This document shows, in pieces, positions 1 to 47,566 of a DNA stretch of 47,566 bases (its first letter is position 1; each line of letters opens with the position of its first letter). Location: contig JAJPIR010000336.1 in assembly GCA_021324675.1 (NCBI GenBank), positions 1-47,566 on the forward strand, in the 5' to 3' direction. The DNA is from Actinomycetota bacterium (GTDB lineage Bacteria > Actinomycetota > Actinomycetes > Mycobacteriales > Pseudonocardiaceae). The notes beneath the pieces were generated by a model, which searched no databases, was not told the DNA's origin, and saw nothing but the letters and a program-made list of their open reading frames with translations. The position numbers were made by a program, and so were the translations under genes.

Positions 1-312
1 CCTGCGTACCCCATGTTCGCCACCCACGATCCGCGGCTGATCGACATCGTGGGGCAGCGGGCCCGCTGGTACGGACGCCTGCCGGACAGTTACGAGTACC
101 AGATGCTTTACGGCGTGCGTCCCGGCGAGCAGCGGCGCCTGGCAGCAACCGGTGCCACAGTCCGGGTGTACGTGCCCTACGGCTCGGATTGGTACGCCTA
201 CCTGACCCGGCGGCTTGCTGAGCGACCGAGCAATGTTGCTTTCTTCCTTCGCGCCTTGCTGCCCGAGCGGTATCGCGTCCCGGGTAGCGCGTCTGGCACC
301 CTGCGGCCATGA
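1..312 (+). CDS. Proline dehydrogenase, C-terminal part (5' end outside window)
   Basis: The reading frame is open from base 1 and ends at a TGA at 310-312, so only the last 103 codons are visible. The segment carries C-terminal features of monofunctional proline dehydrogenases: a THDPRLI strand, an EYQMLYGVRP block and a VRVYVPYG-W-Y segment followed by RRLAERPSN. The family uses FAD to oxidise proline to pyrroline-5-carboxylate (P5C) and passes electrons to the quinone pool at the membrane. The last bases overlap the proC start by 4 nt (ATGA), which implies translational coupling. The N-terminal barrel is not in the window. Confidence 0.85.
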   Translation, partial: PAYPMFATHDPRLIDIVGQRARWYGRLPDSYEYQMLYGVRPGEQRRLAATGATVRVYVPYGSDWYAYLTRRLAERPSNVAFFLRALLPERYRVPGSASGTLRP

Positions 313-1118
313 CCACGATCGCTGTGCTGGGTGCTGGCAAGATCGGGGAGGCCTTACTGTCAGGCCTGCTCACCGGTGGCCGCAACCCCGACGAACTGAT
401 GTTCACTGAGCGCTATGCCGACCGGGCCGCCCAACTCGAGGAGGTGTACCGGGTTCGTGCCGTGGACACCGCCACTGCCGCGCGCAAGGCCGACGTCCTG
501 ATCGTCGCGGTGAAGCCGCAGGACATCGACCCGCTGCTGGTCGAGCTTGCCGAGTCGGTCAGCTCGGCAACGCTGGTGGTAAGCCTGTGCGCCGGCTTGC
601 CCACCGCGCTCTACGAGCGGCGGCTGCCCGACGGGGTGCCGGTGGTGCGGGTGATGCCCAACACCCCGATGCTGGTCGGCGAGGCGATGAGCGTGATATC
701 CGCCGGCCGCTTCGCCACCGACGTCCATCTCCAGCTGACCGAGGAGTTGCTGAGCAGCGTGGGCAAGGTGGTCCGAGTGCCGGAAAGCCAGCAGGACGCG
801 GTCACCGCGCTGTCCGGTTCCGGGCCGGCTTATTTCTTCTACCTGGTGGAAGCAATGATCGACGCGGGGATCCTGCTCGGATTGCCCCGCCCGCTGGTCA
901 CTGAACTGATCACCCAGTCTGCGGTCGGTGCAGCCCGGATGCTCCGGGAGACCGGCGACCATCCGGTGCTGCTGCGCGAGGCAGTGACGTCCCCGGGCGG
1001 CACGACCATCATGGCGATCCGTGAGCTGGAGCGGCACCGGGTACGGGCGGCCTTGTTGGACGCGATCGAAGCAGCCCGGGATCGATCGGTCGAGCTCGGA
1101 TTGGCTCACCGCGCCTGA
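309..1118 (+). CDS. proC: Pyrroline-5-carboxylate reductase ProC
   Basis: This 269-residue protein has normal length for ProC, which reduces P5C to proline with NAD(P)H as the last step of proline synthesis. The N-terminal Rossmann motif GAGKIG is at about residues 8-13. The C-terminal dimer and substrate-binding region shows SGSGPAYFF near residue 169 and TSPGGTT near residue 227, both hallmarks of the family. The ATG lies inside the stop of the upstream proline dehydrogenase gene. The two neighbours therefore catalyse opposite reactions and are probably co-translated. No defect is visible. Confidence 0.95.
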   Translation: MTTIAVLGAGKIGEALLSGLLTGGRNPDELMFTERYADRAAQLEEVYRVRAVDTATAARKADVLIVAVKPQDIDPLLVELAESVSSATLVVSLCAGLPTALYERRLPDGVPVVRVMPNTPMLVGEAMSVISAGRFATDVHLQLTEELLSSVGKVVRVPESQQDAVTALSGSGPAYFFYLVEAMIDAGILLGLPRPLVTELITQSAVGAARMLRETGDHPVLLREAVTSPGGTTIMAIRELERHRVRAALLDAIEAARDRSVELGLAHRA

Positions 1119-1244
1119 GGTTAACTTCAACTGATCGGAGTCGCACACGCACCACCAGTCCCGCTACTCTCAGCAGAACAAATGCGTCACGGACCGCGGG
1201 AGGGGAAGCCCAGCGGGCGCGACGTGGTGAGGACGCGATGACCC

Positions 1245-1451
1245 ATGCTGATGAACGACCAAGCCGGGCCGACCAAGGTGCAGTTCCTCACGGTCGCCGA
1301 GGTAGCCGCAATGATGCGGGTATCCAAGATGACGGTCTACCGGCTGGTACACGCCGGCGAACTGCCCGCAGTACGAGTCGGTCGATCTTTCCGTGTCCCG
1401 GAAGTGGCCGTACATGGCTACCTGGAGAACGCCTACTTCGATGCAGGATGA
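1245..1451 (+). CDS. Small excisionase/MerR-type HTH DNA-binding protein (Rv0500A-like)
   Basis: The product is up to 68 residues. Residues about 14-60 form a winged helix of the excisionase/BldC type: FLTVAEVAAMMRVS, then KMTVYRLVHAGELPAV and a basic FRVPEVAVHGYL. The gene sits between proC and the bS22 gene, as does Rv0500A in mycobacteria. A possible -10 (TACTCT, 1165-1170) lies in the proC-distal gap. The start is uncertain: the in-frame ATG at 1251 is also possible, and the ATG at 1238 is in another frame. It probably regulates transcription; the target is unknown. It differs from the true BldC homologue at 25057-25296. Confidence 0.85.
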   Translation: MLMNDQAGPTKVQFLTVAEVAAMMRVSKMTVYRLVHAGELPAVRVGRSFRVPEVAVHGYLENAYFDAG

Positions 1452-1476
1452 GATGATCGGGTCGGGTGCTGGTCGC

Positions 1477-1510
1477 AATTCCGGCCGAGGGTAGCCTCAA
1501 CGGCCGAATT
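1477..1510. repeat. Imperfect inverted repeat before the bS22 gene
   Basis: AATTCCGGCCG at 1477-1487 is mirrored by CGGCCGAATT at 1501-1510, with one unpaired base and a 13-nt centre containing TAGCCT, a possible -10 hexamer. It lies in the 129-bp gap between the HTH gene and the bS22 gene. It could be an operator over the bS22 promoter or a weak terminator of the HTH gene; sequence alone does not decide. Confidence 0.4.
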
Positions 1511-1580
1511 GTGCCCGCAGGCGCGCTGCGCCATACCTCGACATCCACTGCATCCACGACGACCAGCGAGGAGGCCGAGC

Positions 1581-1682
1581 ATGGGCTCGGTGATCAAGAA
1601 GCGCCGCAAGCGCATGTCCAAGAAGAAGCACCGCAAGCTGCTGCGTAAGACGCGAGTACAGCGCCGCAAGCTGAAGAAGTAG
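1581..1682 (+). CDS. Small ribosomal protein bS22 (33 aa, AURKAIP1/COX24-like)
   Basis: A 33-codon ORF starts at an ATG preceded by a strong AGGAGG at 1569-1574. It encodes an extremely basic peptide beginning [19 protein letters not shown] and ending in RRKLKK. It matches what I remember of the mycobacterial 30S subunit protein bS22, found by cryo-EM and long missed by annotation because of its size. It sits between the small HTH gene and the epimerase gene, as Rv0500B does. Nearly every codon is Lys or Arg, as expected for an rRNA-binding protein. I am confident it is a real gene. Confidence 0.92.
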
Positions 1683-1729
1683 CTCTGAGCGCCTGCCGGC
1701 GGTCTATGCCGGTGGGCGCAGGAGGCAGC

Positions 1730-2767
1730 ATGTCGCCGTCCACGGTTCTGGTCACCGGCGCGAGCCGCTTCATCGGCGGTCACCTGGCGGCCCGGCTCGC
1801 CGCCGATCCCGGCATCGATCGCGTCATCGCGCTCGATACGACGCCACCACGGCCAGAGCTGTCGCGGTGGCTGGGACGCGCCGAGGTCGTCACTGTTGAC
1901 CTGCGCAATCCGCTGATCGCCAAGGTGATCGCCGATGCAAGAGTCGACACCGTGGTGCACGCTTCCATGATCGCTGCTGCGCGTACCGGTGGCAGTCGCG
2001 ACGTGCTGAAACAGGTCAGCGTCCTCGGTACGATGCAGCTCCTCGCAGCCTGCCAACGCTCGAAGACGGTGACCCAGCTGGTCGTGAAGTCCACCGGCGC
2101 GGTATACGGGGCAAGTTCTCGCGATCAGGCCGTCTTCACCGAAGGCGACGAAGCCAACGAAATACCGGCTTCTGGGTATGTCAAAGACGTCGTGGACGTC
2201 GAGGGCTATCTTCGTGGCTTCATCCGGCGACGTCCGGATGTGGACGTGACGGTGCTGCGCTTTGCCAACGTGATCGGCCCGCGCATCGACACCGTGCTGA
2301 GCCGGTATTTCGCCCTACGGATTGTTCCTACCGTATTGGGCTACGATGGCCGGCTGCAGTTGTTGCACGAGGAGGACGCCCTGACGGTCCTCGAGCGAGC
2401 TACCCGTGTGCGGCTGCCCGGTGTCTTCAACATCGGTGGCGATGGGGTGTTGCTGGTGTCCCAAGCGATCCGGCGGGCGGGCGGGATTGCGGTGCCGGTG
2501 CCTGGGCCGGTCGTGGGCACTGTCGCGCGGCTGCTGCGCGCCGCCCGGTCCGTCGACTATTCGCCGGATTACGTGAGGTTCCTCAGCTTCGGTCGGGTGC
2601 TCGACATCACCAGGTTGCGCACCGAGTTCGGGTTCACACCCCGGTGGACGACGGTCCAAGCCTTCGACGATTACGTGCGTGCCCGGGCATTGCGGCCCGC
2701 CATCGATCCGGTGTGGGTCACTACGGCGCAGCGGTGCACGCTCGGACTCGCGGCCCAGCTGCGCTAG
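1730..2767 (+). CDS. NAD-dependent epimerase/dehydratase family protein (GalE2/Rv0501-like)
   Basis: This is an extended short-chain dehydrogenase/epimerase of 345 residues. The ATG at 1730 is preceded by GGAGG at 1720-1724; an upstream in-frame ATG at 1706 lacks a ribosome site. The N-terminal nucleotide-binding segment is LVTGASRFIGGHLA, followed by a VDLRNP strand and a VHAS block. The usual YxxxK catalytic pair is not clear: the region reads SGYVKDVVDVEGY, so activity as a true sugar epimerase is doubtful. The acyltransferase gene follows after 3 nt, so the two are probably one operon, as Rv0501-Rv0502 are. The substrate is unknown. Confidence 0.85.
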   Translation: MSPSTVLVTGASRFIGGHLAARLAADPGIDRVIALDTTPPRPELSRWLGRAEVVTVDLRNPLIAKVIADARVDTVVHASMIAAARTGGSRDVLKQVSVLGTMQLLAACQRSKTVTQLVVKSTGAVYGASSRDQAVFTEGDEANEIPASGYVKDVVDVEGYLRGFIRRRPDVDVTVLRFANVIGPRIDTVLSRYFALRIVPTVLGYDGRLQLLHEEDALTVLERATRVRLPGVFNIGGDGVLLVSQAIRRAGGIAVPVPGPVVGTVARLLRAARSVDYSPDYVRFLSFGRVLDITRLRTEFGFTPRWTTVQAFDDYVRARALRPAIDPVWVTTAQRCTLGLAAQLR

Positions 2768-2770
2768 CTG

Positions 2771-3703
2771 GTGGTGAGGGAAGTGCCACAGGGACAAGTG
2801 ATCCCGCTACCCGGCAGGACAGGTGAGGCAGCACAAGCGCAGCTCGCAGCCCCGGCCGAGCCGCGGTGGTACCGGGAATTGTCCAATCTGCTGGCCTTCG
2901 CTCGCCGGCGTATGAATGGCGAATACGCCGTCGACCAGTTCGGGTTCGACCCCGATCTCGCCGATCACGTGTTGCTGCCGCTGCTGCGCCCGTTGTACCG
3001 AACCTGGTTTCGCGTCCAGACCACAGGTGTCGATCACTTGCCTGCTACTGGTGGCGCGCTAGTGGTGGCTAACCATTCCGGGACGCTGCCCGTCGACGCC
3101 CTGATGACCGCTATAGCAGTACATGAGGAGCATCCGGCGGGGCGGCATCTGCGGATGCTCGGTGCAGACGTGGTGTTCCGCATACCCGTCCTCGGCTCCC
3201 TGGCGCGCAAGTCGGGCCAGACCCTGGCATGTGTGCCCGACGCCGAGCGGTTGCTGAACTCCGGCGAGCTGGTAGGGGTCTGGCCGGAGGGATTCAAGGG
3301 CCTCGGCAAGCGCTACCGCGATCGGTACAAGTTGCAGCGGTTCGGGCAAGGCGGCTTCGTCTCGGCAGCATTGCGCACCCGGACGATCATCATTCCGTGT
3401 GCCATCGTCGGTGCGGAGGAGATCTACCCGATGATCGGTGACGTCAAGCCGTTGGCCCGGTTGCTCGGTACTCCCTACTTCCCGGTGACGCCGCTGTTCC
3501 CGCTGCTGGGTCCGCTGGGGATGGTGCCGTTACCGTCCAAGTGGTACATCGAGTTCGGTGAACCGGTGCGCACCGATGCCTACGAACCCGGTGCCGCCGA
3601 TGATCCGGCGCTGGTCTTCAATCTCACCGACCAGATACGCGAAACCATCCAGCAAACCCTGCACCGCTTGCTCATCCACCGCCAGCACCCGTTCTTCGGC
3701 TAA
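2771..3703 (+). CDS. PlsC-like lysophospholipid acyltransferase family protein (Rv0502-like)
   Basis: This 310-residue member of the 1-acylglycerol-3-phosphate acyltransferase superfamily probably transfers acyl groups in phospholipid or glycolipid synthesis at the membrane. Motif I is present as ANHSGTLPVD around residue 97, with a longer His-Asp spacing than the classic HX4D but typical of this subgroup. The substrate-binding EGFKGLGKRYRDRY block is near residue 174. A GTG start is assigned 3 nt after the epimerase stop; GTG at 2774 is equally possible. The gene is followed directly by the 22-bp repeat array. Confidence 0.87.
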   Translation: MVREVPQGQVIPLPGRTGEAAQAQLAAPAEPRWYRELSNLLAFARRRMNGEYAVDQFGFDPDLADHVLLPLLRPLYRTWFRVQTTGVDHLPATGGALVVANHSGTLPVDALMTAIAVHEEHPAGRHLRMLGADVVFRIPVLGSLARKSGQTLACVPDAERLLNSGELVGVWPEGFKGLGKRYRDRYKLQRFGQGGFVSAALRTRTIIIPCAIVGAEEIYPMIGDVKPLARLLGTPYFPVTPLFPLLGPLGMVPLPSKWYIEFGEPVRTDAYEPGAADDPALVFNLTDQIRETIQQTLHRLLIHRQHPFFG

Positions 3704-3724
3704 CCTCTTCTCCCTTGCCGCGGC

Positions 3725-3834
3725 GTGTCGTGCCCTCATGCCGCGCGTGTCGTGCCCTGGTGCGCGGTGTGTCGCGCTGCCGTGTACGACGTCTCGTGCT
3801 TTCGTGTACGGCGCTGTCGTGCCCCGAGCTCGCG
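3725..3834. repeat. 22-bp tandem repeat array, locus 1
   Basis: Five consecutive 22-bp units start at 3725, 3747, 3769, 3791 and 3813, with consensus near GTGTCGTGCCCTCGTGCG plus four variable bases. Units are diverged but keep exact 22-bp phase until the last. The array begins 22 nt after the acyltransferase stop, in the gap before the phospholipase gene. A 22-bp period is not a multiple of three, so it is not a coding repeat. A second array of the same unit is at 21230-21345, also just after a stop codon. Function unknown. Confidence 0.85.
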
Positions 3835-3902
3835 CAACTGATGGATCTCTCTCGTAGCATGGCGCTCATCGCAGGGACCTTCGGGGACGGGAGCGAGAGC
3901 TG

Positions 3903-5186
3903 GTGAACAAAGCGTCTGTGGTCCGACGGTGTCTGGGCGGCGCTGGTCTGGGCCTGGCGGGGATGTATGCCTTTCACATGGCCCGATACCGGCGCGCTGC
4001 TGGCAAAGGATTCGATATGCCAGACCCGCCCGCGGTGGGCAGCAGTGAGTTCACTGCCTTCGTCGAGGCACTGGCCCAGGCCTCCAGCCGGGAAGGCAAC
4101 CGGCTCGAGATCCTCCGCAATGGATGCGAAATTTTCCCCGCGATGTTGGAGACAATTAATTCTGCGCGCGAGTGCATCGATTTCTCCACCTACATCTACT
4201 GGACGGGAGATATCGCCCCGAAATTCGCTGACGCGCTGATCGCTAAGGCGTCCGCGGGCGTCGAGGTCAACGTGGTACTCGACGCGCAGGGTTCGGTCAA
4301 GATGGACCACGGGATCATCGACCGCATGCGGGCAGCCGGAGCCACAGTAGTCTGGTTTCGGCCGCCCCATTGGTACAACGTGCACAAGCTCAACAAGCGC
4401 ATGCACCGACGGATTCTCATCGTCGACGGCAAGGTCGGCTTTATGGGCGGGGTCGGAATCGCTGAGGAGTGGGACGGAAACGCCGAGGATCAAGAGCACC
4501 AGCGGGAAACCCATGTCCGTATTGCAGGACCGGCTGTCCGGGACCTTATGGGGGGGTTCCTGGAGAACTGGACGGAAGGAACATCTGCGCTGCTGTCTGC
4601 ATCACACTTCCCGGACATCGACGCCTTCAACGATGGGATACCGGTTCAGGTGGCCCGTACCGTGTCGACTGGTGGGCCGCGGGGACTGCCGGAGATGCTC
4701 TGGGCCGCGGTGCTGGGATCGAAGAAACGTTTTTGGATAACGACGGCTTTCTTCGCTCCGCGACGTGCCTTCGTCGATGCGCTCTGTGATGCGGCACGCC
4801 GGGGGGTGGACGTCCGTATTCTCACGGGCGGACCTCACCAGGACAAGCAGGTCGCGCGGGAGGCAGGCCACCGCTCGTATGCAAGATTGCTTGAATCCGG
4901 GGTCCGGATCTTCGAGTACCAGCAGGCCAAGCTGCATGCCAAGGTGATCACGGTCGACGGTATCTGGGGCAACGTCGGCTCCAGCAATTTCGAGAATCGC
5001 TCGCTGTCGCTCAACGATGAGATCAACATAACGATGCAGCACGCAGGCGTGGTCGGCGAGCTAGAGCAGCACTTTTATGACGATCTGACGGTGTCCCAGG
5101 AACTCGACCTGCATAGCTGGAGTCGTCGTCCGCTGGGTAAGCGAGCCCGCGAATACGCGACCGACCTGATTCGGCAGTCGCTCTAG
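3903..5186 (+). CDS. Phospholipase D / cardiolipin synthase-like protein
   Basis: This 427-residue protein has the two-HKD layout of bacterial cardiolipin synthases, which join phosphatidyl groups at the membrane. An N-terminal hydrophobic segment (about residues 9-26) likely anchors it. HKD motif 1 near residue 168 reads HRRILIVDG followed by GFMGG: the usual lysine is arginine. Motif 2 near residue 344 is canonical, HAKVITVDG followed by GSSNFENRS. It starts at GTG 3903. It is transcribed alone; a weak CCCTTTG/CAAAGGG dyad follows at about 5191-5222. It could act on another phosphodiester; the cardiolipin role is inferred. Confidence 0.87.
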   Translation: MNKASVVRRCLGGAGLGLAGMYAFHMARYRRAAGKGFDMPDPPAVGSSEFTAFVEALAQASSREGNRLEILRNGCEIFPAMLETINSARECIDFSTYIYWTGDIAPKFADALIAKASAGVEVNVVLDAQGSVKMDHGIIDRMRAAGATVVWFRPPHWYNVHKLNKRMHRRILIVDGKVGFMGGVGIAEEWDGNAEDQEHQRETHVRIAGPAVRDLMGGFLENWTEGTSALLSASHFPDIDAFNDGIPVQVARTVSTGGPRGLPEMLWAAVLGSKKRFWITTAFFAPRRAFVDALCDAARRGVDVRILTGGPHQDKQVAREAGHRSYARLLESGVRIFEYQQAKLHAKVITVDGIWGNVGSSNFENRSLSLNDEINITMQHAGVVGELEQHFYDDLTVSQELDLHSWSRRPLGKRAREYATDLIRQSL

Positions 5187-5781
5187 CCCCCTTTGCGGCT
5201 ACTACCGTGGTTGATCAAAGGGTGGCGGCCGCAGGGTCTACCCACAGCGGTGGCACCCTTTCCGCGCCGATTTCCTTGGTGATCTTCTGGGTCCCTGACA
5301 ATCCCACCGTGGGGTAGGGCTGATCATCCGGGAAAGTGCTACTGGCGTGATCATTGACAGCGGTCCGAACAGCACGAGGTCCATTGCCGGTTGCCCGCAT
5401 TCCGAACCGGGTAGTACGAGCACCAGCCTGCGCCTCGATGCCGGCCAATTGTCCGTCCCCCGCAAGCCGAGGGCGGATGGCGACGGAACGTTGCGCAGCG
5501 AGTTTCCCCTGGGCTGCCTTCACCACATTGGTGCAGGACTGCTGGGCCAGCATGAACCGGCCAGCTTGGCACCTTCGATCCTCGGAAATGTGGGCTTTCT
5601 CAGCAGTGCGGGCGTCGGGCTGGTGATCAAACCTTTTCAGCACGCCGACATGCAGCACGCCTCGTTGCTGTTTCCTACGAGCCTTGCATAGCCCCAACGT
5701 CGGAGATCCCGGCGTTCGTCTGCACCGCGTGCAGTGTCACTGGACAGGAAAGCACGACACACCGAGAGATGGGGATGAGGG
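5187..5781. other. 595-bp gap with no convincing gene; possible decayed ORF on minus strand
   Basis: No recognised gene lies here. The best candidate is a 160-codon ORF on the minus strand, 5215-5697. Its middle and end (from AQQSCTNVVKAAQGK onward) look protein-like, while its first 50 codons do not, so it may be the remnant of a secreted protein whose start was lost. A 114-codon plus-strand ORF at 5347-5691 overlaps it and shows no family features. Both are low confidence. Confidence 0.3.
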
Positions 5782-6672
5782 TCAGTCGCGGGGGCGGCGG
5801 TGGTAGGCGAGGCCCGCGGCGACCGCACCGGCCGCCATCCCTATGCCCAGCATTGAGGGAACGCCGAGTTTGGCAGCCCGGCGGCCGGTCCGGAACTCCT
5901 GGATCTCCCAGCCCCGGATACGGGCAGTCTCCCGAAGATCGGGGTCGGGATTCACCGCGACGGCAGTGCCGACTAGCGAAAGCATCGGAATGTCGTTGGC
6001 TGAGTCGGAGTAAGCCGTGCAGCGGTGCAGATCCAACCCCTCACGGATAGCCAACGCCCGTACTGCCGCCGCTTTGGCTTCTCCGTGCAGAATGTCACCT
6101 ACCAGCCGGCCCGTGTACACACCGTCGACCGTCTCCGCCACGGTACCCAGAGCACCCGTGAGGCCCAGCCGGCGAGCGATGATCGTGGCCAGTTCCAACG
6201 GGGTTGCCGTGACCAGCCACACCCGCTGACCGGCAGCCAGATGCATGTGCGCCAGCGCCAGCGTCCCAGACCAGATCCGATCGGCCATCAACTCGTCGTA
6301 GATTTCCTCACCGACCTCGACGAACTGCCGGGTAGATCTGCCCGCGACGAACGATAACGCGTGTTCGCGGTTGGTACGGATCTCTGCTGCGCTGAGTTCC
6401 TTGCCGCCCACTCGGAATTTCAACTGCTGCCATGCGAAAGAGGTGAGCGCTCCAGGAGGAAAGAATTTTCTCGCTGCCAAACCTTGTGCGAAGTAAAAGA
6501 TCGACGCACCCCGCATCATCGTGTTGTCAACGTCGAAGAAGGCGGCGGCGGTGAGATCCGCCGCGACTTCAACTGTCGCTACGCTGATTGGAACGGATTC
6601 GGCGACCTCCCCGGCAACGGTATCCAGGGCTGCTTTTTCACTGCGGATGTCTTGATGGCACTGTCGTGACAT
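5782..6672 (-). CDS. HAD-IB family hydrolase (SerB1/Rv0505c-like), membrane-tailed
   Basis: This 296-residue HAD phosphatase has motif I FFDVDNT at about residues 45-51 (nucleophile and acid/base aspartates), and the late motif [10 protein letters not shown] near residue 222 coordinates Mg2+. A C-terminal hydrophobic stretch, [16 protein letters not shown], suggests a membrane tail, as in many actinobacterial homologues. The family is often labelled phosphoserine phosphatase, but many members act on lysophospholipids or other phosphomonoesters. The first 40 residues look non-conserved and the true start may be internal. It is well separated from the sigma operon behind it. Confidence 0.88.
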
Positions 6673-6823
6673 GCCGATCCTGCCCTGATTATCGAAGTTG
6701 CTGATCCTTCCTCATCAGTTCCGCTCAACGCGCGCAATCACCAGATTGCCCTGACGGCTTCTCCTGGGCAACCAAACAATAAGGATCGATTTAATATCCT
6801 CAAGGTTGACTGGGGTTAACGGC

Positions 6824-8035
6824 CTACCCAGGAGGCAACAGGCGTGGCTGCAAAATCCATGGTGGCAGTGGCGCCGCGGGCGGCTGAGATTCCTTGCCTG
6901 GCAAGGGCCGCCACGGCTCTGGCTGCAATGGCTGCGATCCCGGCTGGTTGGGGTTCGGCAACACGCTGCCCGGGTTCCGCGTGGACGGCAGCTTCGGGGC
7001 GGTGTGACCACCGGGCGCAGGTACCGGGACCGCATTCGGCGCAGGCGAGCGCAGCAACGGGTTGGGTGGAGTGATTGCAGGGGGCTGGCCCGGCTGCGGC
7101 GCAACCGGCACATCCGGAAGGGGTGCAGCCGCAGCCGTTCCGTCCACCGGGAGTGGCTTGCACACATCCCGCGCTGGTATCAAGCCCAGGTCATCACGAG
7201 CCCCCGTGGTGATGGTGACGCAGTTGGATCGGTCGCTCAGGGTGGATGCCCTGGTGATGATCCGGTCGAGCAGGGCAAGGCTGCTGTCCACCCGGGCGCT
7301 GGTCGGCAGTGACAACGCGGCGCGGACGGCACTCAGCCGAGTTTTCTGCTGTTCGGCCCAACTACGCAGATCAGCCAGGCTGCCGCGCTGGCCGTTGAGT
7401 GCCAGGCCAGTGAGCAGCCGCGCGCCTGCGGTGGCGTCCGAGTCGAAATCATCGAGTGCTCGGACGAACTTGCCCTGCCCTGCCGCCCAGTTACCGGCGG
7501 AATCAGCTTGATCCGCCATGATCTCGATCTCGTTGATCCGGGCGCTGGCGAATTCCAGGTGCTTGAGAGCCTTGGGCTGATCGCCGAAGGTCAAGCCGAG
7601 TTCAGCAGACTCGGCCGTGCGCTTGAAGCTGTACAGCGCATCCCCGGGTACCGCGTCACGGGAAAGCAGCAGGCTCATCCCCGACAGGGACATCAGCAGG
7701 CACAGCGCCGCTGCCGCAGCGACCACCAGCCGCCCCCGAGTCTGATCCGGAACCCAACTCCGCCGGCTGGGTCCACGCATTGGCAGGACGGGGCTGTTGC
7801 CGTCGTGGACCACGGAACTGAATTCGGCCATCACGCGCCGACGCATCCGGTCCCGTTCCTGCTCGGTGGGACCAACACCGGTGCCTACTTGACGCAACGC
7901 TGTGGCGATGGTGAGCTCGCGCTGCAAAGCCAGATCGGAGACATCGCGCATGCCACTGTCCACGGCGCGGGCAAAAGCCTCATGCTCTTGACCATCGCTG
8001 GGTCGTCCCCCTGATGTGCGCGTCGTCCTCACCAC
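6824..8035 (-). CDS. DUF5667 membrane protein, probable RsbN-like anti-sigma factor
   Basis: The 403-residue protein has a cytoplasmic N-terminal part of about 95 residues, one transmembrane helix (about residues 99-121, VVAAAAALCLLMSLSGMSLL), a DUF5667 domain beginning DAVPGDALYSFKRTAE, and a long Pro/Gln/Ala-rich tail probably outside the cell. It follows a BldN-type sigma gene by 100 bp on the same strand. In Streptomyces the gene next to bldN is rsbN, a single-pass anti-sigma factor. I infer that the N-terminal part binds the sigma factor; that part has no zinc-binding HxxxCxxC motif. GTG 8035 or 8032 is the start. Confidence 0.8.
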   Translation of the reverse strand: MVRTTRTSGGRPSDGQEHEAFARAVDSGMRDVSDLALQRELTIATALRQVGTGVGPTEQERDRMRRRVMAEFSSVVHDGNSPVLPMRGPSRRSWVPDQTRGRLVVAAAAALCLLMSLSGMSLLLSRDAVPGDALYSFKRTAESAELGLTFGDQPKALKHLEFASARINEIEIMADQADSAGNWAAGQGKFVRALDDFDSDATAGARLLTGLALNGQRGSLADLRSWAEQQKTRLSAVRAALSLPTSARVDSSLALLDRIITRASTLSDRSNCVTITTGARDDLGLIPARDVCKPLPVDGTAAAAPLPDVPVAPQPGQPPAITPPNPLLRSPAPNAVPVPAPGGHTAPKLPSTRNPGSVLPNPNQPGSQPLQPEPWRPLPGKESQPPAAPLPPWILQPRLLPPG

Positions 8036-8135
8036 CTTCGGACCCTTGGGTCATGTCCCTGGGAGCAACGAGCGGCCTGGCCGGTAGTTACGCCCAAGCG
8101 GGCGGCGGGGAAGGGAACGAGCCTTAAGGTGGTGA

Positions 8136-8972
8136 TCATCGCAGGCCCTCTGGCAGCAGCTGCGCCAACCTGCGAACCGCCCGATGCTGCAGCGCTTTGA
8201 CTGCGCCCTCGTTACGGCCCATCACCGCAGCGGTCTCCGAGACGGACAGTCCCTGCATGAACCGCAGCATGATGCACTCCTGCTGATCGCGACCCAGCTG
8301 AGCAACACAGCGCATGAGCTCGGTGGCGGTGGCTTCCTCAACCACCTCATGTTCAGGGCCGCGGTCATCTGCGCTCGAGTCGAGGATGTCGGCAGTGGTC
8401 ATCTCCAACCGGTACCGGCTGGACTTGACGTGGTCGAGGACCAGGTTACGCGCAATGGTGACAAACCATGCTCCTACGTCACGACCCTGGTAGCTCACCG
8501 AGGAGATTCGTCGCAACGCCCGCAGGAACGTCTCGCTGGTGAGGTCTTCGGCCAGCGGGCGGTCACCGACCCGGAACAGGACGAACCGGAAAACCACGTC
8601 GACGTACCGGTCGTAGAGCTGCCCGAAGGCAGCCTGGTCGCCTTGCTGGGCGGCCGCAACAAGCTCCCAAGCCGCAGTGTCGACCTCCGCTGCGGCGGGC
8701 TCGGCGGTGCTGGCGCTCCCCTCGACCTGATCCACATTCGGCACGCTCGAAGCTGGCGCGCTCTGGTCGGGGATCGGGGTGCTGGGACGGGCGAACCTCA
8801 CGCGATCAGGCTCGGCGTTCGGCAGTAGGCCATCGCGGGTCGGCCCTGGAGTTCTGAGGGCCATCTCGGTTGCGGCATCAGCCACTCCTCGATCGCTCGT
8901 GTGACCATTGAGGTCATCTCCTCGGCTTCGGGCGTGCGGAAGCATACGACGGCGATCCGCTACGTGGTGCAC
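8136..8972 (-). CDS. ECF sigma factor, BldN-like, with long N-terminal extension
   Basis: Region 2 begins near residue 102 (ELVAAAQQGDQAAFGQLY) and includes DLTSETFLRAL. Region 4 near residues 220-270 contains LGRDQQECIMLRFMQGLS and the HTH SETAAVMGRNEGAVKALQ. About 100 poorly structured residues precede region 2. Streptomyces BldN carries a comparable pro-sequence that is removed to activate it, and bldN lies close to rex-hemA there too, so this is the likely orthologue. The start is unresolved: the upstream AGGAGG overlaps the GTG at 8972, and internal ATGs exist. It should direct a developmental or envelope regulon. Confidence 0.88.
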   Translation of the reverse strand: MHHVADRRRMLPHARSRGDDLNGHTSDRGVADAATEMALRTPGPTRDGLLPNAEPDRVRFARPSTPIPDQSAPASSVPNVDQVEGSASTAEPAAAEVDTAAWELVAAAQQGDQAAFGQLYDRYVDVVFRFVLFRVGDRPLAEDLTSETFLRALRRISSVSYQGRDVGAWFVTIARNLVLDHVKSSRYRLEMTTADILDSSADDRGPEHEVVEEATATELMRCVAQLGRDQQECIMLRFMQGLSVSETAAVMGRNEGAVKALQHRAVRRLAQLLPEGLR

Positions 8973-9067
8973 CTCCTAGGCTGCGCACAGTAGGTAGCTG
9001 GTGTAGGGAGTCTGTTTGAGTCACTGCCTGCTATCCAGCCCGGCGCGGGGAATGGCACGCTTGCGGG

Positions 9068-9307
9068 ATGCGGCACGAGGTGACATTGCTGGTCCGTGCG
9101 GAGTGCCATGCCTGCGCAACAGCGCGGGAGGACATCTCTCGGATTTGTGCTGACCTGGACGTCCCGTGGCTGACCGCTGACGTGGACGCCGACCCCGAAC
9201 TTCAGGCCGAGTACGGCGACCGCGTGCCCGTGATTCTCATCGACGGGCGGGAACACGGTTTCTGGGCGGTGCAGGAACAACGCTTGCGAGCAGCGCTGCG
9301 CACGTAG
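9068..9307 (+). CDS. Glutaredoxin-like (DUF836/Rv0508-like) protein
   Basis: This 79-residue thioredoxin-fold protein has CHAC at residues 13-16 as the redox pair, a conserved cis-proline segment RVPVILIDG near residue 57, and a final helix. It diverges from the sigma operon and lies upstream of the molybdo-enzyme, in the Rv0508 position before the heme cluster. It probably works as a small cytosolic disulfide reductase; the physiological partner is unknown. No signal peptide is visible. Confidence 0.88.
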   Translation: MRHEVTLLVRAECHACATAREDISRICADLDVPWLTADVDADPELQAEYGDRVPVILIDGREHGFWAVQEQRLRAALRT

Positions 9308-9354
9308 GCGACCAGCACGAGATGATCTGACGTGATCGAATCTCGAGACGGTCG

Positions 9355-10947
9355 ATGCTCGAACGGGCAGGTATGGCCAGTATGACGTCAACCCGGTTAG
9401 CCAACTCTGTAGCCGCCCCGGTGGCGGCAACGGTCGGGCTGCTGTCGATGGCCGCAGGGCTGGCGCTGGGCCACCTGGTGGGCGTGTTGATCTCTCCGAC
9501 CGCCTCGCCGTTCCTCGCTGTCGGCAGCAGCGCCATTGACCTCGCCCCGGCGTGGCTCAAGGACTTCGCCGTCAGCACCTTTGGCAGCTACGACAAGATT
9601 GTTTTGCTTGCCGGCATGGCCGTGGTCATCGGCGCCATCGGGGTGATTGCCGGCCTGATTTCCCGGCGCTCTGCGGTTCCCGGACTGGTGCTGTTCGTGG
9701 CGCTCGGCCTGGTCGCCTCCATCGCCGTGGTGTCCCGCCCCGCCGCAGGATCGTTTGACCTACTTGCCCCGCTGGCTGCACTGATCGCCGCTGCCGGCAC
9801 CTTTGCCACGCTTCACCGCCTGGGCCGGCTGACTCCGGCCGAGAGCGGGGTTCACCCGGCAGATGCGGGCCTGCCCGCGGGAGTTCCCCGCCGGGCGCTG
9901 CTTACCGGCTCGGCGGTGGTTGCCGTCGGAGCTGGGATCGCCGCGGCCGGTGGGCAGCTGCTGGCCGGGCGCAGTGCAGTCGAAGCTTCTCGCCAGGCGG
10001 TGGGACGGATCGTGCCTACGGTCCCCGCCCCGCCAATTCCTCGTGGCGCAGACTTCGCCGGTGACGGTTCGCCGACCTTTATCACGCCCAACCGGGATTT
10101 CTACCGGGTGGACGTCAACCTCACGCTGCCGCGGCTACGCGCCGAAGACTGGCGGCTGCGCATTCATGGCATGGTCGACCGGGAGATCATGCTGTCGTTC
10201 AGGGACCTTGCCTCGCGGGCGCTGATCGAGGTTCCCCTGACGATGGCGTGCGTGTCCAACGAGATCGGCGGGCGCTATATCTCCACGGCTTACTTCACCG
10301 GGGTACGGCTTGCCGACATCCTCGCCGAGGCCGGTGTGCAGCGTGGCGCTGACCAGGTGTTAAGCACCAGCGTCGACGGATGGACGTGCGGTACCCCGAC
10401 CGCTGCGCTGACCGATCCGGACGGCAAGGCCATGCTGGTGATCGCGATGAACGGTGAGCCGCTGCCGGTCGAGCACGGCTTCCCAGTCCGCATGGTGGTG
10501 CCTGGCTTGTATGGCTACGTGTCCGGTACCAAGTGGATCACCGACCTGGAGCTGACCACATTCGCTGCGCGGCAGGCCTACTGGCTGCAGCGGGGCTGGG
10601 CGCAGCAAGGGCCGATCAAGACGATGTCCCGGATCGATAGTCCGGGCGCCTTCGCACGAGTCGGTCCCGACACGCCGATCGCCGGCGTCGCCTGGGCGCA
10701 GACTCGTGGCATTTCCCGAGTCGAGGTGCGTATCGATCACGGTGTGTGGCAACCCGCGGAGTTGTCGACCGAAGTCAGCGTGGACACTTGGCGGATGTTC
10801 CGGCTGCGCGGCCGGTGGGCGCCAGGTGCCCACGTGGCTGAAGTCCGTGCTACGGACAAAAAGGGATACACCCAGACGGCAGACCGGGCTTCCGCTATCC
10901 CGGACGGTGCCACTGGATGGCACTCGGTACAGTTCACGGTCCAATGA
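9355..10947 (+). CDS. Membrane-anchored sulfite-oxidase-family molybdopterin enzyme
   Basis: The protein is up to 530 residues. The first 160 contain about four hydrophobic helices, followed by one more near 180-205, then an oxidoreductase molybdopterin-binding domain (about 240-420) and a dimerisation domain to the end. The Mo-ligand cysteine is at about residue 299 in MACVSNEIGG, and GFPVRMVVPGLYG matches the family. The catalytic part probably faces outside and oxidises or reduces a small sulfur or oxygen compound using membrane electron carriers; the substrate is unknown. In-frame ATGs at 9373 and 9382 are alternative starts. Confidence 0.9.
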   Translation: MLERAGMASMTSTRLANSVAAPVAATVGLLSMAAGLALGHLVGVLISPTASPFLAVGSSAIDLAPAWLKDFAVSTFGSYDKIVLLAGMAVVIGAIGVIAGLISRRSAVPGLVLFVALGLVASIAVVSRPAAGSFDLLAPLAALIAAAGTFATLHRLGRLTPAESGVHPADAGLPAGVPRRALLTGSAVVAVGAGIAAAGGQLLAGRSAVEASRQAVGRIVPTVPAPPIPRGADFAGDGSPTFITPNRDFYRVDVNLTLPRLRAEDWRLRIHGMVDREIMLSFRDLASRALIEVPLTMACVSNEIGGRYISTAYFTGVRLADILAEAGVQRGADQVLSTSVDGWTCGTPTAALTDPDGKAMLVIAMNGEPLPVEHGFPVRMVVPGLYGYVSGTKWITDLELTTFAARQAYWLQRGWAQQGPIKTMSRIDSPGAFARVGPDTPIAGVAWAQTRGISRVEVRIDHGVWQPAELSTEVSVDTWRMFRLRGRWAPGAHVAEVRATDKKGYTQTADRASAIPDGATGWHSVQFTVQ

Positions 10948-11014
10948 GGGCGCGCTGAGTACCGCAGGAATGTGTCTAATTCGTAATCAGCGGTGGTGCG
11001 GTGATACATCGTCG

Positions 11015-11028
11015 ATTACCGGAGTAAT
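11015..11028. promoter_or_regulatory. Small inverted repeat upstream of first fasciclin gene
   Basis: ATTACCGGAGTAAT has 5-bp arms and a 4-bp centre, and lies 53 bp before the TTG start of the first fasciclin gene. A further GTAATC at about 10984 pairs with GATTAC at 11014-11019. It may be an operator; no known regulator consensus is recognised. Confidence 0.3.
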
Positions 11029-11080
11029 ACCCGCGTTGCCCGGAGCAGCCGGGCTTGCTGCGATGAGGAGTTGAGATCAG

Positions 11081-11767
11081 TTGAGGAAGATCCAGCGGCT
11101 GGTCGCGGTTGGTGCCATGGCGGCGCTGGCCGCCGTGGTCGGCGCATGCGGCAACGCGCAGGCGCCGGCTACCGGAAATCAAGCTTCTGCACCGGCCAGT
11201 GAGCCGGCCGAGACCAGCTCGGAAGCACCTGCGCCCACGGGTAGTGGCGTCACCAAGATCAGCGATATTTTCGGGCCTGCCTGCGATCAGATACCCAAGG
11301 ACGGCCCTGGCTCACCGCAGGGCATGGTCAACGACCCGGTGGCCACCGCTGCCAGCCACAACCCGCTCCTGGCCACCTTCACGAAGGCCCTGACCGCCAC
11401 CAACCTGGCGGACACGTTGAACAGCGCTCCAGAGCTGACCGTCTTCGCTCCGGCCGACCCGGCATTCCAGGCCTTGGAGGCACAGCATCCAGGCATCCTC
11501 AAGGACTTGACCACTGCTCCGGACGTGGCATCGCCGAACAGCAAGCTGGCCAAGATCGTCACCTACCACGCGGTCGGCAAGCGCTACGACGCCGCAGGGA
11601 TCGTGCAGGCGGGCACGCTGGACAGCCTGGAGGGTGGCAGGATCAAGATCGGTGGCAACGCTACGGCGCCGACGGTGAACGGGGCGACGGTGTTGTGCGG
11701 CAACATTCCAACCAAGAATGCCACAGTTTTCGTGATCGGGCAGGTGCTGTCGCTGCCGGCATCGTAA
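11081..11767 (+). CDS. Fasciclin (FAS1) domain lipoprotein, copy 1
   Basis: This 228-residue secreted lipoprotein has a signal peptide MRKIQRL with a hydrophobic core and lipobox VGAC at Cys23, then a low-complexity Ala/Pro/Ser/Glu linker, then one FAS1 domain (about 85-228) with DTLNSAPELTVFAPAD and TYHAVGKRY. The domain resembles mycobacterial MPT70/MPT83, which act at the cell surface in adhesion. A TTG start is chosen because GAGGAG is well placed and the second copy has the same layout. It is a tandem paralogue of 12045-12749. Confidence 0.92.
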   Translation: MRKIQRLVAVGAMAALAAVVGACGNAQAPATGNQASAPASEPAETSSEAPAPTGSGVTKISDIFGPACDQIPKDGPGSPQGMVNDPVATAASHNPLLATFTKALTATNLADTLNSAPELTVFAPADPAFQALEAQHPGILKDLTTAPDVASPNSKLAKIVTYHAVGKRYDAAGIVQAGTLDSLEGGRIKIGGNATAPTVNGATVLCGNIPTKNATVFVIGQVLSLPAS

Positions 11768-11824
11768 AGGCTCGGCCTAAACTTTCCATAAAGTGTCGTT
11801 ATCTGGCCAACTGGAGCTTCTGCC

Positions 11825-11863
11825 CGTCAGGGGCGGTTCCGCTAATGGAGTCCGCCCCTGACG
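11825..11863 (+). terminator. Strong stem-loop terminator after fasciclin copy 1
   Basis: CGTCAGGGGCGG (11825-11836) pairs perfectly over 12 bp with CCGCCCCTGACG (11852-11863), with a 15-nt loop, and is followed by a T-rich stretch to 11880. It separates the two fasciclin genes into independent transcription units. Confidence 0.85.
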
Positions 11864-11935
11864 CATGTTTGTAACATTTTCGCATCGAAGCATCGTTTCA
11901 ATCGTCGCGCTAGGGGAGTTGCTGCTGTCCTCGCT

Positions 11936-12001
11936 GATATCGGACGTCCGATATCGACCTTCGATATGGACCTCTGATATGGGCATACGATATGACTCGG
12001 C
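11936..12001. promoter_or_regulatory. 20-bp palindrome plus 13-bp GATAT iteron array
   Basis: GATATCGGACGTCCGATATC (11936-11955) is a perfect 20-bp palindrome. GATAT then recurs at 11950, 11963, 11976 and 11989, exactly 13 bp apart, with a unit near GATATGGACCTCT. The array ends about 45 bp before the GTG of the second fasciclin gene. It looks like a cooperative operator or activator array; no equivalent precedes copy 1. The regulator is not known. Confidence 0.7.
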
Positions 12002-12044
12002 TAGTGGGCATTACTGCACGCAATTCGCGAGGAGTTGAGACCGA

Positions 12045-12749
12045 GTGAGGAAGATCCAGAAACTGGCTGCGGTTGGCGCTTTCGCCACCATTACTGCAGT
12101 AGTGGGTGCCTGCACCAACTCGCAAGGACCCGCCACCGGGAACGAGACGAGTGAGGCGACAAGTGAGGCCTCGCCGCCTGCGGCGCAGGCTCCTGTCACC
12201 AGCGGGGCGCAAGCTCCTAGCGGTAACGGCGTAACCCAGATCGGTGACATCTTCGGCCCGGCCTGCGATCAGGTGCCCAAGCAAGGGCCCGGCTCAGTAC
12301 AAGCCATGGCAGGCGAGCCGGTAGCTACCGCGGCCAGTAACAACCCCGTCTTGACGACGCTGACCAAAGCAGTGAAGGCCGCTAAGCTGACGGACACGCT
12401 GAACAGCACGCCGGAGCTGACCGTGTTCGCTCCGGCCGACTCGGCTTTCCAGCAGCTGGACCGTCAGAGCCCCGGTCTGGTGAACCAGATGACCATGGCG
12501 CCAGACGCAGCGTCACCGGACAGCAGGCTGGTGAAGACCCTCAAATACCACGTGATCGGTCAGCGCTACAACGCCCAGGAGCTGGTCCAAGCCCGGACGG
12601 TGGACACCCTGGAAGGCGCAAAAGTCAACATTGCGGGCACGCCGTCGGCGCCGACGGTAAACGGCGCACAGGTGCTGTGCGGCAACATTCCCACCCGCAA
12701 CGCGACCGTGTTCATCATCGGGCAGGTGCTCACGCCACCGGCCATCTAA
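12045..12749 (+). CDS. Fasciclin (FAS1) domain lipoprotein, copy 2
   Basis: This is a 234-residue paralogue of the preceding gene. It has the same MRKIQ start, a hydrophobic core, a VGAC lipobox at Cys23, a Ser/Ala/Pro-rich linker that is slightly longer, and a FAS1 domain with DTLNSTPELTVFAPAD and KYHVIGQRYN. Even the ribosome-site region is shared (GAGGAGTTGAGA). The duplication is old enough for clear divergence. Its upstream region carries the GATAT iterons, so the copies probably respond to different signals. A hairpin follows the stop. Confidence 0.92.
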   Translation: MRKIQKLAAVGAFATITAVVGACTNSQGPATGNETSEATSEASPPAAQAPVTSGAQAPSGNGVTQIGDIFGPACDQVPKQGPGSVQAMAGEPVATAASNNPVLTTLTKAVKAAKLTDTLNSTPELTVFAPADSAFQQLDRQSPGLVNQMTMAPDAASPDSRLVKTLKYHVIGQRYNAQELVQARTVDTLEGAKVNIAGTPSAPTVNGAQVLCGNIPTRNATVFIIGQVLTPPAI

Positions 12750-12764
12750 CGGCACCTCACCACA

Positions 12765-12792
12765 GGGGCGGTCCCGCTGCGGGGGCCGCTCC
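12765..12792 (+). terminator. Stem-loop after fasciclin copy 2
   Basis: GGGGCGG-t-CCC at 12765-12775 can fold with GGG...CCGCTCC up to 12792, with one G-T pair. No T-run follows. It is a plausible terminator separating the fasciclin gene from rex. Confidence 0.55.
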
Positions 12793-12827
12793 CGTCGCGT
12801 ACCGGGATCCCTCTGAAGATCGCAACT

Positions 12828-12856
12828 TTGTTCCTGCGTTCACAAGCGGCTACCGT
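12828..12856 (+). promoter_or_regulatory. rex promoter overlapped by a partly degenerate Rex operator
   Basis: TTGTTCCTGCGTTCACAA (12828-12845) matches the Rex consensus TTGTGAACGCGTTCACAA at 14 of 18 positions: the right half is perfect and the left arm has lost GAAC. The same bases give a -35 TTGTTC (12828-12833) and, 17 bp on, a -10 TACCGT (12851-12856). Rex binding would block RNA polymerase, as in Streptomyces rex-hem autoregulation. Confidence 0.65.
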
Positions 12857-12933
12857 GGACGCCTGGCAAGACAGTGGTGCCTCGCCCCTCGCCCCACCCG
12901 GTCCGCCGCCGGTGATCTGAAAGGAAGCCACGC

Positions 12934-13653
12934 GTGACGGTGCATCAGCACGGCCGGTACAGCACGCCGGTTGACGACCTGCCGTCTCGGGCCGTACCCG
13001 AAGCGGCGGTCGGTCGTCTCGCGATATACCTGCGGGTACTGACCTCGATGATCGAGCAGGGTGTCACCACAATGTCCAGCGAGGAGCTCGCCGGCGCAGC
13101 CGGGGTGAACTCGGCGACACTGCGCAAGGATCTGTCCTATGTGGGCTCCTACGGCACCCGCGGCGTGGGCTATGACACCGCGAGGCTGGTGGAACATATC
13201 GAGCAGTTGCTCGGGCTGACCCGCCACCACAGCGTCGCGGTGGTCGGGATCGGCAATCTGGGCCATGCGCTGGCCAACTACGGGGGGTTCCCGGACCGGG
13301 GTTTCCCGGTCACCGCGCTGTTCGACGTCGATGAGGATTTGGTAGGCATCCCGGTGGGCGGGCTGCCCGTCGACCACGTCAACACCATTCCGGAGGTATG
13401 CGCGGAGCGGGACGTCACCATCGGGGTGATCTGCACCCCGGCGCGTGCTGCACAAACGGTCTGTGACTTGCTCGTCGCCGGCGGCGTCCGGTGCATCCTC
13501 AACTTCGCTCCAGTGATGTTGCAGGTACCCAGTGATGTCGAGGTACGCCGGGTAGATCTGGCGGTGGAGCTACAGATCCTGTCGTTTTATCAAGCCCGCC
13601 GATCGTCAGGTCGCAGGGCGGGCACCGCCGATCCCGTTGCGGTGATCCGATGA
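12934..13653 (+). CDS. rex: Redox-sensing transcriptional repressor Rex
   Basis: This 239-residue repressor senses the NADH/NAD+ ratio. The N-terminal winged helix (about 20-85) contains [19 protein letters not shown], the DNA-reading segment. The Rossmann domain follows with [11 protein letters not shown] at about 103-113, and a C-terminal domain-swap helix includes [10 protein letters not shown]. It overlaps hemA by 4 nt, so rex and heme genes share a transcript. It probably controls its own promoter through the site at 12828-12845 and respiratory genes elsewhere. Confidence 0.95.
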
Positions 13654-15005
13654 GCCTGCTGGTCGTCGGACTATCCCACCGCAGCGCGCCGGTCGACGTG
13701 TTGGAGCGAGTCGCGCTGTCCGCAGTGGATGCCGGCAAGGTGCTGGGTCAGCTGCTGGAACGCGAGCACGTCGCGGAGGCGTTGCTCCTGTCCACCTGTA
13801 ACCGTGTCGAGGTCTACGCGGTGGTGACCGCCTTCCACGGCGGGCTGGCCGACATCACCGACGTGCTGGCGGGCCAATCCGCGGTTGCGCTGGACGAGCT
13901 GTCCGATCACCTCTACGTCCACTACGCGGCAGCCGGTGTGGAGCACCTGTTCTCGGTGGCCGCGGGGCTCGATTCGATGGTGGTCGGCGAGCCACAGATC
14001 CTCGGTCAACTGCGCAGCGCCTATGCCGGGGCGGAACAGGCGGGCAGCGTTGGCCGGACGCTGCACGAAGTGGTGCAGCAGGCACTGCGGGCGGGCAAGC
14101 GGGTGCATGCCGAAACCGGCATCGACGCTGCCGGTGCGTCGGTGGTCCGTGAAGCGTTGGCTGCGGTGGCGGCCGAGCTGGTGGCGGCTGGTGGGGGAGG
14201 CCTGGCCGGTCGACGGGTGCTCGTGCTGGGCGCCGGTTCGATGGGTGGTTTGGCTACCGCTGCCCTGCGCCGGGCGGCGGTAGCCGAAATCGTGCTGGCC
14301 AACCGCACCCAAGCCAGTGCGCAGCGGCTGGCCGCGCTGTGCGAAGCCGACGGCACCCCGGCCAGGGCGGTCGGACTGCACGAGACGACCGGTGTGCTGG
14401 CCGAGGTGGATGTGGTGATGTGCTGCACCGGTGCTACCGGTGCGGTACTCGGGGTCGACCAGATCGCCAGCGTTGCGGGTGGTCGCCGCAGCCCCCTGGT
14501 GGTATGTGATCTGGGGCTGCCTCGCAACGTCGAGCCGGGGGTAGGGCAGGTGCCCGGCGTCACGTTGCTGGATCTCAGCACGGTGGCACAGCGGCTTGAG
14601 CACCAGGGCTCGGGATCAAGCGCGGTCCGCACCGCACACGACCTCATTGCCCGCGAGGTACGCGATTACCTGGCGGCCCAGCGGGCCGCGGAGGTCACCC
14701 CGACGGTTGCCGCGTTGCGCAAGCGAGCTGCTGAGGTGGTGGACGCGGAACTACTGCGGCTGGCGGGCCGGTTGCCGGACCTCGACGCTGCGGTGCGCGA
14801 TGAACTGGCCCGGACTGTGCATCGCGTGGTGGACAAGTTGCTGCATGCTCCCACGGTGCGAGTCAAGCAGCTCGCTGAGACCGGTGGTGGTGAGGCTTAC
14901 GCCGCCGCCCTGCGCGAGCTGTTCGAACTCGACCCGCAGGCCGCTGCCGCGATCGCGGCGCCGATCCGCCCGGCGTCGAGCGGTGATCCGTCCGGGAGCC
15001 CGTGA
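13650..15005 (+). CDS. hemA: Glutamyl-tRNA reductase HemA
   Basis: HemA makes glutamate-1-semialdehyde from glutamyl-tRNA, the first committed step of C5 tetrapyrrole synthesis. The 451-residue protein has the catalytic cysteine in [10 protein letters not shown] (Cys50), a [10 protein letters not shown] segment near 112, an NADPH-binding GAGSMGG near 193, and a C-terminal dimerisation helix. Its product goes to HemL, encoded 3.7 kb downstream. It starts within the rex stop. The ATG of a 45-codon ORF overlaps its stop by one base, which is where hemC would normally begin. Confidence 0.95.
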
Positions 15006-15142
15006 TGACTGTGCTGCATTCCTCCGCTGGGCCTTGTTTTGTTGGGCCCCATTTCTGTGGAGAGCTGACCGATGCCGGAAACCTCGGCCGCGCGGTCGCG
15101 GCCGAGTTGGAAGGATCTGGCTGCCGCGCGCTGGGTGGTTGA
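15005..15142 (+). pseudogene. 45-codon ORF in the hemC position, possible hemC remnant
   Basis: An ORF begins MTVLHSSAG at an ATG overlapping the hemA stop and ends at TGA 15140-15142. Its second half, GELTDAGNLGRAVAAELEG, resembles from memory the C-terminal helix of porphobilinogen deaminase, while the middle does not. In related actinobacteria a full hemC of about 310 codons lies here. I infer a large internal deletion, or replacement by unrelated sequence; the similarity is short and unproven. Catalytic HemC motifs are absent. Confidence 0.35.
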
Positions 15143-15174
15143 CCCAGCGCTGCGCGACCAGGTCTGGAGACCTG
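15128..15174 (+). terminator. Two adjacent hairpins between hemA and hemD
   Basis: GCGCTGGGT-ggttg-ACCCAGCGC (15128-15150) is a perfect 9-bp stem, and CAGGTCT-gg-AGACCTG (15159-15174) a perfect 7-bp stem. They fill the short gap where hemC is expected. They may attenuate hemD expression or stabilise RNA ends; no T-run follows. Confidence 0.5.
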
Positions 15175-15194
15175 AGTGGGAAACGAGTAGGTAA

Positions 15195-16724
15195 ATGAGC
15201 GTTGTCAGCAAGACCACCGGACGGGTCGCCTTCGTCGGTGCCGGTCCCGGTGCTGCCGGATTGCTCACCGTTCGGGCGCAGCATCTGTTGAGCTGTGCCG
15301 AACTGCTGGTGACTGACCCGGACGTGCCCGCCGACGTCTACGCCACGGCGGCCACGGAGGCCGAAGTCCGCCCCGCGGTGGGGGAACCGGCCGAGGTCGC
15401 CAAGGACTTGATCGCCGAAGCCAAGAACGGGCGGGCCGTGGTGCGGCTGGTCTCCGGAGATCCGCTCACCGCGGACGCCGTGGTCGCCGAGACACACGCC
15501 GTGGTCCGCAGCGCGGTGCCCTTCGAGGTGGTCCCCGGAGTACCCGCAGGCACCGCGGTACCGGCCTTCGCCGGGGTCCCGCTGGGCTCGGGACATGCTG
15601 AAGCTGACGTCCGCGCGGGCGTCGACTGGGCGGCTCTGGCGGCCGTACCCGGACCGCTGGTGCTGCACGCCACCGCGTCGCACCTGGCCGAGGCAGCTGC
15701 GGCACTGGTCGAGCACGGGATGTCCCCGCAGACGCCGGTAGCGGTCACCGCCGCCGGTACCATGCCCACTCAACACACCGTCGAGACCACGCTGGCGTCA
15801 CTGTCCGGTGAACTCGGCGAGCTCGGCGGGCCGCTGGTGATAACCGTCGGCGAGGTGGTCGGGCAACGGGCGAAGCTGTCCTGGTGGGAGTCTCGCGCGC
15901 TGTACGGGTGGAAGGTTCTGGTGCCCCGCACCAAGGAACAGGCCGGGGCGATGAGCGAGCGGCTTGCGGTGCACGGGGCGGTGCCGGTGGAGGTCCCGAC
16001 GATCTCGGTCGAGCCACCGCGGTCGCCGGCGCAGATGGAGCGGGCAGTCAAGGGGCTGGTAGACGGCCGTTACCAGTGGGTGGTGTTCACCTCCACGAAC
16101 GCGGTGCGCGCGGTATGGGACAAGTTCGCCGAGTTCGGGCTGGACGCTCGCGCCTTCGCCGGCGTGAAGATCGCCTGCGTGGGGGAGGCCACCGCGGAGC
16201 GGGTGCGCTCGATGGGCATCGTCCCCGAGCTGGTGCCCTCAGGCGAGCAGTCCTCGGAAGGGCTGCTGGCGGACTTCCCACCGTTCGACGATGTCCTCGA
16301 CCCGGTGGACCGGGTGCTGCTGCCGCGCGCGGACATCGCCACCGAGACGCTGGCCGCGGGGTTGCGTGACCGCGGCTGGGAGATCGATGACGTGACGGCC
16401 TACCGGACGGTGCGGGCTGCACCACCACCGGCCGAAACCCGCGAGATGATCAAGACGGGTGGCTTCGACGCGGTGTGCTTCACCTCCTCGTCCACGGTGC
16501 GCAACCTGGTCGGTATCGCCGGCAAACCGCATGCCCGCACGATCGTGGCCTGTATCGGCCCGGCAACCGCGGAGACCGCCGTCGAGTTCGGCCTCCGGGT
16601 TGACGTCCAACCCGAGGTCGCCCAAGTCGGCCCGCTGGTGGACGCCCTCGCCGCCCACGCTGCGCAGTTGCGCGCCGCCGGCGCCCTGCCCCCACCCCGC
16701 AAAGCCAAAACGCGGCGCCGCTAA
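15195..16724 (+). CDS. hemD: Uroporphyrinogen-III synthase with N-terminal methyltransferase-like domain (HemD)
   Basis: This is the 509-residue actinobacterial fusion. The N-terminal half resembles uroporphyrinogen-III methyltransferase (GAGPGAAGLLTVRA, VRLVSGDPLTADAV, VVPGVPAGTAVP) but departs from the catalytic consensus in several places, as is usual in this group. The C-terminal half, from about residue 235, is uroporphyrinogen-III synthase (VLVPRTKEQAG, VFTSTNAVRAV, FTSSSTVRNL, ACIGPATAET). HemD cyclises hydroxymethylbilane, the product of HemC, so it needs a HemC encoded elsewhere. A Lys/Arg-rich tail ends the protein. Confidence 0.93.
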   Translation: MSVVSKTTGRVAFVGAGPGAAGLLTVRAQHLLSCAELLVTDPDVPADVYATAATEAEVRPAVGEPAEVAKDLIAEAKNGRAVVRLVSGDPLTADAVVAETHAVVRSAVPFEVVPGVPAGTAVPAFAGVPLGSGHAEADVRAGVDWAALAAVPGPLVLHATASHLAEAAAALVEHGMSPQTPVAVTAAGTMPTQHTVETTLASLSGELGELGGPLVITVGEVVGQRAKLSWWESRALYGWKVLVPRTKEQAGAMSERLAVHGAVPVEVPTISVEPPRSPAQMERAVKGLVDGRYQWVVFTSTNAVRAVWDKFAEFGLDARAFAGVKIACVGEATAERVRSMGIVPELVPSGEQSSEGLLADFPPFDDVLDPVDRVLLPRADIATETLAAGLRDRGWEIDDVTAYRTVRAAPPPAETREMIKTGGFDAVCFTSSSTVRNLVGIAGKPHARTIVACIGPATAETAVEFGLRVDVQPEVAQVGPLVDALAAHAAQLRAAGALPPPRKAKTRRR

Positions 16725-16740
16725 CCCGGCCCTCTTTCTC

Positions 16741-16806
16741 CCGCAGTCTGGATGCAGACTGGGGTAATCCGGGGCCTGGAAACCGCAGTCTGCATCCAGA
16801 CTGCGG
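16741..16806. repeat. Paired dyads forming a 21-bp perfect inverted repeat between hemD and hemB
   Basis: The sequence at 16741-16761 is the exact reverse complement of 16786-16806. Each arm is itself a small hairpin, CAGTCTG-GATG-CAGACTG in the first and CAGTCTG-CATC-CAGACTG in the second. The arms are therefore both direct and inverted copies, separated by 24 bp. The element starts 17 nt after the hemD stop and ends 34 nt before hemB. It could form alternative RNA structures, act as a terminator, or bind a dimeric protein at two sites. Confidence 0.85.
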
Positions 16807-16839
16807 TCCGTCCGAAGGACAGCGTCGGAAGGAACAGCG

Positions 16840-17811
16840 ATGTATCCGAGCAGCCGGCCGCGGAGGTTGCGGGCGACGGCGGCGATGCGGGGATTAGTGC
16901 GGGAGACGACGGTGACGGCCAGCCAGCTGGTGTTGCCGGTATTCGTCAAGGAAGGTGCTACCGAGCCGGTGCCGATCCCGTCCATGCCGGGCGTGGTGCA
17001 GCACACCCGGGACTCGCTGCGCAAGGCCGCAGTTGAAGCGGTCGCCGCGGGACTCGGTGGGATCATGCTGTTCGGGGTGCCTGCCACCCGGGACGCCACC
17101 GGCTCCGCCGGGATTGACCCGGATGGAGTGCTCAACACTGCCTTGCGTGACGTGCGCACCGAGGTCGGTGACGACATCGTCATCATGGCGGACACCTGCC
17201 TGGACGAGTTCACCGATCACGGTCACTGCGGCCTGCTGGATGCGGCAGGCCGGGTGGACAACGACGCCACGCTGGCGGAGTACGCGCAGATGGCCGTCGC
17301 GCAAGTGCAGGCCGGTGCGCATGTGGTCGGTCTCAGCGGCATGATGGACGGCCAGGTGGGCGCTATTCGGGCCGCACTGGACGGCGCTGGTTACCTCGAC
17401 GCAGGGATCCTGGCCTACAGCGCCAAGTACGCATCCGTGTTTTACGGCCCGTTCCGGGACGCGGTGGAATCCGCTTTGCAGGGAGACCGCCTGACCTACC
17501 AGCAGGATCCGGCCAACGCTCGGGAGGCGTTGCGGGAGGCGGCGCTGGACCTCGCCGAGGGCGCCGACGTCGTGATGGTCAAGCCGGCGCTGTCGTACCT
17601 GGATGTCATCCGTGCGGTGGCCGAGCTTTCCGATGTCCCGGTCGCCGCGTACCAGGTTTCTGGCGAGTACTCCATGGTCGAGGCAGCAGTGGCCCATGGC
17701 TGGCTGGATCGGCGGCGGGCAGTCCTGGAGACGCTGACCTCGATCCGCCGAGCCGGTGCTGATCTGGTGCTGACGTACTGGGCGGTGCAGGCCGCGACCT
17801 GGTTGCGTTGA
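16840..17811 (+). CDS. hemB: Porphobilinogen synthase (delta-aminolevulinate dehydratase) HemB
   Basis: HemB condenses two aminolevulinate molecules to porphobilinogen. The 323-residue protein has normal length. The two active-site lysines are in YSAKYASVFYGPF (about residue 196) and MVKPALSYLD (about 248). The metal region reads DTCLDEFTDHGHCG near residue 118: the middle cysteine of the Zn2+ triad is Asp, which suggests a Mg2+-type or mixed site. The conserved segment before MMDG reads GLSG rather than the usual G/A-P-S. It starts at ATG after the paired dyads. Confidence 0.95.
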   Translation: MYPSSRPRRLRATAAMRGLVRETTVTASQLVLPVFVKEGATEPVPIPSMPGVVQHTRDSLRKAAVEAVAAGLGGIMLFGVPATRDATGSAGIDPDGVLNTALRDVRTEVGDDIVIMADTCLDEFTDHGHCGLLDAAGRVDNDATLAEYAQMAVAQVQAGAHVVGLSGMMDGQVGAIRAALDGAGYLDAGILAYSAKYASVFYGPFRDAVESALQGDRLTYQQDPANAREALREAALDLAEGADVVMVKPALSYLDVIRAVAELSDVPVAAYQVSGEYSMVEAAVAHGWLDRRRAVLETLTSIRRAGADLVLTYWAVQAATWLR

Positions 17812-17842
17812 CCAACTACTGACCCGACTACTGGGGCGCAGC

Positions 17843-18331
17843 ATGACAATGACCCAGCCGAGCCAGCCGTCCTCGAACACGCCGGCTCGAGGTCCGCGGC
17901 CAAGCAGTGTGGACATCTCCTTCTGGCTCTGGATCACCTACCTGAGTATCGGCGCGATCAATTCCGTGATCGGGTTCGTCCAGCGCGAACGCAACCGCGC
18001 CGAAGCGCTCAATGCGGTGGTGGCCCAGTACCCGACCATGGACCGATCGATGATCGAAACTGTCGCGTCCATGGTTGTGGTGGGTGTGGTCGTGCTCGGG
18101 CTGTTGTTCGTGGCGGTCTGCGTCAGCTTCGCGTTACTCACCCGCGCGGGGCGCAACTGGGCACGGGTATTGCTTACCCTGGTTGGCAGCCTGAGCGTGC
18201 TGTTCCTGATCGGCCCGGTGGTCACCCCGCTGCAAGCACTATTCCAGATCTCCCTGCTCGCCGCGGCCATCGTGATGATGTACCAACGGTCGGCGAATGA
18301 CTGGTTCCGCCCACGCCGCCCTGCTCTATGA
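17843..18331 (+). CDS. Conserved multi-pass membrane protein (Rv0513-like position)
   Basis: The 162-residue protein has a Pro/Ser-rich N-terminus and about four hydrophobic segments: residues 28-46, 73-99, 108-125 and 130-147. It lies 31 bp after hemB on the same strand, where mycobacteria also keep a membrane protein of unknown function. No catalytic motif is visible. Location inside the heme cluster suggests co-transcription, not a proven role in heme synthesis. Confidence 0.75.
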   Translation: MTMTQPSQPSSNTPARGPRPSSVDISFWLWITYLSIGAINSVIGFVQRERNRAEALNAVVAQYPTMDRSMIETVASMVVVGVVVLGLLFVAVCVSFALLTRAGRNWARVLLTLVGSLSVLFLIGPVVTPLQALFQISLLAAAIVMMYQRSANDWFRPRRPAL

Positions 18332-18420
18332 CCGCTGCCGGTGATGGCTTCCATGATGCTCGCTGATCATCGGTAGTCCCCGCTGATTGCCTGTCGGCAG
18401 CGTCATGGCAGTGTTCGGGT

Positions 18421-18687
18421 GTGGAACTGGTCACGCCGTCACGCCGTCACGCACTGCCCGTTGCGGTGGTAGTGGCCGAGGTGGTAGCCGCGCTGTTGCT
18501 GGTCGGGCTGGCATGGTGGTGCTGGCACCGTGGAGTGATCGTGACGGTGCGCCGGGGTGTTGCGATGAACCGTGTCGAGGGCCGCTGGTGGGCGCTGGCT
18601 ACGGGCGAAGTCACGTTCGCCGGGTTAGTCCTGCTGGATGCCGCCCGGCGAGTGACAAGCGAGCCATCTCAGCTGCATGGTGGGTGA
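18421..18687 (+). CDS. Small membrane protein of unknown function
   Basis: This is an 88-residue ORF with a GTG start, one strong transmembrane helix (about 13-35, [20 protein letters not shown]) and a second weaker hydrophobic segment (about 60-72). Its 3' end overlaps the hemL start by 11 bp, which supports co-translation and therefore a real gene. It resembles in position the small Rv0514-type protein of mycobacteria. No function can be assigned. Confidence 0.6.
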
Positions 18688-20017
18688 CGGACAGGATGGA
18701 CGCGTTACAGACGTGATCGCCAGCGAGTCAGCTCGACTTTTCGACCGGGCCAGTGCCGTGATCCCGGGCGGGGTGAACTCCCCGGTGCGGGCCTTCCGCG
18801 CGGTCGGCGGGACACCGCGGTTCATGGTCCGCGCGGCTGGTCCCTACCTGTGGGATGCCGACGGCAACCGTTACGTCGATCTGGTGTCGTCGTGGGGACC
18901 GATGATCCTGGGCCACGCGAACCCCGCGGTGGTGGACGCGGTGCGGGAGGCTGCGAGCCGGGGCCTGTCGTTCGGCACTCCCACTGCTGGGGAGATCGAG
19001 CTTGCCGAGGAAATCGTGCGCCGGGTGGAACCGGTCGAGCAGGTGCGCCTGGTCAACTCGGGCACCGAGGCGACAATGAGCGCGATCCGGCTCGCGCGCG
19101 GCATCACCGGGCGCTCGCTGGTGGTGAAGTTCGCCGGGCACTACCACGGGCACGTCGATGCGCTGCTGGTCGCTGCCGGTTCCGGGGTGGCCACCTTCGG
19201 TCTGCCCAGTAGCCCAGGGGTCACCGGAGCGCAAGCGGCGGACACGGTCGTGCTGGCTTACAACGATGTGGCCGCTCTGGACGCGTTGTTCGCGGCACGG
19301 GGTTCTGAGATCGCCGCTGTCATCGCCGAGGCGGCCGCTGGGAACATGGGTGCGGTGCCGCCAGACCCGGGTTTCAACGCCGCGCTGCGCCGGTTGTGCC
19401 ACGCGCATGGCGCATTGCTGATTCTGGATGAAGTGATGACCGGATTCCGGGTCTCGCCTGCCGGGTGGTTCGGGCTCGAGCGGGTGCCCGCTGATTTGTA
19501 CACGTTCGGCAAGGTGATGTCCGGCGGACTGCCTGCAGCAGCGTTCGGGGGTTCAGCGGAGCTGATGGCCTACCTGGCGCCGGCCGGGCCGGTGTACCAG
19601 GCCGGCACGCTGTCCGGCAATCCGGTGGCAGTGGCCGCTGGGTTGGCCACGTTGCGCGCCGCGGACGTGGAGGTGTACGCCCGGCTTGGCGCCGCAGCCG
19701 CGCGGCTGGCCGGGCTGCTGGATGAAGCACTGACTGCGGCCGGCGTGCCGTACTGCGTGCAGACGGCGGGCTCGTTGCTCAGCGTGCTGTTCACCGACAG
19801 CGGGCCGGTGCGTGACTACGCCGGTGTGCAGGCCACCCAAACCTGGCGGTTCCCGGCGCTGTTCCACGCGCTGCTCGAGCGCGGTGTCTACGCCCCGCCC
19901 AGCGCATTCGAATCCTGGTTCGTGTCCGCGGCGCTGGACGATGAGGCGTTTGAGGTGATCGCTGCCGCGTTGCCGGCCGCAGCTCGGGCTGCTGCCAGCG
20001 CACCGGAGCCAGCATGA
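18677..20017 (+). CDS. hemL: Glutamate-1-semialdehyde 2,1-aminomutase HemL
   Basis: HemL converts glutamate-1-semialdehyde to 5-aminolevulinate, using PLP. The 446-residue protein has the family N-terminus [12 protein letters not shown], the [15 protein letters not shown] cofactor segment, DEVMTGFR, and the PLP lysine in [11 protein letters not shown] near residue 278. It works directly after HemA. It overlaps the small membrane gene upstream and the phosphatase gene downstream (ATGA), consistent with a continuous transcript from the heme genes into cytochrome c maturation. Confidence 0.95.
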
Positions 20018-20625
20018 GCCGCACCGTGGTGCACCTGCTGCGGCATGGCGAGGTGTACAACCCTGAGCGGATCCTCTACGGCCGCCTACCCGGTTTCCGG
20101 CTGTCCGAGCTCGGTCTGCGCCAGGCCGAGCAGGTCGCTGAGTACCTGCGCGACCACGACATCGTGTATGTGGCGGCCTCGCCGCTGCTGCGGGCCCAGC
20201 AAACGGCGGCGCCGATCGCTGCGATGCACAGCTTGGATGTCGTCACCGACGAGGGGCTGATCGAAGCGGGCAATGTGTTCGAGGGCAGTCGCGTGTCGGT
20301 CGGCGATGGGGCGCTGAGAGACCCGCGATCATGGCCCAAGCTGCGCAACCCATTCCGACCCTCCTGGGGTGAGCCGTACCGGGACATCGTGGAGCGGATG
20401 CTGGCTGCTGTCCACCGTGCCCGGCAGCATGCTGCCGGGCACGAGGCGGTGTGCGTGTCCCATCAGCTGCCGATCTGGACCCTGCGTCGGCATCTGGACC
20501 AGCGGCGGCTGTGGCATGACCCGCGACGCAGGCAGTGTTCGCTGGCATCGTTGACCAGCCTGGTGTTCGGCGGCGAATCGCTGGTGGAGGTGGTCTACTG
20601 CGAGCCGACGGTGAGCGGTGTATGA
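20014..20625 (+). CDS. Histidine phosphatase family protein (Rv0525-like)
   Basis: The protein is 203 residues. The catalytic motif LLRHGEV (His11) opens the protein, followed by [16 protein letters not shown] and a late CVSHQLPIW with the second catalytic histidine, all typical of the phosphoglycerate-mutase-like fold. It overlaps hemL and the thioredoxin lipoprotein gene by 4 nt each. The family includes mutases and broad phosphatases; the substrate here is unknown. The conserved link to cytochrome maturation genes is shared with mycobacteria. Confidence 0.9.
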
Positions 20626-21209
20626 GGTACCTGGGGCGTGCTGTCGCAGTAGCGATTGCGGTAGCCGTGCTGGTGGCCGGTTGTGCCACCGGTCCCGGCG
20701 CGGTGGCCCGCGGCGGCTCCTTCGAGTTCGTCTCACCCGGTGGTAAGACCGACATCTTCTACGATCCACCGGCCAGCCGGGGAACCGTCGGTGAGCTATC
20801 CGGTGACAGCCTGACCCAGCCGGGCACGACGGTGTCGCTGGCGAACTACCCCAACCAGGTGGTGGTGCTCAACATCTGGGGTTCGTGGTGCGGCCCGTGC
20901 CGGGCCGAGGCCGCCGAGCTCGTTCGGGTGGCGGGCGCGACGGCTGGTCAAGGCGTGCAGTTCCTCGGTATCGACGTGCGGGATAGCCGCCAGGCCGGAG
21001 CTGACTTCGCCCGCGACTTCGGCCTGACCTACCCGTCCATCTTCGATCCCCCCGGCAGGACGCTGTTCGCGCTGGCCGGCCTGCCACGTTCGGTGGTGCC
21101 GTTAACCATGGTGCTGGACCGCCACCACCGGGTCGCCGCGGTCTTCCTGCATGCCATGCACGCCCAGGACCTCCAACCGGTAGTGCAGCGCATCGCCGCA
21201 GAGCGCTGA
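20622..21209 (+). CDS. TlpA/ResA-like thioredoxin lipoprotein
   Basis: The 195-residue protein starts at ATG 20622 inside the previous stop. A signal peptide with lipobox VAGC (Cys21) anchors it outside the membrane. The thioredoxin domain has WGSWCGPCRAE with the redox cysteines at about 90 and 93, and a cis-proline segment SVVPLTMVLD. In System II cytochrome c maturation such proteins keep apocytochrome CxxCH cysteines reduced, with electrons from CcdA encoded next. The 22-bp array follows its stop. Confidence 0.92.
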   Translation: MRYLGRAVAVAIAVAVLVAGCATGPGAVARGGSFEFVSPGGKTDIFYDPPASRGTVGELSGDSLTQPGTTVSLANYPNQVVVLNIWGSWCGPCRAEAAELVRVAGATAGQGVQFLGIDVRDSRQAGADFARDFGLTYPSIFDPPGRTLFALAGLPRSVVPLTMVLDRHHRVAAVFLHAMHAQDLQPVVQRIAAER

Positions 21210-21229
21210 CCCCCTCCCGCCCTCCCGGT

Positions 21230-21345
21230 GTGTCGCGCCCCCGTGCGCCGTGTGTCGTGCTCTCGTGCGCCGTGTGTCGTGCTCTCGTGCGCCGTGTGTC
21301 GCGTCCTCGTGCGCCGTGTGTCGCGTCCCCGTGCGCCGCGTGCCA
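21230..21345. repeat. 22-bp tandem repeat array, locus 2
   Basis: Five units start at 21230, 21252, 21274, 21296 and 21318, exactly 22 bp apart; a sixth at 21340 is diverged. The consensus is near GTGTCGTGCTCTCGTGCG plus CCGT, clearly the same family as 3725-3834 but with less divergence. It lies 21 nt after a stop codon, as at locus 1. No coding sense is possible at this period and no self-complementarity is evident. Confidence 0.9.
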
Positions 21346-21395
21346 GGCCCGCAGGGAACCCGTGCTCCGACCAGCCACGCTCACCGTGTTCCGGG

Positions 21396-21450
21396 TTGGT
21401 GGCTGTTAAGAGCGCCCCTAGCAGGGGTTGGCGGTACTTGAAGAGCTACC
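21396..21450 (+). repeat. 55-bp dispersed element, copy A, upstream of ccdA
   Basis: The element begins TTGGTGGCTGTTAAGAGCGC and ends GGCGGTACTTGAAGAGCTAC plus C. It is colinear over 55 bp with copy B at 39834-39888, with a conserved left 21 bp, a variable 10-bp centre and a near-identical right 24 bp. It ends 19 nt before the preferred ccdA start; copy B sits 17 nt before menG. It could be a promoter or operator cassette (contains TTGAAG) or a small dispersed repeat. Confidence 0.8.
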
Positions 21451-21469
21451 GACGCTTAGGCTGAGCGAT

Positions 21470-22225
21470 GTGGGGCTCACGGGGGTCACCGTGTCGGGGC
21501 CGCTGTTGCTGGCGACCGGGTTGGCGGTACTAGCCGGCGCGGTGAGTTTCGCCTCGCCGTGTGTGGTCCCGCTGGTGCCCGGATACCTGGCCTACCTCAC
21601 CGGGCTGGTCGGCGCTGAGGGCCAGGAGTCGCGCCGCGGCCGGGTGGTCGGGGCAGTAGCCCTGTTCGTGCTCGGCTTCTCGGCGGTGTTCATGGCCAGC
21701 GTTGTGACGGTGCTGGGCATCGCGGACCGGCTCGCCGTCAATGAGGTCATTTTGCAGCGTGTCGGCGGCGTGGTCACCATCGCCATGGGACTGGTGTTTA
21801 TTGGTCTCATCCCGTCGCTGCAGCGGGAGCTGCGCATCCATCCCCGACCGGGCCTGGGTCGCCGGCATGTACTTGGTGCACCAGTGCTGGGCGCGGTGTT
21901 CGGTCTGGGTTGGACGCCGTGCCTGGGACCGACCCTCGCCGGGGTGGTCGCGCTGGCCGTGGGCACGCCCGGTGGCGGGCTGGCACGCGGGGTACTGCTG
22001 GTCATCGCCTACTGCTTGGGTTTGGGCATTCCCTTCCTGCTGCTGGCCTGGGGAGCCGGGCGCGCCGTGCAGGCGGTGGCGTGGCTACGCGCACACGTGC
22101 GGGGGGTGCAGCTGGCGGGCGGGGCGCTGCTCGTCATGGTGGGCCTGCTGCTGGTGACCGGGCTGTGGGCAGAGCTCATCGCGATCCTCCGCGGGCCGGT
22201 TGCCGGATTCGAGACGCCGCTTTAG
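21470..22225 (+). CDS. ccdA: Cytochrome c biogenesis protein CcdA
   Basis: CcdA is a six-helix membrane protein that moves electrons from cytosolic thioredoxin to outside thioredoxin-like proteins. The motif FASPCVVPLVPGYLAYLTG near residue 30 and the second-half GWTPCLGPTLAG supply the paired redox cysteines. GTG 21470 is preferred because the open frame upstream is repeat DNA; a start at 21428 (TTG) or 21491 is possible. Length is about 251 residues, normal for the family. The resB gene begins at the next base after its stop. Confidence 0.92.
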   Translation: MGLTGVTVSGPLLLATGLAVLAGAVSFASPCVVPLVPGYLAYLTGLVGAEGQESRRGRVVGAVALFVLGFSAVFMASVVTVLGIADRLAVNEVILQRVGGVVTIAMGLVFIGLIPSLQRELRIHPRPGLGRRHVLGAPVLGAVFGLGWTPCLGPTLAGVVALAVGTPGGGLARGVLLVIAYCLGLGIPFLLLAWGAGRAVQAVAWLRAHVRGVQLAGGALLVMVGLLLVTGLWAELIAILRGPVAGFETPL

Positions 22226-23824
22226 ATGACTCAGGCCAATCCTGTCACGGCAGCGCTGCGCAACACCTGGCGCGGGCTGACCAGCATGCGTACGGCACTG
22301 ATGCTGCTATTTCTGCTGGCTGTGGCCGCGCTGCCGGGAGCACTGCTGCCCCAGCACTCGCTGAACCCTCAGCGGGTACGCACCTACTTCGAGCAGCACC
22401 CGACCCTGGCGCCGGTGCTCGACCGGCTCGGATTCTTCGACGTGTTCGCCAGCCCCTGGTTCGCAGCGATCTACCTGCTGCTGTTTGTCTCGCTGGTGGG
22501 TTGCGTCGTGCCGCGCAGCATCGACTACGCCCGGCAGCTGCGCAAGCCTCCGGTGATCACCCCCCGGAACTTGGCGCGACTGCCCCACCATGCCCACGGT
22601 GAAACCGCAGTCTCTGCCGGCGAGGTCATCGCAGCCACGCAGCGGCGGCTGCGCGGCTGGCGTGTCGCGGTGCGCGACGAGCCCGGCGGCGTCCGGACGA
22701 TCTCCGCCGAACGGGGTTACCTGCGGGAGGCCGGCAACCTCGTCTTCCACCTGGCGCTGCTGGGGCTGCTGGTGGCCTTCGCGATCGGCAAGCTGGTCGG
22801 TTACCAGGGCCAGGTGATCGTGCTGGCCAACGGATCACAGTTCTGCAATTCCGGGCCGCTGGCCTACGACTCCTTCAGCCCTGGGCGATCCGTCGACGGG
22901 ACCGCGCTGACCCCGTTCTGCCTGCAAGTCAACGATTTCAACGCGACGTACCTACCCACCGGGGAGGCGGAAGACTTTCGCGCCGCACTGCTTTACCAGG
23001 GGCCCGGCGACCTCACCGCGGGTACATGGCATCCGTACCAGCTGAGAGTCAACGACCCGTTGCGGATGGGTGGTACCCGGGTCTACCTGATCGGTCACGG
23101 CTACGCGCCCCAGTTCACCGTCACCTTTCCCGATGGGCAGCAACGCAGCGCTGCGGTGCAATGGGCACCTGTCGAGCTGGGCACCATGCTGTCAGAAGGC
23201 ACGACCAAGTTTGATCCGCCTGGGGTGACCGATGACGCGGTACGGCGCACCCGCCAGCTCGCCATCACCGGGCTGTTCGCGCCGACCGCGGCATTCCGGG
23301 GCTCGCTGCTGTCATCGGGCTTTCCCGCTCTGCTTGATCCGGCTGTGGCGATCGACGTACTCAAGGGCGATCTAGGTAACAACTCCGGCCGCGGCCAGTC
23401 CATCTTCTCGATCGATCAGTCCATGGTCGACTCCGGGCGCTTGAAGCAGGTAGCGCGCAGCAACTTGCGCCCCGGCGAGCAACTCACCTTGCCCGACGGC
23501 ACCATCGTGCACTTCGACGGGGTGACCCGCTTTGTGTCCCTACAGGTCTCCTACGACCCGGCTCAGCCATGGGTACTCGCCTTCGCGGTGCTGGTACTCG
23601 GCGGTCTCGGACTGTCGCTCGCGGTGAAGCGGCGCCGGTTCTGGGCACGCGCCGCACCGGGTGGGCCGGTCGGTACCGTGGTTGAACTGGGCGGGCTGGC
23701 CCGCACCGAGGCCGCCGGCTACGGCGAGGAGTTCGACCGGATCGTTGCCGACCTGCTACCGCCGGGAACGGCGCGGTCACCGGTGCCCGCCGGGGCGTCC
23801 GAGACGTCCAGGGAAGGGAGGTAA
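22226..23824 (+). CDS. resB: Cytochrome c biogenesis protein ResB
   Basis: The 532-residue ResB has three N-terminal membrane helices (first about residues 23-43, then about 75-95 and 173-193), a large extracytoplasmic domain (about 200-440) and a final helix near 450. With CcsB it forms the System II heme-handling and synthase complex that attaches heme to apocytochrome c. The ATG follows the ccdA stop directly, so translation is coupled. A charged C-terminal tail extends about 70 residues into the cytoplasm. Confidence 0.92.
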   Translation: MTQANPVTAALRNTWRGLTSMRTALMLLFLLAVAALPGALLPQHSLNPQRVRTYFEQHPTLAPVLDRLGFFDVFASPWFAAIYLLLFVSLVGCVVPRSIDYARQLRKPPVITPRNLARLPHHAHGETAVSAGEVIAATQRRLRGWRVAVRDEPGGVRTISAERGYLREAGNLVFHLALLGLLVAFAIGKLVGYQGQVIVLANGSQFCNSGPLAYDSFSPGRSVDGTALTPFCLQVNDFNATYLPTGEAEDFRAALLYQGPGDLTAGTWHPYQLRVNDPLRMGGTRVYLIGHGYAPQFTVTFPDGQQRSAAVQWAPVELGTMLSEGTTKFDPPGVTDDAVRRTRQLAITGLFAPTAAFRGSLLSSGFPALLDPAVAIDVLKGDLGNNSGRGQSIFSIDQSMVDSGRLKQVARSNLRPGEQLTLPDGTIVHFDGVTRFVSLQVSYDPAQPWVLAFAVLVLGGLGLSLAVKRRRFWARAAPGGPVGTVVELGGLARTEAAGYGEEFDRIVADLLPPGTARSPVPAGASETSREGR

Positions 23825-23828
23825 AGCG

Positions 23829-24779
23829 ATGCCGATCAACCCGGTCCTGGCGTCCTACAGCGACCTAGCCTATGGCACCGCGCTCGTGCTGTACCTGTTG
23901 GCAATGGTCTTGCACTTCGTCGAGTACGCCGCTGCACGAGTACCGACCACCGCCCTAGCAGCAACGGTTGCTGCTGGTGGCGACGGGTCGGTTGCCACGC
24001 TGGCTAGTCCCGCAGGCGTGGCGCCACGGGCAACGGCCGCGCGCATGGGTCGTTCCGCGGTAGCCCTTACCGGGCTCGCGGCGCTGGTGCACGCCGCCTC
24101 GCTCGCTCTGCGCGGTGCCGCGATCGGCCGCGTGCCGTGGGCCAACATGTACGAGTTCATCTCGGCGCTTTGCTTCGTCGCGGTGGCCGGCTGGCTGGTG
24201 ACGCTGTACCGGCAGCGACGCACCGCGACGGCGCTGCCACGGCTGGGCGGCTTTGTCCTGCTACCCGTGGTGGTGTTGATGTTCCTGGGTGGCACGGTGC
24301 TCTACGCGCAGGCTGCACCGCTGATCCCGCAGCTGAACTCCTACTGGATCACGATCCACGTCTCCGCCGCGATCGCTGCGACGGGGATCTTGCTTGTCTC
24401 CGGGGTAGCAAGCGTGCTGTACCTGCTCGCCACGCGGACCGGTGCGCGGCTCGGCTCCCGGCTGCCGGACAGCGCAACCCTGGACCGGGTGGCCTACCGC
24501 ACTGCCGTGGTAGCCCTGCCGGTCTGGACTTTCGCGATCATCACCGGCGCGATCTGGGCAGAGGCCGCATGGGGCCGTTACTGGGGTTGGGACCCCAAGG
24601 AGACGTGCGCCCTAGTCGCCTGGGTCGTCTACGCGGGCTACCTGCACGCCCGGGCGACAGCCGGATGGCGAGGGCCCTGGGCGGCGTGGATCAACGTCGC
24701 CGGCTTCGGGGTGATGCTGTTCAACTTGTTCTTCATCAACATCGTCATCGCCGGGTTCCACTCCTACGCCGGGATCTGA
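23829..24779 (+). CDS. ccsB: Cytochrome c biogenesis protein CcsB (CcsA family)
   Basis: The start is the ATG at 23829, four bases after resB and preceded by GGGAGG; the frame is open further upstream but overlaps resB. The 316-residue protein has about eight helices and the heme-handling WWD-type motif AEAAWGRYWGWDPKETCA near residues 245-262, plus conserved histidines (VHAASL, IHVSAA, GFHSY). It is the cytochrome c heme lyase partner of ResB and ends the operon hemL-phosphatase-TlpA-ccdA-resB-ccsB. Confidence 0.94.
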   Translation: MPINPVLASYSDLAYGTALVLYLLAMVLHFVEYAAARVPTTALAATVAAGGDGSVATLASPAGVAPRATAARMGRSAVALTGLAALVHAASLALRGAAIGRVPWANMYEFISALCFVAVAGWLVTLYRQRRTATALPRLGGFVLLPVVVLMFLGGTVLYAQAAPLIPQLNSYWITIHVSAAIAATGILLVSGVASVLYLLATRTGARLGSRLPDSATLDRVAYRTAVVALPVWTFAIITGAIWAEAAWGRYWGWDPKETCALVAWVVYAGYLHARATAGWRGPWAAWINVAGFGVMLFNLFFINIVIAGFHSYAGI

Positions 24780-24812
24780 CCCCCTGCGCTCCGGGCTGCG
24801 GTAAGACGCCGG

Positions 24813-24980
24813 TCAGTGCTCGTCTCCGGGCTGCTGGCGCCTGGTACTCAAACCCCGGAGGAACTCCGGATCGTCGTCTGGTGCGACCACCGAGCGCGCT
24901 ACCCGCTGCGGCGGGCGCAACGCCTTCCAGAGCAGCACGGACATCCCCGCCATGCCGACCGCCGCAAGCACGTACTGCAC
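24813..24980 (-). CDS. 55-residue single-helix membrane protein
   Basis: A minus-strand ORF of 55 codons starts at GTG 24980 with a strong GAGGAGG nine bases upstream. The product begins MQYVLAAVGMAGMSVLLW, a single membrane helix, followed by a basic stretch and an acidic VAPDDDPEFLRGL segment. I recall similar tiny conserved proteins beside ccsB in other actinobacteria. It is convergent with ccsB. Function unknown; a regulatory role on the cytochrome maturation complex is only a guess. Confidence 0.72.
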   Translation of the reverse strand: MQYVLAAVGMAGMSVLLWKALRPPQRVARSVVAPDDDPEFLRGLSTRRQQPGDEH

Positions 24981-25056
24981 TTTCAGCTTCCTCCTCGCGT
25001 CGCCGCTAAGCGTAGTAGCGTGCCGTGCAGCCGGCGAGCCTGCCTCGCTGAAGTTC

Positions 25057-25296
25057 TTACCCGGCGTTCTTGCGAGTCGCCCGGTCTGTGGAGCGATCGA
25101 GTGGCGCTGGCGTGGTCAGCGACGCAAGCAATGCCCGGACCTCGGTCTCCCGGAAACGTCGGTGGCCGCCTGGGGTCCTGATCGAGCCGATTCGGCCGGC
25201 GGAGGCCCATCGGGTGACAGTTTTCGGATCTACCCGGAACAGTGCAGCCACCTCCCCGGGAGTGAGCAGGCGTTCGGTGCTCTGTGGCTGGGACAT
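25057..25296 (-). CDS. bldC: BldC-like MerR-type transcriptional regulator
   Basis: The 79-residue protein matches BldC closely from memory: LLTPGEVAALFRVDPKTV, then RWASAGRIGSIRTPGGHRRF and REAEVRALL-like RETEVRALL. BldC binds DNA as head-to-tail oligomers on direct repeats and times development in Streptomyces. GGGGAGG precedes the ATG. The last 20 residues are polar and variable. It shares the window with a BldN-like sigma factor. Targets cannot be inferred here. Confidence 0.9.
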   Translation of the reverse strand: MSQPQSTERLLTPGEVAALFRVDPKTVTRWASAGRIGSIRTPGGHRRFRETEVRALLASLTTPAPLDRSTDRATRKNAG

Positions 25297-25513
25297 GACG
25301 GGCCTCCCCGGAGCTCGCCGACCTCACATAAGGACCTACCGGAGTATCGTGACAGGTCGCCCGCCAGGTACTCGAACGGTTCTGTATAGGTAAAGCGTCG
25401 GTAATGGGATGAATCGTCCCAAATCGTGTCCTCGCCTGGCCCTCACGGCCGGCCGGCGGGTTCGCCCGGCGGAGGGGTGTCCCTGGTAGCGGCGGTTTGA
25501 CGCCCGGGCTTGA

Positions 25514-25530
25514 CGGGTATCTCATACCCG
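25514..25530. promoter_or_regulatory. CGGGTAT-ctc-ATACCCG dyad upstream of a small gene
   Basis: This perfect 7-bp inverted repeat with a 3-bp centre ends 23 bp before the start of the 56-residue gene at 25554. Its position suits an operator. The GGGTAT core recurs in the hairpin at 39209-39247. Confidence 0.4.
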
Positions 25531-25553
25531 ATCCCCAACGGAGAGGAGCGATC

Positions 25554-25724
25554 ATGGCTGAAGACCGGACCCAAGCGCCTTCGGCGGAGGAGCTGAAAAA
25601 CCGCTTTGACGAACTCGGGGAGAAGTCGAACTTGGGCGCAGGCGAAAACGAGCCCGACCCTGCGACCGCTGACAACCCGCCTCAAGACATCAAGCCAGGA
25701 GACGAGAAGAGGGTGCAGACCTGA
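25554..25724 (+). CDS. 56-residue acidic hydrophilic protein, unknown
   Basis: The ATG at 25554 is preceded by GAGAGGAG. The product, beginning MAEDRTQAPSAEELKNRFDE, is polar, acidic and Pro/Asp-rich towards its end, with no hydrophobic segment or cysteine. It looks largely disordered beyond a short N-terminal helix. It faces the CsbD-like gene across a strong shared terminator. Composition and company suggest a stress-induced protein, but this is inference. Confidence 0.65.
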   Translation: MAEDRTQAPSAEELKNRFDELGEKSNLGAGENEPDPATADNPPQDIKPGDEKRVQT

Positions 25725-25745
25725 CCAGTCCGCAGCCCTCAAAAT

Positions 25746-25789
25746 AAAGGTTGGCCCCTGACCGGCTTCCCGGTCAGGGGCCAACCTTT
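25746..25789. terminator. 20-bp perfect stem-loop, bidirectional terminator
   Basis: The arms 25746-25765 and 25770-25789 are perfectly complementary over 20 bp, from AAAGGTTGGCCCC to its complement, around a CTTC loop. A-rich and T-containing flanks let it terminate the 56-residue gene on the plus strand and the CsbD-like gene on the minus strand. Confidence 0.92.
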
Positions 25790-25795
25790 GCGGTA

Positions 25796-25969
25796 TTACT
25801 TCTTGAAGATGTCTTTGATTTTCTCGCCAGCCTGCTTGATGTTGCCCTTGGCCTGGTCCATCTGGCCCTCAGCCACGAGCTCCTCATCATCGGTGGCCCG
25901 GCCGATGGTTTCCTTGCCCTCGCCCTTCATCTCCTCGGCCTTGTTTTCGATCTTGTCATCAATACCCAT
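25796..25969 (-). CDS. CsbD-like stress protein
   Basis: A 57-codon minus-strand ORF starts at ATG 25967-25969 with AAGGAG upstream. The product begins MGIDDKIENKAEEMKGEGKE and continues with the CsbD hallmarks ATDDEELVAEGQ and AKGNIKQAGEKIKD. CsbD proteins are small helical proteins induced by general stress in many bacteria; their biochemical role is unknown. It ends at the shared terminator. It is likely expressed with, or in parallel to, the two paralogous genes upstream of it on the same strand. Confidence 0.93.
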   Translation of the reverse strand: MGIDDKIENKAEEMKGEGKETIGRATDDEELVAEGQMDQAKGNIKQAGEKIKDIFKK

Positions 25970-26020
25970 CGTGTTCTCCTTCAGTAGTGCCTGGCCCCCG
26001 CCGGACGGCGGGGCGCCCCC

Positions 26021-26635
26021 TCATGCCGACAGCAACCGTTGAAAGAACTCGCGGTATCGCTGGAAGCTTACCCGCAGGTCCTCGGTCGAGGTCGGGTCGC
26101 TGATTTGGCCACGACGGACGTTCTCACGGATCTCTTGAAGCGTCCGGTCGACAAGCACGCTCGCCTCATGTACCGCCCGCTGCGGGTCATCGACGAAGGT
26201 TCCCTGCACCTGCTGCCACTCGGCGCGCAGGCCGGCCGGGTTGTTGAGCAGGCCCACCCGCTCGGCGCTGTGGTCCGCCGCGTCCTGGCGGTCGATGTGG
26301 TCGATGCGGCGACCACCCGTCTGGCTTTCCTTGGCGGCGGCTGGAGTACCCTCAGCCGCGGCTGGAGTGCCCTCAGCGGTGGCTGGGGAGCCTTCGGCGG
26401 CGGTTGGAGCGCCCTCGGCGGCCGCTGGGGTGGTCTCGGGGGTTACCGCGGTGGTCTCGGCGGCAGCTCCGGCGGGTGGGTTGGACGGGGCAGCGTCGTC
26501 CACCGCGTCGTCGCGCGCAGTGGTTTCACGATCGTCGGAGTCCAGCGTGCGGCTCGACTCGCTGTCGATGAAGCGGCGGACGCGGCCGCCCAGACCTTCT
26601 CGTTGGGGCTGCTCGTGTTCTTGTCGGACGTTCAT
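26021..26635 (-). CDS. Soluble protein with Ala/Glu/Pro repeat linker and FVD-type domain
   Basis: The 204-residue protein has three parts. Residues 1-50 are charged. Residues about 55-105 are a repetitive linker of AAEGTPA-like 7-residue units, five to six copies. Residues about 130-204 form a helical domain with WQQVQGTFVDDPQRAVHEA and a terminal STEDLRVSFQRYREFFQRL. The domain is shared with the next gene upstream (WQAVQTDFVDQP, DTEELRQAFVHYRALFEEL), so the two are paralogues; this copy lacks a middle segment and a membrane helix. Function unknown. Confidence 0.78.
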   Translation of the reverse strand: MNVRQEHEQPQREGLGGRVRRFIDSESSRTLDSDDRETTARDDAVDDAAPSNPPAGAAAETTAVTPETTPAAAEGAPTAAEGSPATAEGTPAAAEGTPAAAKESQTGGRRIDHIDRQDAADHSAERVGLLNNPAGLRAEWQQVQGTFVDDPQRAVHEASVLVDRTLQEIRENVRRGQISDPTSTEDLRVSFQRYREFFQRLLSA

Positions 26636-26689
26636 TTCCTGCCTCCTGGGCCCTTGCCAGGACCCTCCTGCGGTGACGTCTGGCGCGGT

Positions 26690-27238
26690 TTAGCGGTCGT
26701 GCACCAGCTCTTCGAACAGGGCCCGGTAGTGCACGAACGCTTGGCGCAACTCCTCGGTGTCACCAGCGTGCCCGTCGGTCCCAGGACCCGCTGCTTGACG
26801 TTGGCGGGCGGCATGCGCGGCACGGTAATGCTCAACCACCTCAGGATGGTCGGCGGCGACCAGTTCGGCGCGCTCATTGAAGTCGTTCACGGGGTAGCCA
26901 CGGTCCTGCATCACATCGGTGATCAGCCGATCTGCCTCATCCAGCGCGCGGCTGGGTTGGTCCACGAAGTCGGTCTGGACTGCCTGCCAGCGTTGGGTGT
27001 AGCGCTCGCGGGCCGCCGCGTCGAGCTGCCGGATGTCCAGCTGGTCTCGCCGGTTGGCGACCTCACGCAGGTGCCGTCGCGCTTCCCGTTCGTCGCCCCG
27101 GGCAGCAACTTCCCGGTCATACTCCGGGCCGAACCGTTCCTGCAGCTTCACCCCACTACGCCAGCGGGCAGCCGCCGCCAGCACCACGATGATCGCGAAT
27201 AGGACAACCCCCAGGATGATCCAACCGACGGTGCTCAT
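26690..27238 (-). CDS. Membrane-anchored paralogue with FVD-type domain
   Basis: The ATG at 27238 follows GGAGG at a good distance; a start at 27256 is less likely. The 182-residue product has one N-terminal helix (VGWIILGVVLFAIIVVLAAA), a charged helical region, then WQAVQTDFVDQPSRALDEAD, a DHPEVVEHYRAAH segment and the terminal DTEELRQAFVHYRALF. I remember this pattern only as conserved actinobacterial protein of unknown function. It forms with the soluble paralogue and CsbD a minus-strand group of three. Confidence 0.8.
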   Translation of the reverse strand: MSTVGWIILGVVLFAIIVVLAAAARWRSGVKLQERFGPEYDREVAARGDEREARRHLREVANRRDQLDIRQLDAAARERYTQRWQAVQTDFVDQPSRALDEADRLITDVMQDRGYPVNDFNERAELVAADHPEVVEHYRAAHAARQRQAAGPGTDGHAGDTEELRQAFVHYRALFEELVHDR

Positions 27239-27387
27239 GTCATGCCTCCACGCCATTACTTGCTCGCCTGGGAATACCCGCTGGTCAGGACCGCTACACC
27301 CGCTTTACCCGATTGGCCCATTTCGGCCCTGAAGTGGGCACCGGCGGCGCCGGATAGCACGCCGCCGCGCGGTTAAGCTCGGATGCC

Positions 27388-27672
27388 GTGGGAACGCCGC
27401 AGACTGCACCGACTGGCTCGGCGCTCGTCCGGGACGTAGTGCTCTACACGGTGGGGCGATTGGGCATCGTGGCCATTGCGGCCTTGTTGCTGGTGCTCGC
27501 CGGCGTCCCGTTGCTGGTGTCGATCCTGCTGGCATTGGTCGTGGCGGTGCCGCTGTCGATGCTGCTGCTCGGCGCGTTGCGTGCCCGGGTGAATGCTGGT
27601 CTGGCAGCGCGGACAGCGCGCCGCCGAGCCGAGCGTGATCGGCTACGCGAACAGCTGCGCGGCGACTCGTGA
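27388..27672 (+). CDS. DUF4229 family small membrane protein
   Basis: This 94-residue protein has two hydrophobic helices (about 15-40 and 43-65) and a strongly basic C-terminus rich in Arg and Glu. The layout and position near menA fit the DUF4229 family of actinobacteria. A GTG start is used. It converges on menA, whose end lies 15 bp away. No function is known. Confidence 0.8.
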   Translation: MGTPQTAPTGSALVRDVVLYTVGRLGIVAIAALLLVLAGVPLLVSILLALVVAVPLSMLLLGALRARVNAGLAARTARRRAERDRLREQLRGDS

Positions 27673-27687
27673 GTGCCCGCAGCGATG

Positions 27688-28557
27688 CTAGAAGGCCAGC
27701 GCGGCCCCGGTCGCCATGGCCCACACCAGCATGGCCAGCCCGGTATCGCGCAGTACGGGAATGAGGTCCATCCCGGTTGCCCCACCCCTCACCCGGCGCA
27801 GCGCGGGCACCACGAAAATCAGCGCGAGCAGGCCCGCCAAGGCGGCCCACCGGCCTGCCGCCAAGACGAGGGTGACGGCAAAGGGCACGGCGACCAGCAC
27901 GGTGTAGAGCGCGCGGGTCCGCTGATCGCCCAGGCGTACCGCCAACGTGCGCTTGGCGGCGAGCGCGTCGGTGGGAATATCTCGCAGATTGTTGGCAACC
28001 AGTACCGCGCTGGACGTCGCCCCGACCGCGACGGCGGCCAAGCTGCCGGTCAGGCTGATCCGCCCGCTGATGACGTACTGGGTGCCGAGCACCGCAACCA
28101 GACCGAAAAAGACGAACACGGCCAGCTCACCCAGGCCGGCGTAGCCATATGGTCGTGGTCAGCCGGTGTAGCACCACGCAGCGGCAACGCAGGCAGCGCC
28201 CAGCACCAGCAGCCACCACTGGCGCGCTAGCGTGACCAGGACCAGGCCAGCCACTCCAGCGACCGCGAAGCTGATCAGTGCGGCCGTGCGCACCGCGCCC
28301 GGGGCCGCGATCCCGGATCCGACCAACCGCATCGGACCGACCCGAACGGTATCGGTGCCGCGGATACCGTCGGAGTAGTCGTTGGCATAGTTGACCCCGA
28401 TCTGCAGCGCGAGCGCCACCAGGAGAGCCAGCAGCGCGCGGGCCCAATGGGAGGCGCCCAGCGCGGCGGCCGCGCCCCAGCCCGCCAGCACGGGAGCGAT
28501 GGAGTTCGGCAATGTGCGCGGCCGAGCTCCTTGCACCCACTGCGTGACGCTGGCCAC
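27688..28557 (-). pseudogene. menA: 1,4-dihydroxy-2-naphthoate prenyltransferase MenA, interrupted by in-frame TGA
   Basis: MenA attaches the polyprenyl tail in menaquinone synthesis. From GTG 28557 the first 132 codons carry [14 protein letters not shown] and the Asp-rich [14 protein letters not shown]; a TGA then occupies 28159-28161, and the same frame continues with [12 protein letters not shown], a multi-helix region and the second Asp-rich motif [18 protein letters not shown], ending at 27688. The frame is unbroken otherwise. The family usually has Gly there (YTGGPRPYGY), so one change, GGA to TGA, explains it. It may be a true nonsense mutation, an assembly error or readthrough. Confidence 0.88.
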
Positions 28558-28566
28558 GAGCCCACC

Positions 28567-29940
28567 CTACGGGGTGGTGCAGCGCTCAGCTGACATTTCC
28601 CGGACGTTCTGGCCGGCCGGCTGCTGGCGGGCAGCCCCCGGGGCCGGCCCGGTTGCTTTCGCGGCCCGTTCGGTAGCTCCTTGAGCGGCCCCGGATGCCG
28701 CTTGAGCACTGACATGGGCGGCGGGGATGTATTGCTTGGGGCCGATCCGGAGCCATTGGTCAGTGCGGCCCTGGTTGCCGGTGACGGGCTCACCGCGGAC
28801 GGCGCATTGGACCATCAACTTCGCTCCCTGCGCGGCCAGCCCTACCGTCGGGTATTTTTCGCCGGGCCCGCTGCGTACCGGCAGGATCGGTAGCTGCACG
28901 ATCGCTGGCGATCCGGCCTGCACCCACAGGTAGCTCACGGTGACCCAGCTGTTGTCACGCAGTCCCAGACCATCGAAGAAGGTGCCATCCGCGAGGTCGA
29001 TCCCCGCCGGGTTACGCACCTTCCTGCCGAACTGATCGGTGCCATCGTGGTACCCGTCGTGGTAAGCGGCCTGCGCCTGGGGCTGACCCTGTGGCAGGTC
29101 AGACCAAGACTGGCGCGCGTCAGAGGGATTCCAGTAATCATCGGTGGTGTTCCACGGCCCGACGTCCCAGACCGGCGCCCACTCGCACCGGCCGTTGGTC
29201 GCGCAGATCTTGACCGTGTAATCGCCCGAGTCACGGGGCGCCAGCCCACGCCGCGAGGGCAGTGCGACGAAATGATCACGCTCACGAATCACGTGGCCGT
29301 TGGCCGTGGTCGCCCCGACCAGGCCTTCGCGAGTCGCAAATACCCGGTAGGTGGGAGCAGCGGGGGACCGGGCGGCCAGCAGTTGCATGCCCGGCTTGGC
29401 AGTGAGCCGCACCGATCTGACGGCGGGACTTGCACCCCCTTTGACGGCTCGCAGCACGACCCGGGCCTGCACGGCGGTCACCGCCGCGCCCAGCATCGCC
29501 GGCGTCGCGGCGGGGGCCGGGACCCATTCGGTCCATGATCCGTCGCCACGAGCTCCCCGGAGGTCCACGGAAACGGATGAGCCGGGGGGCTGCTCAGCGA
29601 CCACCTGCGCGACCACCTGGCTGCTGAATTGGGCCAGCGGCTGGGTGGCGGTGATCAGCATGCCCTCGGGGCGATCAGATCTCAGGCTCGCTGGGCCGGT
29701 CGAGAGCGAGTCCAGGTGCAAGCCCCCGGCGTCGAACCGGACGTTCGTGTCGTCGGTGTCCGGCCTCAGGTCGGCGAACCAAGTGGTGATCTTTTCCGCC
29801 CCCGCCGACGGGCTGCCTTGGGTGGTGCTGCCTTGGGCGAGTGCTGGGTAGTTCACGCCCAGCAGTCCAGCCAGTACCGCGACGACGGTCAGGGCGGCGA
29901 GTAGAGCTCCAGCGCGGATGTGATGACGAGCCGGCGTCAC
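28567..29940 (-). CDS. Large secreted protein of unknown function with SH3-like C-terminal domain
   Basis: The 457-residue protein has an N-terminal signal sequence (about 8-35, cleavage likely after ALAQ). A central beta-rich region and a segment with AYHDGYHDGTDQFGRKVRNP and DLADGTFFDGLGLRDNSWV follow. Near residues 345-405, LPVRSGPGEKYPTVGLAAQG and WLRIGPKQYIPAAHV look like a bacterial SH3 fold, often a wall-binding module. An Ala/Gln-rich tail ends it. It starts 9 bp upstream of menA on the same strand. It may be a cell-wall protein; catalytic residues are not evident. Confidence 0.72.
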   Translation of the reverse strand: MTPARHHIRAGALLAALTVVAVLAGLLGVNYPALAQGSTTQGSPSAGAEKITTWFADLRPDTDDTNVRFDAGGLHLDSLSTGPASLRSDRPEGMLITATQPLAQFSSQVVAQVVAEQPPGSSVSVDLRGARGDGSWTEWVPAPAATPAMLGAAVTAVQARVVLRAVKGGASPAVRSVRLTAKPGMQLLAARSPAAPTYRVFATREGLVGATTANGHVIRERDHFVALPSRRGLAPRDSGDYTVKICATNGRCEWAPVWDVGPWNTTDDYWNPSDARQSWSDLPQGQPQAQAAYHDGYHDGTDQFGRKVRNPAGIDLADGTFFDGLGLRDNSWVTVSYLWVQAGSPAIVQLPILPVRSGPGEKYPTVGLAAQGAKLMVQCAVRGEPVTGNQGRTDQWLRIGPKQYIPAAHVSAQAASGAAQGATERAAKATGPAPGAARQQPAGQNVREMSAERCTTP

Positions 29941-30096
29941 GAATGCTCCTGACGGTATGAAGGCCTGGGTATCTGCTGTGGCTGCTGTGAAAGCTGTGAT
30001 TGATGTGACGATTGAGGCTTATGGTTATCCAGGGAACGCCGATGGGGCGCTGCCGTCCATACCCGGAGTGGGTGAACGCATACAGAGCGTGCTGGT

Positions 30097-31221
30097 TTAG
30101 CTGGTGCGCGCGGTGAGCAGGCTGCGGACGGCCTGGCGGTCAGGTTTGCCGACGCCGCGCAGTGGTAGCGCGTCGAACAGCACGATCTCCTTGGGCAGCT
30201 GCGCGCCCGTCAGCCGGTGGCGGGCCGCCGCGCGTAACGCCCGGGGGTCCGGCGGGTGCGCCGGATCGGCAGGGATCACGGCGGCGGTGACCCGCTCGCC
30301 CCACTCCGGGTCCGGCACGCCCACCACGCAGGCTGCGGCAACCCCGGGCAGGCTGGTGAGCACGGCTTCCACGTCAGCTGGGGCCACGTTGAGTCCACCG
30401 GTGACGATCACGTCGTCGGCTCGGCCGAGCACTCGCAGGCGCCCTTGAGAGTCGAACTGCCCGAGATCGCAGGTCCGGAACCAGCCGTCGTGGAACGCTT
30501 GCGCGGTCGCTCGTTGCGCGTCGAGGTATCCGGTGGCCAGCGTGGGGCCAGCCAGCTCAACGGTGCCGTCACGGTCTAACCGGACCCGCGTTCCGTCTAA
30601 CGGCCAGCCGTCGTAGACGCAACCACCCGCAGTCTCAGTCATCCCGTACGTGGTCACCACAACTACGCCAGCTGTTCGGGCCCGCCGCAGCAGATGCTCT
30701 GGTGTTGGCGCACCGCCCAGTAACACCGCATCGAAGCCCGCGAGCGGCTCGGGATCGGCATCCAGGAGCCGGCCCAGCTGGGTGGGCACCAGCGCGGTGT
30801 AGCACCGCCCATTCTCGCTGATCAACCGCCGCGCGGCGGCGTTGAACGCCGCTGGATCAAAACCGGCATGCAGGTTCACCATTGCGGGCCGGCAACCCGC
30901 CAGCGCTGTCCGGACCAGGATTTGCAGCCCCGCAACGTGGTGGGTAGGCAGCGCGAGCAGCCAGGCGCCGGCACCACCAAGCCGGGCATGGGTGGCGGTC
31001 GCAGAGGCGCTCAGCGCGGCCGCGCTGAGCTGCACCCACTTGTGCGTTCCGGACGAGCCTGAGGTACCCACAACTGCCTGACCAGTCCCCGGGTCCTGCA
31101 ACGGGGGCGCTTGCCCGGGCCCCAACGGCACCACTGCCTCGCCGCCGGCCAGCATCGCCCTGACCGCGCCGTCCAGATCCCGGACCGCTTCGGATGACCC
31201 GTCACAGCGGATCACGCGCAT
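30097..31221 (-). CDS. menE: o-Succinylbenzoate-CoA ligase MenE
   Basis: MenE activates o-succinylbenzoate with ATP and CoA before MenB acts. The 374-residue actinobacterial form is compact. The AMP-binding P-loop is GTSGSSGTHKWVQL at about residues 52-65, with TTYGMTETAGG near 190 and the hinge GRADDVIVTGGLNVAPADVE near 267, followed by a C-terminal lysine in LPLRGVGKPDR. All expected motifs are present. It lies on the menA strand, separated by the secreted-protein gene. Confidence 0.93.
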   Translation of the reverse strand: MRVIRCDGSSEAVRDLDGAVRAMLAGGEAVVPLGPGQAPPLQDPGTGQAVVGTSGSSGTHKWVQLSAAALSASATATHARLGGAGAWLLALPTHHVAGLQILVRTALAGCRPAMVNLHAGFDPAAFNAAARRLISENGRCYTALVPTQLGRLLDADPEPLAGFDAVLLGGAPTPEHLLRRARTAGVVVVTTYGMTETAGGCVYDGWPLDGTRVRLDRDGTVELAGPTLATGYLDAQRATAQAFHDGWFRTCDLGQFDSQGRLRVLGRADDVIVTGGLNVAPADVEAVLTSLPGVAAACVVGVPDPEWGERVTAAVIPADPAHPPDPRALRAAARHRLTGAQLPKEIVLFDALPLRGVGKPDRQAVRSLLTARTS

Positions 31222-31550
31222 CGCGGCACCGCGCGGGATGCGCTCAATTCAGCACCGAGTTCCGCAACTCCAGCGCGCAGCGGCGTCCCCTCCCGATCGA
31301 GCTCGGCTGATCATCAACCCTACTCTTACGTACCACCTGCCCAGCCGATGTCCAGACGTTGGTACGCGGGTGGTCGGATCCGTGCACAGCGGTATGCCGA
31401 AACCTTGCTGCGAAACCGGCCCCGTTTCGCCTATCGCGCTCATCGCCGTCTTCCACCAAATTCACAGGCAGGCATCAGCCCGCTGCCAGGCCGCGGCGGT
31501 CTGCTCAGTGGAGCAGGACGGTCGGGATGTCGTGGAGTGGAGGCACATCG
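31222..31550. other. Divergent intergenic region, menE / HtrA-like protease
   Basis: This 329-bp gap must hold the promoters of both menE and the protease. The protease frame is open upstream from 31359, but the 64 extra codons are Arg/Ser-rich and have no ribosome site. I see no hairpin, repeat or known operator. Confidence 0.5.
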
Positions 31551-32792
31551 GTGAACGAGATGGACCGCGGGGAGTACCCCGCAACGGGCTTCGCCGTGCC
31601 AGGGCCGCCTGCTCCGACACGGGGTCCGCTGCGACCGGTGATCCTGTTGGTCGCTCTGGCTGCCGCGGTAGCCCTCGGCGTTGGCCGTATCGCTGTGCCA
31701 TCAGAGGCTGTGTCGTCATCCTCATCTCTGGGCATGCCCGCTGCAATCTCACCGCAGTGGGTGCCGCCCGCATCTTGGTCACCGCATGCCTCAACCGGAG
31801 CTTCGACTGCAGCTCTGGATCTATCGACCTTGGCTGCTGAGGTGGACCCCGCTGTGGTGGACATCAACACCCAGCTCAGCGTCCCGAACGGTCAAGGCGC
31901 AGGTACTGGAATCGTGCTGAGCCAAACGGGCGTGGTGCTCACCAACAATCATGTGATCAACGGTGCTGCCAGCATCACTGCGACCGACGTGGGCAATGGC
32001 CAGACCTATCCGGTCACCGTGGTGGGCTACGACTCCAGCCATGACATCGCCGTGCTGCAGCTGCAGGGTGCGTCGGGGTTGCGCACCGCCTCGATCGGTG
32101 ATTCCAACAGCGTCGCGGTCGGCGACATGATCGCGGCGATCGGAAACGCCGGCGGCCGAGGCGGTACTCCCAGCGTCGCGGCGGGCACCGTATCCGCGCT
32201 GGCCCAGACGGCCACCGTCAGCGACGACGTCACCGGCGGTGCGGAACGGCTGTCCGGGATGATCCAGGTCGCCGCCGATGTGCAGCCCGGGGATTCCGGA
32301 GGCCCGCTGGTCAATGCTGCTGGCCAGGTCATCGGCATCGACACCGCCGGTTCAGCCGGCTCCCGGCGGCAAGATGGCGGCGACATCGGATTGGCAATCC
32401 CGATCAACGATGCGATCACGATCAGCAGGCAGATCCAGACCGGTACCGCTTCGGGGACTGTCCACATCGGAGCCACCGGCATCCTCGGCATCCTGATCCA
32501 GGACGCCGGCGTTCAGGCGGTGCCAGGCCACCGGGGCAGACTTGGGTACCGGTACGGCTCTGCTGGGGCCGCGGTGGCCGGTGTTGTGGCAGGCTCACCA
32601 GCAGCACAAGCCGGGCTGGCGGCCGGGGACATCATCGTGTCGCTCGACTCCACGACGGTGGATTCCCCCGCCACCCTCACCACCGTTCTCACTGGTCACC
32701 ACCCCGGCGACGGGATGCAGCTGACCTGGATAGACGTGGCGGGCCAGCAACACACCGCCACCCTTCGCCTGGCGCCCGGACCGCCAAACTAG
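31551..32792 (+). CDS. HtrA/DegP-like membrane serine protease with PDZ domain
   Basis: GTG 31551 is chosen because GGAGG lies 7 bp upstream. The 413-residue protein has one N-terminal membrane helix (about 27-45), a Ser/Pro linker, a trypsin-like domain with the triad His in LTNNHV (about 133), Asp in HDIAVLQL (about 165) and Ser in PGDSGGPL (about 247), and a C-terminal PDZ domain from about 325 (VAGVVAGSPAAQAGLAAGDII). It is likely an extracytoplasmic quality-control protease. The neighbouring 114-residue gene follows after 13 bp. Confidence 0.92.
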   Translation: MNEMDRGEYPATGFAVPGPPAPTRGPLRPVILLVALAAAVALGVGRIAVPSEAVSSSSSLGMPAAISPQWVPPASWSPHASTGASTAALDLSTLAAEVDPAVVDINTQLSVPNGQGAGTGIVLSQTGVVLTNNHVINGAASITATDVGNGQTYPVTVVGYDSSHDIAVLQLQGASGLRTASIGDSNSVAVGDMIAAIGNAGGRGGTPSVAAGTVSALAQTATVSDDVTGGAERLSGMIQVAADVQPGDSGGPLVNAAGQVIGIDTAGSAGSRRQDGGDIGLAIPINDAITISRQIQTGTASGTVHIGATGILGILIQDAGVQAVPGHRGRLGYRYGSAGAAVAGVVAGSPAAQAGLAAGDIIVSLDSTTVDSPATLTTVLTGHHPGDGMQLTWIDVAGQQHTATLRLAPGPPN

Positions 32793-32805
32793 GCGCCGAT
32801 CGGTT

Positions 32806-33150
32806 ATGGCGTGCCTGGCCGTCGAGAGCGGTGACCTGGTGGTGCGGTTGAACCCGGTGGAAAGGCTTGGCGCGCTGCACGGCTCGATAAGGGTGCCGCT
32901 GACCAACGTTATTGCGGTGGAGCCGAACAATGCGGTATGGCATGAGCTACGTGGGCTGCGGATGCCAGGGACGGGTTTTCCGGGTGTGATCGCGCTCGGT
33001 ACGTGGCGGTACCGCGGTGGTAAAGATTTCGTGGCTGTATACCGCAGCACGGGCTTGGTGGTCACGCTCGCGGACTCGGAGTGGAACCGGCTCGTCGTGT
33101 CAAGCAGAGTCCCGCACCAGGTATGCCAGGAGATCAACGCATTGCGCTGA
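32806..33150 (+). CDS. Conserved actinobacterial protein of unknown function
   Basis: The 114-residue beta-rich protein has LNPVERLGALHGSIRVPL, then a RMPGTGFPGVIALGTWR segment and a DFVAVYRSTGLVV strand. This pattern occurs in many actinobacterial hypotheticals and resembles a PH-like fold. There is no signal or membrane helix. It is probably co-transcribed with the protease gene. No function can be given. Confidence 0.75.
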   Translation: MACLAVESGDLVVRLNPVERLGALHGSIRVPLTNVIAVEPNNAVWHELRGLRMPGTGFPGVIALGTWRYRGGKDFVAVYRSTGLVVTLADSEWNRLVVSSRVPHQVCQEINALR

Positions 33151-33213
33151 ATCCGATGCACCACTCTGTCCGGTCGGATTAGTGACGCGGCTCGGGCGGG
33201 GACGGGATCGGCC

Positions 33214-34020
33214 TCATTCGCAAGCGATACCGTCGCCGTCGCGGTCTAGCCCCGGCCGGTAGCCCGGATCGCCCCTGTGTAGCGGTGCAGCCCCGGCAGC
33301 GCGCACCGCCGCGCAGTTGGTGTAGTAGGTCGGTTGGGTGCTCGGGAGTGGGGTTTGCACCAGCGGTGTCGGCAGAGCTGGTGGTGGTGCCTCGGCCACG
33401 TTGGCACCAGGGCCGCTAGCCGTTACCGGTTTCGGTGGCTGCGCTGCGGTCGTCGATGCCGCGACGGGTATAGGGCGAGGTGTGGTCGTCAGCGCGGGCC
33501 CAACCGCTCGCGGCGTCGGTGCTACCCGAGCCACCGTGTGGGGCGGCGTAGTACGTGGCAAGGCTGGAGCGACGATTGCCGGGGCCGGTCGCCCTGTTGA
33601 CGGCGCGGGGATCGCGGTATTGGTCGGAGTGGTACTGCTTTGGGTCGGGGCAGGGGCGGTTGTCCCGGGATCACCGATTGTCGCGGTGGGCGGGGTGCTT
33701 GTTGCAGGGTTGTGGGTGAGAGCGATGATGACCACAAGCACAGCTACCCCGCCGGTGACCCATGGCCAGCGCCGAGGTGGTGCAGTGTGCCCGCGGTGGG
33801 GTGGGCCCGGTGGTTGTGCCGGCCGGGCGGTACCGGCGGTAACCGAATACGACGACTCGGGCCGGTACACGGTGGGTCCGCCCGCGGCGGGCCAGTAAGG
33901 CGGTGTGCTTGCCACTGCCGAACGTCCTGGGTTGACCGGTGCTGGCTGAGCCAGAGCGACGGGACGTAGTGGAGCTGTTGGCCGATCGTCGGGCGGGGGA
34001 GAGATGGTTGGAGGTCTCAT
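33214..34020 (-). CDS. Membrane protein with extracellular Excalibur calcium-binding domain
   Basis: The 268-residue protein has a Pro-rich cytoplasmic N-terminus of about 88 residues, one helix (WVTGGVAVLVVIIALTHN), a long Pro/Thr/Ala-rich stalk (about 108-230) and a C-terminal Excalibur domain: YYTNCAAVRAAGAAPLHRG followed by DRDGDGIACE, with paired cysteines and a DxDxDG calcium loop. The stalk length suits spanning the cell wall. Converges with the 114-residue gene. Role unknown. Confidence 0.9.
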   Translation of the reverse strand: MRPPTISPPPDDRPTAPLRPVALAQPAPVNPGRSAVASTPPYWPAAGGPTVYRPESSYSVTAGTARPAQPPGPPHRGHTAPPRRWPWVTGGVAVLVVIIALTHNPATSTPPTATIGDPGTTAPAPTQSSTTPTNTAIPAPSTGRPAPAIVAPALPRTTPPHTVARVAPTPRAVGPALTTTPRPIPVAASTTAAQPPKPVTASGPGANVAEAPPPALPTPLVQTPLPSTQPTYYTNCAAVRAAGAAPLHRGDPGYRPGLDRDGDGIACE

Positions 34021-34641
34021 GGCCAGTCCTTCTCGGCGTTCCTCGCTGCGGCTTAATCGGCCGTTGCGGTGAGGCGTTACCGAGTTACCGGGAACCGCCG
34101 CCCTGGCGGCATCAGTCTGCGGCCCGCAGAGGGCAGATCCAGTGGCCTGGTGTGCGCGTCAGAACAACGTGGCCATGGCCTGCATGGTGTCCCTGGGGAG
34201 TAGAGGCATCGCGCTCAGGCGCACGCAGCACCGTCACTAGGCCGTACCAGCACCCGTCGGAGTGGGCGCTGGTACGACGACTCGGTTACCGGCTCACCGT
34301 GAAGACGGTCGCTGTTGTCGCTCGTTTGTCCAGTTCTTTCCTCAGCCGAATCGGTCCGTTGGGGGAAGAACAGGACATGTCCTGGACGTAAATCACCGGA
34401 ACGGAGCAGTGACTGTGGCTGCGCTCCGGCGAGGTCGGCGGCAAGATGCGTGCCTGACTCGTGCGCTGGTCATGCGGGCACGTGGACTGACAGCGCGTCT
34501 GCTGAGTGAGAAGCGCGCAGACGTCCGTGACCGGTGCGGTTGGCGAGAAGTTCGTGACGAACGGCGCACTGCCACACCATGCCTTCGATGTGCACCCACA
34601 CCGGCAGTAGGGCGGCGCGACAACGCCTTGTAAATCCCGGT
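34021..34641. other. 621-bp region without a recognised gene
   Basis: ORFs here (for example a 123-codon one at 34262-34633) are Arg-rich and look random. Visible features are a 14-bp perfect palindrome CAGGACATGTCCTG (34371-34384) and short hairpins such as CTGCGG-c-CCGCAG near 34120. It may hold decayed DNA plus the promoter of the Excalibur gene. I saw no tRNA or conserved RNA. Confidence 0.4.
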
Positions 34642-35541
34642 CTAGTAATACCAGGGGAACGCTGACCAGTCAGGGGCACGCTTTTCCAGGAAAGCGTCGC
34701 GGCCTTCGACGGCTTCGTCGGTCATGTACGCCAGCCTGGTCGACTCACCGGCGAAGAGCTGCTGGCCGACCAGCCCGTCGTCGATCAAATTGAAGGCGTA
34801 CTTCAGCATCCGCTGCGCGGTGGGCGATTTGGCGTTGATCGTGGCGGCCCAATCCAGCGCCGTCTTTTCCAGTGCCGTATGGGTGACCACGGCGTTGACC
34901 ATGCCCATCCGGTGGGCATCTGCCGCGCGGTATTCCCGGCCAAGGAAAAAGATCTCCCGAGCGAACTTCTGCCCCACCTGGCGGGCGAGGTACGCAGAGC
35001 CGAAGCCGCCATCGAAGGAGCCCACGTCCGCGTCGGTCTGCTTGAACCGGGCGTGCTCGGCCGACGCCAGAGTCAGGTCGCAGACCACATGCAGCGAGTG
35101 TCCACCACCGGCAGCCCACCCAGGTACCACCGCGATCACTACCTTGGGCATGAACCGGATCAGTCGTTGGCATTCCAGGATGTGCAGCCGGCCCACGCGG
35201 GCCGGGTCGATGGTGTCCGCGGTCTCTCCGGATGCGTACTGGTAGCCCGACCGGCCCCGAATGCGCTGGTCGCCTCCGGAGCAAAATGCCCAGCCGCCAT
35301 CGCGCGGTGAGGGCCCGTTGCCGGTCAGCAGCACGCATCCCACGTCCGCGGTCATCCGCGCGTGGTCCAGGGCGCGGTACAGCTCGTCCACGGTGGCCGG
35401 GCGGAACGCGTTGCGCACCTCTGGCCGGTTGAATGCGATCCGGACCGTGCCATGCGCCACCGCCCGGTGATAGGTGATGTCGGCGAAGTCAAAGCCTTCG
35501 ACGCTGCGCCACGCGGATGGATCAAACAGCTCGGAGATCAT
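34642..35541 (-). CDS. menB: 1,4-Dihydroxy-2-naphthoyl-CoA synthase MenB
   Basis: MenB cyclises o-succinylbenzoyl-CoA, the product of MenE. The 299-residue crotonase-fold protein shows NRPEVRNAFRPATVDEL, an oxyanion-loop FCSGGDQRIRG, VVPGWAAGGGHSLHVVCDLT, and the MenB-specific QTDADVGSFDGGFGSAYLAR with the catalytic aspartate or tyrosine region. Length and motifs are complete. It is divergent from the M1 peptidase gene and about 3.4 kb from menE. Confidence 0.95.
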   Translation of the reverse strand: MISELFDPSAWRSVEGFDFADITYHRAVAHGTVRIAFNRPEVRNAFRPATVDELYRALDHARMTADVGCVLLTGNGPSPRDGGWAFCSGGDQRIRGRSGYQYASGETADTIDPARVGRLHILECQRLIRFMPKVVIAVVPGWAAGGGHSLHVVCDLTLASAEHARFKQTDADVGSFDGGFGSAYLARQVGQKFAREIFFLGREYRAADAHRMGMVNAVVTHTALEKTALDWAATINAKSPTAQRMLKYAFNLIDDGLVGQQLFAGESTRLAYMTDEAVEGRDAFLEKRAPDWSAFPWYY

Positions 35542-35615
35542 GGGTGCACGCTACGCGTGCTCGTGAGCGGCGTTGCGTGCTGGAAGACTGATACCCACTC
35601 ACGAGGGAGGTGGCC

Positions 35616-37094
35616 GTGCGAAACCGGCTTTTGCTGATCGGACTGGCGTTGGCGGTGGTGCTGGTGGTGATCGCACTGGTTATGCCGTGGCGCGGCACGC
35701 AGCCGGCACACCCGCCTGCCTCATCAGCGCGAGCACCTTCCCCAGTGTCGGCCCCGCCGGTCATGGGCGCCGAGGGCATCGGTGATCCGTACTTCCCGCT
35801 GGCGGGCAACGGCGGCTACGACGCCACCGCTTACGACATTCAGGTGCGCTACGATCCTGCCACCGATCGGATCGAGGGCCATACCACGGTCACCGCCCAG
35901 GCCACCGAGAACCTCTCCCGGTTCAACCTGGATCTCAGATTGCCCGCCTCCGCTGCCACGGTGAACAACCAGCCCGCGCAGCTGCACCAGGTCGGTGGCG
36001 AGCTGCAGATCACTCCAGCCGCCCCGGTGTCGGTGGGATCCCCGATGACAGTGGTGGTGGATTACGCTGGCGTGCCCTCGGCCATCCCGCAGGGACCCGA
36101 TGAGCCCTCACCGTGGGTCCGTACCGCGGACGGCGCGGTCGCGGTGGGCGAACCCGACATCGCGGCCTGGTGGTACCCGTCCAACGACCACCCCTCGGAT
36201 AAGGCGACCTACACCGTCACCACGATCGTGCCTGCCGGCTTGCAGGTAATTTCCAATGGGGCGCTGCTCGGCGGCCCGGAGCCGGCCGGCCCGGGAATGG
36301 AGCAGTGGCGCTGGCAGGAAAGCGAGCCCATGGCTACCTACCTGGCCTTCGTCGCGATCGGTCACTACGACATCGTCCGCCGGGACACCCGCTACGGCCT
36401 GTATCTGGCTGCTTATGACCACGGCCTGGCCCCGCAGCTGGCGGACGCGGCTCGTGCCTCGGTGGAACAGACCCCGGAGGTCGTCGACTTCCTTTCCGGG
36501 ATCTTCGGGCCCTACCCGTTCCACCAGCTTGGTGGCGTGGTACCGGATGCTCCGAACTTAGCCTTTGCGCTGGAGACCCAAACCCGCCCGGTCTACGGCG
36601 AAGGATTCTTCACCACCGGCCCGGACGTCTCAGTGGTGGTGCACGAGCTGGCTCACCAGTGGTTCGGCGACAGCGTTTCGGTGCGTCACTGGAGCGACAT
36701 CTGGCTCAACGAAGGCTTCGCTACCTACGCTCAATGGCTCTACGACGAACGCCATGGTGGCCCCAGCGCCAAGCAGACCGCCGCAATGAACTACGCCGAC
36801 CACCCCGCCGATGACGAATTCTGGCGCACCCCGCCGGGGGCTCCCGGCAAGCAAGCTGTGCTCGGCAGAGCGGTCTATACCCGCGGCGCGATGGCGCTGC
36901 AGGCGATCCGGATGGCGATCGGGGACCAGAACTTCTTCGCCTCGTTGCGTGCCTGGGCCACCGACCGGGCAGGCCGGAACGGTTCGGTCCAGGATTTCCT
37001 TGCCACCGTCAAACGAGTCTCGGGTAAGAACGTCGATGACGTTGCTCAAACCTGGCTGTTCGCCCCCGCCCGCCCCGGCGCACCTCCCAGCTGA
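35616..37094 (+). CDS. M1 family metallopeptidase, secreted or membrane-anchored
   Basis: GTG 35616 sits 5 bp after GAGGGAGG; GTG 35610 is less well placed. The 492-residue product has an N-terminal hydrophobic segment (about 6-25) as signal or anchor, a beta-sandwich domain, and the zinc site HELAHQWFGD (about 343) with the third ligand in NEGFATYAQWL (about 365). The aminopeptidase family GAMEN-like exopeptidase motif appears as an altered FALETQ segment. It likely trims peptides outside the membrane. Confidence 0.9.
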   Translation: MRNRLLLIGLALAVVLVVIALVMPWRGTQPAHPPASSARAPSPVSAPPVMGAEGIGDPYFPLAGNGGYDATAYDIQVRYDPATDRIEGHTTVTAQATENLSRFNLDLRLPASAATVNNQPAQLHQVGGELQITPAAPVSVGSPMTVVVDYAGVPSAIPQGPDEPSPWVRTADGAVAVGEPDIAAWWYPSNDHPSDKATYTVTTIVPAGLQVISNGALLGGPEPAGPGMEQWRWQESEPMATYLAFVAIGHYDIVRRDTRYGLYLAAYDHGLAPQLADAARASVEQTPEVVDFLSGIFGPYPFHQLGGVVPDAPNLAFALETQTRPVYGEGFFTTGPDVSVVVHELAHQWFGDSVSVRHWSDIWLNEGFATYAQWLYDERHGGPSAKQTAAMNYADHPADDEFWRTPPGAPGKQAVLGRAVYTRGAMALQAIRMAIGDQNFFASLRAWATDRAGRNGSVQDFLATVKRVSGKNVDDVAQTWLFAPARPGAPPS

Positions 37095-37189
37095 TCCCGT
37101 CACAGATTCCTGCCTCGATGCGCCAGGCATATCGGGCCTTTGACGGTCTCATCAGTCCCCATATGTCTCCGTGCCGGGGGAAGCAGGGA

Positions 37190-38428
37190 TCACTGGACGC
37201 CTTCAAGGGCGTCGCGAATGGGGACGAGCTTGGCGGCGGCTTCGGCGACTTCGGAGTCGGGGTCGGAACCGGCCACGATCCCGCAGCCCGCGAACATCCG
37301 GGCGAAGCGGCCGACGACCTGAGCGCAGCGCAGCGCGATGCCTAGCTCGCCATCCCCTGCGGCGTCGACCCAGCCGACCGGCCCGGCGTAGCGCCCGCGG
37401 TCCATGGCTTCCAGCTCGCTGATCGCGCTGACCGCGGCTGGGGTGGGAGTGCCCCCTACGGCGGCAGTGGGGTGCACGGCGTCGGCCAACGTCAGCAGCG
37501 GCGGCCCCGACGGGTGCAGCACCCCGCGCACCTCGGTGGCCAGGTGCAGTACGTTGCGCAACTCCAACACGCTCGGCCCGGCGGGCACGGTCAGGTCAGT
37601 GCAGAAGGGGGTCAGCGCCTGGGCCAGCGACTCCACCGCGTAACGGTGCTCGTCGCGATCCTTCGCCGAGTCGAGTAACTCCATCGCTAGTTCCCCGGCG
37701 TTGGTCCCGTCGTGCGGCCAGATGGTGCCGGCCAGCACCTGGGAGAGCACCTCGGTGCCGCGCCGGCGCAACAGCAACTCCGGCGTGGCCCCGACGAGCT
37801 GGTCCACCGCGAACGTCCAGCAGGAGGGATACCGGGCGGCCAGCCCCTGCAGCAGGAAGCGGGGATCTAGTGGCTCATCCGCGACGGCGAGCAGGTCGTG
37901 GGCGAGCACCACCTTCGCCGGCGCCGATCCGTCGCGCATGCGCGAGACTGCGCGGGCCACCGCATCGCGCCAGGCGGTGACCGGTAGCTCGCCGTCGGAA
38001 TAGCGCAACCCGCGGGGACGCCTGACCGGCACCACCGTCCCGGTCGCGACTCCGGTCTGGAACTCCGTGACCCAGGTCTGGCCGTCTCGATGGCCCACCA
38101 CTACCCGCGGCACGATCAGTACCGAACTGCCCGGCGAGTCGTCGAAGGCCAAGCTGGCGAAGGCCACCGGACCGCTGCCCGGTAAGCCGACCTCATCGCG
38201 GGTATCCAGCTGCGCGCAGAAGGACTGCCACCAGTCCTGGGCTCGGGCGAAGCGGTAGGGGCCCTCGGTACACACCCGGGCCACCTCCCCCCAGGCCACC
38301 AATCCCTCACCGGCCCGCACCCAGGCCAGCACCCCGCGCGGGGAGGGCAACATGTCGAGCAGGGCTGTACCGCCCTGCACCAGATACGAGCGCACTACTA
38401 GCCGGTCGGTTAGCGGGGCGGTGGTCAC
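37190..38428 (-). CDS. menF: Isochorismate synthase (MenF/EntC family)
   Basis: The 412-residue chorismate-binding enzyme shows SCWTFAVDQLVGATPELLLR, LAGTIWPHDG, HPTAAVGGTP near residue 315, the ELEAMDRGRYAGPVGWVD block and a terminal AGCGIVAGSDPDSEVAEAA. It converts chorismate to isochorismate, the menaquinone entry step; siderophore synthesis would use the same reaction, but the men neighbourhood favours MenF. It is on the minus strand and diverges from the DUF3592 gene. menD, the next pathway gene, is not next to it. Confidence 0.9.
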   Translation of the reverse strand: MTTAPLTDRLVVRSYLVQGGTALLDMLPSPRGVLAWVRAGEGLVAWGEVARVCTEGPYRFARAQDWWQSFCAQLDTRDEVGLPGSGPVAFASLAFDDSPGSSVLIVPRVVVGHRDGQTWVTEFQTGVATGTVVPVRRPRGLRYSDGELPVTAWRDAVARAVSRMRDGSAPAKVVLAHDLLAVADEPLDPRFLLQGLAARYPSCWTFAVDQLVGATPELLLRRRGTEVLSQVLAGTIWPHDGTNAGELAMELLDSAKDRDEHRYAVESLAQALTPFCTDLTVPAGPSVLELRNVLHLATEVRGVLHPSGPPLLTLADAVHPTAAVGGTPTPAAVSAISELEAMDRGRYAGPVGWVDAAGDGELGIALRCAQVVGRFARMFAGCGIVAGSDPDSEVAEAAAKLVPIRDALEGVQ

Positions 38429-38504
38429 TTCGTCAGGGTATTAGGACGATCCGCATGCTGCCGCGCGCGTCGATCCCAGTAACGCCAGCGCTACGCTGCG
38501 CCCA

Positions 38505-38975
38505 ATGACCGCTGTGGCTACCGGACCTGTTACCGGCGTTCCCCGGCTGGCTCCCGGCCGGCAGCGCCGGCCGATCTGGTGGGTGCCGCTTGCGGTGGCC
38601 GGGGTGGCGACGGTGCTTATCGCGATGGCCTTAGCTGGAGCCGCGCTCGACGACGCCGGGATTGACGCCCGTACCGGCCACGCGACTGCTCAGGTGCTTG
38701 CGGTGACGTCAATGCGGACGTTGGTGCAGTTCGCCGTGCCAGACGGTCGGGTTTACCGTCCGGACGAGGGCATTGCCTACCCGTCGGACCTCCAGGTGGG
38801 CCAGCTGGTCCGGGTGGAATACGACCTCGCCGATCCAGATCAGGTGCGAGTTGCCGGGCGCACCTGGGTGCGGGGGCTTACCCCGGCGGTGCTCACCCTC
38901 GCGGCAGTATGGTCGCTGCTCGTTCCGGCTACCTGGTGGTTGCGCCGCCGTTGTCGCCGTGGCGCGCCAGCCTGA
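38505..38975 (+). CDS. DUF3592 membrane protein (Rv0556-like)
   Basis: The 156-residue protein has two helices (about 24-47 and 127-146) flanking a beta-rich extracytoplasmic domain with QVLAVTSMRTLVQFAVPDGRV and VGQLVRVEYDLADPDQVRV, typical of DUF3592. In related genomes, from memory, this gene lies between menD and menG. Here its upstream neighbour is the divergent isochorismate synthase gene. Function unknown. Copy C of the 55-bp element starts 3 nt after its stop. Confidence 0.82.
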   Translation: MTAVATGPVTGVPRLAPGRQRRPIWWVPLAVAGVATVLIAMALAGAALDDAGIDARTGHATAQVLAVTSMRTLVQFAVPDGRVYRPDEGIAYPSDLQVGQLVRVEYDLADPDQVRVAGRTWVRGLTPAVLTLAAVWSLLVPATWWLRRRCRRGAPA

Positions 38976-38978
38976 CGT

Positions 38979-39034
38979 TGGTAGCTCTTCAAGTACCGCC
39001 AACCCGGCCTCGAGTTGCTCGCAACTACAGCCAA
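38979..39034 (-). repeat. 55-bp dispersed element, copy C (inverted)
   Basis: On the minus strand this reads GGCTGTAGTTGCGAGCAACT, a variable centre, then GGTTGGCGGTACTTGAAGAG and CTACC. The right 24 bp are identical to copy A; the left part is similar but rearranged by small indels. It directly follows the DUF3592 stop and points back into that gene, so it does not lie before a start codon as copies A and B do. Confidence 0.75.
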
Positions 39035-39208
39035 CCCCTCCGCAGTTCGGGCCACCCCGGTGACCAATCAGGGTCCCGGTAGGGGAGAACCCCCATGTGC
39101 AGCTCGGCGCGCAGCGGCATCGTATGAACTATCGATCACACAAGCTGGGCGCAGCGCCGGGACGCCCAGCCGTCAGATCGAGTGCCCGATCATTGCGTCG
39201 GACAAATG

Positions 39209-39247
39209 CGGGGATACCCGGGTGGTTGTTTAACCCGGGTATCCCCG
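39209..39247. terminator. 15-bp perfect hairpin
   Basis: CGGGGATACCCGGGT (39209-39223) is perfectly complementary to ACCCGGGTATCCCCG (39233-39247), with loop GGTTGTTTA. No T-run follows on either strand and no gene ends nearby, so it may be a terminator for readthrough, a structured RNA or a protein-binding dyad. Confidence 0.7.
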
Positions 39248-39277
39248 ACTGCCATAGCTACGTTGTAGGGTGCAAAA

Positions 39278-39321
39278 CTGCGGTAATTCAGCACAGGCGA
39301 CTGCGGTAATTCAGCACAGGC
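39278..39321. repeat. 21-bp direct repeat, two copies
   Basis: CTGCGGTAATTCAGCACAGG plus C occurs at 39278-39298 and again at 39301-39321, identical, with 2 bp between (23-bp period). It lies 29 bp from the stop of the YciI gene, next to a 14-bp palindrome TGATCAGCTGATCA (39347-39360). Two copies are too few to call CRISPR. It may be a binding-site pair or a recent slippage duplication. Confidence 0.85.
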
Positions 39322-39349
39322 CGCAGCCTGCGCCGCCGTGGACCGTTGA

Positions 39350-39622
39350 TCAGCTGATCACTACATTCCATGACCTGATTCGCCAGGACGTCACCAGGCC
39401 CTCGCGGACATAAGGATCTCGGGCTACGAAGTACTCTACGACTGAGCGGTCGTCAGTCGTAAACACCAATACAGCACCATCCAGCGGCTCAACGAGAGCT
39501 CCCGCCAGCGTTAGGACACCTCGTTCATGCATCTCGCGGGCTAGTGCCAGATGCTCCTCCCGAAAAGGGGCGCGCCGTTCCGCAATATTGTCCGCGTAAT
39601 CATAGAAGAGCAACGAATACAT
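39350..39622 (-). CDS. YciI-like (YCII domain) protein
   Basis: The ATG at 39620-39622 has AAGGA eight bases upstream; the open frame extends further but that part is Pro/Gly-rich noise. The 90-residue product has a ferredoxin-like pattern: MYSLLFYDY, HLALAREMHERGVLTLAGAL, then VLVFTTDDRSVVEYFVARDPYV, with conserved His and Asp as in YciI. Family members are thought to be small enzymes or enzyme modules; the reaction is unknown. Confidence 0.88.
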   Translation of the reverse strand: MYSLLFYDYADNIAERRAPFREEHLALAREMHERGVLTLAGALVEPLDGAVLVFTTDDRSVVEYFVARDPYVREGLVTSWRIRSWNVVIS

Positions 39623-39833
39623 TCTCTGATCCTTCCACGGCGGTAATGCTGGCCGGCGAGTGCACGGCGCGGCCAGCGTAGGCGAGCCGGGTGAGCACTG
39701 CCCCCACCCACTGGCGGCCTCGTCTGCGGATCCGGAACCACAGCCGCGCCCGGCCTCAGGCTCAGACTGGTTAGGCAGGGCGCACTTGCTGGTCAACAGG
39801 GTGCCCGCGTGCTGACAAGCTGGCGTGACCGAG

Positions 39834-39888
39834 TTGGTGGCGGTTAACAGCGCCTGCGGGGCATGTTGGCGGTACTTGAAGAGCCACC
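39834..39888 (+). repeat. 55-bp dispersed element, copy B, upstream of menG
   Basis: Begins TTGGTGGCGGTTAACAGCGC and ends GGCGGTACTTGAAGAGCCAC plus C. It is colinear with copy A without gaps, differing mainly in the 10-bp centre. It ends 17 nt before the menG GTG; TAGGGT follows at 39893, where copy A is followed by TAGGCT. The shared distance to a start codon suggests a promoter or 5' leader function. Confidence 0.8.
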
Positions 39889-39905
39889 AGCTCTAGGGTG
39901 GCGCT

Positions 39906-40607
39906 GTGGCGAGAGCCGGGCTGGATAAGGACCCCCGCGATGTCGCGGCGATGTTCGACGCGGTGGCCCGCCGCTATGACCTGACCAACACGGTGCTGTC
40001 GTTCGGCCAGGACCGGTGGTGGCGGCGGTGCACGCGGATCGCCGTGGCGGCCAAGGCGGGCGAACGGGTACTGGATCTCGCCGCGGGCACCGCAGTGTCC
40101 ACCGTCGAGTTCACCCGCGCCGGGGCGTGGAGCGTGGCTGCGGACTTTTCCCTCGGGATGCTGCGCGCGGGCCGGCACCGCCGAGTTCCGCTGGTCGGAG
40201 CCGACGCGTTGGCCTTGCCGTTCGCCGACGGGGTCTTCGATGCGGTCACGATCTCATTCGGGCTGCGTAATGTGGCCGATCTCGACGCCGCGCTGGCCGA
40301 GATGGCCAGGGTGACGCGGCCCGGCGGCCGGCTGGTGATTTGCGAATTCTCCCTCCCCACCTGGGCTCCGTTTCGGACCGTGTACCTGGAGTACCTGATG
40401 CGGGCGCTGCCTGAGGTTGCGCGGCGGGTCAGTAGTAACCCGGAGGCCTACGTCTACCTGGCCGAATCCATCCGAGCATGGCCCACTCAGCCCCAGCTCG
40501 CACACCGGGTGGCCGCCGCAGGCTGGACTGACGTCACCTGGCGCAACCTCACCGGTGGGATCGTCGCGCTGCACCACGCGATCAAAGCCCCCAACTCGCC
40601 TAGCTGA
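39906..40607 (+). CDS. menG: Demethylmenaquinone methyltransferase MenG (UbiE family)
   Basis: MenG performs the final SAM-dependent ring methylation of menaquinone. The 233-residue protein has the family N-terminus [19 protein letters not shown] motif [13 protein letters not shown] near 55, [14 protein letters not shown] near 118, and a C-terminal [16 protein letters not shown]. The start is GTG 39906. It is probably transcribed alone from a promoter near copy B of the dispersed element. It implies a functional menaquinone pathway even though menA here is interrupted. Confidence 0.94.
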
Positions 40608-40841
40608 TCGCGTTCTGGAATCAAACCGCGTTAACGCACCAGCGGCTGAGCGCAGCCTGGCTGGCGAAACGGGTGATCCAACGATGGGCACGTAGTGGGT
40701 GATCTGAAACGTGGGTCCCTCGCCAGGGGCCGCGCACCGAGCACTGCGCGGGACAGGTCACTATCCGCCCGGCGTGCCGCATCAGCGCGATTGGTTAGTC
40801 TGGTGACCTTCCGCGATCTCGCCCGCTAGCGTCAGGACACC

Positions 40842-41465
40842 GTGTACCAGCTTCGCTTGCCGATCCCTGCCCGGGTCGTTGTCCTGGTATCCGGCGTCGG
40901 AACCCTGCTGCAGGCCTTGCTTGACGCGGCTGGTCCCGATTACCCCGCCGAGATCGTCGCGGTCGGCGCGGACCGGCCGGGTGCGGGCGGGCTGCGGAGG
41001 GCTGAGAAGAGTGAGCTGCCCGTCTTCGTCGTCGAGCTGGCCCGGCATCCCGATCGGCGGTCCTGGGATGCGGCGCTGACCGAGGCGGTTGCCTCGTACG
41101 CGCCGGACCTGGTCGTCACAGCAGGGTTCATGCGGCTTCTGGGCCCAGCGTTCCTGACCCGCTTCGGCGGCCGCATCATCAACAGCCATCCCTCCCTGCT
41201 GCCTGCCTTCCCCGGTGCGCGGGCAGTAGCCGACGCGCTGGCGCACGGTGTCCAGGTGACCGGTACGACGCTGCACTTGGTAGATGCTGGCGTGGACACC
41301 GGTCCGATCGTGGCTCAGCGCGCCGTGGAAGTACGGCCCCAGGACACCGAAGAGCAGCTGCATGAACGGATCAAGGTGGTGGAGCGGCGGTTGCTGGTAG
41401 ACGTCGTCGCCGACCTGGTCCGCCACGGGTACACCGTCACCGGACGAAAGGTGTCGATTCCATGA
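40842..41465 (+). CDS. purN: Phosphoribosylglycinamide formyltransferase PurN
   Basis: PurN formylates GAR with 10-formyl-tetrahydrofolate in purine synthesis. The 207-residue protein has an N-terminal phosphate-binding loop [16 protein letters not shown] (the family usually has SGxGTNLQ, so Asn is replaced by Leu), the catalytic [13 protein letters not shown] (Asn and His present) and [15 protein letters not shown] with the catalytic Asp. GTG start. It overlaps purH by 4 nt. The Asn-to-Leu change in the loop is notable but need not abolish activity. Confidence 0.93.
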
Positions 41466-43078
41466 CTTCTACGACCGCCGACGTAACTGGTCCCCCGCAG
41501 GCGGCATCAGCACCCACCGATGAGCGCCGGCCGGTGCGCAGGGCGCTGGTGAGCGTGTCGGACAAAGCTGGCTTGCGAGAGCTGGCGACCGGGCTGCATG
41601 CAGCCGGAGTCAAGATCTTTTCCACCGGATCCACGGCCGGGGTGATCGACGACACGGGTGTTCCCGTGACCCGGATCGAGGAACTCACCGGTTTCCCCGA
41701 GTGCCTGGATGGGCGGGTCAAGACGTTGCATCCAAAGGTGCATGCTGGGCTGCTCGCCGACACCCGCAAACCCGAACACCTGTCCCAGCTGCAGGCTCTG
41801 GATGTCGCGCCGTTCGAACTGCTCGTGGTGAACCTGTACCCGTTCCAGGCCACGGTGGCCTCCGGTGCCGGCTTCGACGAGTGCGTCGAGCAGATCGATA
41901 TCGGCGGCCCGGCAATGGTGCGCGCGGCTGCCAAGAACCACGCGTCGGTGGCCGTGGTGGTGGATCCGGCGGTTTACCGTGATGTGCTGGAGGCGGTCCA
42001 GTCGGGTGGCTTCACCTTGGCGCAGCGCCGAGCGCTGGCCGTCGACGCCTTCCGGCACACGGCCGATTACGACATCGCGGTGGCCTCCTGGATGGGGTCC
42101 TCAAGGCCACCGTCCGGACCGCAGACGACATTGCCGGCCTGGGTGGGCGTCTCCTGGCGGCAGGCCGCGATGCTGCGCTACGGGGAAAACCCGCACCAGC
42201 AGGCCGCGCTATACACCGCAGCGGTACCGGGCGGCCTGGCGCATGCCGAGCAGCTGCACGGCAAGGAGATGTCCTACAACAACTACGTTGATGCCGATGC
42301 CGCGTGGCGGGCCGCACATGACCACGGCAGTGCCTGCGTTGCGATCATCAAGCACGCCAATCCCTGCGGTATCGCCATCTCGCCGGCCGGAGACGTCGCC
42401 GATGCCTACCGCCGGGCACATGCTTGCGATCCGGTCAGCGCTTACGGTGCGGTCATCGCGTGCAATCGCGAGGTCACCGCTGACATGGCGGCGCTGATCA
42501 GCACGGTGTTCACCGAGGTGGTGGTGGCGCCGTCGTACGCCGAAGGTGCGCTGGACGTGCTGGCCAGGAAGAAAAACCTGCGCCTGCTGGCGGCGGCGGC
42601 CCCGCAGCGGGGCGGGATCGAATTGCGACCGCTGTCGGGGGGTTTGCTGCTGCAGACGCGCGACGCGCTCGATGCCCCCGGTGACGATCCGGCGACGTGG
42701 ACGCTGGCCACTGGCACGCCCGTGGATGACGCCACCCTGGCTGACCTGGCCTTTGCCTGGCGCGCCTGCCGGGCGGTGCGCTCCAACGCGATCCTGCTCG
42801 CCGCGGATGCGGCGACTGTCGGGATCGGGATGGGACAGGTGAACCGGGTCGACGCTGCCCGGCTAGCGGTCAGCCGGGCAGGTGAGCGAGCAGCCGGCGC
42901 GGTAGCCGTCTCGGACGCCTTCTTCCCGTTCCCCGACGGGCTGGAAGTGCTGCTGGATGCTGGTGTTCGCGCCGTGGCGCACCCTGGTGGATCGATCCGG
43001 GACGCCGAAGTGACCGCCGCTGCCGAGGCCGCGGGGGTGCCGCTGTACCTGACGGGCACCCGGCACTTCACGCACTGA
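41462..43078 (+). CDS. purH: Bifunctional AICAR transformylase / IMP cyclohydrolase PurH
   Basis: PurH performs the last two steps of IMP synthesis. The 538-residue protein has the N-terminal MGS-like cyclohydrolase ([43 protein letters not shown]) and the C-terminal transformylase with [13 protein letters not shown], the catalytic KHANPCGIA near 297 and [12 protein letters not shown]. Length and motifs are complete. It is translationally coupled to purN. Its 3' end overlaps the convergent FAD enzyme gene by 11 bp. Confidence 0.96.
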
Positions 43079-44402
43079 CGCGCCGCGCAGCTGCCGCGGT
43101 GACCAGCTCGGTCAACTCGTCGCGGGTGGGCCCATCGGGTACGGGCGGGCGCCAGCCACTGGCGTAGATCTGCCGTGCTCGTGGTTCCACGGCGGTGAGG
43201 GTGGCCGGCAGGGCGCGCATGGCCATGTACGGTCCGACGACCCTGCGCATCTCGGGGTCCACTTCGGTGGCCGCCATGATGAGATCCGAGGGCAGCGGGC
43301 GGGTGAGGTCGATGTCGTGACCGGACCAGCGCCTGACCAGCTCGGCGTCCCAGTAGACGTGGTCGGAGAACCACGGCTTGATGTTCTCCGTGCACCAGCG
43401 GTCGAACTCCAGGGAGCATGAGGTGAAGTCGCGCTCGTGTTCGTCGAGCAGGGCGAGCAACTTCTGGGCTTGCATCAGCGATGTGGCTATGCCTCGACCG
43501 ACAGCGGGGTTGGTCGTGCACACGGCGTCCCCCGCGAAGATCAGCCCGTCGACAGCGACCTGACCGGCGTCATTGAGCTGCGTCCGGTAGGTGTTGTGCA
43601 GCCGGCCGCCGGGCAGCACCGGGGTGATCGGCCGGGAACGGTCCGGCTCGGTCCACGTCGCCAGTGCAGGGATGGCTTGCGAGGCGGCCTCGAACGCCTC
43701 CGGGAATCGCAGCGCCGTCAACTGACGGTCCGTGCTGGCCCGGGCGATGAGGGTAGAGAAGATCCGGTTGTCGTGCAGGAACACGATCGCCTGGTAACCG
43801 GGATAGATCGCCACCATCCCGATCGGTGAGTTCATCGGCCCGTTCTCGGCACCCGGCAACAGCTGGTACTGCCGGGACACGTAAGAAATCCCGCAGTCAC
43901 CACCCTCGGGCGGTGCCCGGAAGGTGCGGGCGAGTTGGCCGGCACGACCGGAGGCGTCGACGACCAGGTCAGATTCAACCTGGTGACCGTTCAGCCGGAC
44001 ACCGACAGCGCGTCCTCGCTCGCAGCACACCTCATCGACGTGACCGATCCACATCGTGATATCGGGCTGCGCCTCGGCGGCTGAGCGCAGGATCCGTTCG
44101 AAGACGAGACGCCGGCAACGCAACCCGACCAGCCGCCCGGGCTGCTCGGGCAGCGTGACCGACTCTGCTCCGGCGGCCATCAGGTCATCCCAGACTTCCG
44201 GCATCTCGGCGAGAACAGCGTCCACAACCTGCTCACGGAAGCCATGCGGGTGGTGGAACTGCATGACTCCCTTGCGGTTCCACGATCCGTCCTGCTGCGG
44301 GCCGGGATCGCGATCGATGAGCGTGACCTCATGCCCTCGGCGGGCCAGGGCAATCCCGGTATAGAGCCCGGTTGGACCAGCACCCACGATGGCTATACGC
44401 AA
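43068..44402 (-). CDS. FAD-dependent monooxygenase-like oxidoreductase
   Basis: The 444-residue flavoprotein has the Rossmann motif [18 protein letters not shown] at about 6-23, an [17 protein letters not shown] segment near 143-159, and the second FAD motif [19 protein letters not shown] near 290. This layout fits group A or styrene-type aromatic monooxygenases and geranylgeranyl-reductase relatives. No biosynthetic cluster surrounds it, so the substrate cannot be guessed. It converges on purH with an overlap and starts at ATG 44402. Confidence 0.82.
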
Positions 44403-44559
44403 TGCCTGCTCCTCAATGACCGTGAGACGCGCGGTTAGCCCAAGTCGCCATCCTCCCCAGCCGACCTAGTCGTCGATGATCGACACCTTGCAGAATAACC
44501 TGCGGTGACCGTGGCTCAGCGCCATTTTCTCGGCGATTGGGCAGCTGTTCGGTGACTGC

Positions 44560-45399
44560 TCACCTCGAAGTCCCGGTGTGTATCAGCTCCACTACGGTGC
44601 CGGGTCGCAGCCCGGTACGGCCTGCCGCTGAGCCGCCGCGGCAGGCCACCGCCAGGTGCCCCGCGGAGTCCACCAGCAAGACGAGCTTCCCCTGCGCCAC
44701 GTCAGCAAAGGTGGTGCCGACCAGCACCGGCTCAGTTCCGGCTGGCCACCGGAGGCTGGCCGTTGTTCCGGTTCGCAGGCCGACCGCCTCCAGTACGTCG
44801 GCCCCTGCGGCCAGTGCCACATTGCCGAAGTGGTCCACATCCAGCACTTCGACCCGGATTCGCTGACCGTGCACCTGGCATAGCGGTGCTGGGAGAGCGA
44901 CTAGCGAACTCGGGTCCACTGCGGGGCCCAGCGCATCCGGCGACACTCCGCGGGCCAGGTGTGCGGCAGCCGGGGCGAAGATGTCGCGACCGTGGAACGT
45001 GGCGCTGACCGTGGGCAGCCGGTAGGCGCTGTCGATGAGTTCATAGGCTGCGCGGACGCCGCCCAGGATGTGTGCTGCCGGCAAGAGCAGCCCGTTGTCC
45101 GGGCCGATTAAGACGGTGCTGACGGCATCGCCAGCATCGCCACTGACCAGCGCGATCCCGCGCCGTGCGGTGCCGACTCCGGGGTCGACGACCGCGACGT
45201 GCACAGCCGGCGGCAGCCAGGGCAGCGTGTCGGCGAGGATCACCGAGCCGCGCCGCACGTCGCCCGGCGGGACAGCGTGCGTCACATCCAGCACCCGGGC
45301 GTGGGGGGCTATCCGGGCGATCACTCCGTGGCAGGCCGCGACAAACCCGTCCGAGTACCCGTAGTCGGTGCACAAGGAGATCCAGTGGAAGCCCGTCAC
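44560..45399 (-). CDS. SAM hydroxide adenosyltransferase (DUF62 / chlorinase-fluorinase fold)
   Basis: The 279-residue protein belongs to the family that splits S-adenosylmethionine with water-derived hydroxide to adenosine and methionine; halogenases share the fold. Visible are ISLCTDYGYSDGFVAACHGV at the N-terminus, VAVVDPGVGTARRGIA, GPDNGLLLPA, TFHGRDIFAPAAAHLARG and DVDHFGNVALAAG. The Asp-Arg-His set expected for the hydroxide branch appears present, and I see no halogenase insertion loop. Divergent from imuA'. Physiological role is unclear. Confidence 0.9.
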   Translation of the reverse strand: MTGFHWISLCTDYGYSDGFVAACHGVIARIAPHARVLDVTHAVPPGDVRRGSVILADTLPWLPPAVHVAVVDPGVGTARRGIALVSGDAGDAVSTVLIGPDNGLLLPAAHILGGVRAAYELIDSAYRLPTVSATFHGRDIFAPAAAHLARGVSPDALGPAVDPSSLVALPAPLCQVHGQRIRVEVLDVDHFGNVALAAGADVLEAVGLRTGTTASLRWPAGTEPVLVGTTFADVAQGKLVLLVDSAGHLAVACRGGSAAGRTGLRPGTVVELIHTGTSR

Positions 45400-45469
45400 A
45401 GCGTCGAGTGTGCGCCATCCTGGCAGCAGCCACGCTTGACGAGCCTCGGTTGCTCAGATTTACTATCTA

Positions 45470-45485
45470 TCGAACGTTTGTTCGA
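45470..45485. promoter_or_regulatory. LexA (SOS) box upstream of imuA'
   Basis: TCGAACGTTTGTTCGA is a perfect palindromic match to the actinobacterial LexA box (TCGAAC-N4-GTTCGA). It lies 81 bp upstream of the imuA' ATG, just after a possible -10 TACTAT (45461-45466) and a TTGACG -35 near 45436. It predicts DNA-damage induction of imuA'-imuB. Confidence 0.92.
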
Positions 45486-45565
45486 TTCTACCGCCTTCCC
45501 CGCGGTGGACCAGGTATGGCGGTGTCCTCGGCGCTGGCCGGCATTCGCTCTGGGAGGTCGCGGGG

Positions 45566-46237
45566 ATGGTGGGTGTGGGCATCGCGTCGGTGCCGGTCAC
45601 CCCGGCGTCGACGCTGGGTGAGCGGCTCGCCGTCCCGGGTGGTCGACCGCCGTTCCCGGTGATCGAACCGCTTACCGCGTTGCTGCCCGGCGGGGGGCTG
45701 CGCCGTGGGTCGGTGATCGCCGTGCGTGGCTCGCTGTTGTTGCTGCTGGCGTTACTGGCTGAAGCCACTGCGCAGGGCAGCTGGGCCGCGGTGATCGGCG
45801 TGGGTGACCTCGGGGTATTGGCGGCCGCCGAGGCGGGAGTGGCGGTGCGGCGGCTGGCGCTGGTTCCCCGGCCTGGGACGGATCTCGCACCGGTGGCCGC
45901 GGCGCTGCTCGACGGGGTGGGTTTGGTGGCGTTGGCCGGCGCGGATGGGTTACCTGCACGGGTGCGGCAGTCCCTGGCCGCCCGGGCGCGGCAGCGCGGG
46001 TCGGTACTGCTCTCGCTCGGGCGATGGCCAGGCGCAGACGTCGAGCTGGTCTGCCGGGTCGAGGCCTGGCATGGCGCCGAGGAGGGATACGGGCGGTTGT
46101 GTAGCCGCGAGGTGGTGGTACGTGCGGTTGGCCGCGGTGCGGCGGCCAGACCTCGGGCCGCCCGCTTGTTGCTGCCCGGCCCCGGCGGTGCGGTGGGGAA
46201 GGCACTCGGGCACCTGGCGATCAAGGCGGTGATCTGA
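45566..46237 (+). CDS. imuA': ImuA'-like RecA-fold mutagenesis accessory protein
   Basis: This is a 223-residue protein upstream of, and overlapping by one base, a Y-family polymerase gene. It has a degenerate RecA-like core: LTALLPGGGLRRGSVIAVRG (no intact Walker A), LLALLAEATAQGSWAAVIGV and LVALAGADGLPARVRQSL. In mycobacteria ImuA' bridges ImuB and the DnaE2 polymerase in SOS mutagenesis. The LexA box upstream supports this. Alternative starts shortly downstream cannot be excluded. Confidence 0.85.
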   Translation: MVGVGIASVPVTPASTLGERLAVPGGRPPFPVIEPLTALLPGGGLRRGSVIAVRGSLLLLLALLAEATAQGSWAAVIGVGDLGVLAAAEAGVAVRRLALVPRPGTDLAPVAAALLDGVGLVALAGADGLPARVRQSLAARARQRGSVLLSLGRWPGADVELVCRVEAWHGAEEGYGRLCSREVVVRAVGRGAAARPRAARLLLPGPGGAVGKALGHLAIKAVI

Positions 46238-47566
46238 TGACGCCTGATCGAGTAATGGTGGTGTGGTGCCCGGACTGGTCCGTGACGGCCGGGGTGGCCG
46301 CCGAAGCCCTGGCTGCACGGGCACCTGCAGCTGTGGTGTCGGCGAACCGGATTGTGGCCTGCTCAGCGACAGCCCGGGCGCAGGGCGTGCGCTGTGGCCA
46401 ACGCCGCCGGGAGGCGCAGGGGTGCTGCCCGGAGTTGGCCGTGCTCACCGCCGACCCGGATCGGGACGCCCGGGCGTTCGAGCCGGTGGTTGCCGCGGTG
46501 GAGGGTCTGGCACCTGGCGTGGAAGTGGTGCGTCCTGGCCTGATCGCCTTGCCAGCCCGCGGCCCGGCTCGGTACTTCGGTGGCGAACCCGCGGTAGCCG
46601 AGCGGGTTGTCGACGTGGTTACCACACAGGCCAGGGTGGAATGCCAGATCGGCATCGCCGACGGCCTGTTCGCGGCGACTTTGGCCGCGCACCGCGGTCT
46701 GCTGGTGCCGCCAGAAGGTTCGCCCGGCTTCCTCGCCCCATTGAGCATTGCCGAACTGCGCCAGGACACCACCGGGGTGGATCGGGCAGCCCTGGTGGAC
46801 CTGCTGCGCCGGCTGGGACTGCGCACCCTCGGTGCGTTCGCCGCCCTGCCCGTCGACGGCGTCGCCTCCCGGTTCGGCCTCGATGGCGTACGCGCGCACC
46901 GGCTCGCCCGAGGCCTCGACGAGCGCCCGCTGGCCCGCCGTCACCCCCCAGTCGATCTCACCGTCACCCGCCGGTTCGATCCACCGCTGGACCGGGTTGA
47001 CGCGGTGGCATTCGCCTCCCGGGAACCAGCGGAGCAACTGCATGCTGCGCTAGCCGCCCGCGGCCTGGCTTGCGTCCGGCTCGGTGTTGGTGCCTGCACC
47101 GAGGCGGGAGAGGAGCTGTATCGGGTTTGGCGCTGCGCTGAACCGCTGACCGCAAGCGGCATTGCTGACCGGGTGCGCTGGCAGCTAGACGGCTGGCTGA
47201 CTTCCTCCGGCTGCCGGCCTAGCACGGGAATCACGCTGCTCCAACTCGTCCCGGACGAGGTGATCGGCGGGCAGGCCCTGCAACGCGGGCTGTGGGGGGA
47301 GTCCGGTGAGGACGGCGAGCGAGCCGGCCGGGCACTGGTCCGGGTGCAGGCAATGCTCGGACCCGATGCGGTCTTCACAGGAGTGATCGGCGGCGGCCGG
47401 GACCCCACCGATCGGGTACGCCTGGTGCCTTGGGGCGACGACCGGGTTCCTGCGCGCGGTACCGAAGACCCGCTTGCGGGGTCGAGCATGGTTACCGAAG
47501 ACCCGCTTGCGGGGTCGAGCATGGTTACCGAAGACCCGCTTGCGGGGTCGAGCATGGTTACCGAAG
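46237..47566 (+). CDS. imuB: ImuB-like Y-family DNA polymerase paralogue, 3' end outside window
   Basis: At least 443 codons are visible, open to the window end. The N-terminus MVVWCPDW replaces the catalytic Asp region of active Y-family polymerases, as in ImuB proteins, which act as beta-clamp adaptors. Further marks are SATARAQGVRCGQRRREAQ, GIADGLFAATLAAHRG and the helix-hairpin LRRLGLRTLGAFAALP. Around residue 408 an 11-residue unit, TEDPLAGSSMV, repeats three times and is cut by the window end. The ATG overlaps the imuA' stop. SOS-regulated with imuA'; the partner DnaE2 is not in the window. Confidence 0.88.
   Translation, partial: MTPDRVMVVWCPDWSVTAGVAAEALAARAPAAVVSANRIVACSATARAQGVRCGQRRREAQGCCPELAVLTADPDRDARAFEPVVAAVEGLAPGVEVVRPGLIALPARGPARYFGGEPAVAERVVDVVTTQARVECQIGIADGLFAATLAAHRGLLVPPEGSPGFLAPLSIAELRQDTTGVDRAALVDLLRRLGLRTLGAFAALPVDGVASRFGLDGVRAHRLARGLDERPLARRHPPVDLTVTRRFDPPLDRVDAVAFASREPAEQLHAALAARGLACVRLGVGACTEAGEELYRVWRCAEPLTASGIADRVRWQLDGWLTSSGCRPSTGITLLQLVPDEVIGGQALQRGLWGESGEDGERAGRALVRVQAMLGPDAVFTGVIGGGRDPTDRVRLVPWGDDRVPARGTEDPLAGSSMVTEDPLAGSSMVTEDPLAGSSMVTE
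47461..47566 (+). repeat. 33-bp in-frame tandem repeat in imuB, running off the window
   Basis: Units start at 47461, 47494, 47527 and 47560 (partial). The three full units are identical and encode TEDPLAGSSMV. Each contains a near-dyad GACCCGCTTGCGGGGTC able to form a small hairpin. Identity between units implies recent slippage or an inserted palindromic repeat. The total copy number cannot be seen. Confidence 0.93.

Follow-up and report, generated by a model that had tools for sequence, protein, structure and literature searches.

Xenologous gene displacement is the process in which the native gene for an essential enzyme decays and a distant relative of it is kept, and it is the described process that the heme locus reported here resembles. 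The native arrangement for comparison is the canonical hemA-hemC-hemD operon of the Pseudonocardiaceae. The first-pass annotation had expected these three genes to be contiguous in relatives, and they are in 30/30 family loci, which are the best-scoring 30 hemC loci from 150 family genomes and not a random draw. The flanking gene order in all 30 is like that of the locus studied here. In the window, by which we mean the whole stretch of 47,566 nucleotides that was analysed, the operon departs from the canonical one in that its hemC is cut to about 190 bp. We consider it very likely that this gap of 189 bp is what remains of a hemC that was displaced. We found no description of this displaced-hemC case in the titles and abstract openings of the open-licence literature, which is not proof of absence.

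The hemA-hemD gap

The hemA gene (13650..15005, + strand), encoding glutamyl-tRNA reductase, is intact and scores 381.6 bits with TIGR01035, whose cut-off is 209.55. The hemD gene (15195..16724, +) is open and encodes fused uroporphyrinogen-III C-methyltransferase-like and uroporphyrinogen-III synthase-like domains; it takes its name from these two domains, which at best reach 125.2 and 118.5 bits with NCBIfam models and so stay below the cut-offs of 198 and 275. The initial observation that hemC is absent from the 189 bp between the two genes holds, and the PF01379 profile has no match at the locus. The hemD start region (gtgggaaacgagtaggtaaatg, 15175..15197, +) is near-invariant across the genus, with six changes over 21 columns. 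No terminator or promoter was predicted within 14900-15300, and an Rfam search of the gap returned one chance match, at 23.9 bits against a gathering score of 89. The hemB and hemL genes were called from open reading frames alone.

An ORF of 45 codons (15005..15142, +) begins where hemC would be expected to begin, as had been noted, with an ATG whose first base is also the final one in the stop codon of hemA. Residues GELTDAGNLGRAVAAELEGSGCRALGG, in the second half of this ORF, match the C-terminus of congener HemC proteins, for example GELTDAENLGRQVAADLLDLGAGTLGA in G138. The motif GRAVAAELEG had been likened to the HemC C-terminal helix and read as the end of the ORF, but the ORF runs on for eight more residues. 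What is left is the C-terminal end alone, and the PF01379 domain with R11, D84 and C242 that identifies a HemC is missing. The homology case rests on DNA alignment, because an NCBIfam search with the 45-residue ORF gives no match with an E of 1 or below. Locally aligned with the gaps of congeners, its last 25 bases omitted, the gap scores 80-127 with 5/10 of them, while the best shuffle (300 per comparison) reaches 30-35; the score is 102 with G138 (best shuffle 35) and 127 with G150 (34). The stretch aligning with the 3' end of congener hemC lies at 15045..15164 (+) and, with G150, starts at 15008. The frame of the ORF is not conserved among the deletion lineages described below: the start codon opens a frame of 45 residues in the window's genome (G000), 56 in G080 and 45 in G151, the last with another tail frame. 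A conserved small protein encoded by the ORF was considered and rejected, as the frames differ among the remnants.

A second, distantly related hemC

The window's genome is a draft of 5.63 Mb in 364 contigs, 95.09% complete. Across it, HemC profiles find a single gene, with one match to PF01379 and one to PF03900, both in a gene on contig C325 (3692-4615) that we call hemC2A. Its scores are those of a member of the HemC family (TIGR00212, 318.9 bits with a cut-off of 164; PF01379, 234.4; PF03900, 44.3). The G000 protein has kept the residues that serve catalysis and the cofactor in E. coli HemC, those of the loop included: R11, S13, D46, K55, K59, G60, F62, K83, D84, R131, R132, R149, N151, R155, R176, R206, R232 and C242 in E. 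coli numbering. The exceptions in hemC2A are Cys at S81 (10/10 rows) and Ala at S129 (8/10 rows), two positions at which simulations of the E. coli protein show contact with the pyrrole chain (PMC3945110). The hemC2A product presumably makes the cell's hydroxymethylbilane.

Ten of the 11 genus genomes carry hemC2A, nine of them in full length and G153 as a fragment of 275 residues that lies on the edge of a contig. It was not found in G151 (87% complete), which has only another divergent type, hemC2B; this third HemC type is also present in G138 and G152. An SDR gene lies near hemC2A on all six contigs examined, out of ten carrying the gene, and FKBP and ferredoxin-type neighbors are each found on 5/6. 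These common neighbors across the genus fit one ancestral gain followed by vertical descent. In trees, hemC2A forms a separate deep branch, and the operon hemC of the genus, with which it shares 34-39% identity, nests on a long branch among the canonical hemC genes of the family. The trees cover sampled rows only, and long branches and uneven composition were flagged in one of them. The nearest row to hemC2A belongs to G187, from another family of the same order (66% identity, 100% bootstrap). Within the limits of long branches and sampled rows, hemC2A lies outside the native HemC clade, the position that marks displacement. This placement is consistent with arrival by transfer; an ancient duplication with losses may be an alternative origin.

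Related genes are widespread. A named-genome collection contains 12 hemC2A-like loci, of which nine are in metagenome-assembled Pseudonocardiales or Pseudonocardiaceae bacterium genomes (84-95%) and three are in Marinitenerispora, Streptomonospora and Nocardiopsis (50-53%). Among 394 class genomes, 41 places in 39 genomes match hemC2A at 49-66%, the window's own excluded, and below this group identity falls to 46% or less. Genes of this kind occur in other families, often alongside a first hemC, and the four outside carriers that we checked (G154, G155, G156 and G187) all keep canonical hemC between hemA and hemD. Because outside carriers often keep the canonical gene, hemC2A by itself does not force loss of the operon hemC.

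Full-length operon hemC in congeners

A full-length hemC ORF occupies the operon in 6/11 genus genomes (G138, G150, G153, G048, G002 and G102), and none of the six copies has a stop or a frameshift. All six, together with the remnant in G121, are without the segment aligned to E. coli positions 55-62, including G60 and F62; the active-site loop of the E. coli enzyme spans residues 42-60 (PMC3945110). S13 is replaced by Gly and N151 by Asp in all six, R11 by Gly in five, and R149 by Gln, His or Asp in five; the sixth operon copy, that of G138, has Trp at R232, and the G153 copy has lost C242. In the E. coli enzyme, R11H, R149H and R232H are impairing substitutions (PMC3945110). Canonical family hemC keeps S13, G60, F62, N151, R11, R149, R232 and C242 in 30/30 copies; K55 and K59 were not counted as losses, as they are not conserved in those copies. 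The loop with G60 and F62 and the full set of catalytic arginines, which together characterize an active HemC, are thus absent from the six congener copies, and the operon HemC of congeners is probably inactive. Inactivity is inferred, and there is evidence against it: the copies of G138 and G002, the two scanned, exceed the TIGR00212 cut-off of 164 (210.9 and 201.0 bits), and the operon copies retain K83, D84, R131, R132, R155 and R176.

These copies nevertheless evolve under selection. Pairwise dN/dS is 0.15-0.32 for operon hemC, 0.12-0.28 for hemA, 0.05-0.13 for hemD and 0.07-0.19 for hemC2A. In a codon model of the five species without R11 and R149, the omega of operon hemC is 0.171, which is purifying selection, and fixing omega at 1 costs about 88 log units with the best-fitting of three kappa values; the same comparison gives 0.097 for hemA, 0.038 for hemD and 0.053 for hemC2A (four of the five species). 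In a rough neutral simulation, with branch lengths set by eye, no indels, a single equilibrium GC each and lineages treated as independent, the probability of staying stop-free is 0.08-0.45 per lineage. The product over six lineages is about 2e-4 at an equilibrium GC of 0.75, 1e-5 at 0.65 and 3e-3 at 0.85. Given the selection and the stop-free ORFs, the species with full-length copies probably still have a use for the broken protein.

The congener operon copy may not be inactive but altered in function, for example as a partner of HemC2A or HemD or as a regulator, with the window's species losing that function separately from the displacement. Such a change would account for an omega of 0.171 over five species after the loss of R11 and R149, and for six full-length copies free of stops and frameshifts, yet 5/11 genomes do without the operon protein, and hemA and hemD are more constrained than it is. 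We regard an altered function as a serious contender, if somewhat short of an even chance.

Deletions across the genus

The gap between hemA and hemD measures 963-1023 bp in the six genomes with full-length operon hemC. In the other five, hemC has been deleted to a scar, with four gap sizes: 189 bp in G000 and G080, 215 bp in G151, 277 bp in G152 and 434 bp in G121. All five deletion genomes still have the ATG that overlaps the hemA stop, together with the final ~120-130 bp. Internal deletion, one of the options raised at first pass, is the one that is supported, because the 5' start and the 3' end of hemC are both retained and G080 has the same gap as the window; HemD of these two genomes is 96% identical and the tails are 11% divergent.

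In a HemA + HemD tree of the 11 genus genomes and 8 of the 30 family outgroups, G000 and G080 form the sister group of the remaining nine (98%). Those nine fall into two groups, the five full-length species (100%) and G138 with G121, G151 and G152 (99%). On this topology, the deletion in G000 and G080 arose independently of the one or more in G121, G151 and G152. Among the latter three, G121 joins G151 and G152 with 52% support and the deletions could be nested, which gives one to three events there. The genus has at least two independent deletion events.

The retained tail and its hairpins

In all ten pairs of deletion genomes, the tail has diverged less than the fourfold sites of hemD (0.110-0.313 vs 0.222-0.412), which suggests that it is under modest constraint. 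The RNA fold of 15003-15230 has a z of -2.21, with 5/200 shuffles equal or better. The 9-bp and 7-bp hairpins of the first-pass annotation are both present, and a further one, at 15126-15153, had been missed. Hairpin 1 (15083..15106, +; 9-10 bp) is inherited from the LGR..AAE codons of hemC. Its pairs number 9/9 in G000 and 7/9 in G151 and G152, whose segments still form hairpins when folded in isolation. Hairpin 3 (15159..15174, +; 6-7 bp) is perfect in the window and not conserved across the alignment. Hairpin 2 (GCGCTGGGT / ACCCAGCGC; 15126..15153, +) has 9 bp and two outer pairs, and its core inverted repeat occurs at two places in the window's genome.

The arms of hairpin 2 are the least changing part of the tail. 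Counted on the tree, they have 5 changes over 23 columns, compared with 12 over 18 in the arms of hairpin 1, 23 over 11 in the loops and 63 over 67 in the other columns; at third codon positions there is 1 change over 8 sites in the arms and 45 over 30 elsewhere. The random-column P for this low rate is 0.00013, with the columns picked after folding. Over the hairpin alignment, 96.8% of cells are paired, a figure that 500/500 shuffles match; none of the pairs covaries (0/20 change on both sides), and 407/500 shuffles match the covariation score. RNAalifold finds two-sided changes in 4/38 pairs, located in a further stem.

The retained ends may, speculatively, serve hemA-to-hemD translation or mRNA processing. 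A fuller version, in which native HemC passed through a selected pseudoenzyme stage with a new role (e.g. hand-over to HemD) and its 3' end, where the protein was lost, stayed on as a functional cis-acting RNA that couples or processes the hemA-hemD message, is one that we put forward tentatively and, as a joint claim, think unlikely. Far less probable is that a conserved small gene or RNA with no relation to hemC accounts for the ORF and the hairpins. The slow change of the hairpin 2 arms would suit such an element, but the stretch aligns within the coding end of the congeners' full-length hemC, the start-codon frames differ among genomes (45, 56 and 45 residues, with another tail frame in G151) and nothing in Rfam comes near its gathering score.

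A parallel case in another family

We compared five genomes of genus g70 in family f20. A hemC2A-type gene (58-59%) is the sole PF01379 match in three of them, and the other two have the canonical gene only, intact between hemA and hemD. In all three genomes with the hemC2A-type gene, the operon hemC is broken and the hemA-hemD interval holds HemC-like pieces only, two in different frames in G415 and G455 and one in G471. The completeness of these three genomes is 81-88%, and their broken copies may go back to one event, but the assembly does span the interval.

Two further explanations that had been offered for the window can be set aside. That assembly or binning dropped ~0.8 kb between hemA and hemD is scarcely credible even for draft genomes, because a separate genome, G080, has the same 189-bp gap with 11% tail divergence, three more congeners have deletions of other sizes at the same site, and family f20 genomes have a fragmented hemC at the corresponding site. 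Plain relocation of the operon hemC to another locus is just as hard to credit: a hemC does exist elsewhere in the genome, but the gene at G000:C325 is of a different deep HemC branch, only 34-39% identical to the operon type, six congeners carry both types (five with full-length hemC2A, G153 with a fragment), and a remnant was left at the operon.

A model for the probable displacement of hemC

Xenologous displacement followed by decay is the best reading of these observations, with the following as the presumed order of events. In the ancestor of the genus, hemC2A would have been present beside an SDR gene as a second hydroxymethylbilane synthase gene, only distantly related to the first, and it would have taken over tetrapyrrole synthesis. 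With its job gone, the operon hemC would have shed catalytic residues and the region of the active-site loop. The operon HemC of the six sampled congeners would persist under selection, although it is probably inactive. Nearly all of hemC would have gone in the window's lineage through an internal deletion, which spared the start codon at the hemA stop as well as ~120-130 bp of the hemC 3' end with the hairpins and the hemD start site.

Comparison with known systems

Replacement of a core heme enzyme appears here to have been caught at several stages within one genus, as a broken but selected ORF, a partial deletion and a scar, and there is a second case in another family. This makes it possible to ask whether a catalytically broken HemC has any use in its operon, and why the two ends of the gene survive when the middle is gone. 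The case also carries a warning: an operon hemC annotated by family score may be inactive, with the working enzyme encoded elsewhere.

Beyond the likeness set out at the start, the case differs from xenologous gene displacement in what becomes of the native copy. In some species it survives in full length, apparently broken yet selected, and elsewhere in the genus only a scar of it is left, with both ends retained. The second hemC of genus g71, Nocardiopsis, Streptomonospora and Marinitenerispora belongs to the same HemC branch as hemC2A, with 49-66% identity. The genus also differs from these other actinobacteria with a second hemC, whose checked carriers (4/4) keep the canonical hemA-hemC-hemD arrangement.

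A third, deep HemC type, which we have named hemC2B, is carried by 3 of the 11 genomes of the genus (L040 in G151, L042 in G138 and L043 in G152). The G152 copy scored 269 bits against TIGR00212, the hemC equivalog model, and in G151 hemC2B is the sole hemC match in the genome.

Within the hem operons of congeners, including those at L083 and L087, PYSDG-like repeats are encoded by a 15-bp minisatellite upstream of the hemC C-terminus. This minisatellite is expanded in the congeners' broken operon hemC, the full-length but probably inactive copies, where we counted 1 to 5 units by eye. A trace of it, SAGPCFVGPHFCG, is still found in the hemC remnant of G000, the genome that contains the window.

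The surrounding locus has further features of its own. The N-terminal methyltransferase-like domain of HemD (15195-16724) scored 125.2 bits, below the curated cut-off of 198, and this domain may be degenerate in the host's family. Between hemD and hemB, an 18-bp palindrome-like motif, CAGTCTGNATNCAGACTG, occurs twice (16744-16803), with 2 matches at three or fewer mismatches against 0.17 expected; as many were reached in 2 of 100 shuffles. Immediately upstream of the rex-hemA region sits an adjacent pair of similar secreted proteins (11081-11767 and 12045-12749), judged by eye to be putatively fasciclin-like.

A parallel case occurs in a genus of another family. There, all three carriers of hemC2A, the divergent hemC read as a replacement, have a fragmented hemC in the hemA-hemD interval (L166, L167 and L168 in G415, G455 and G471), and both genomes without hemC2A have an intact hemC between hemA and hemD.
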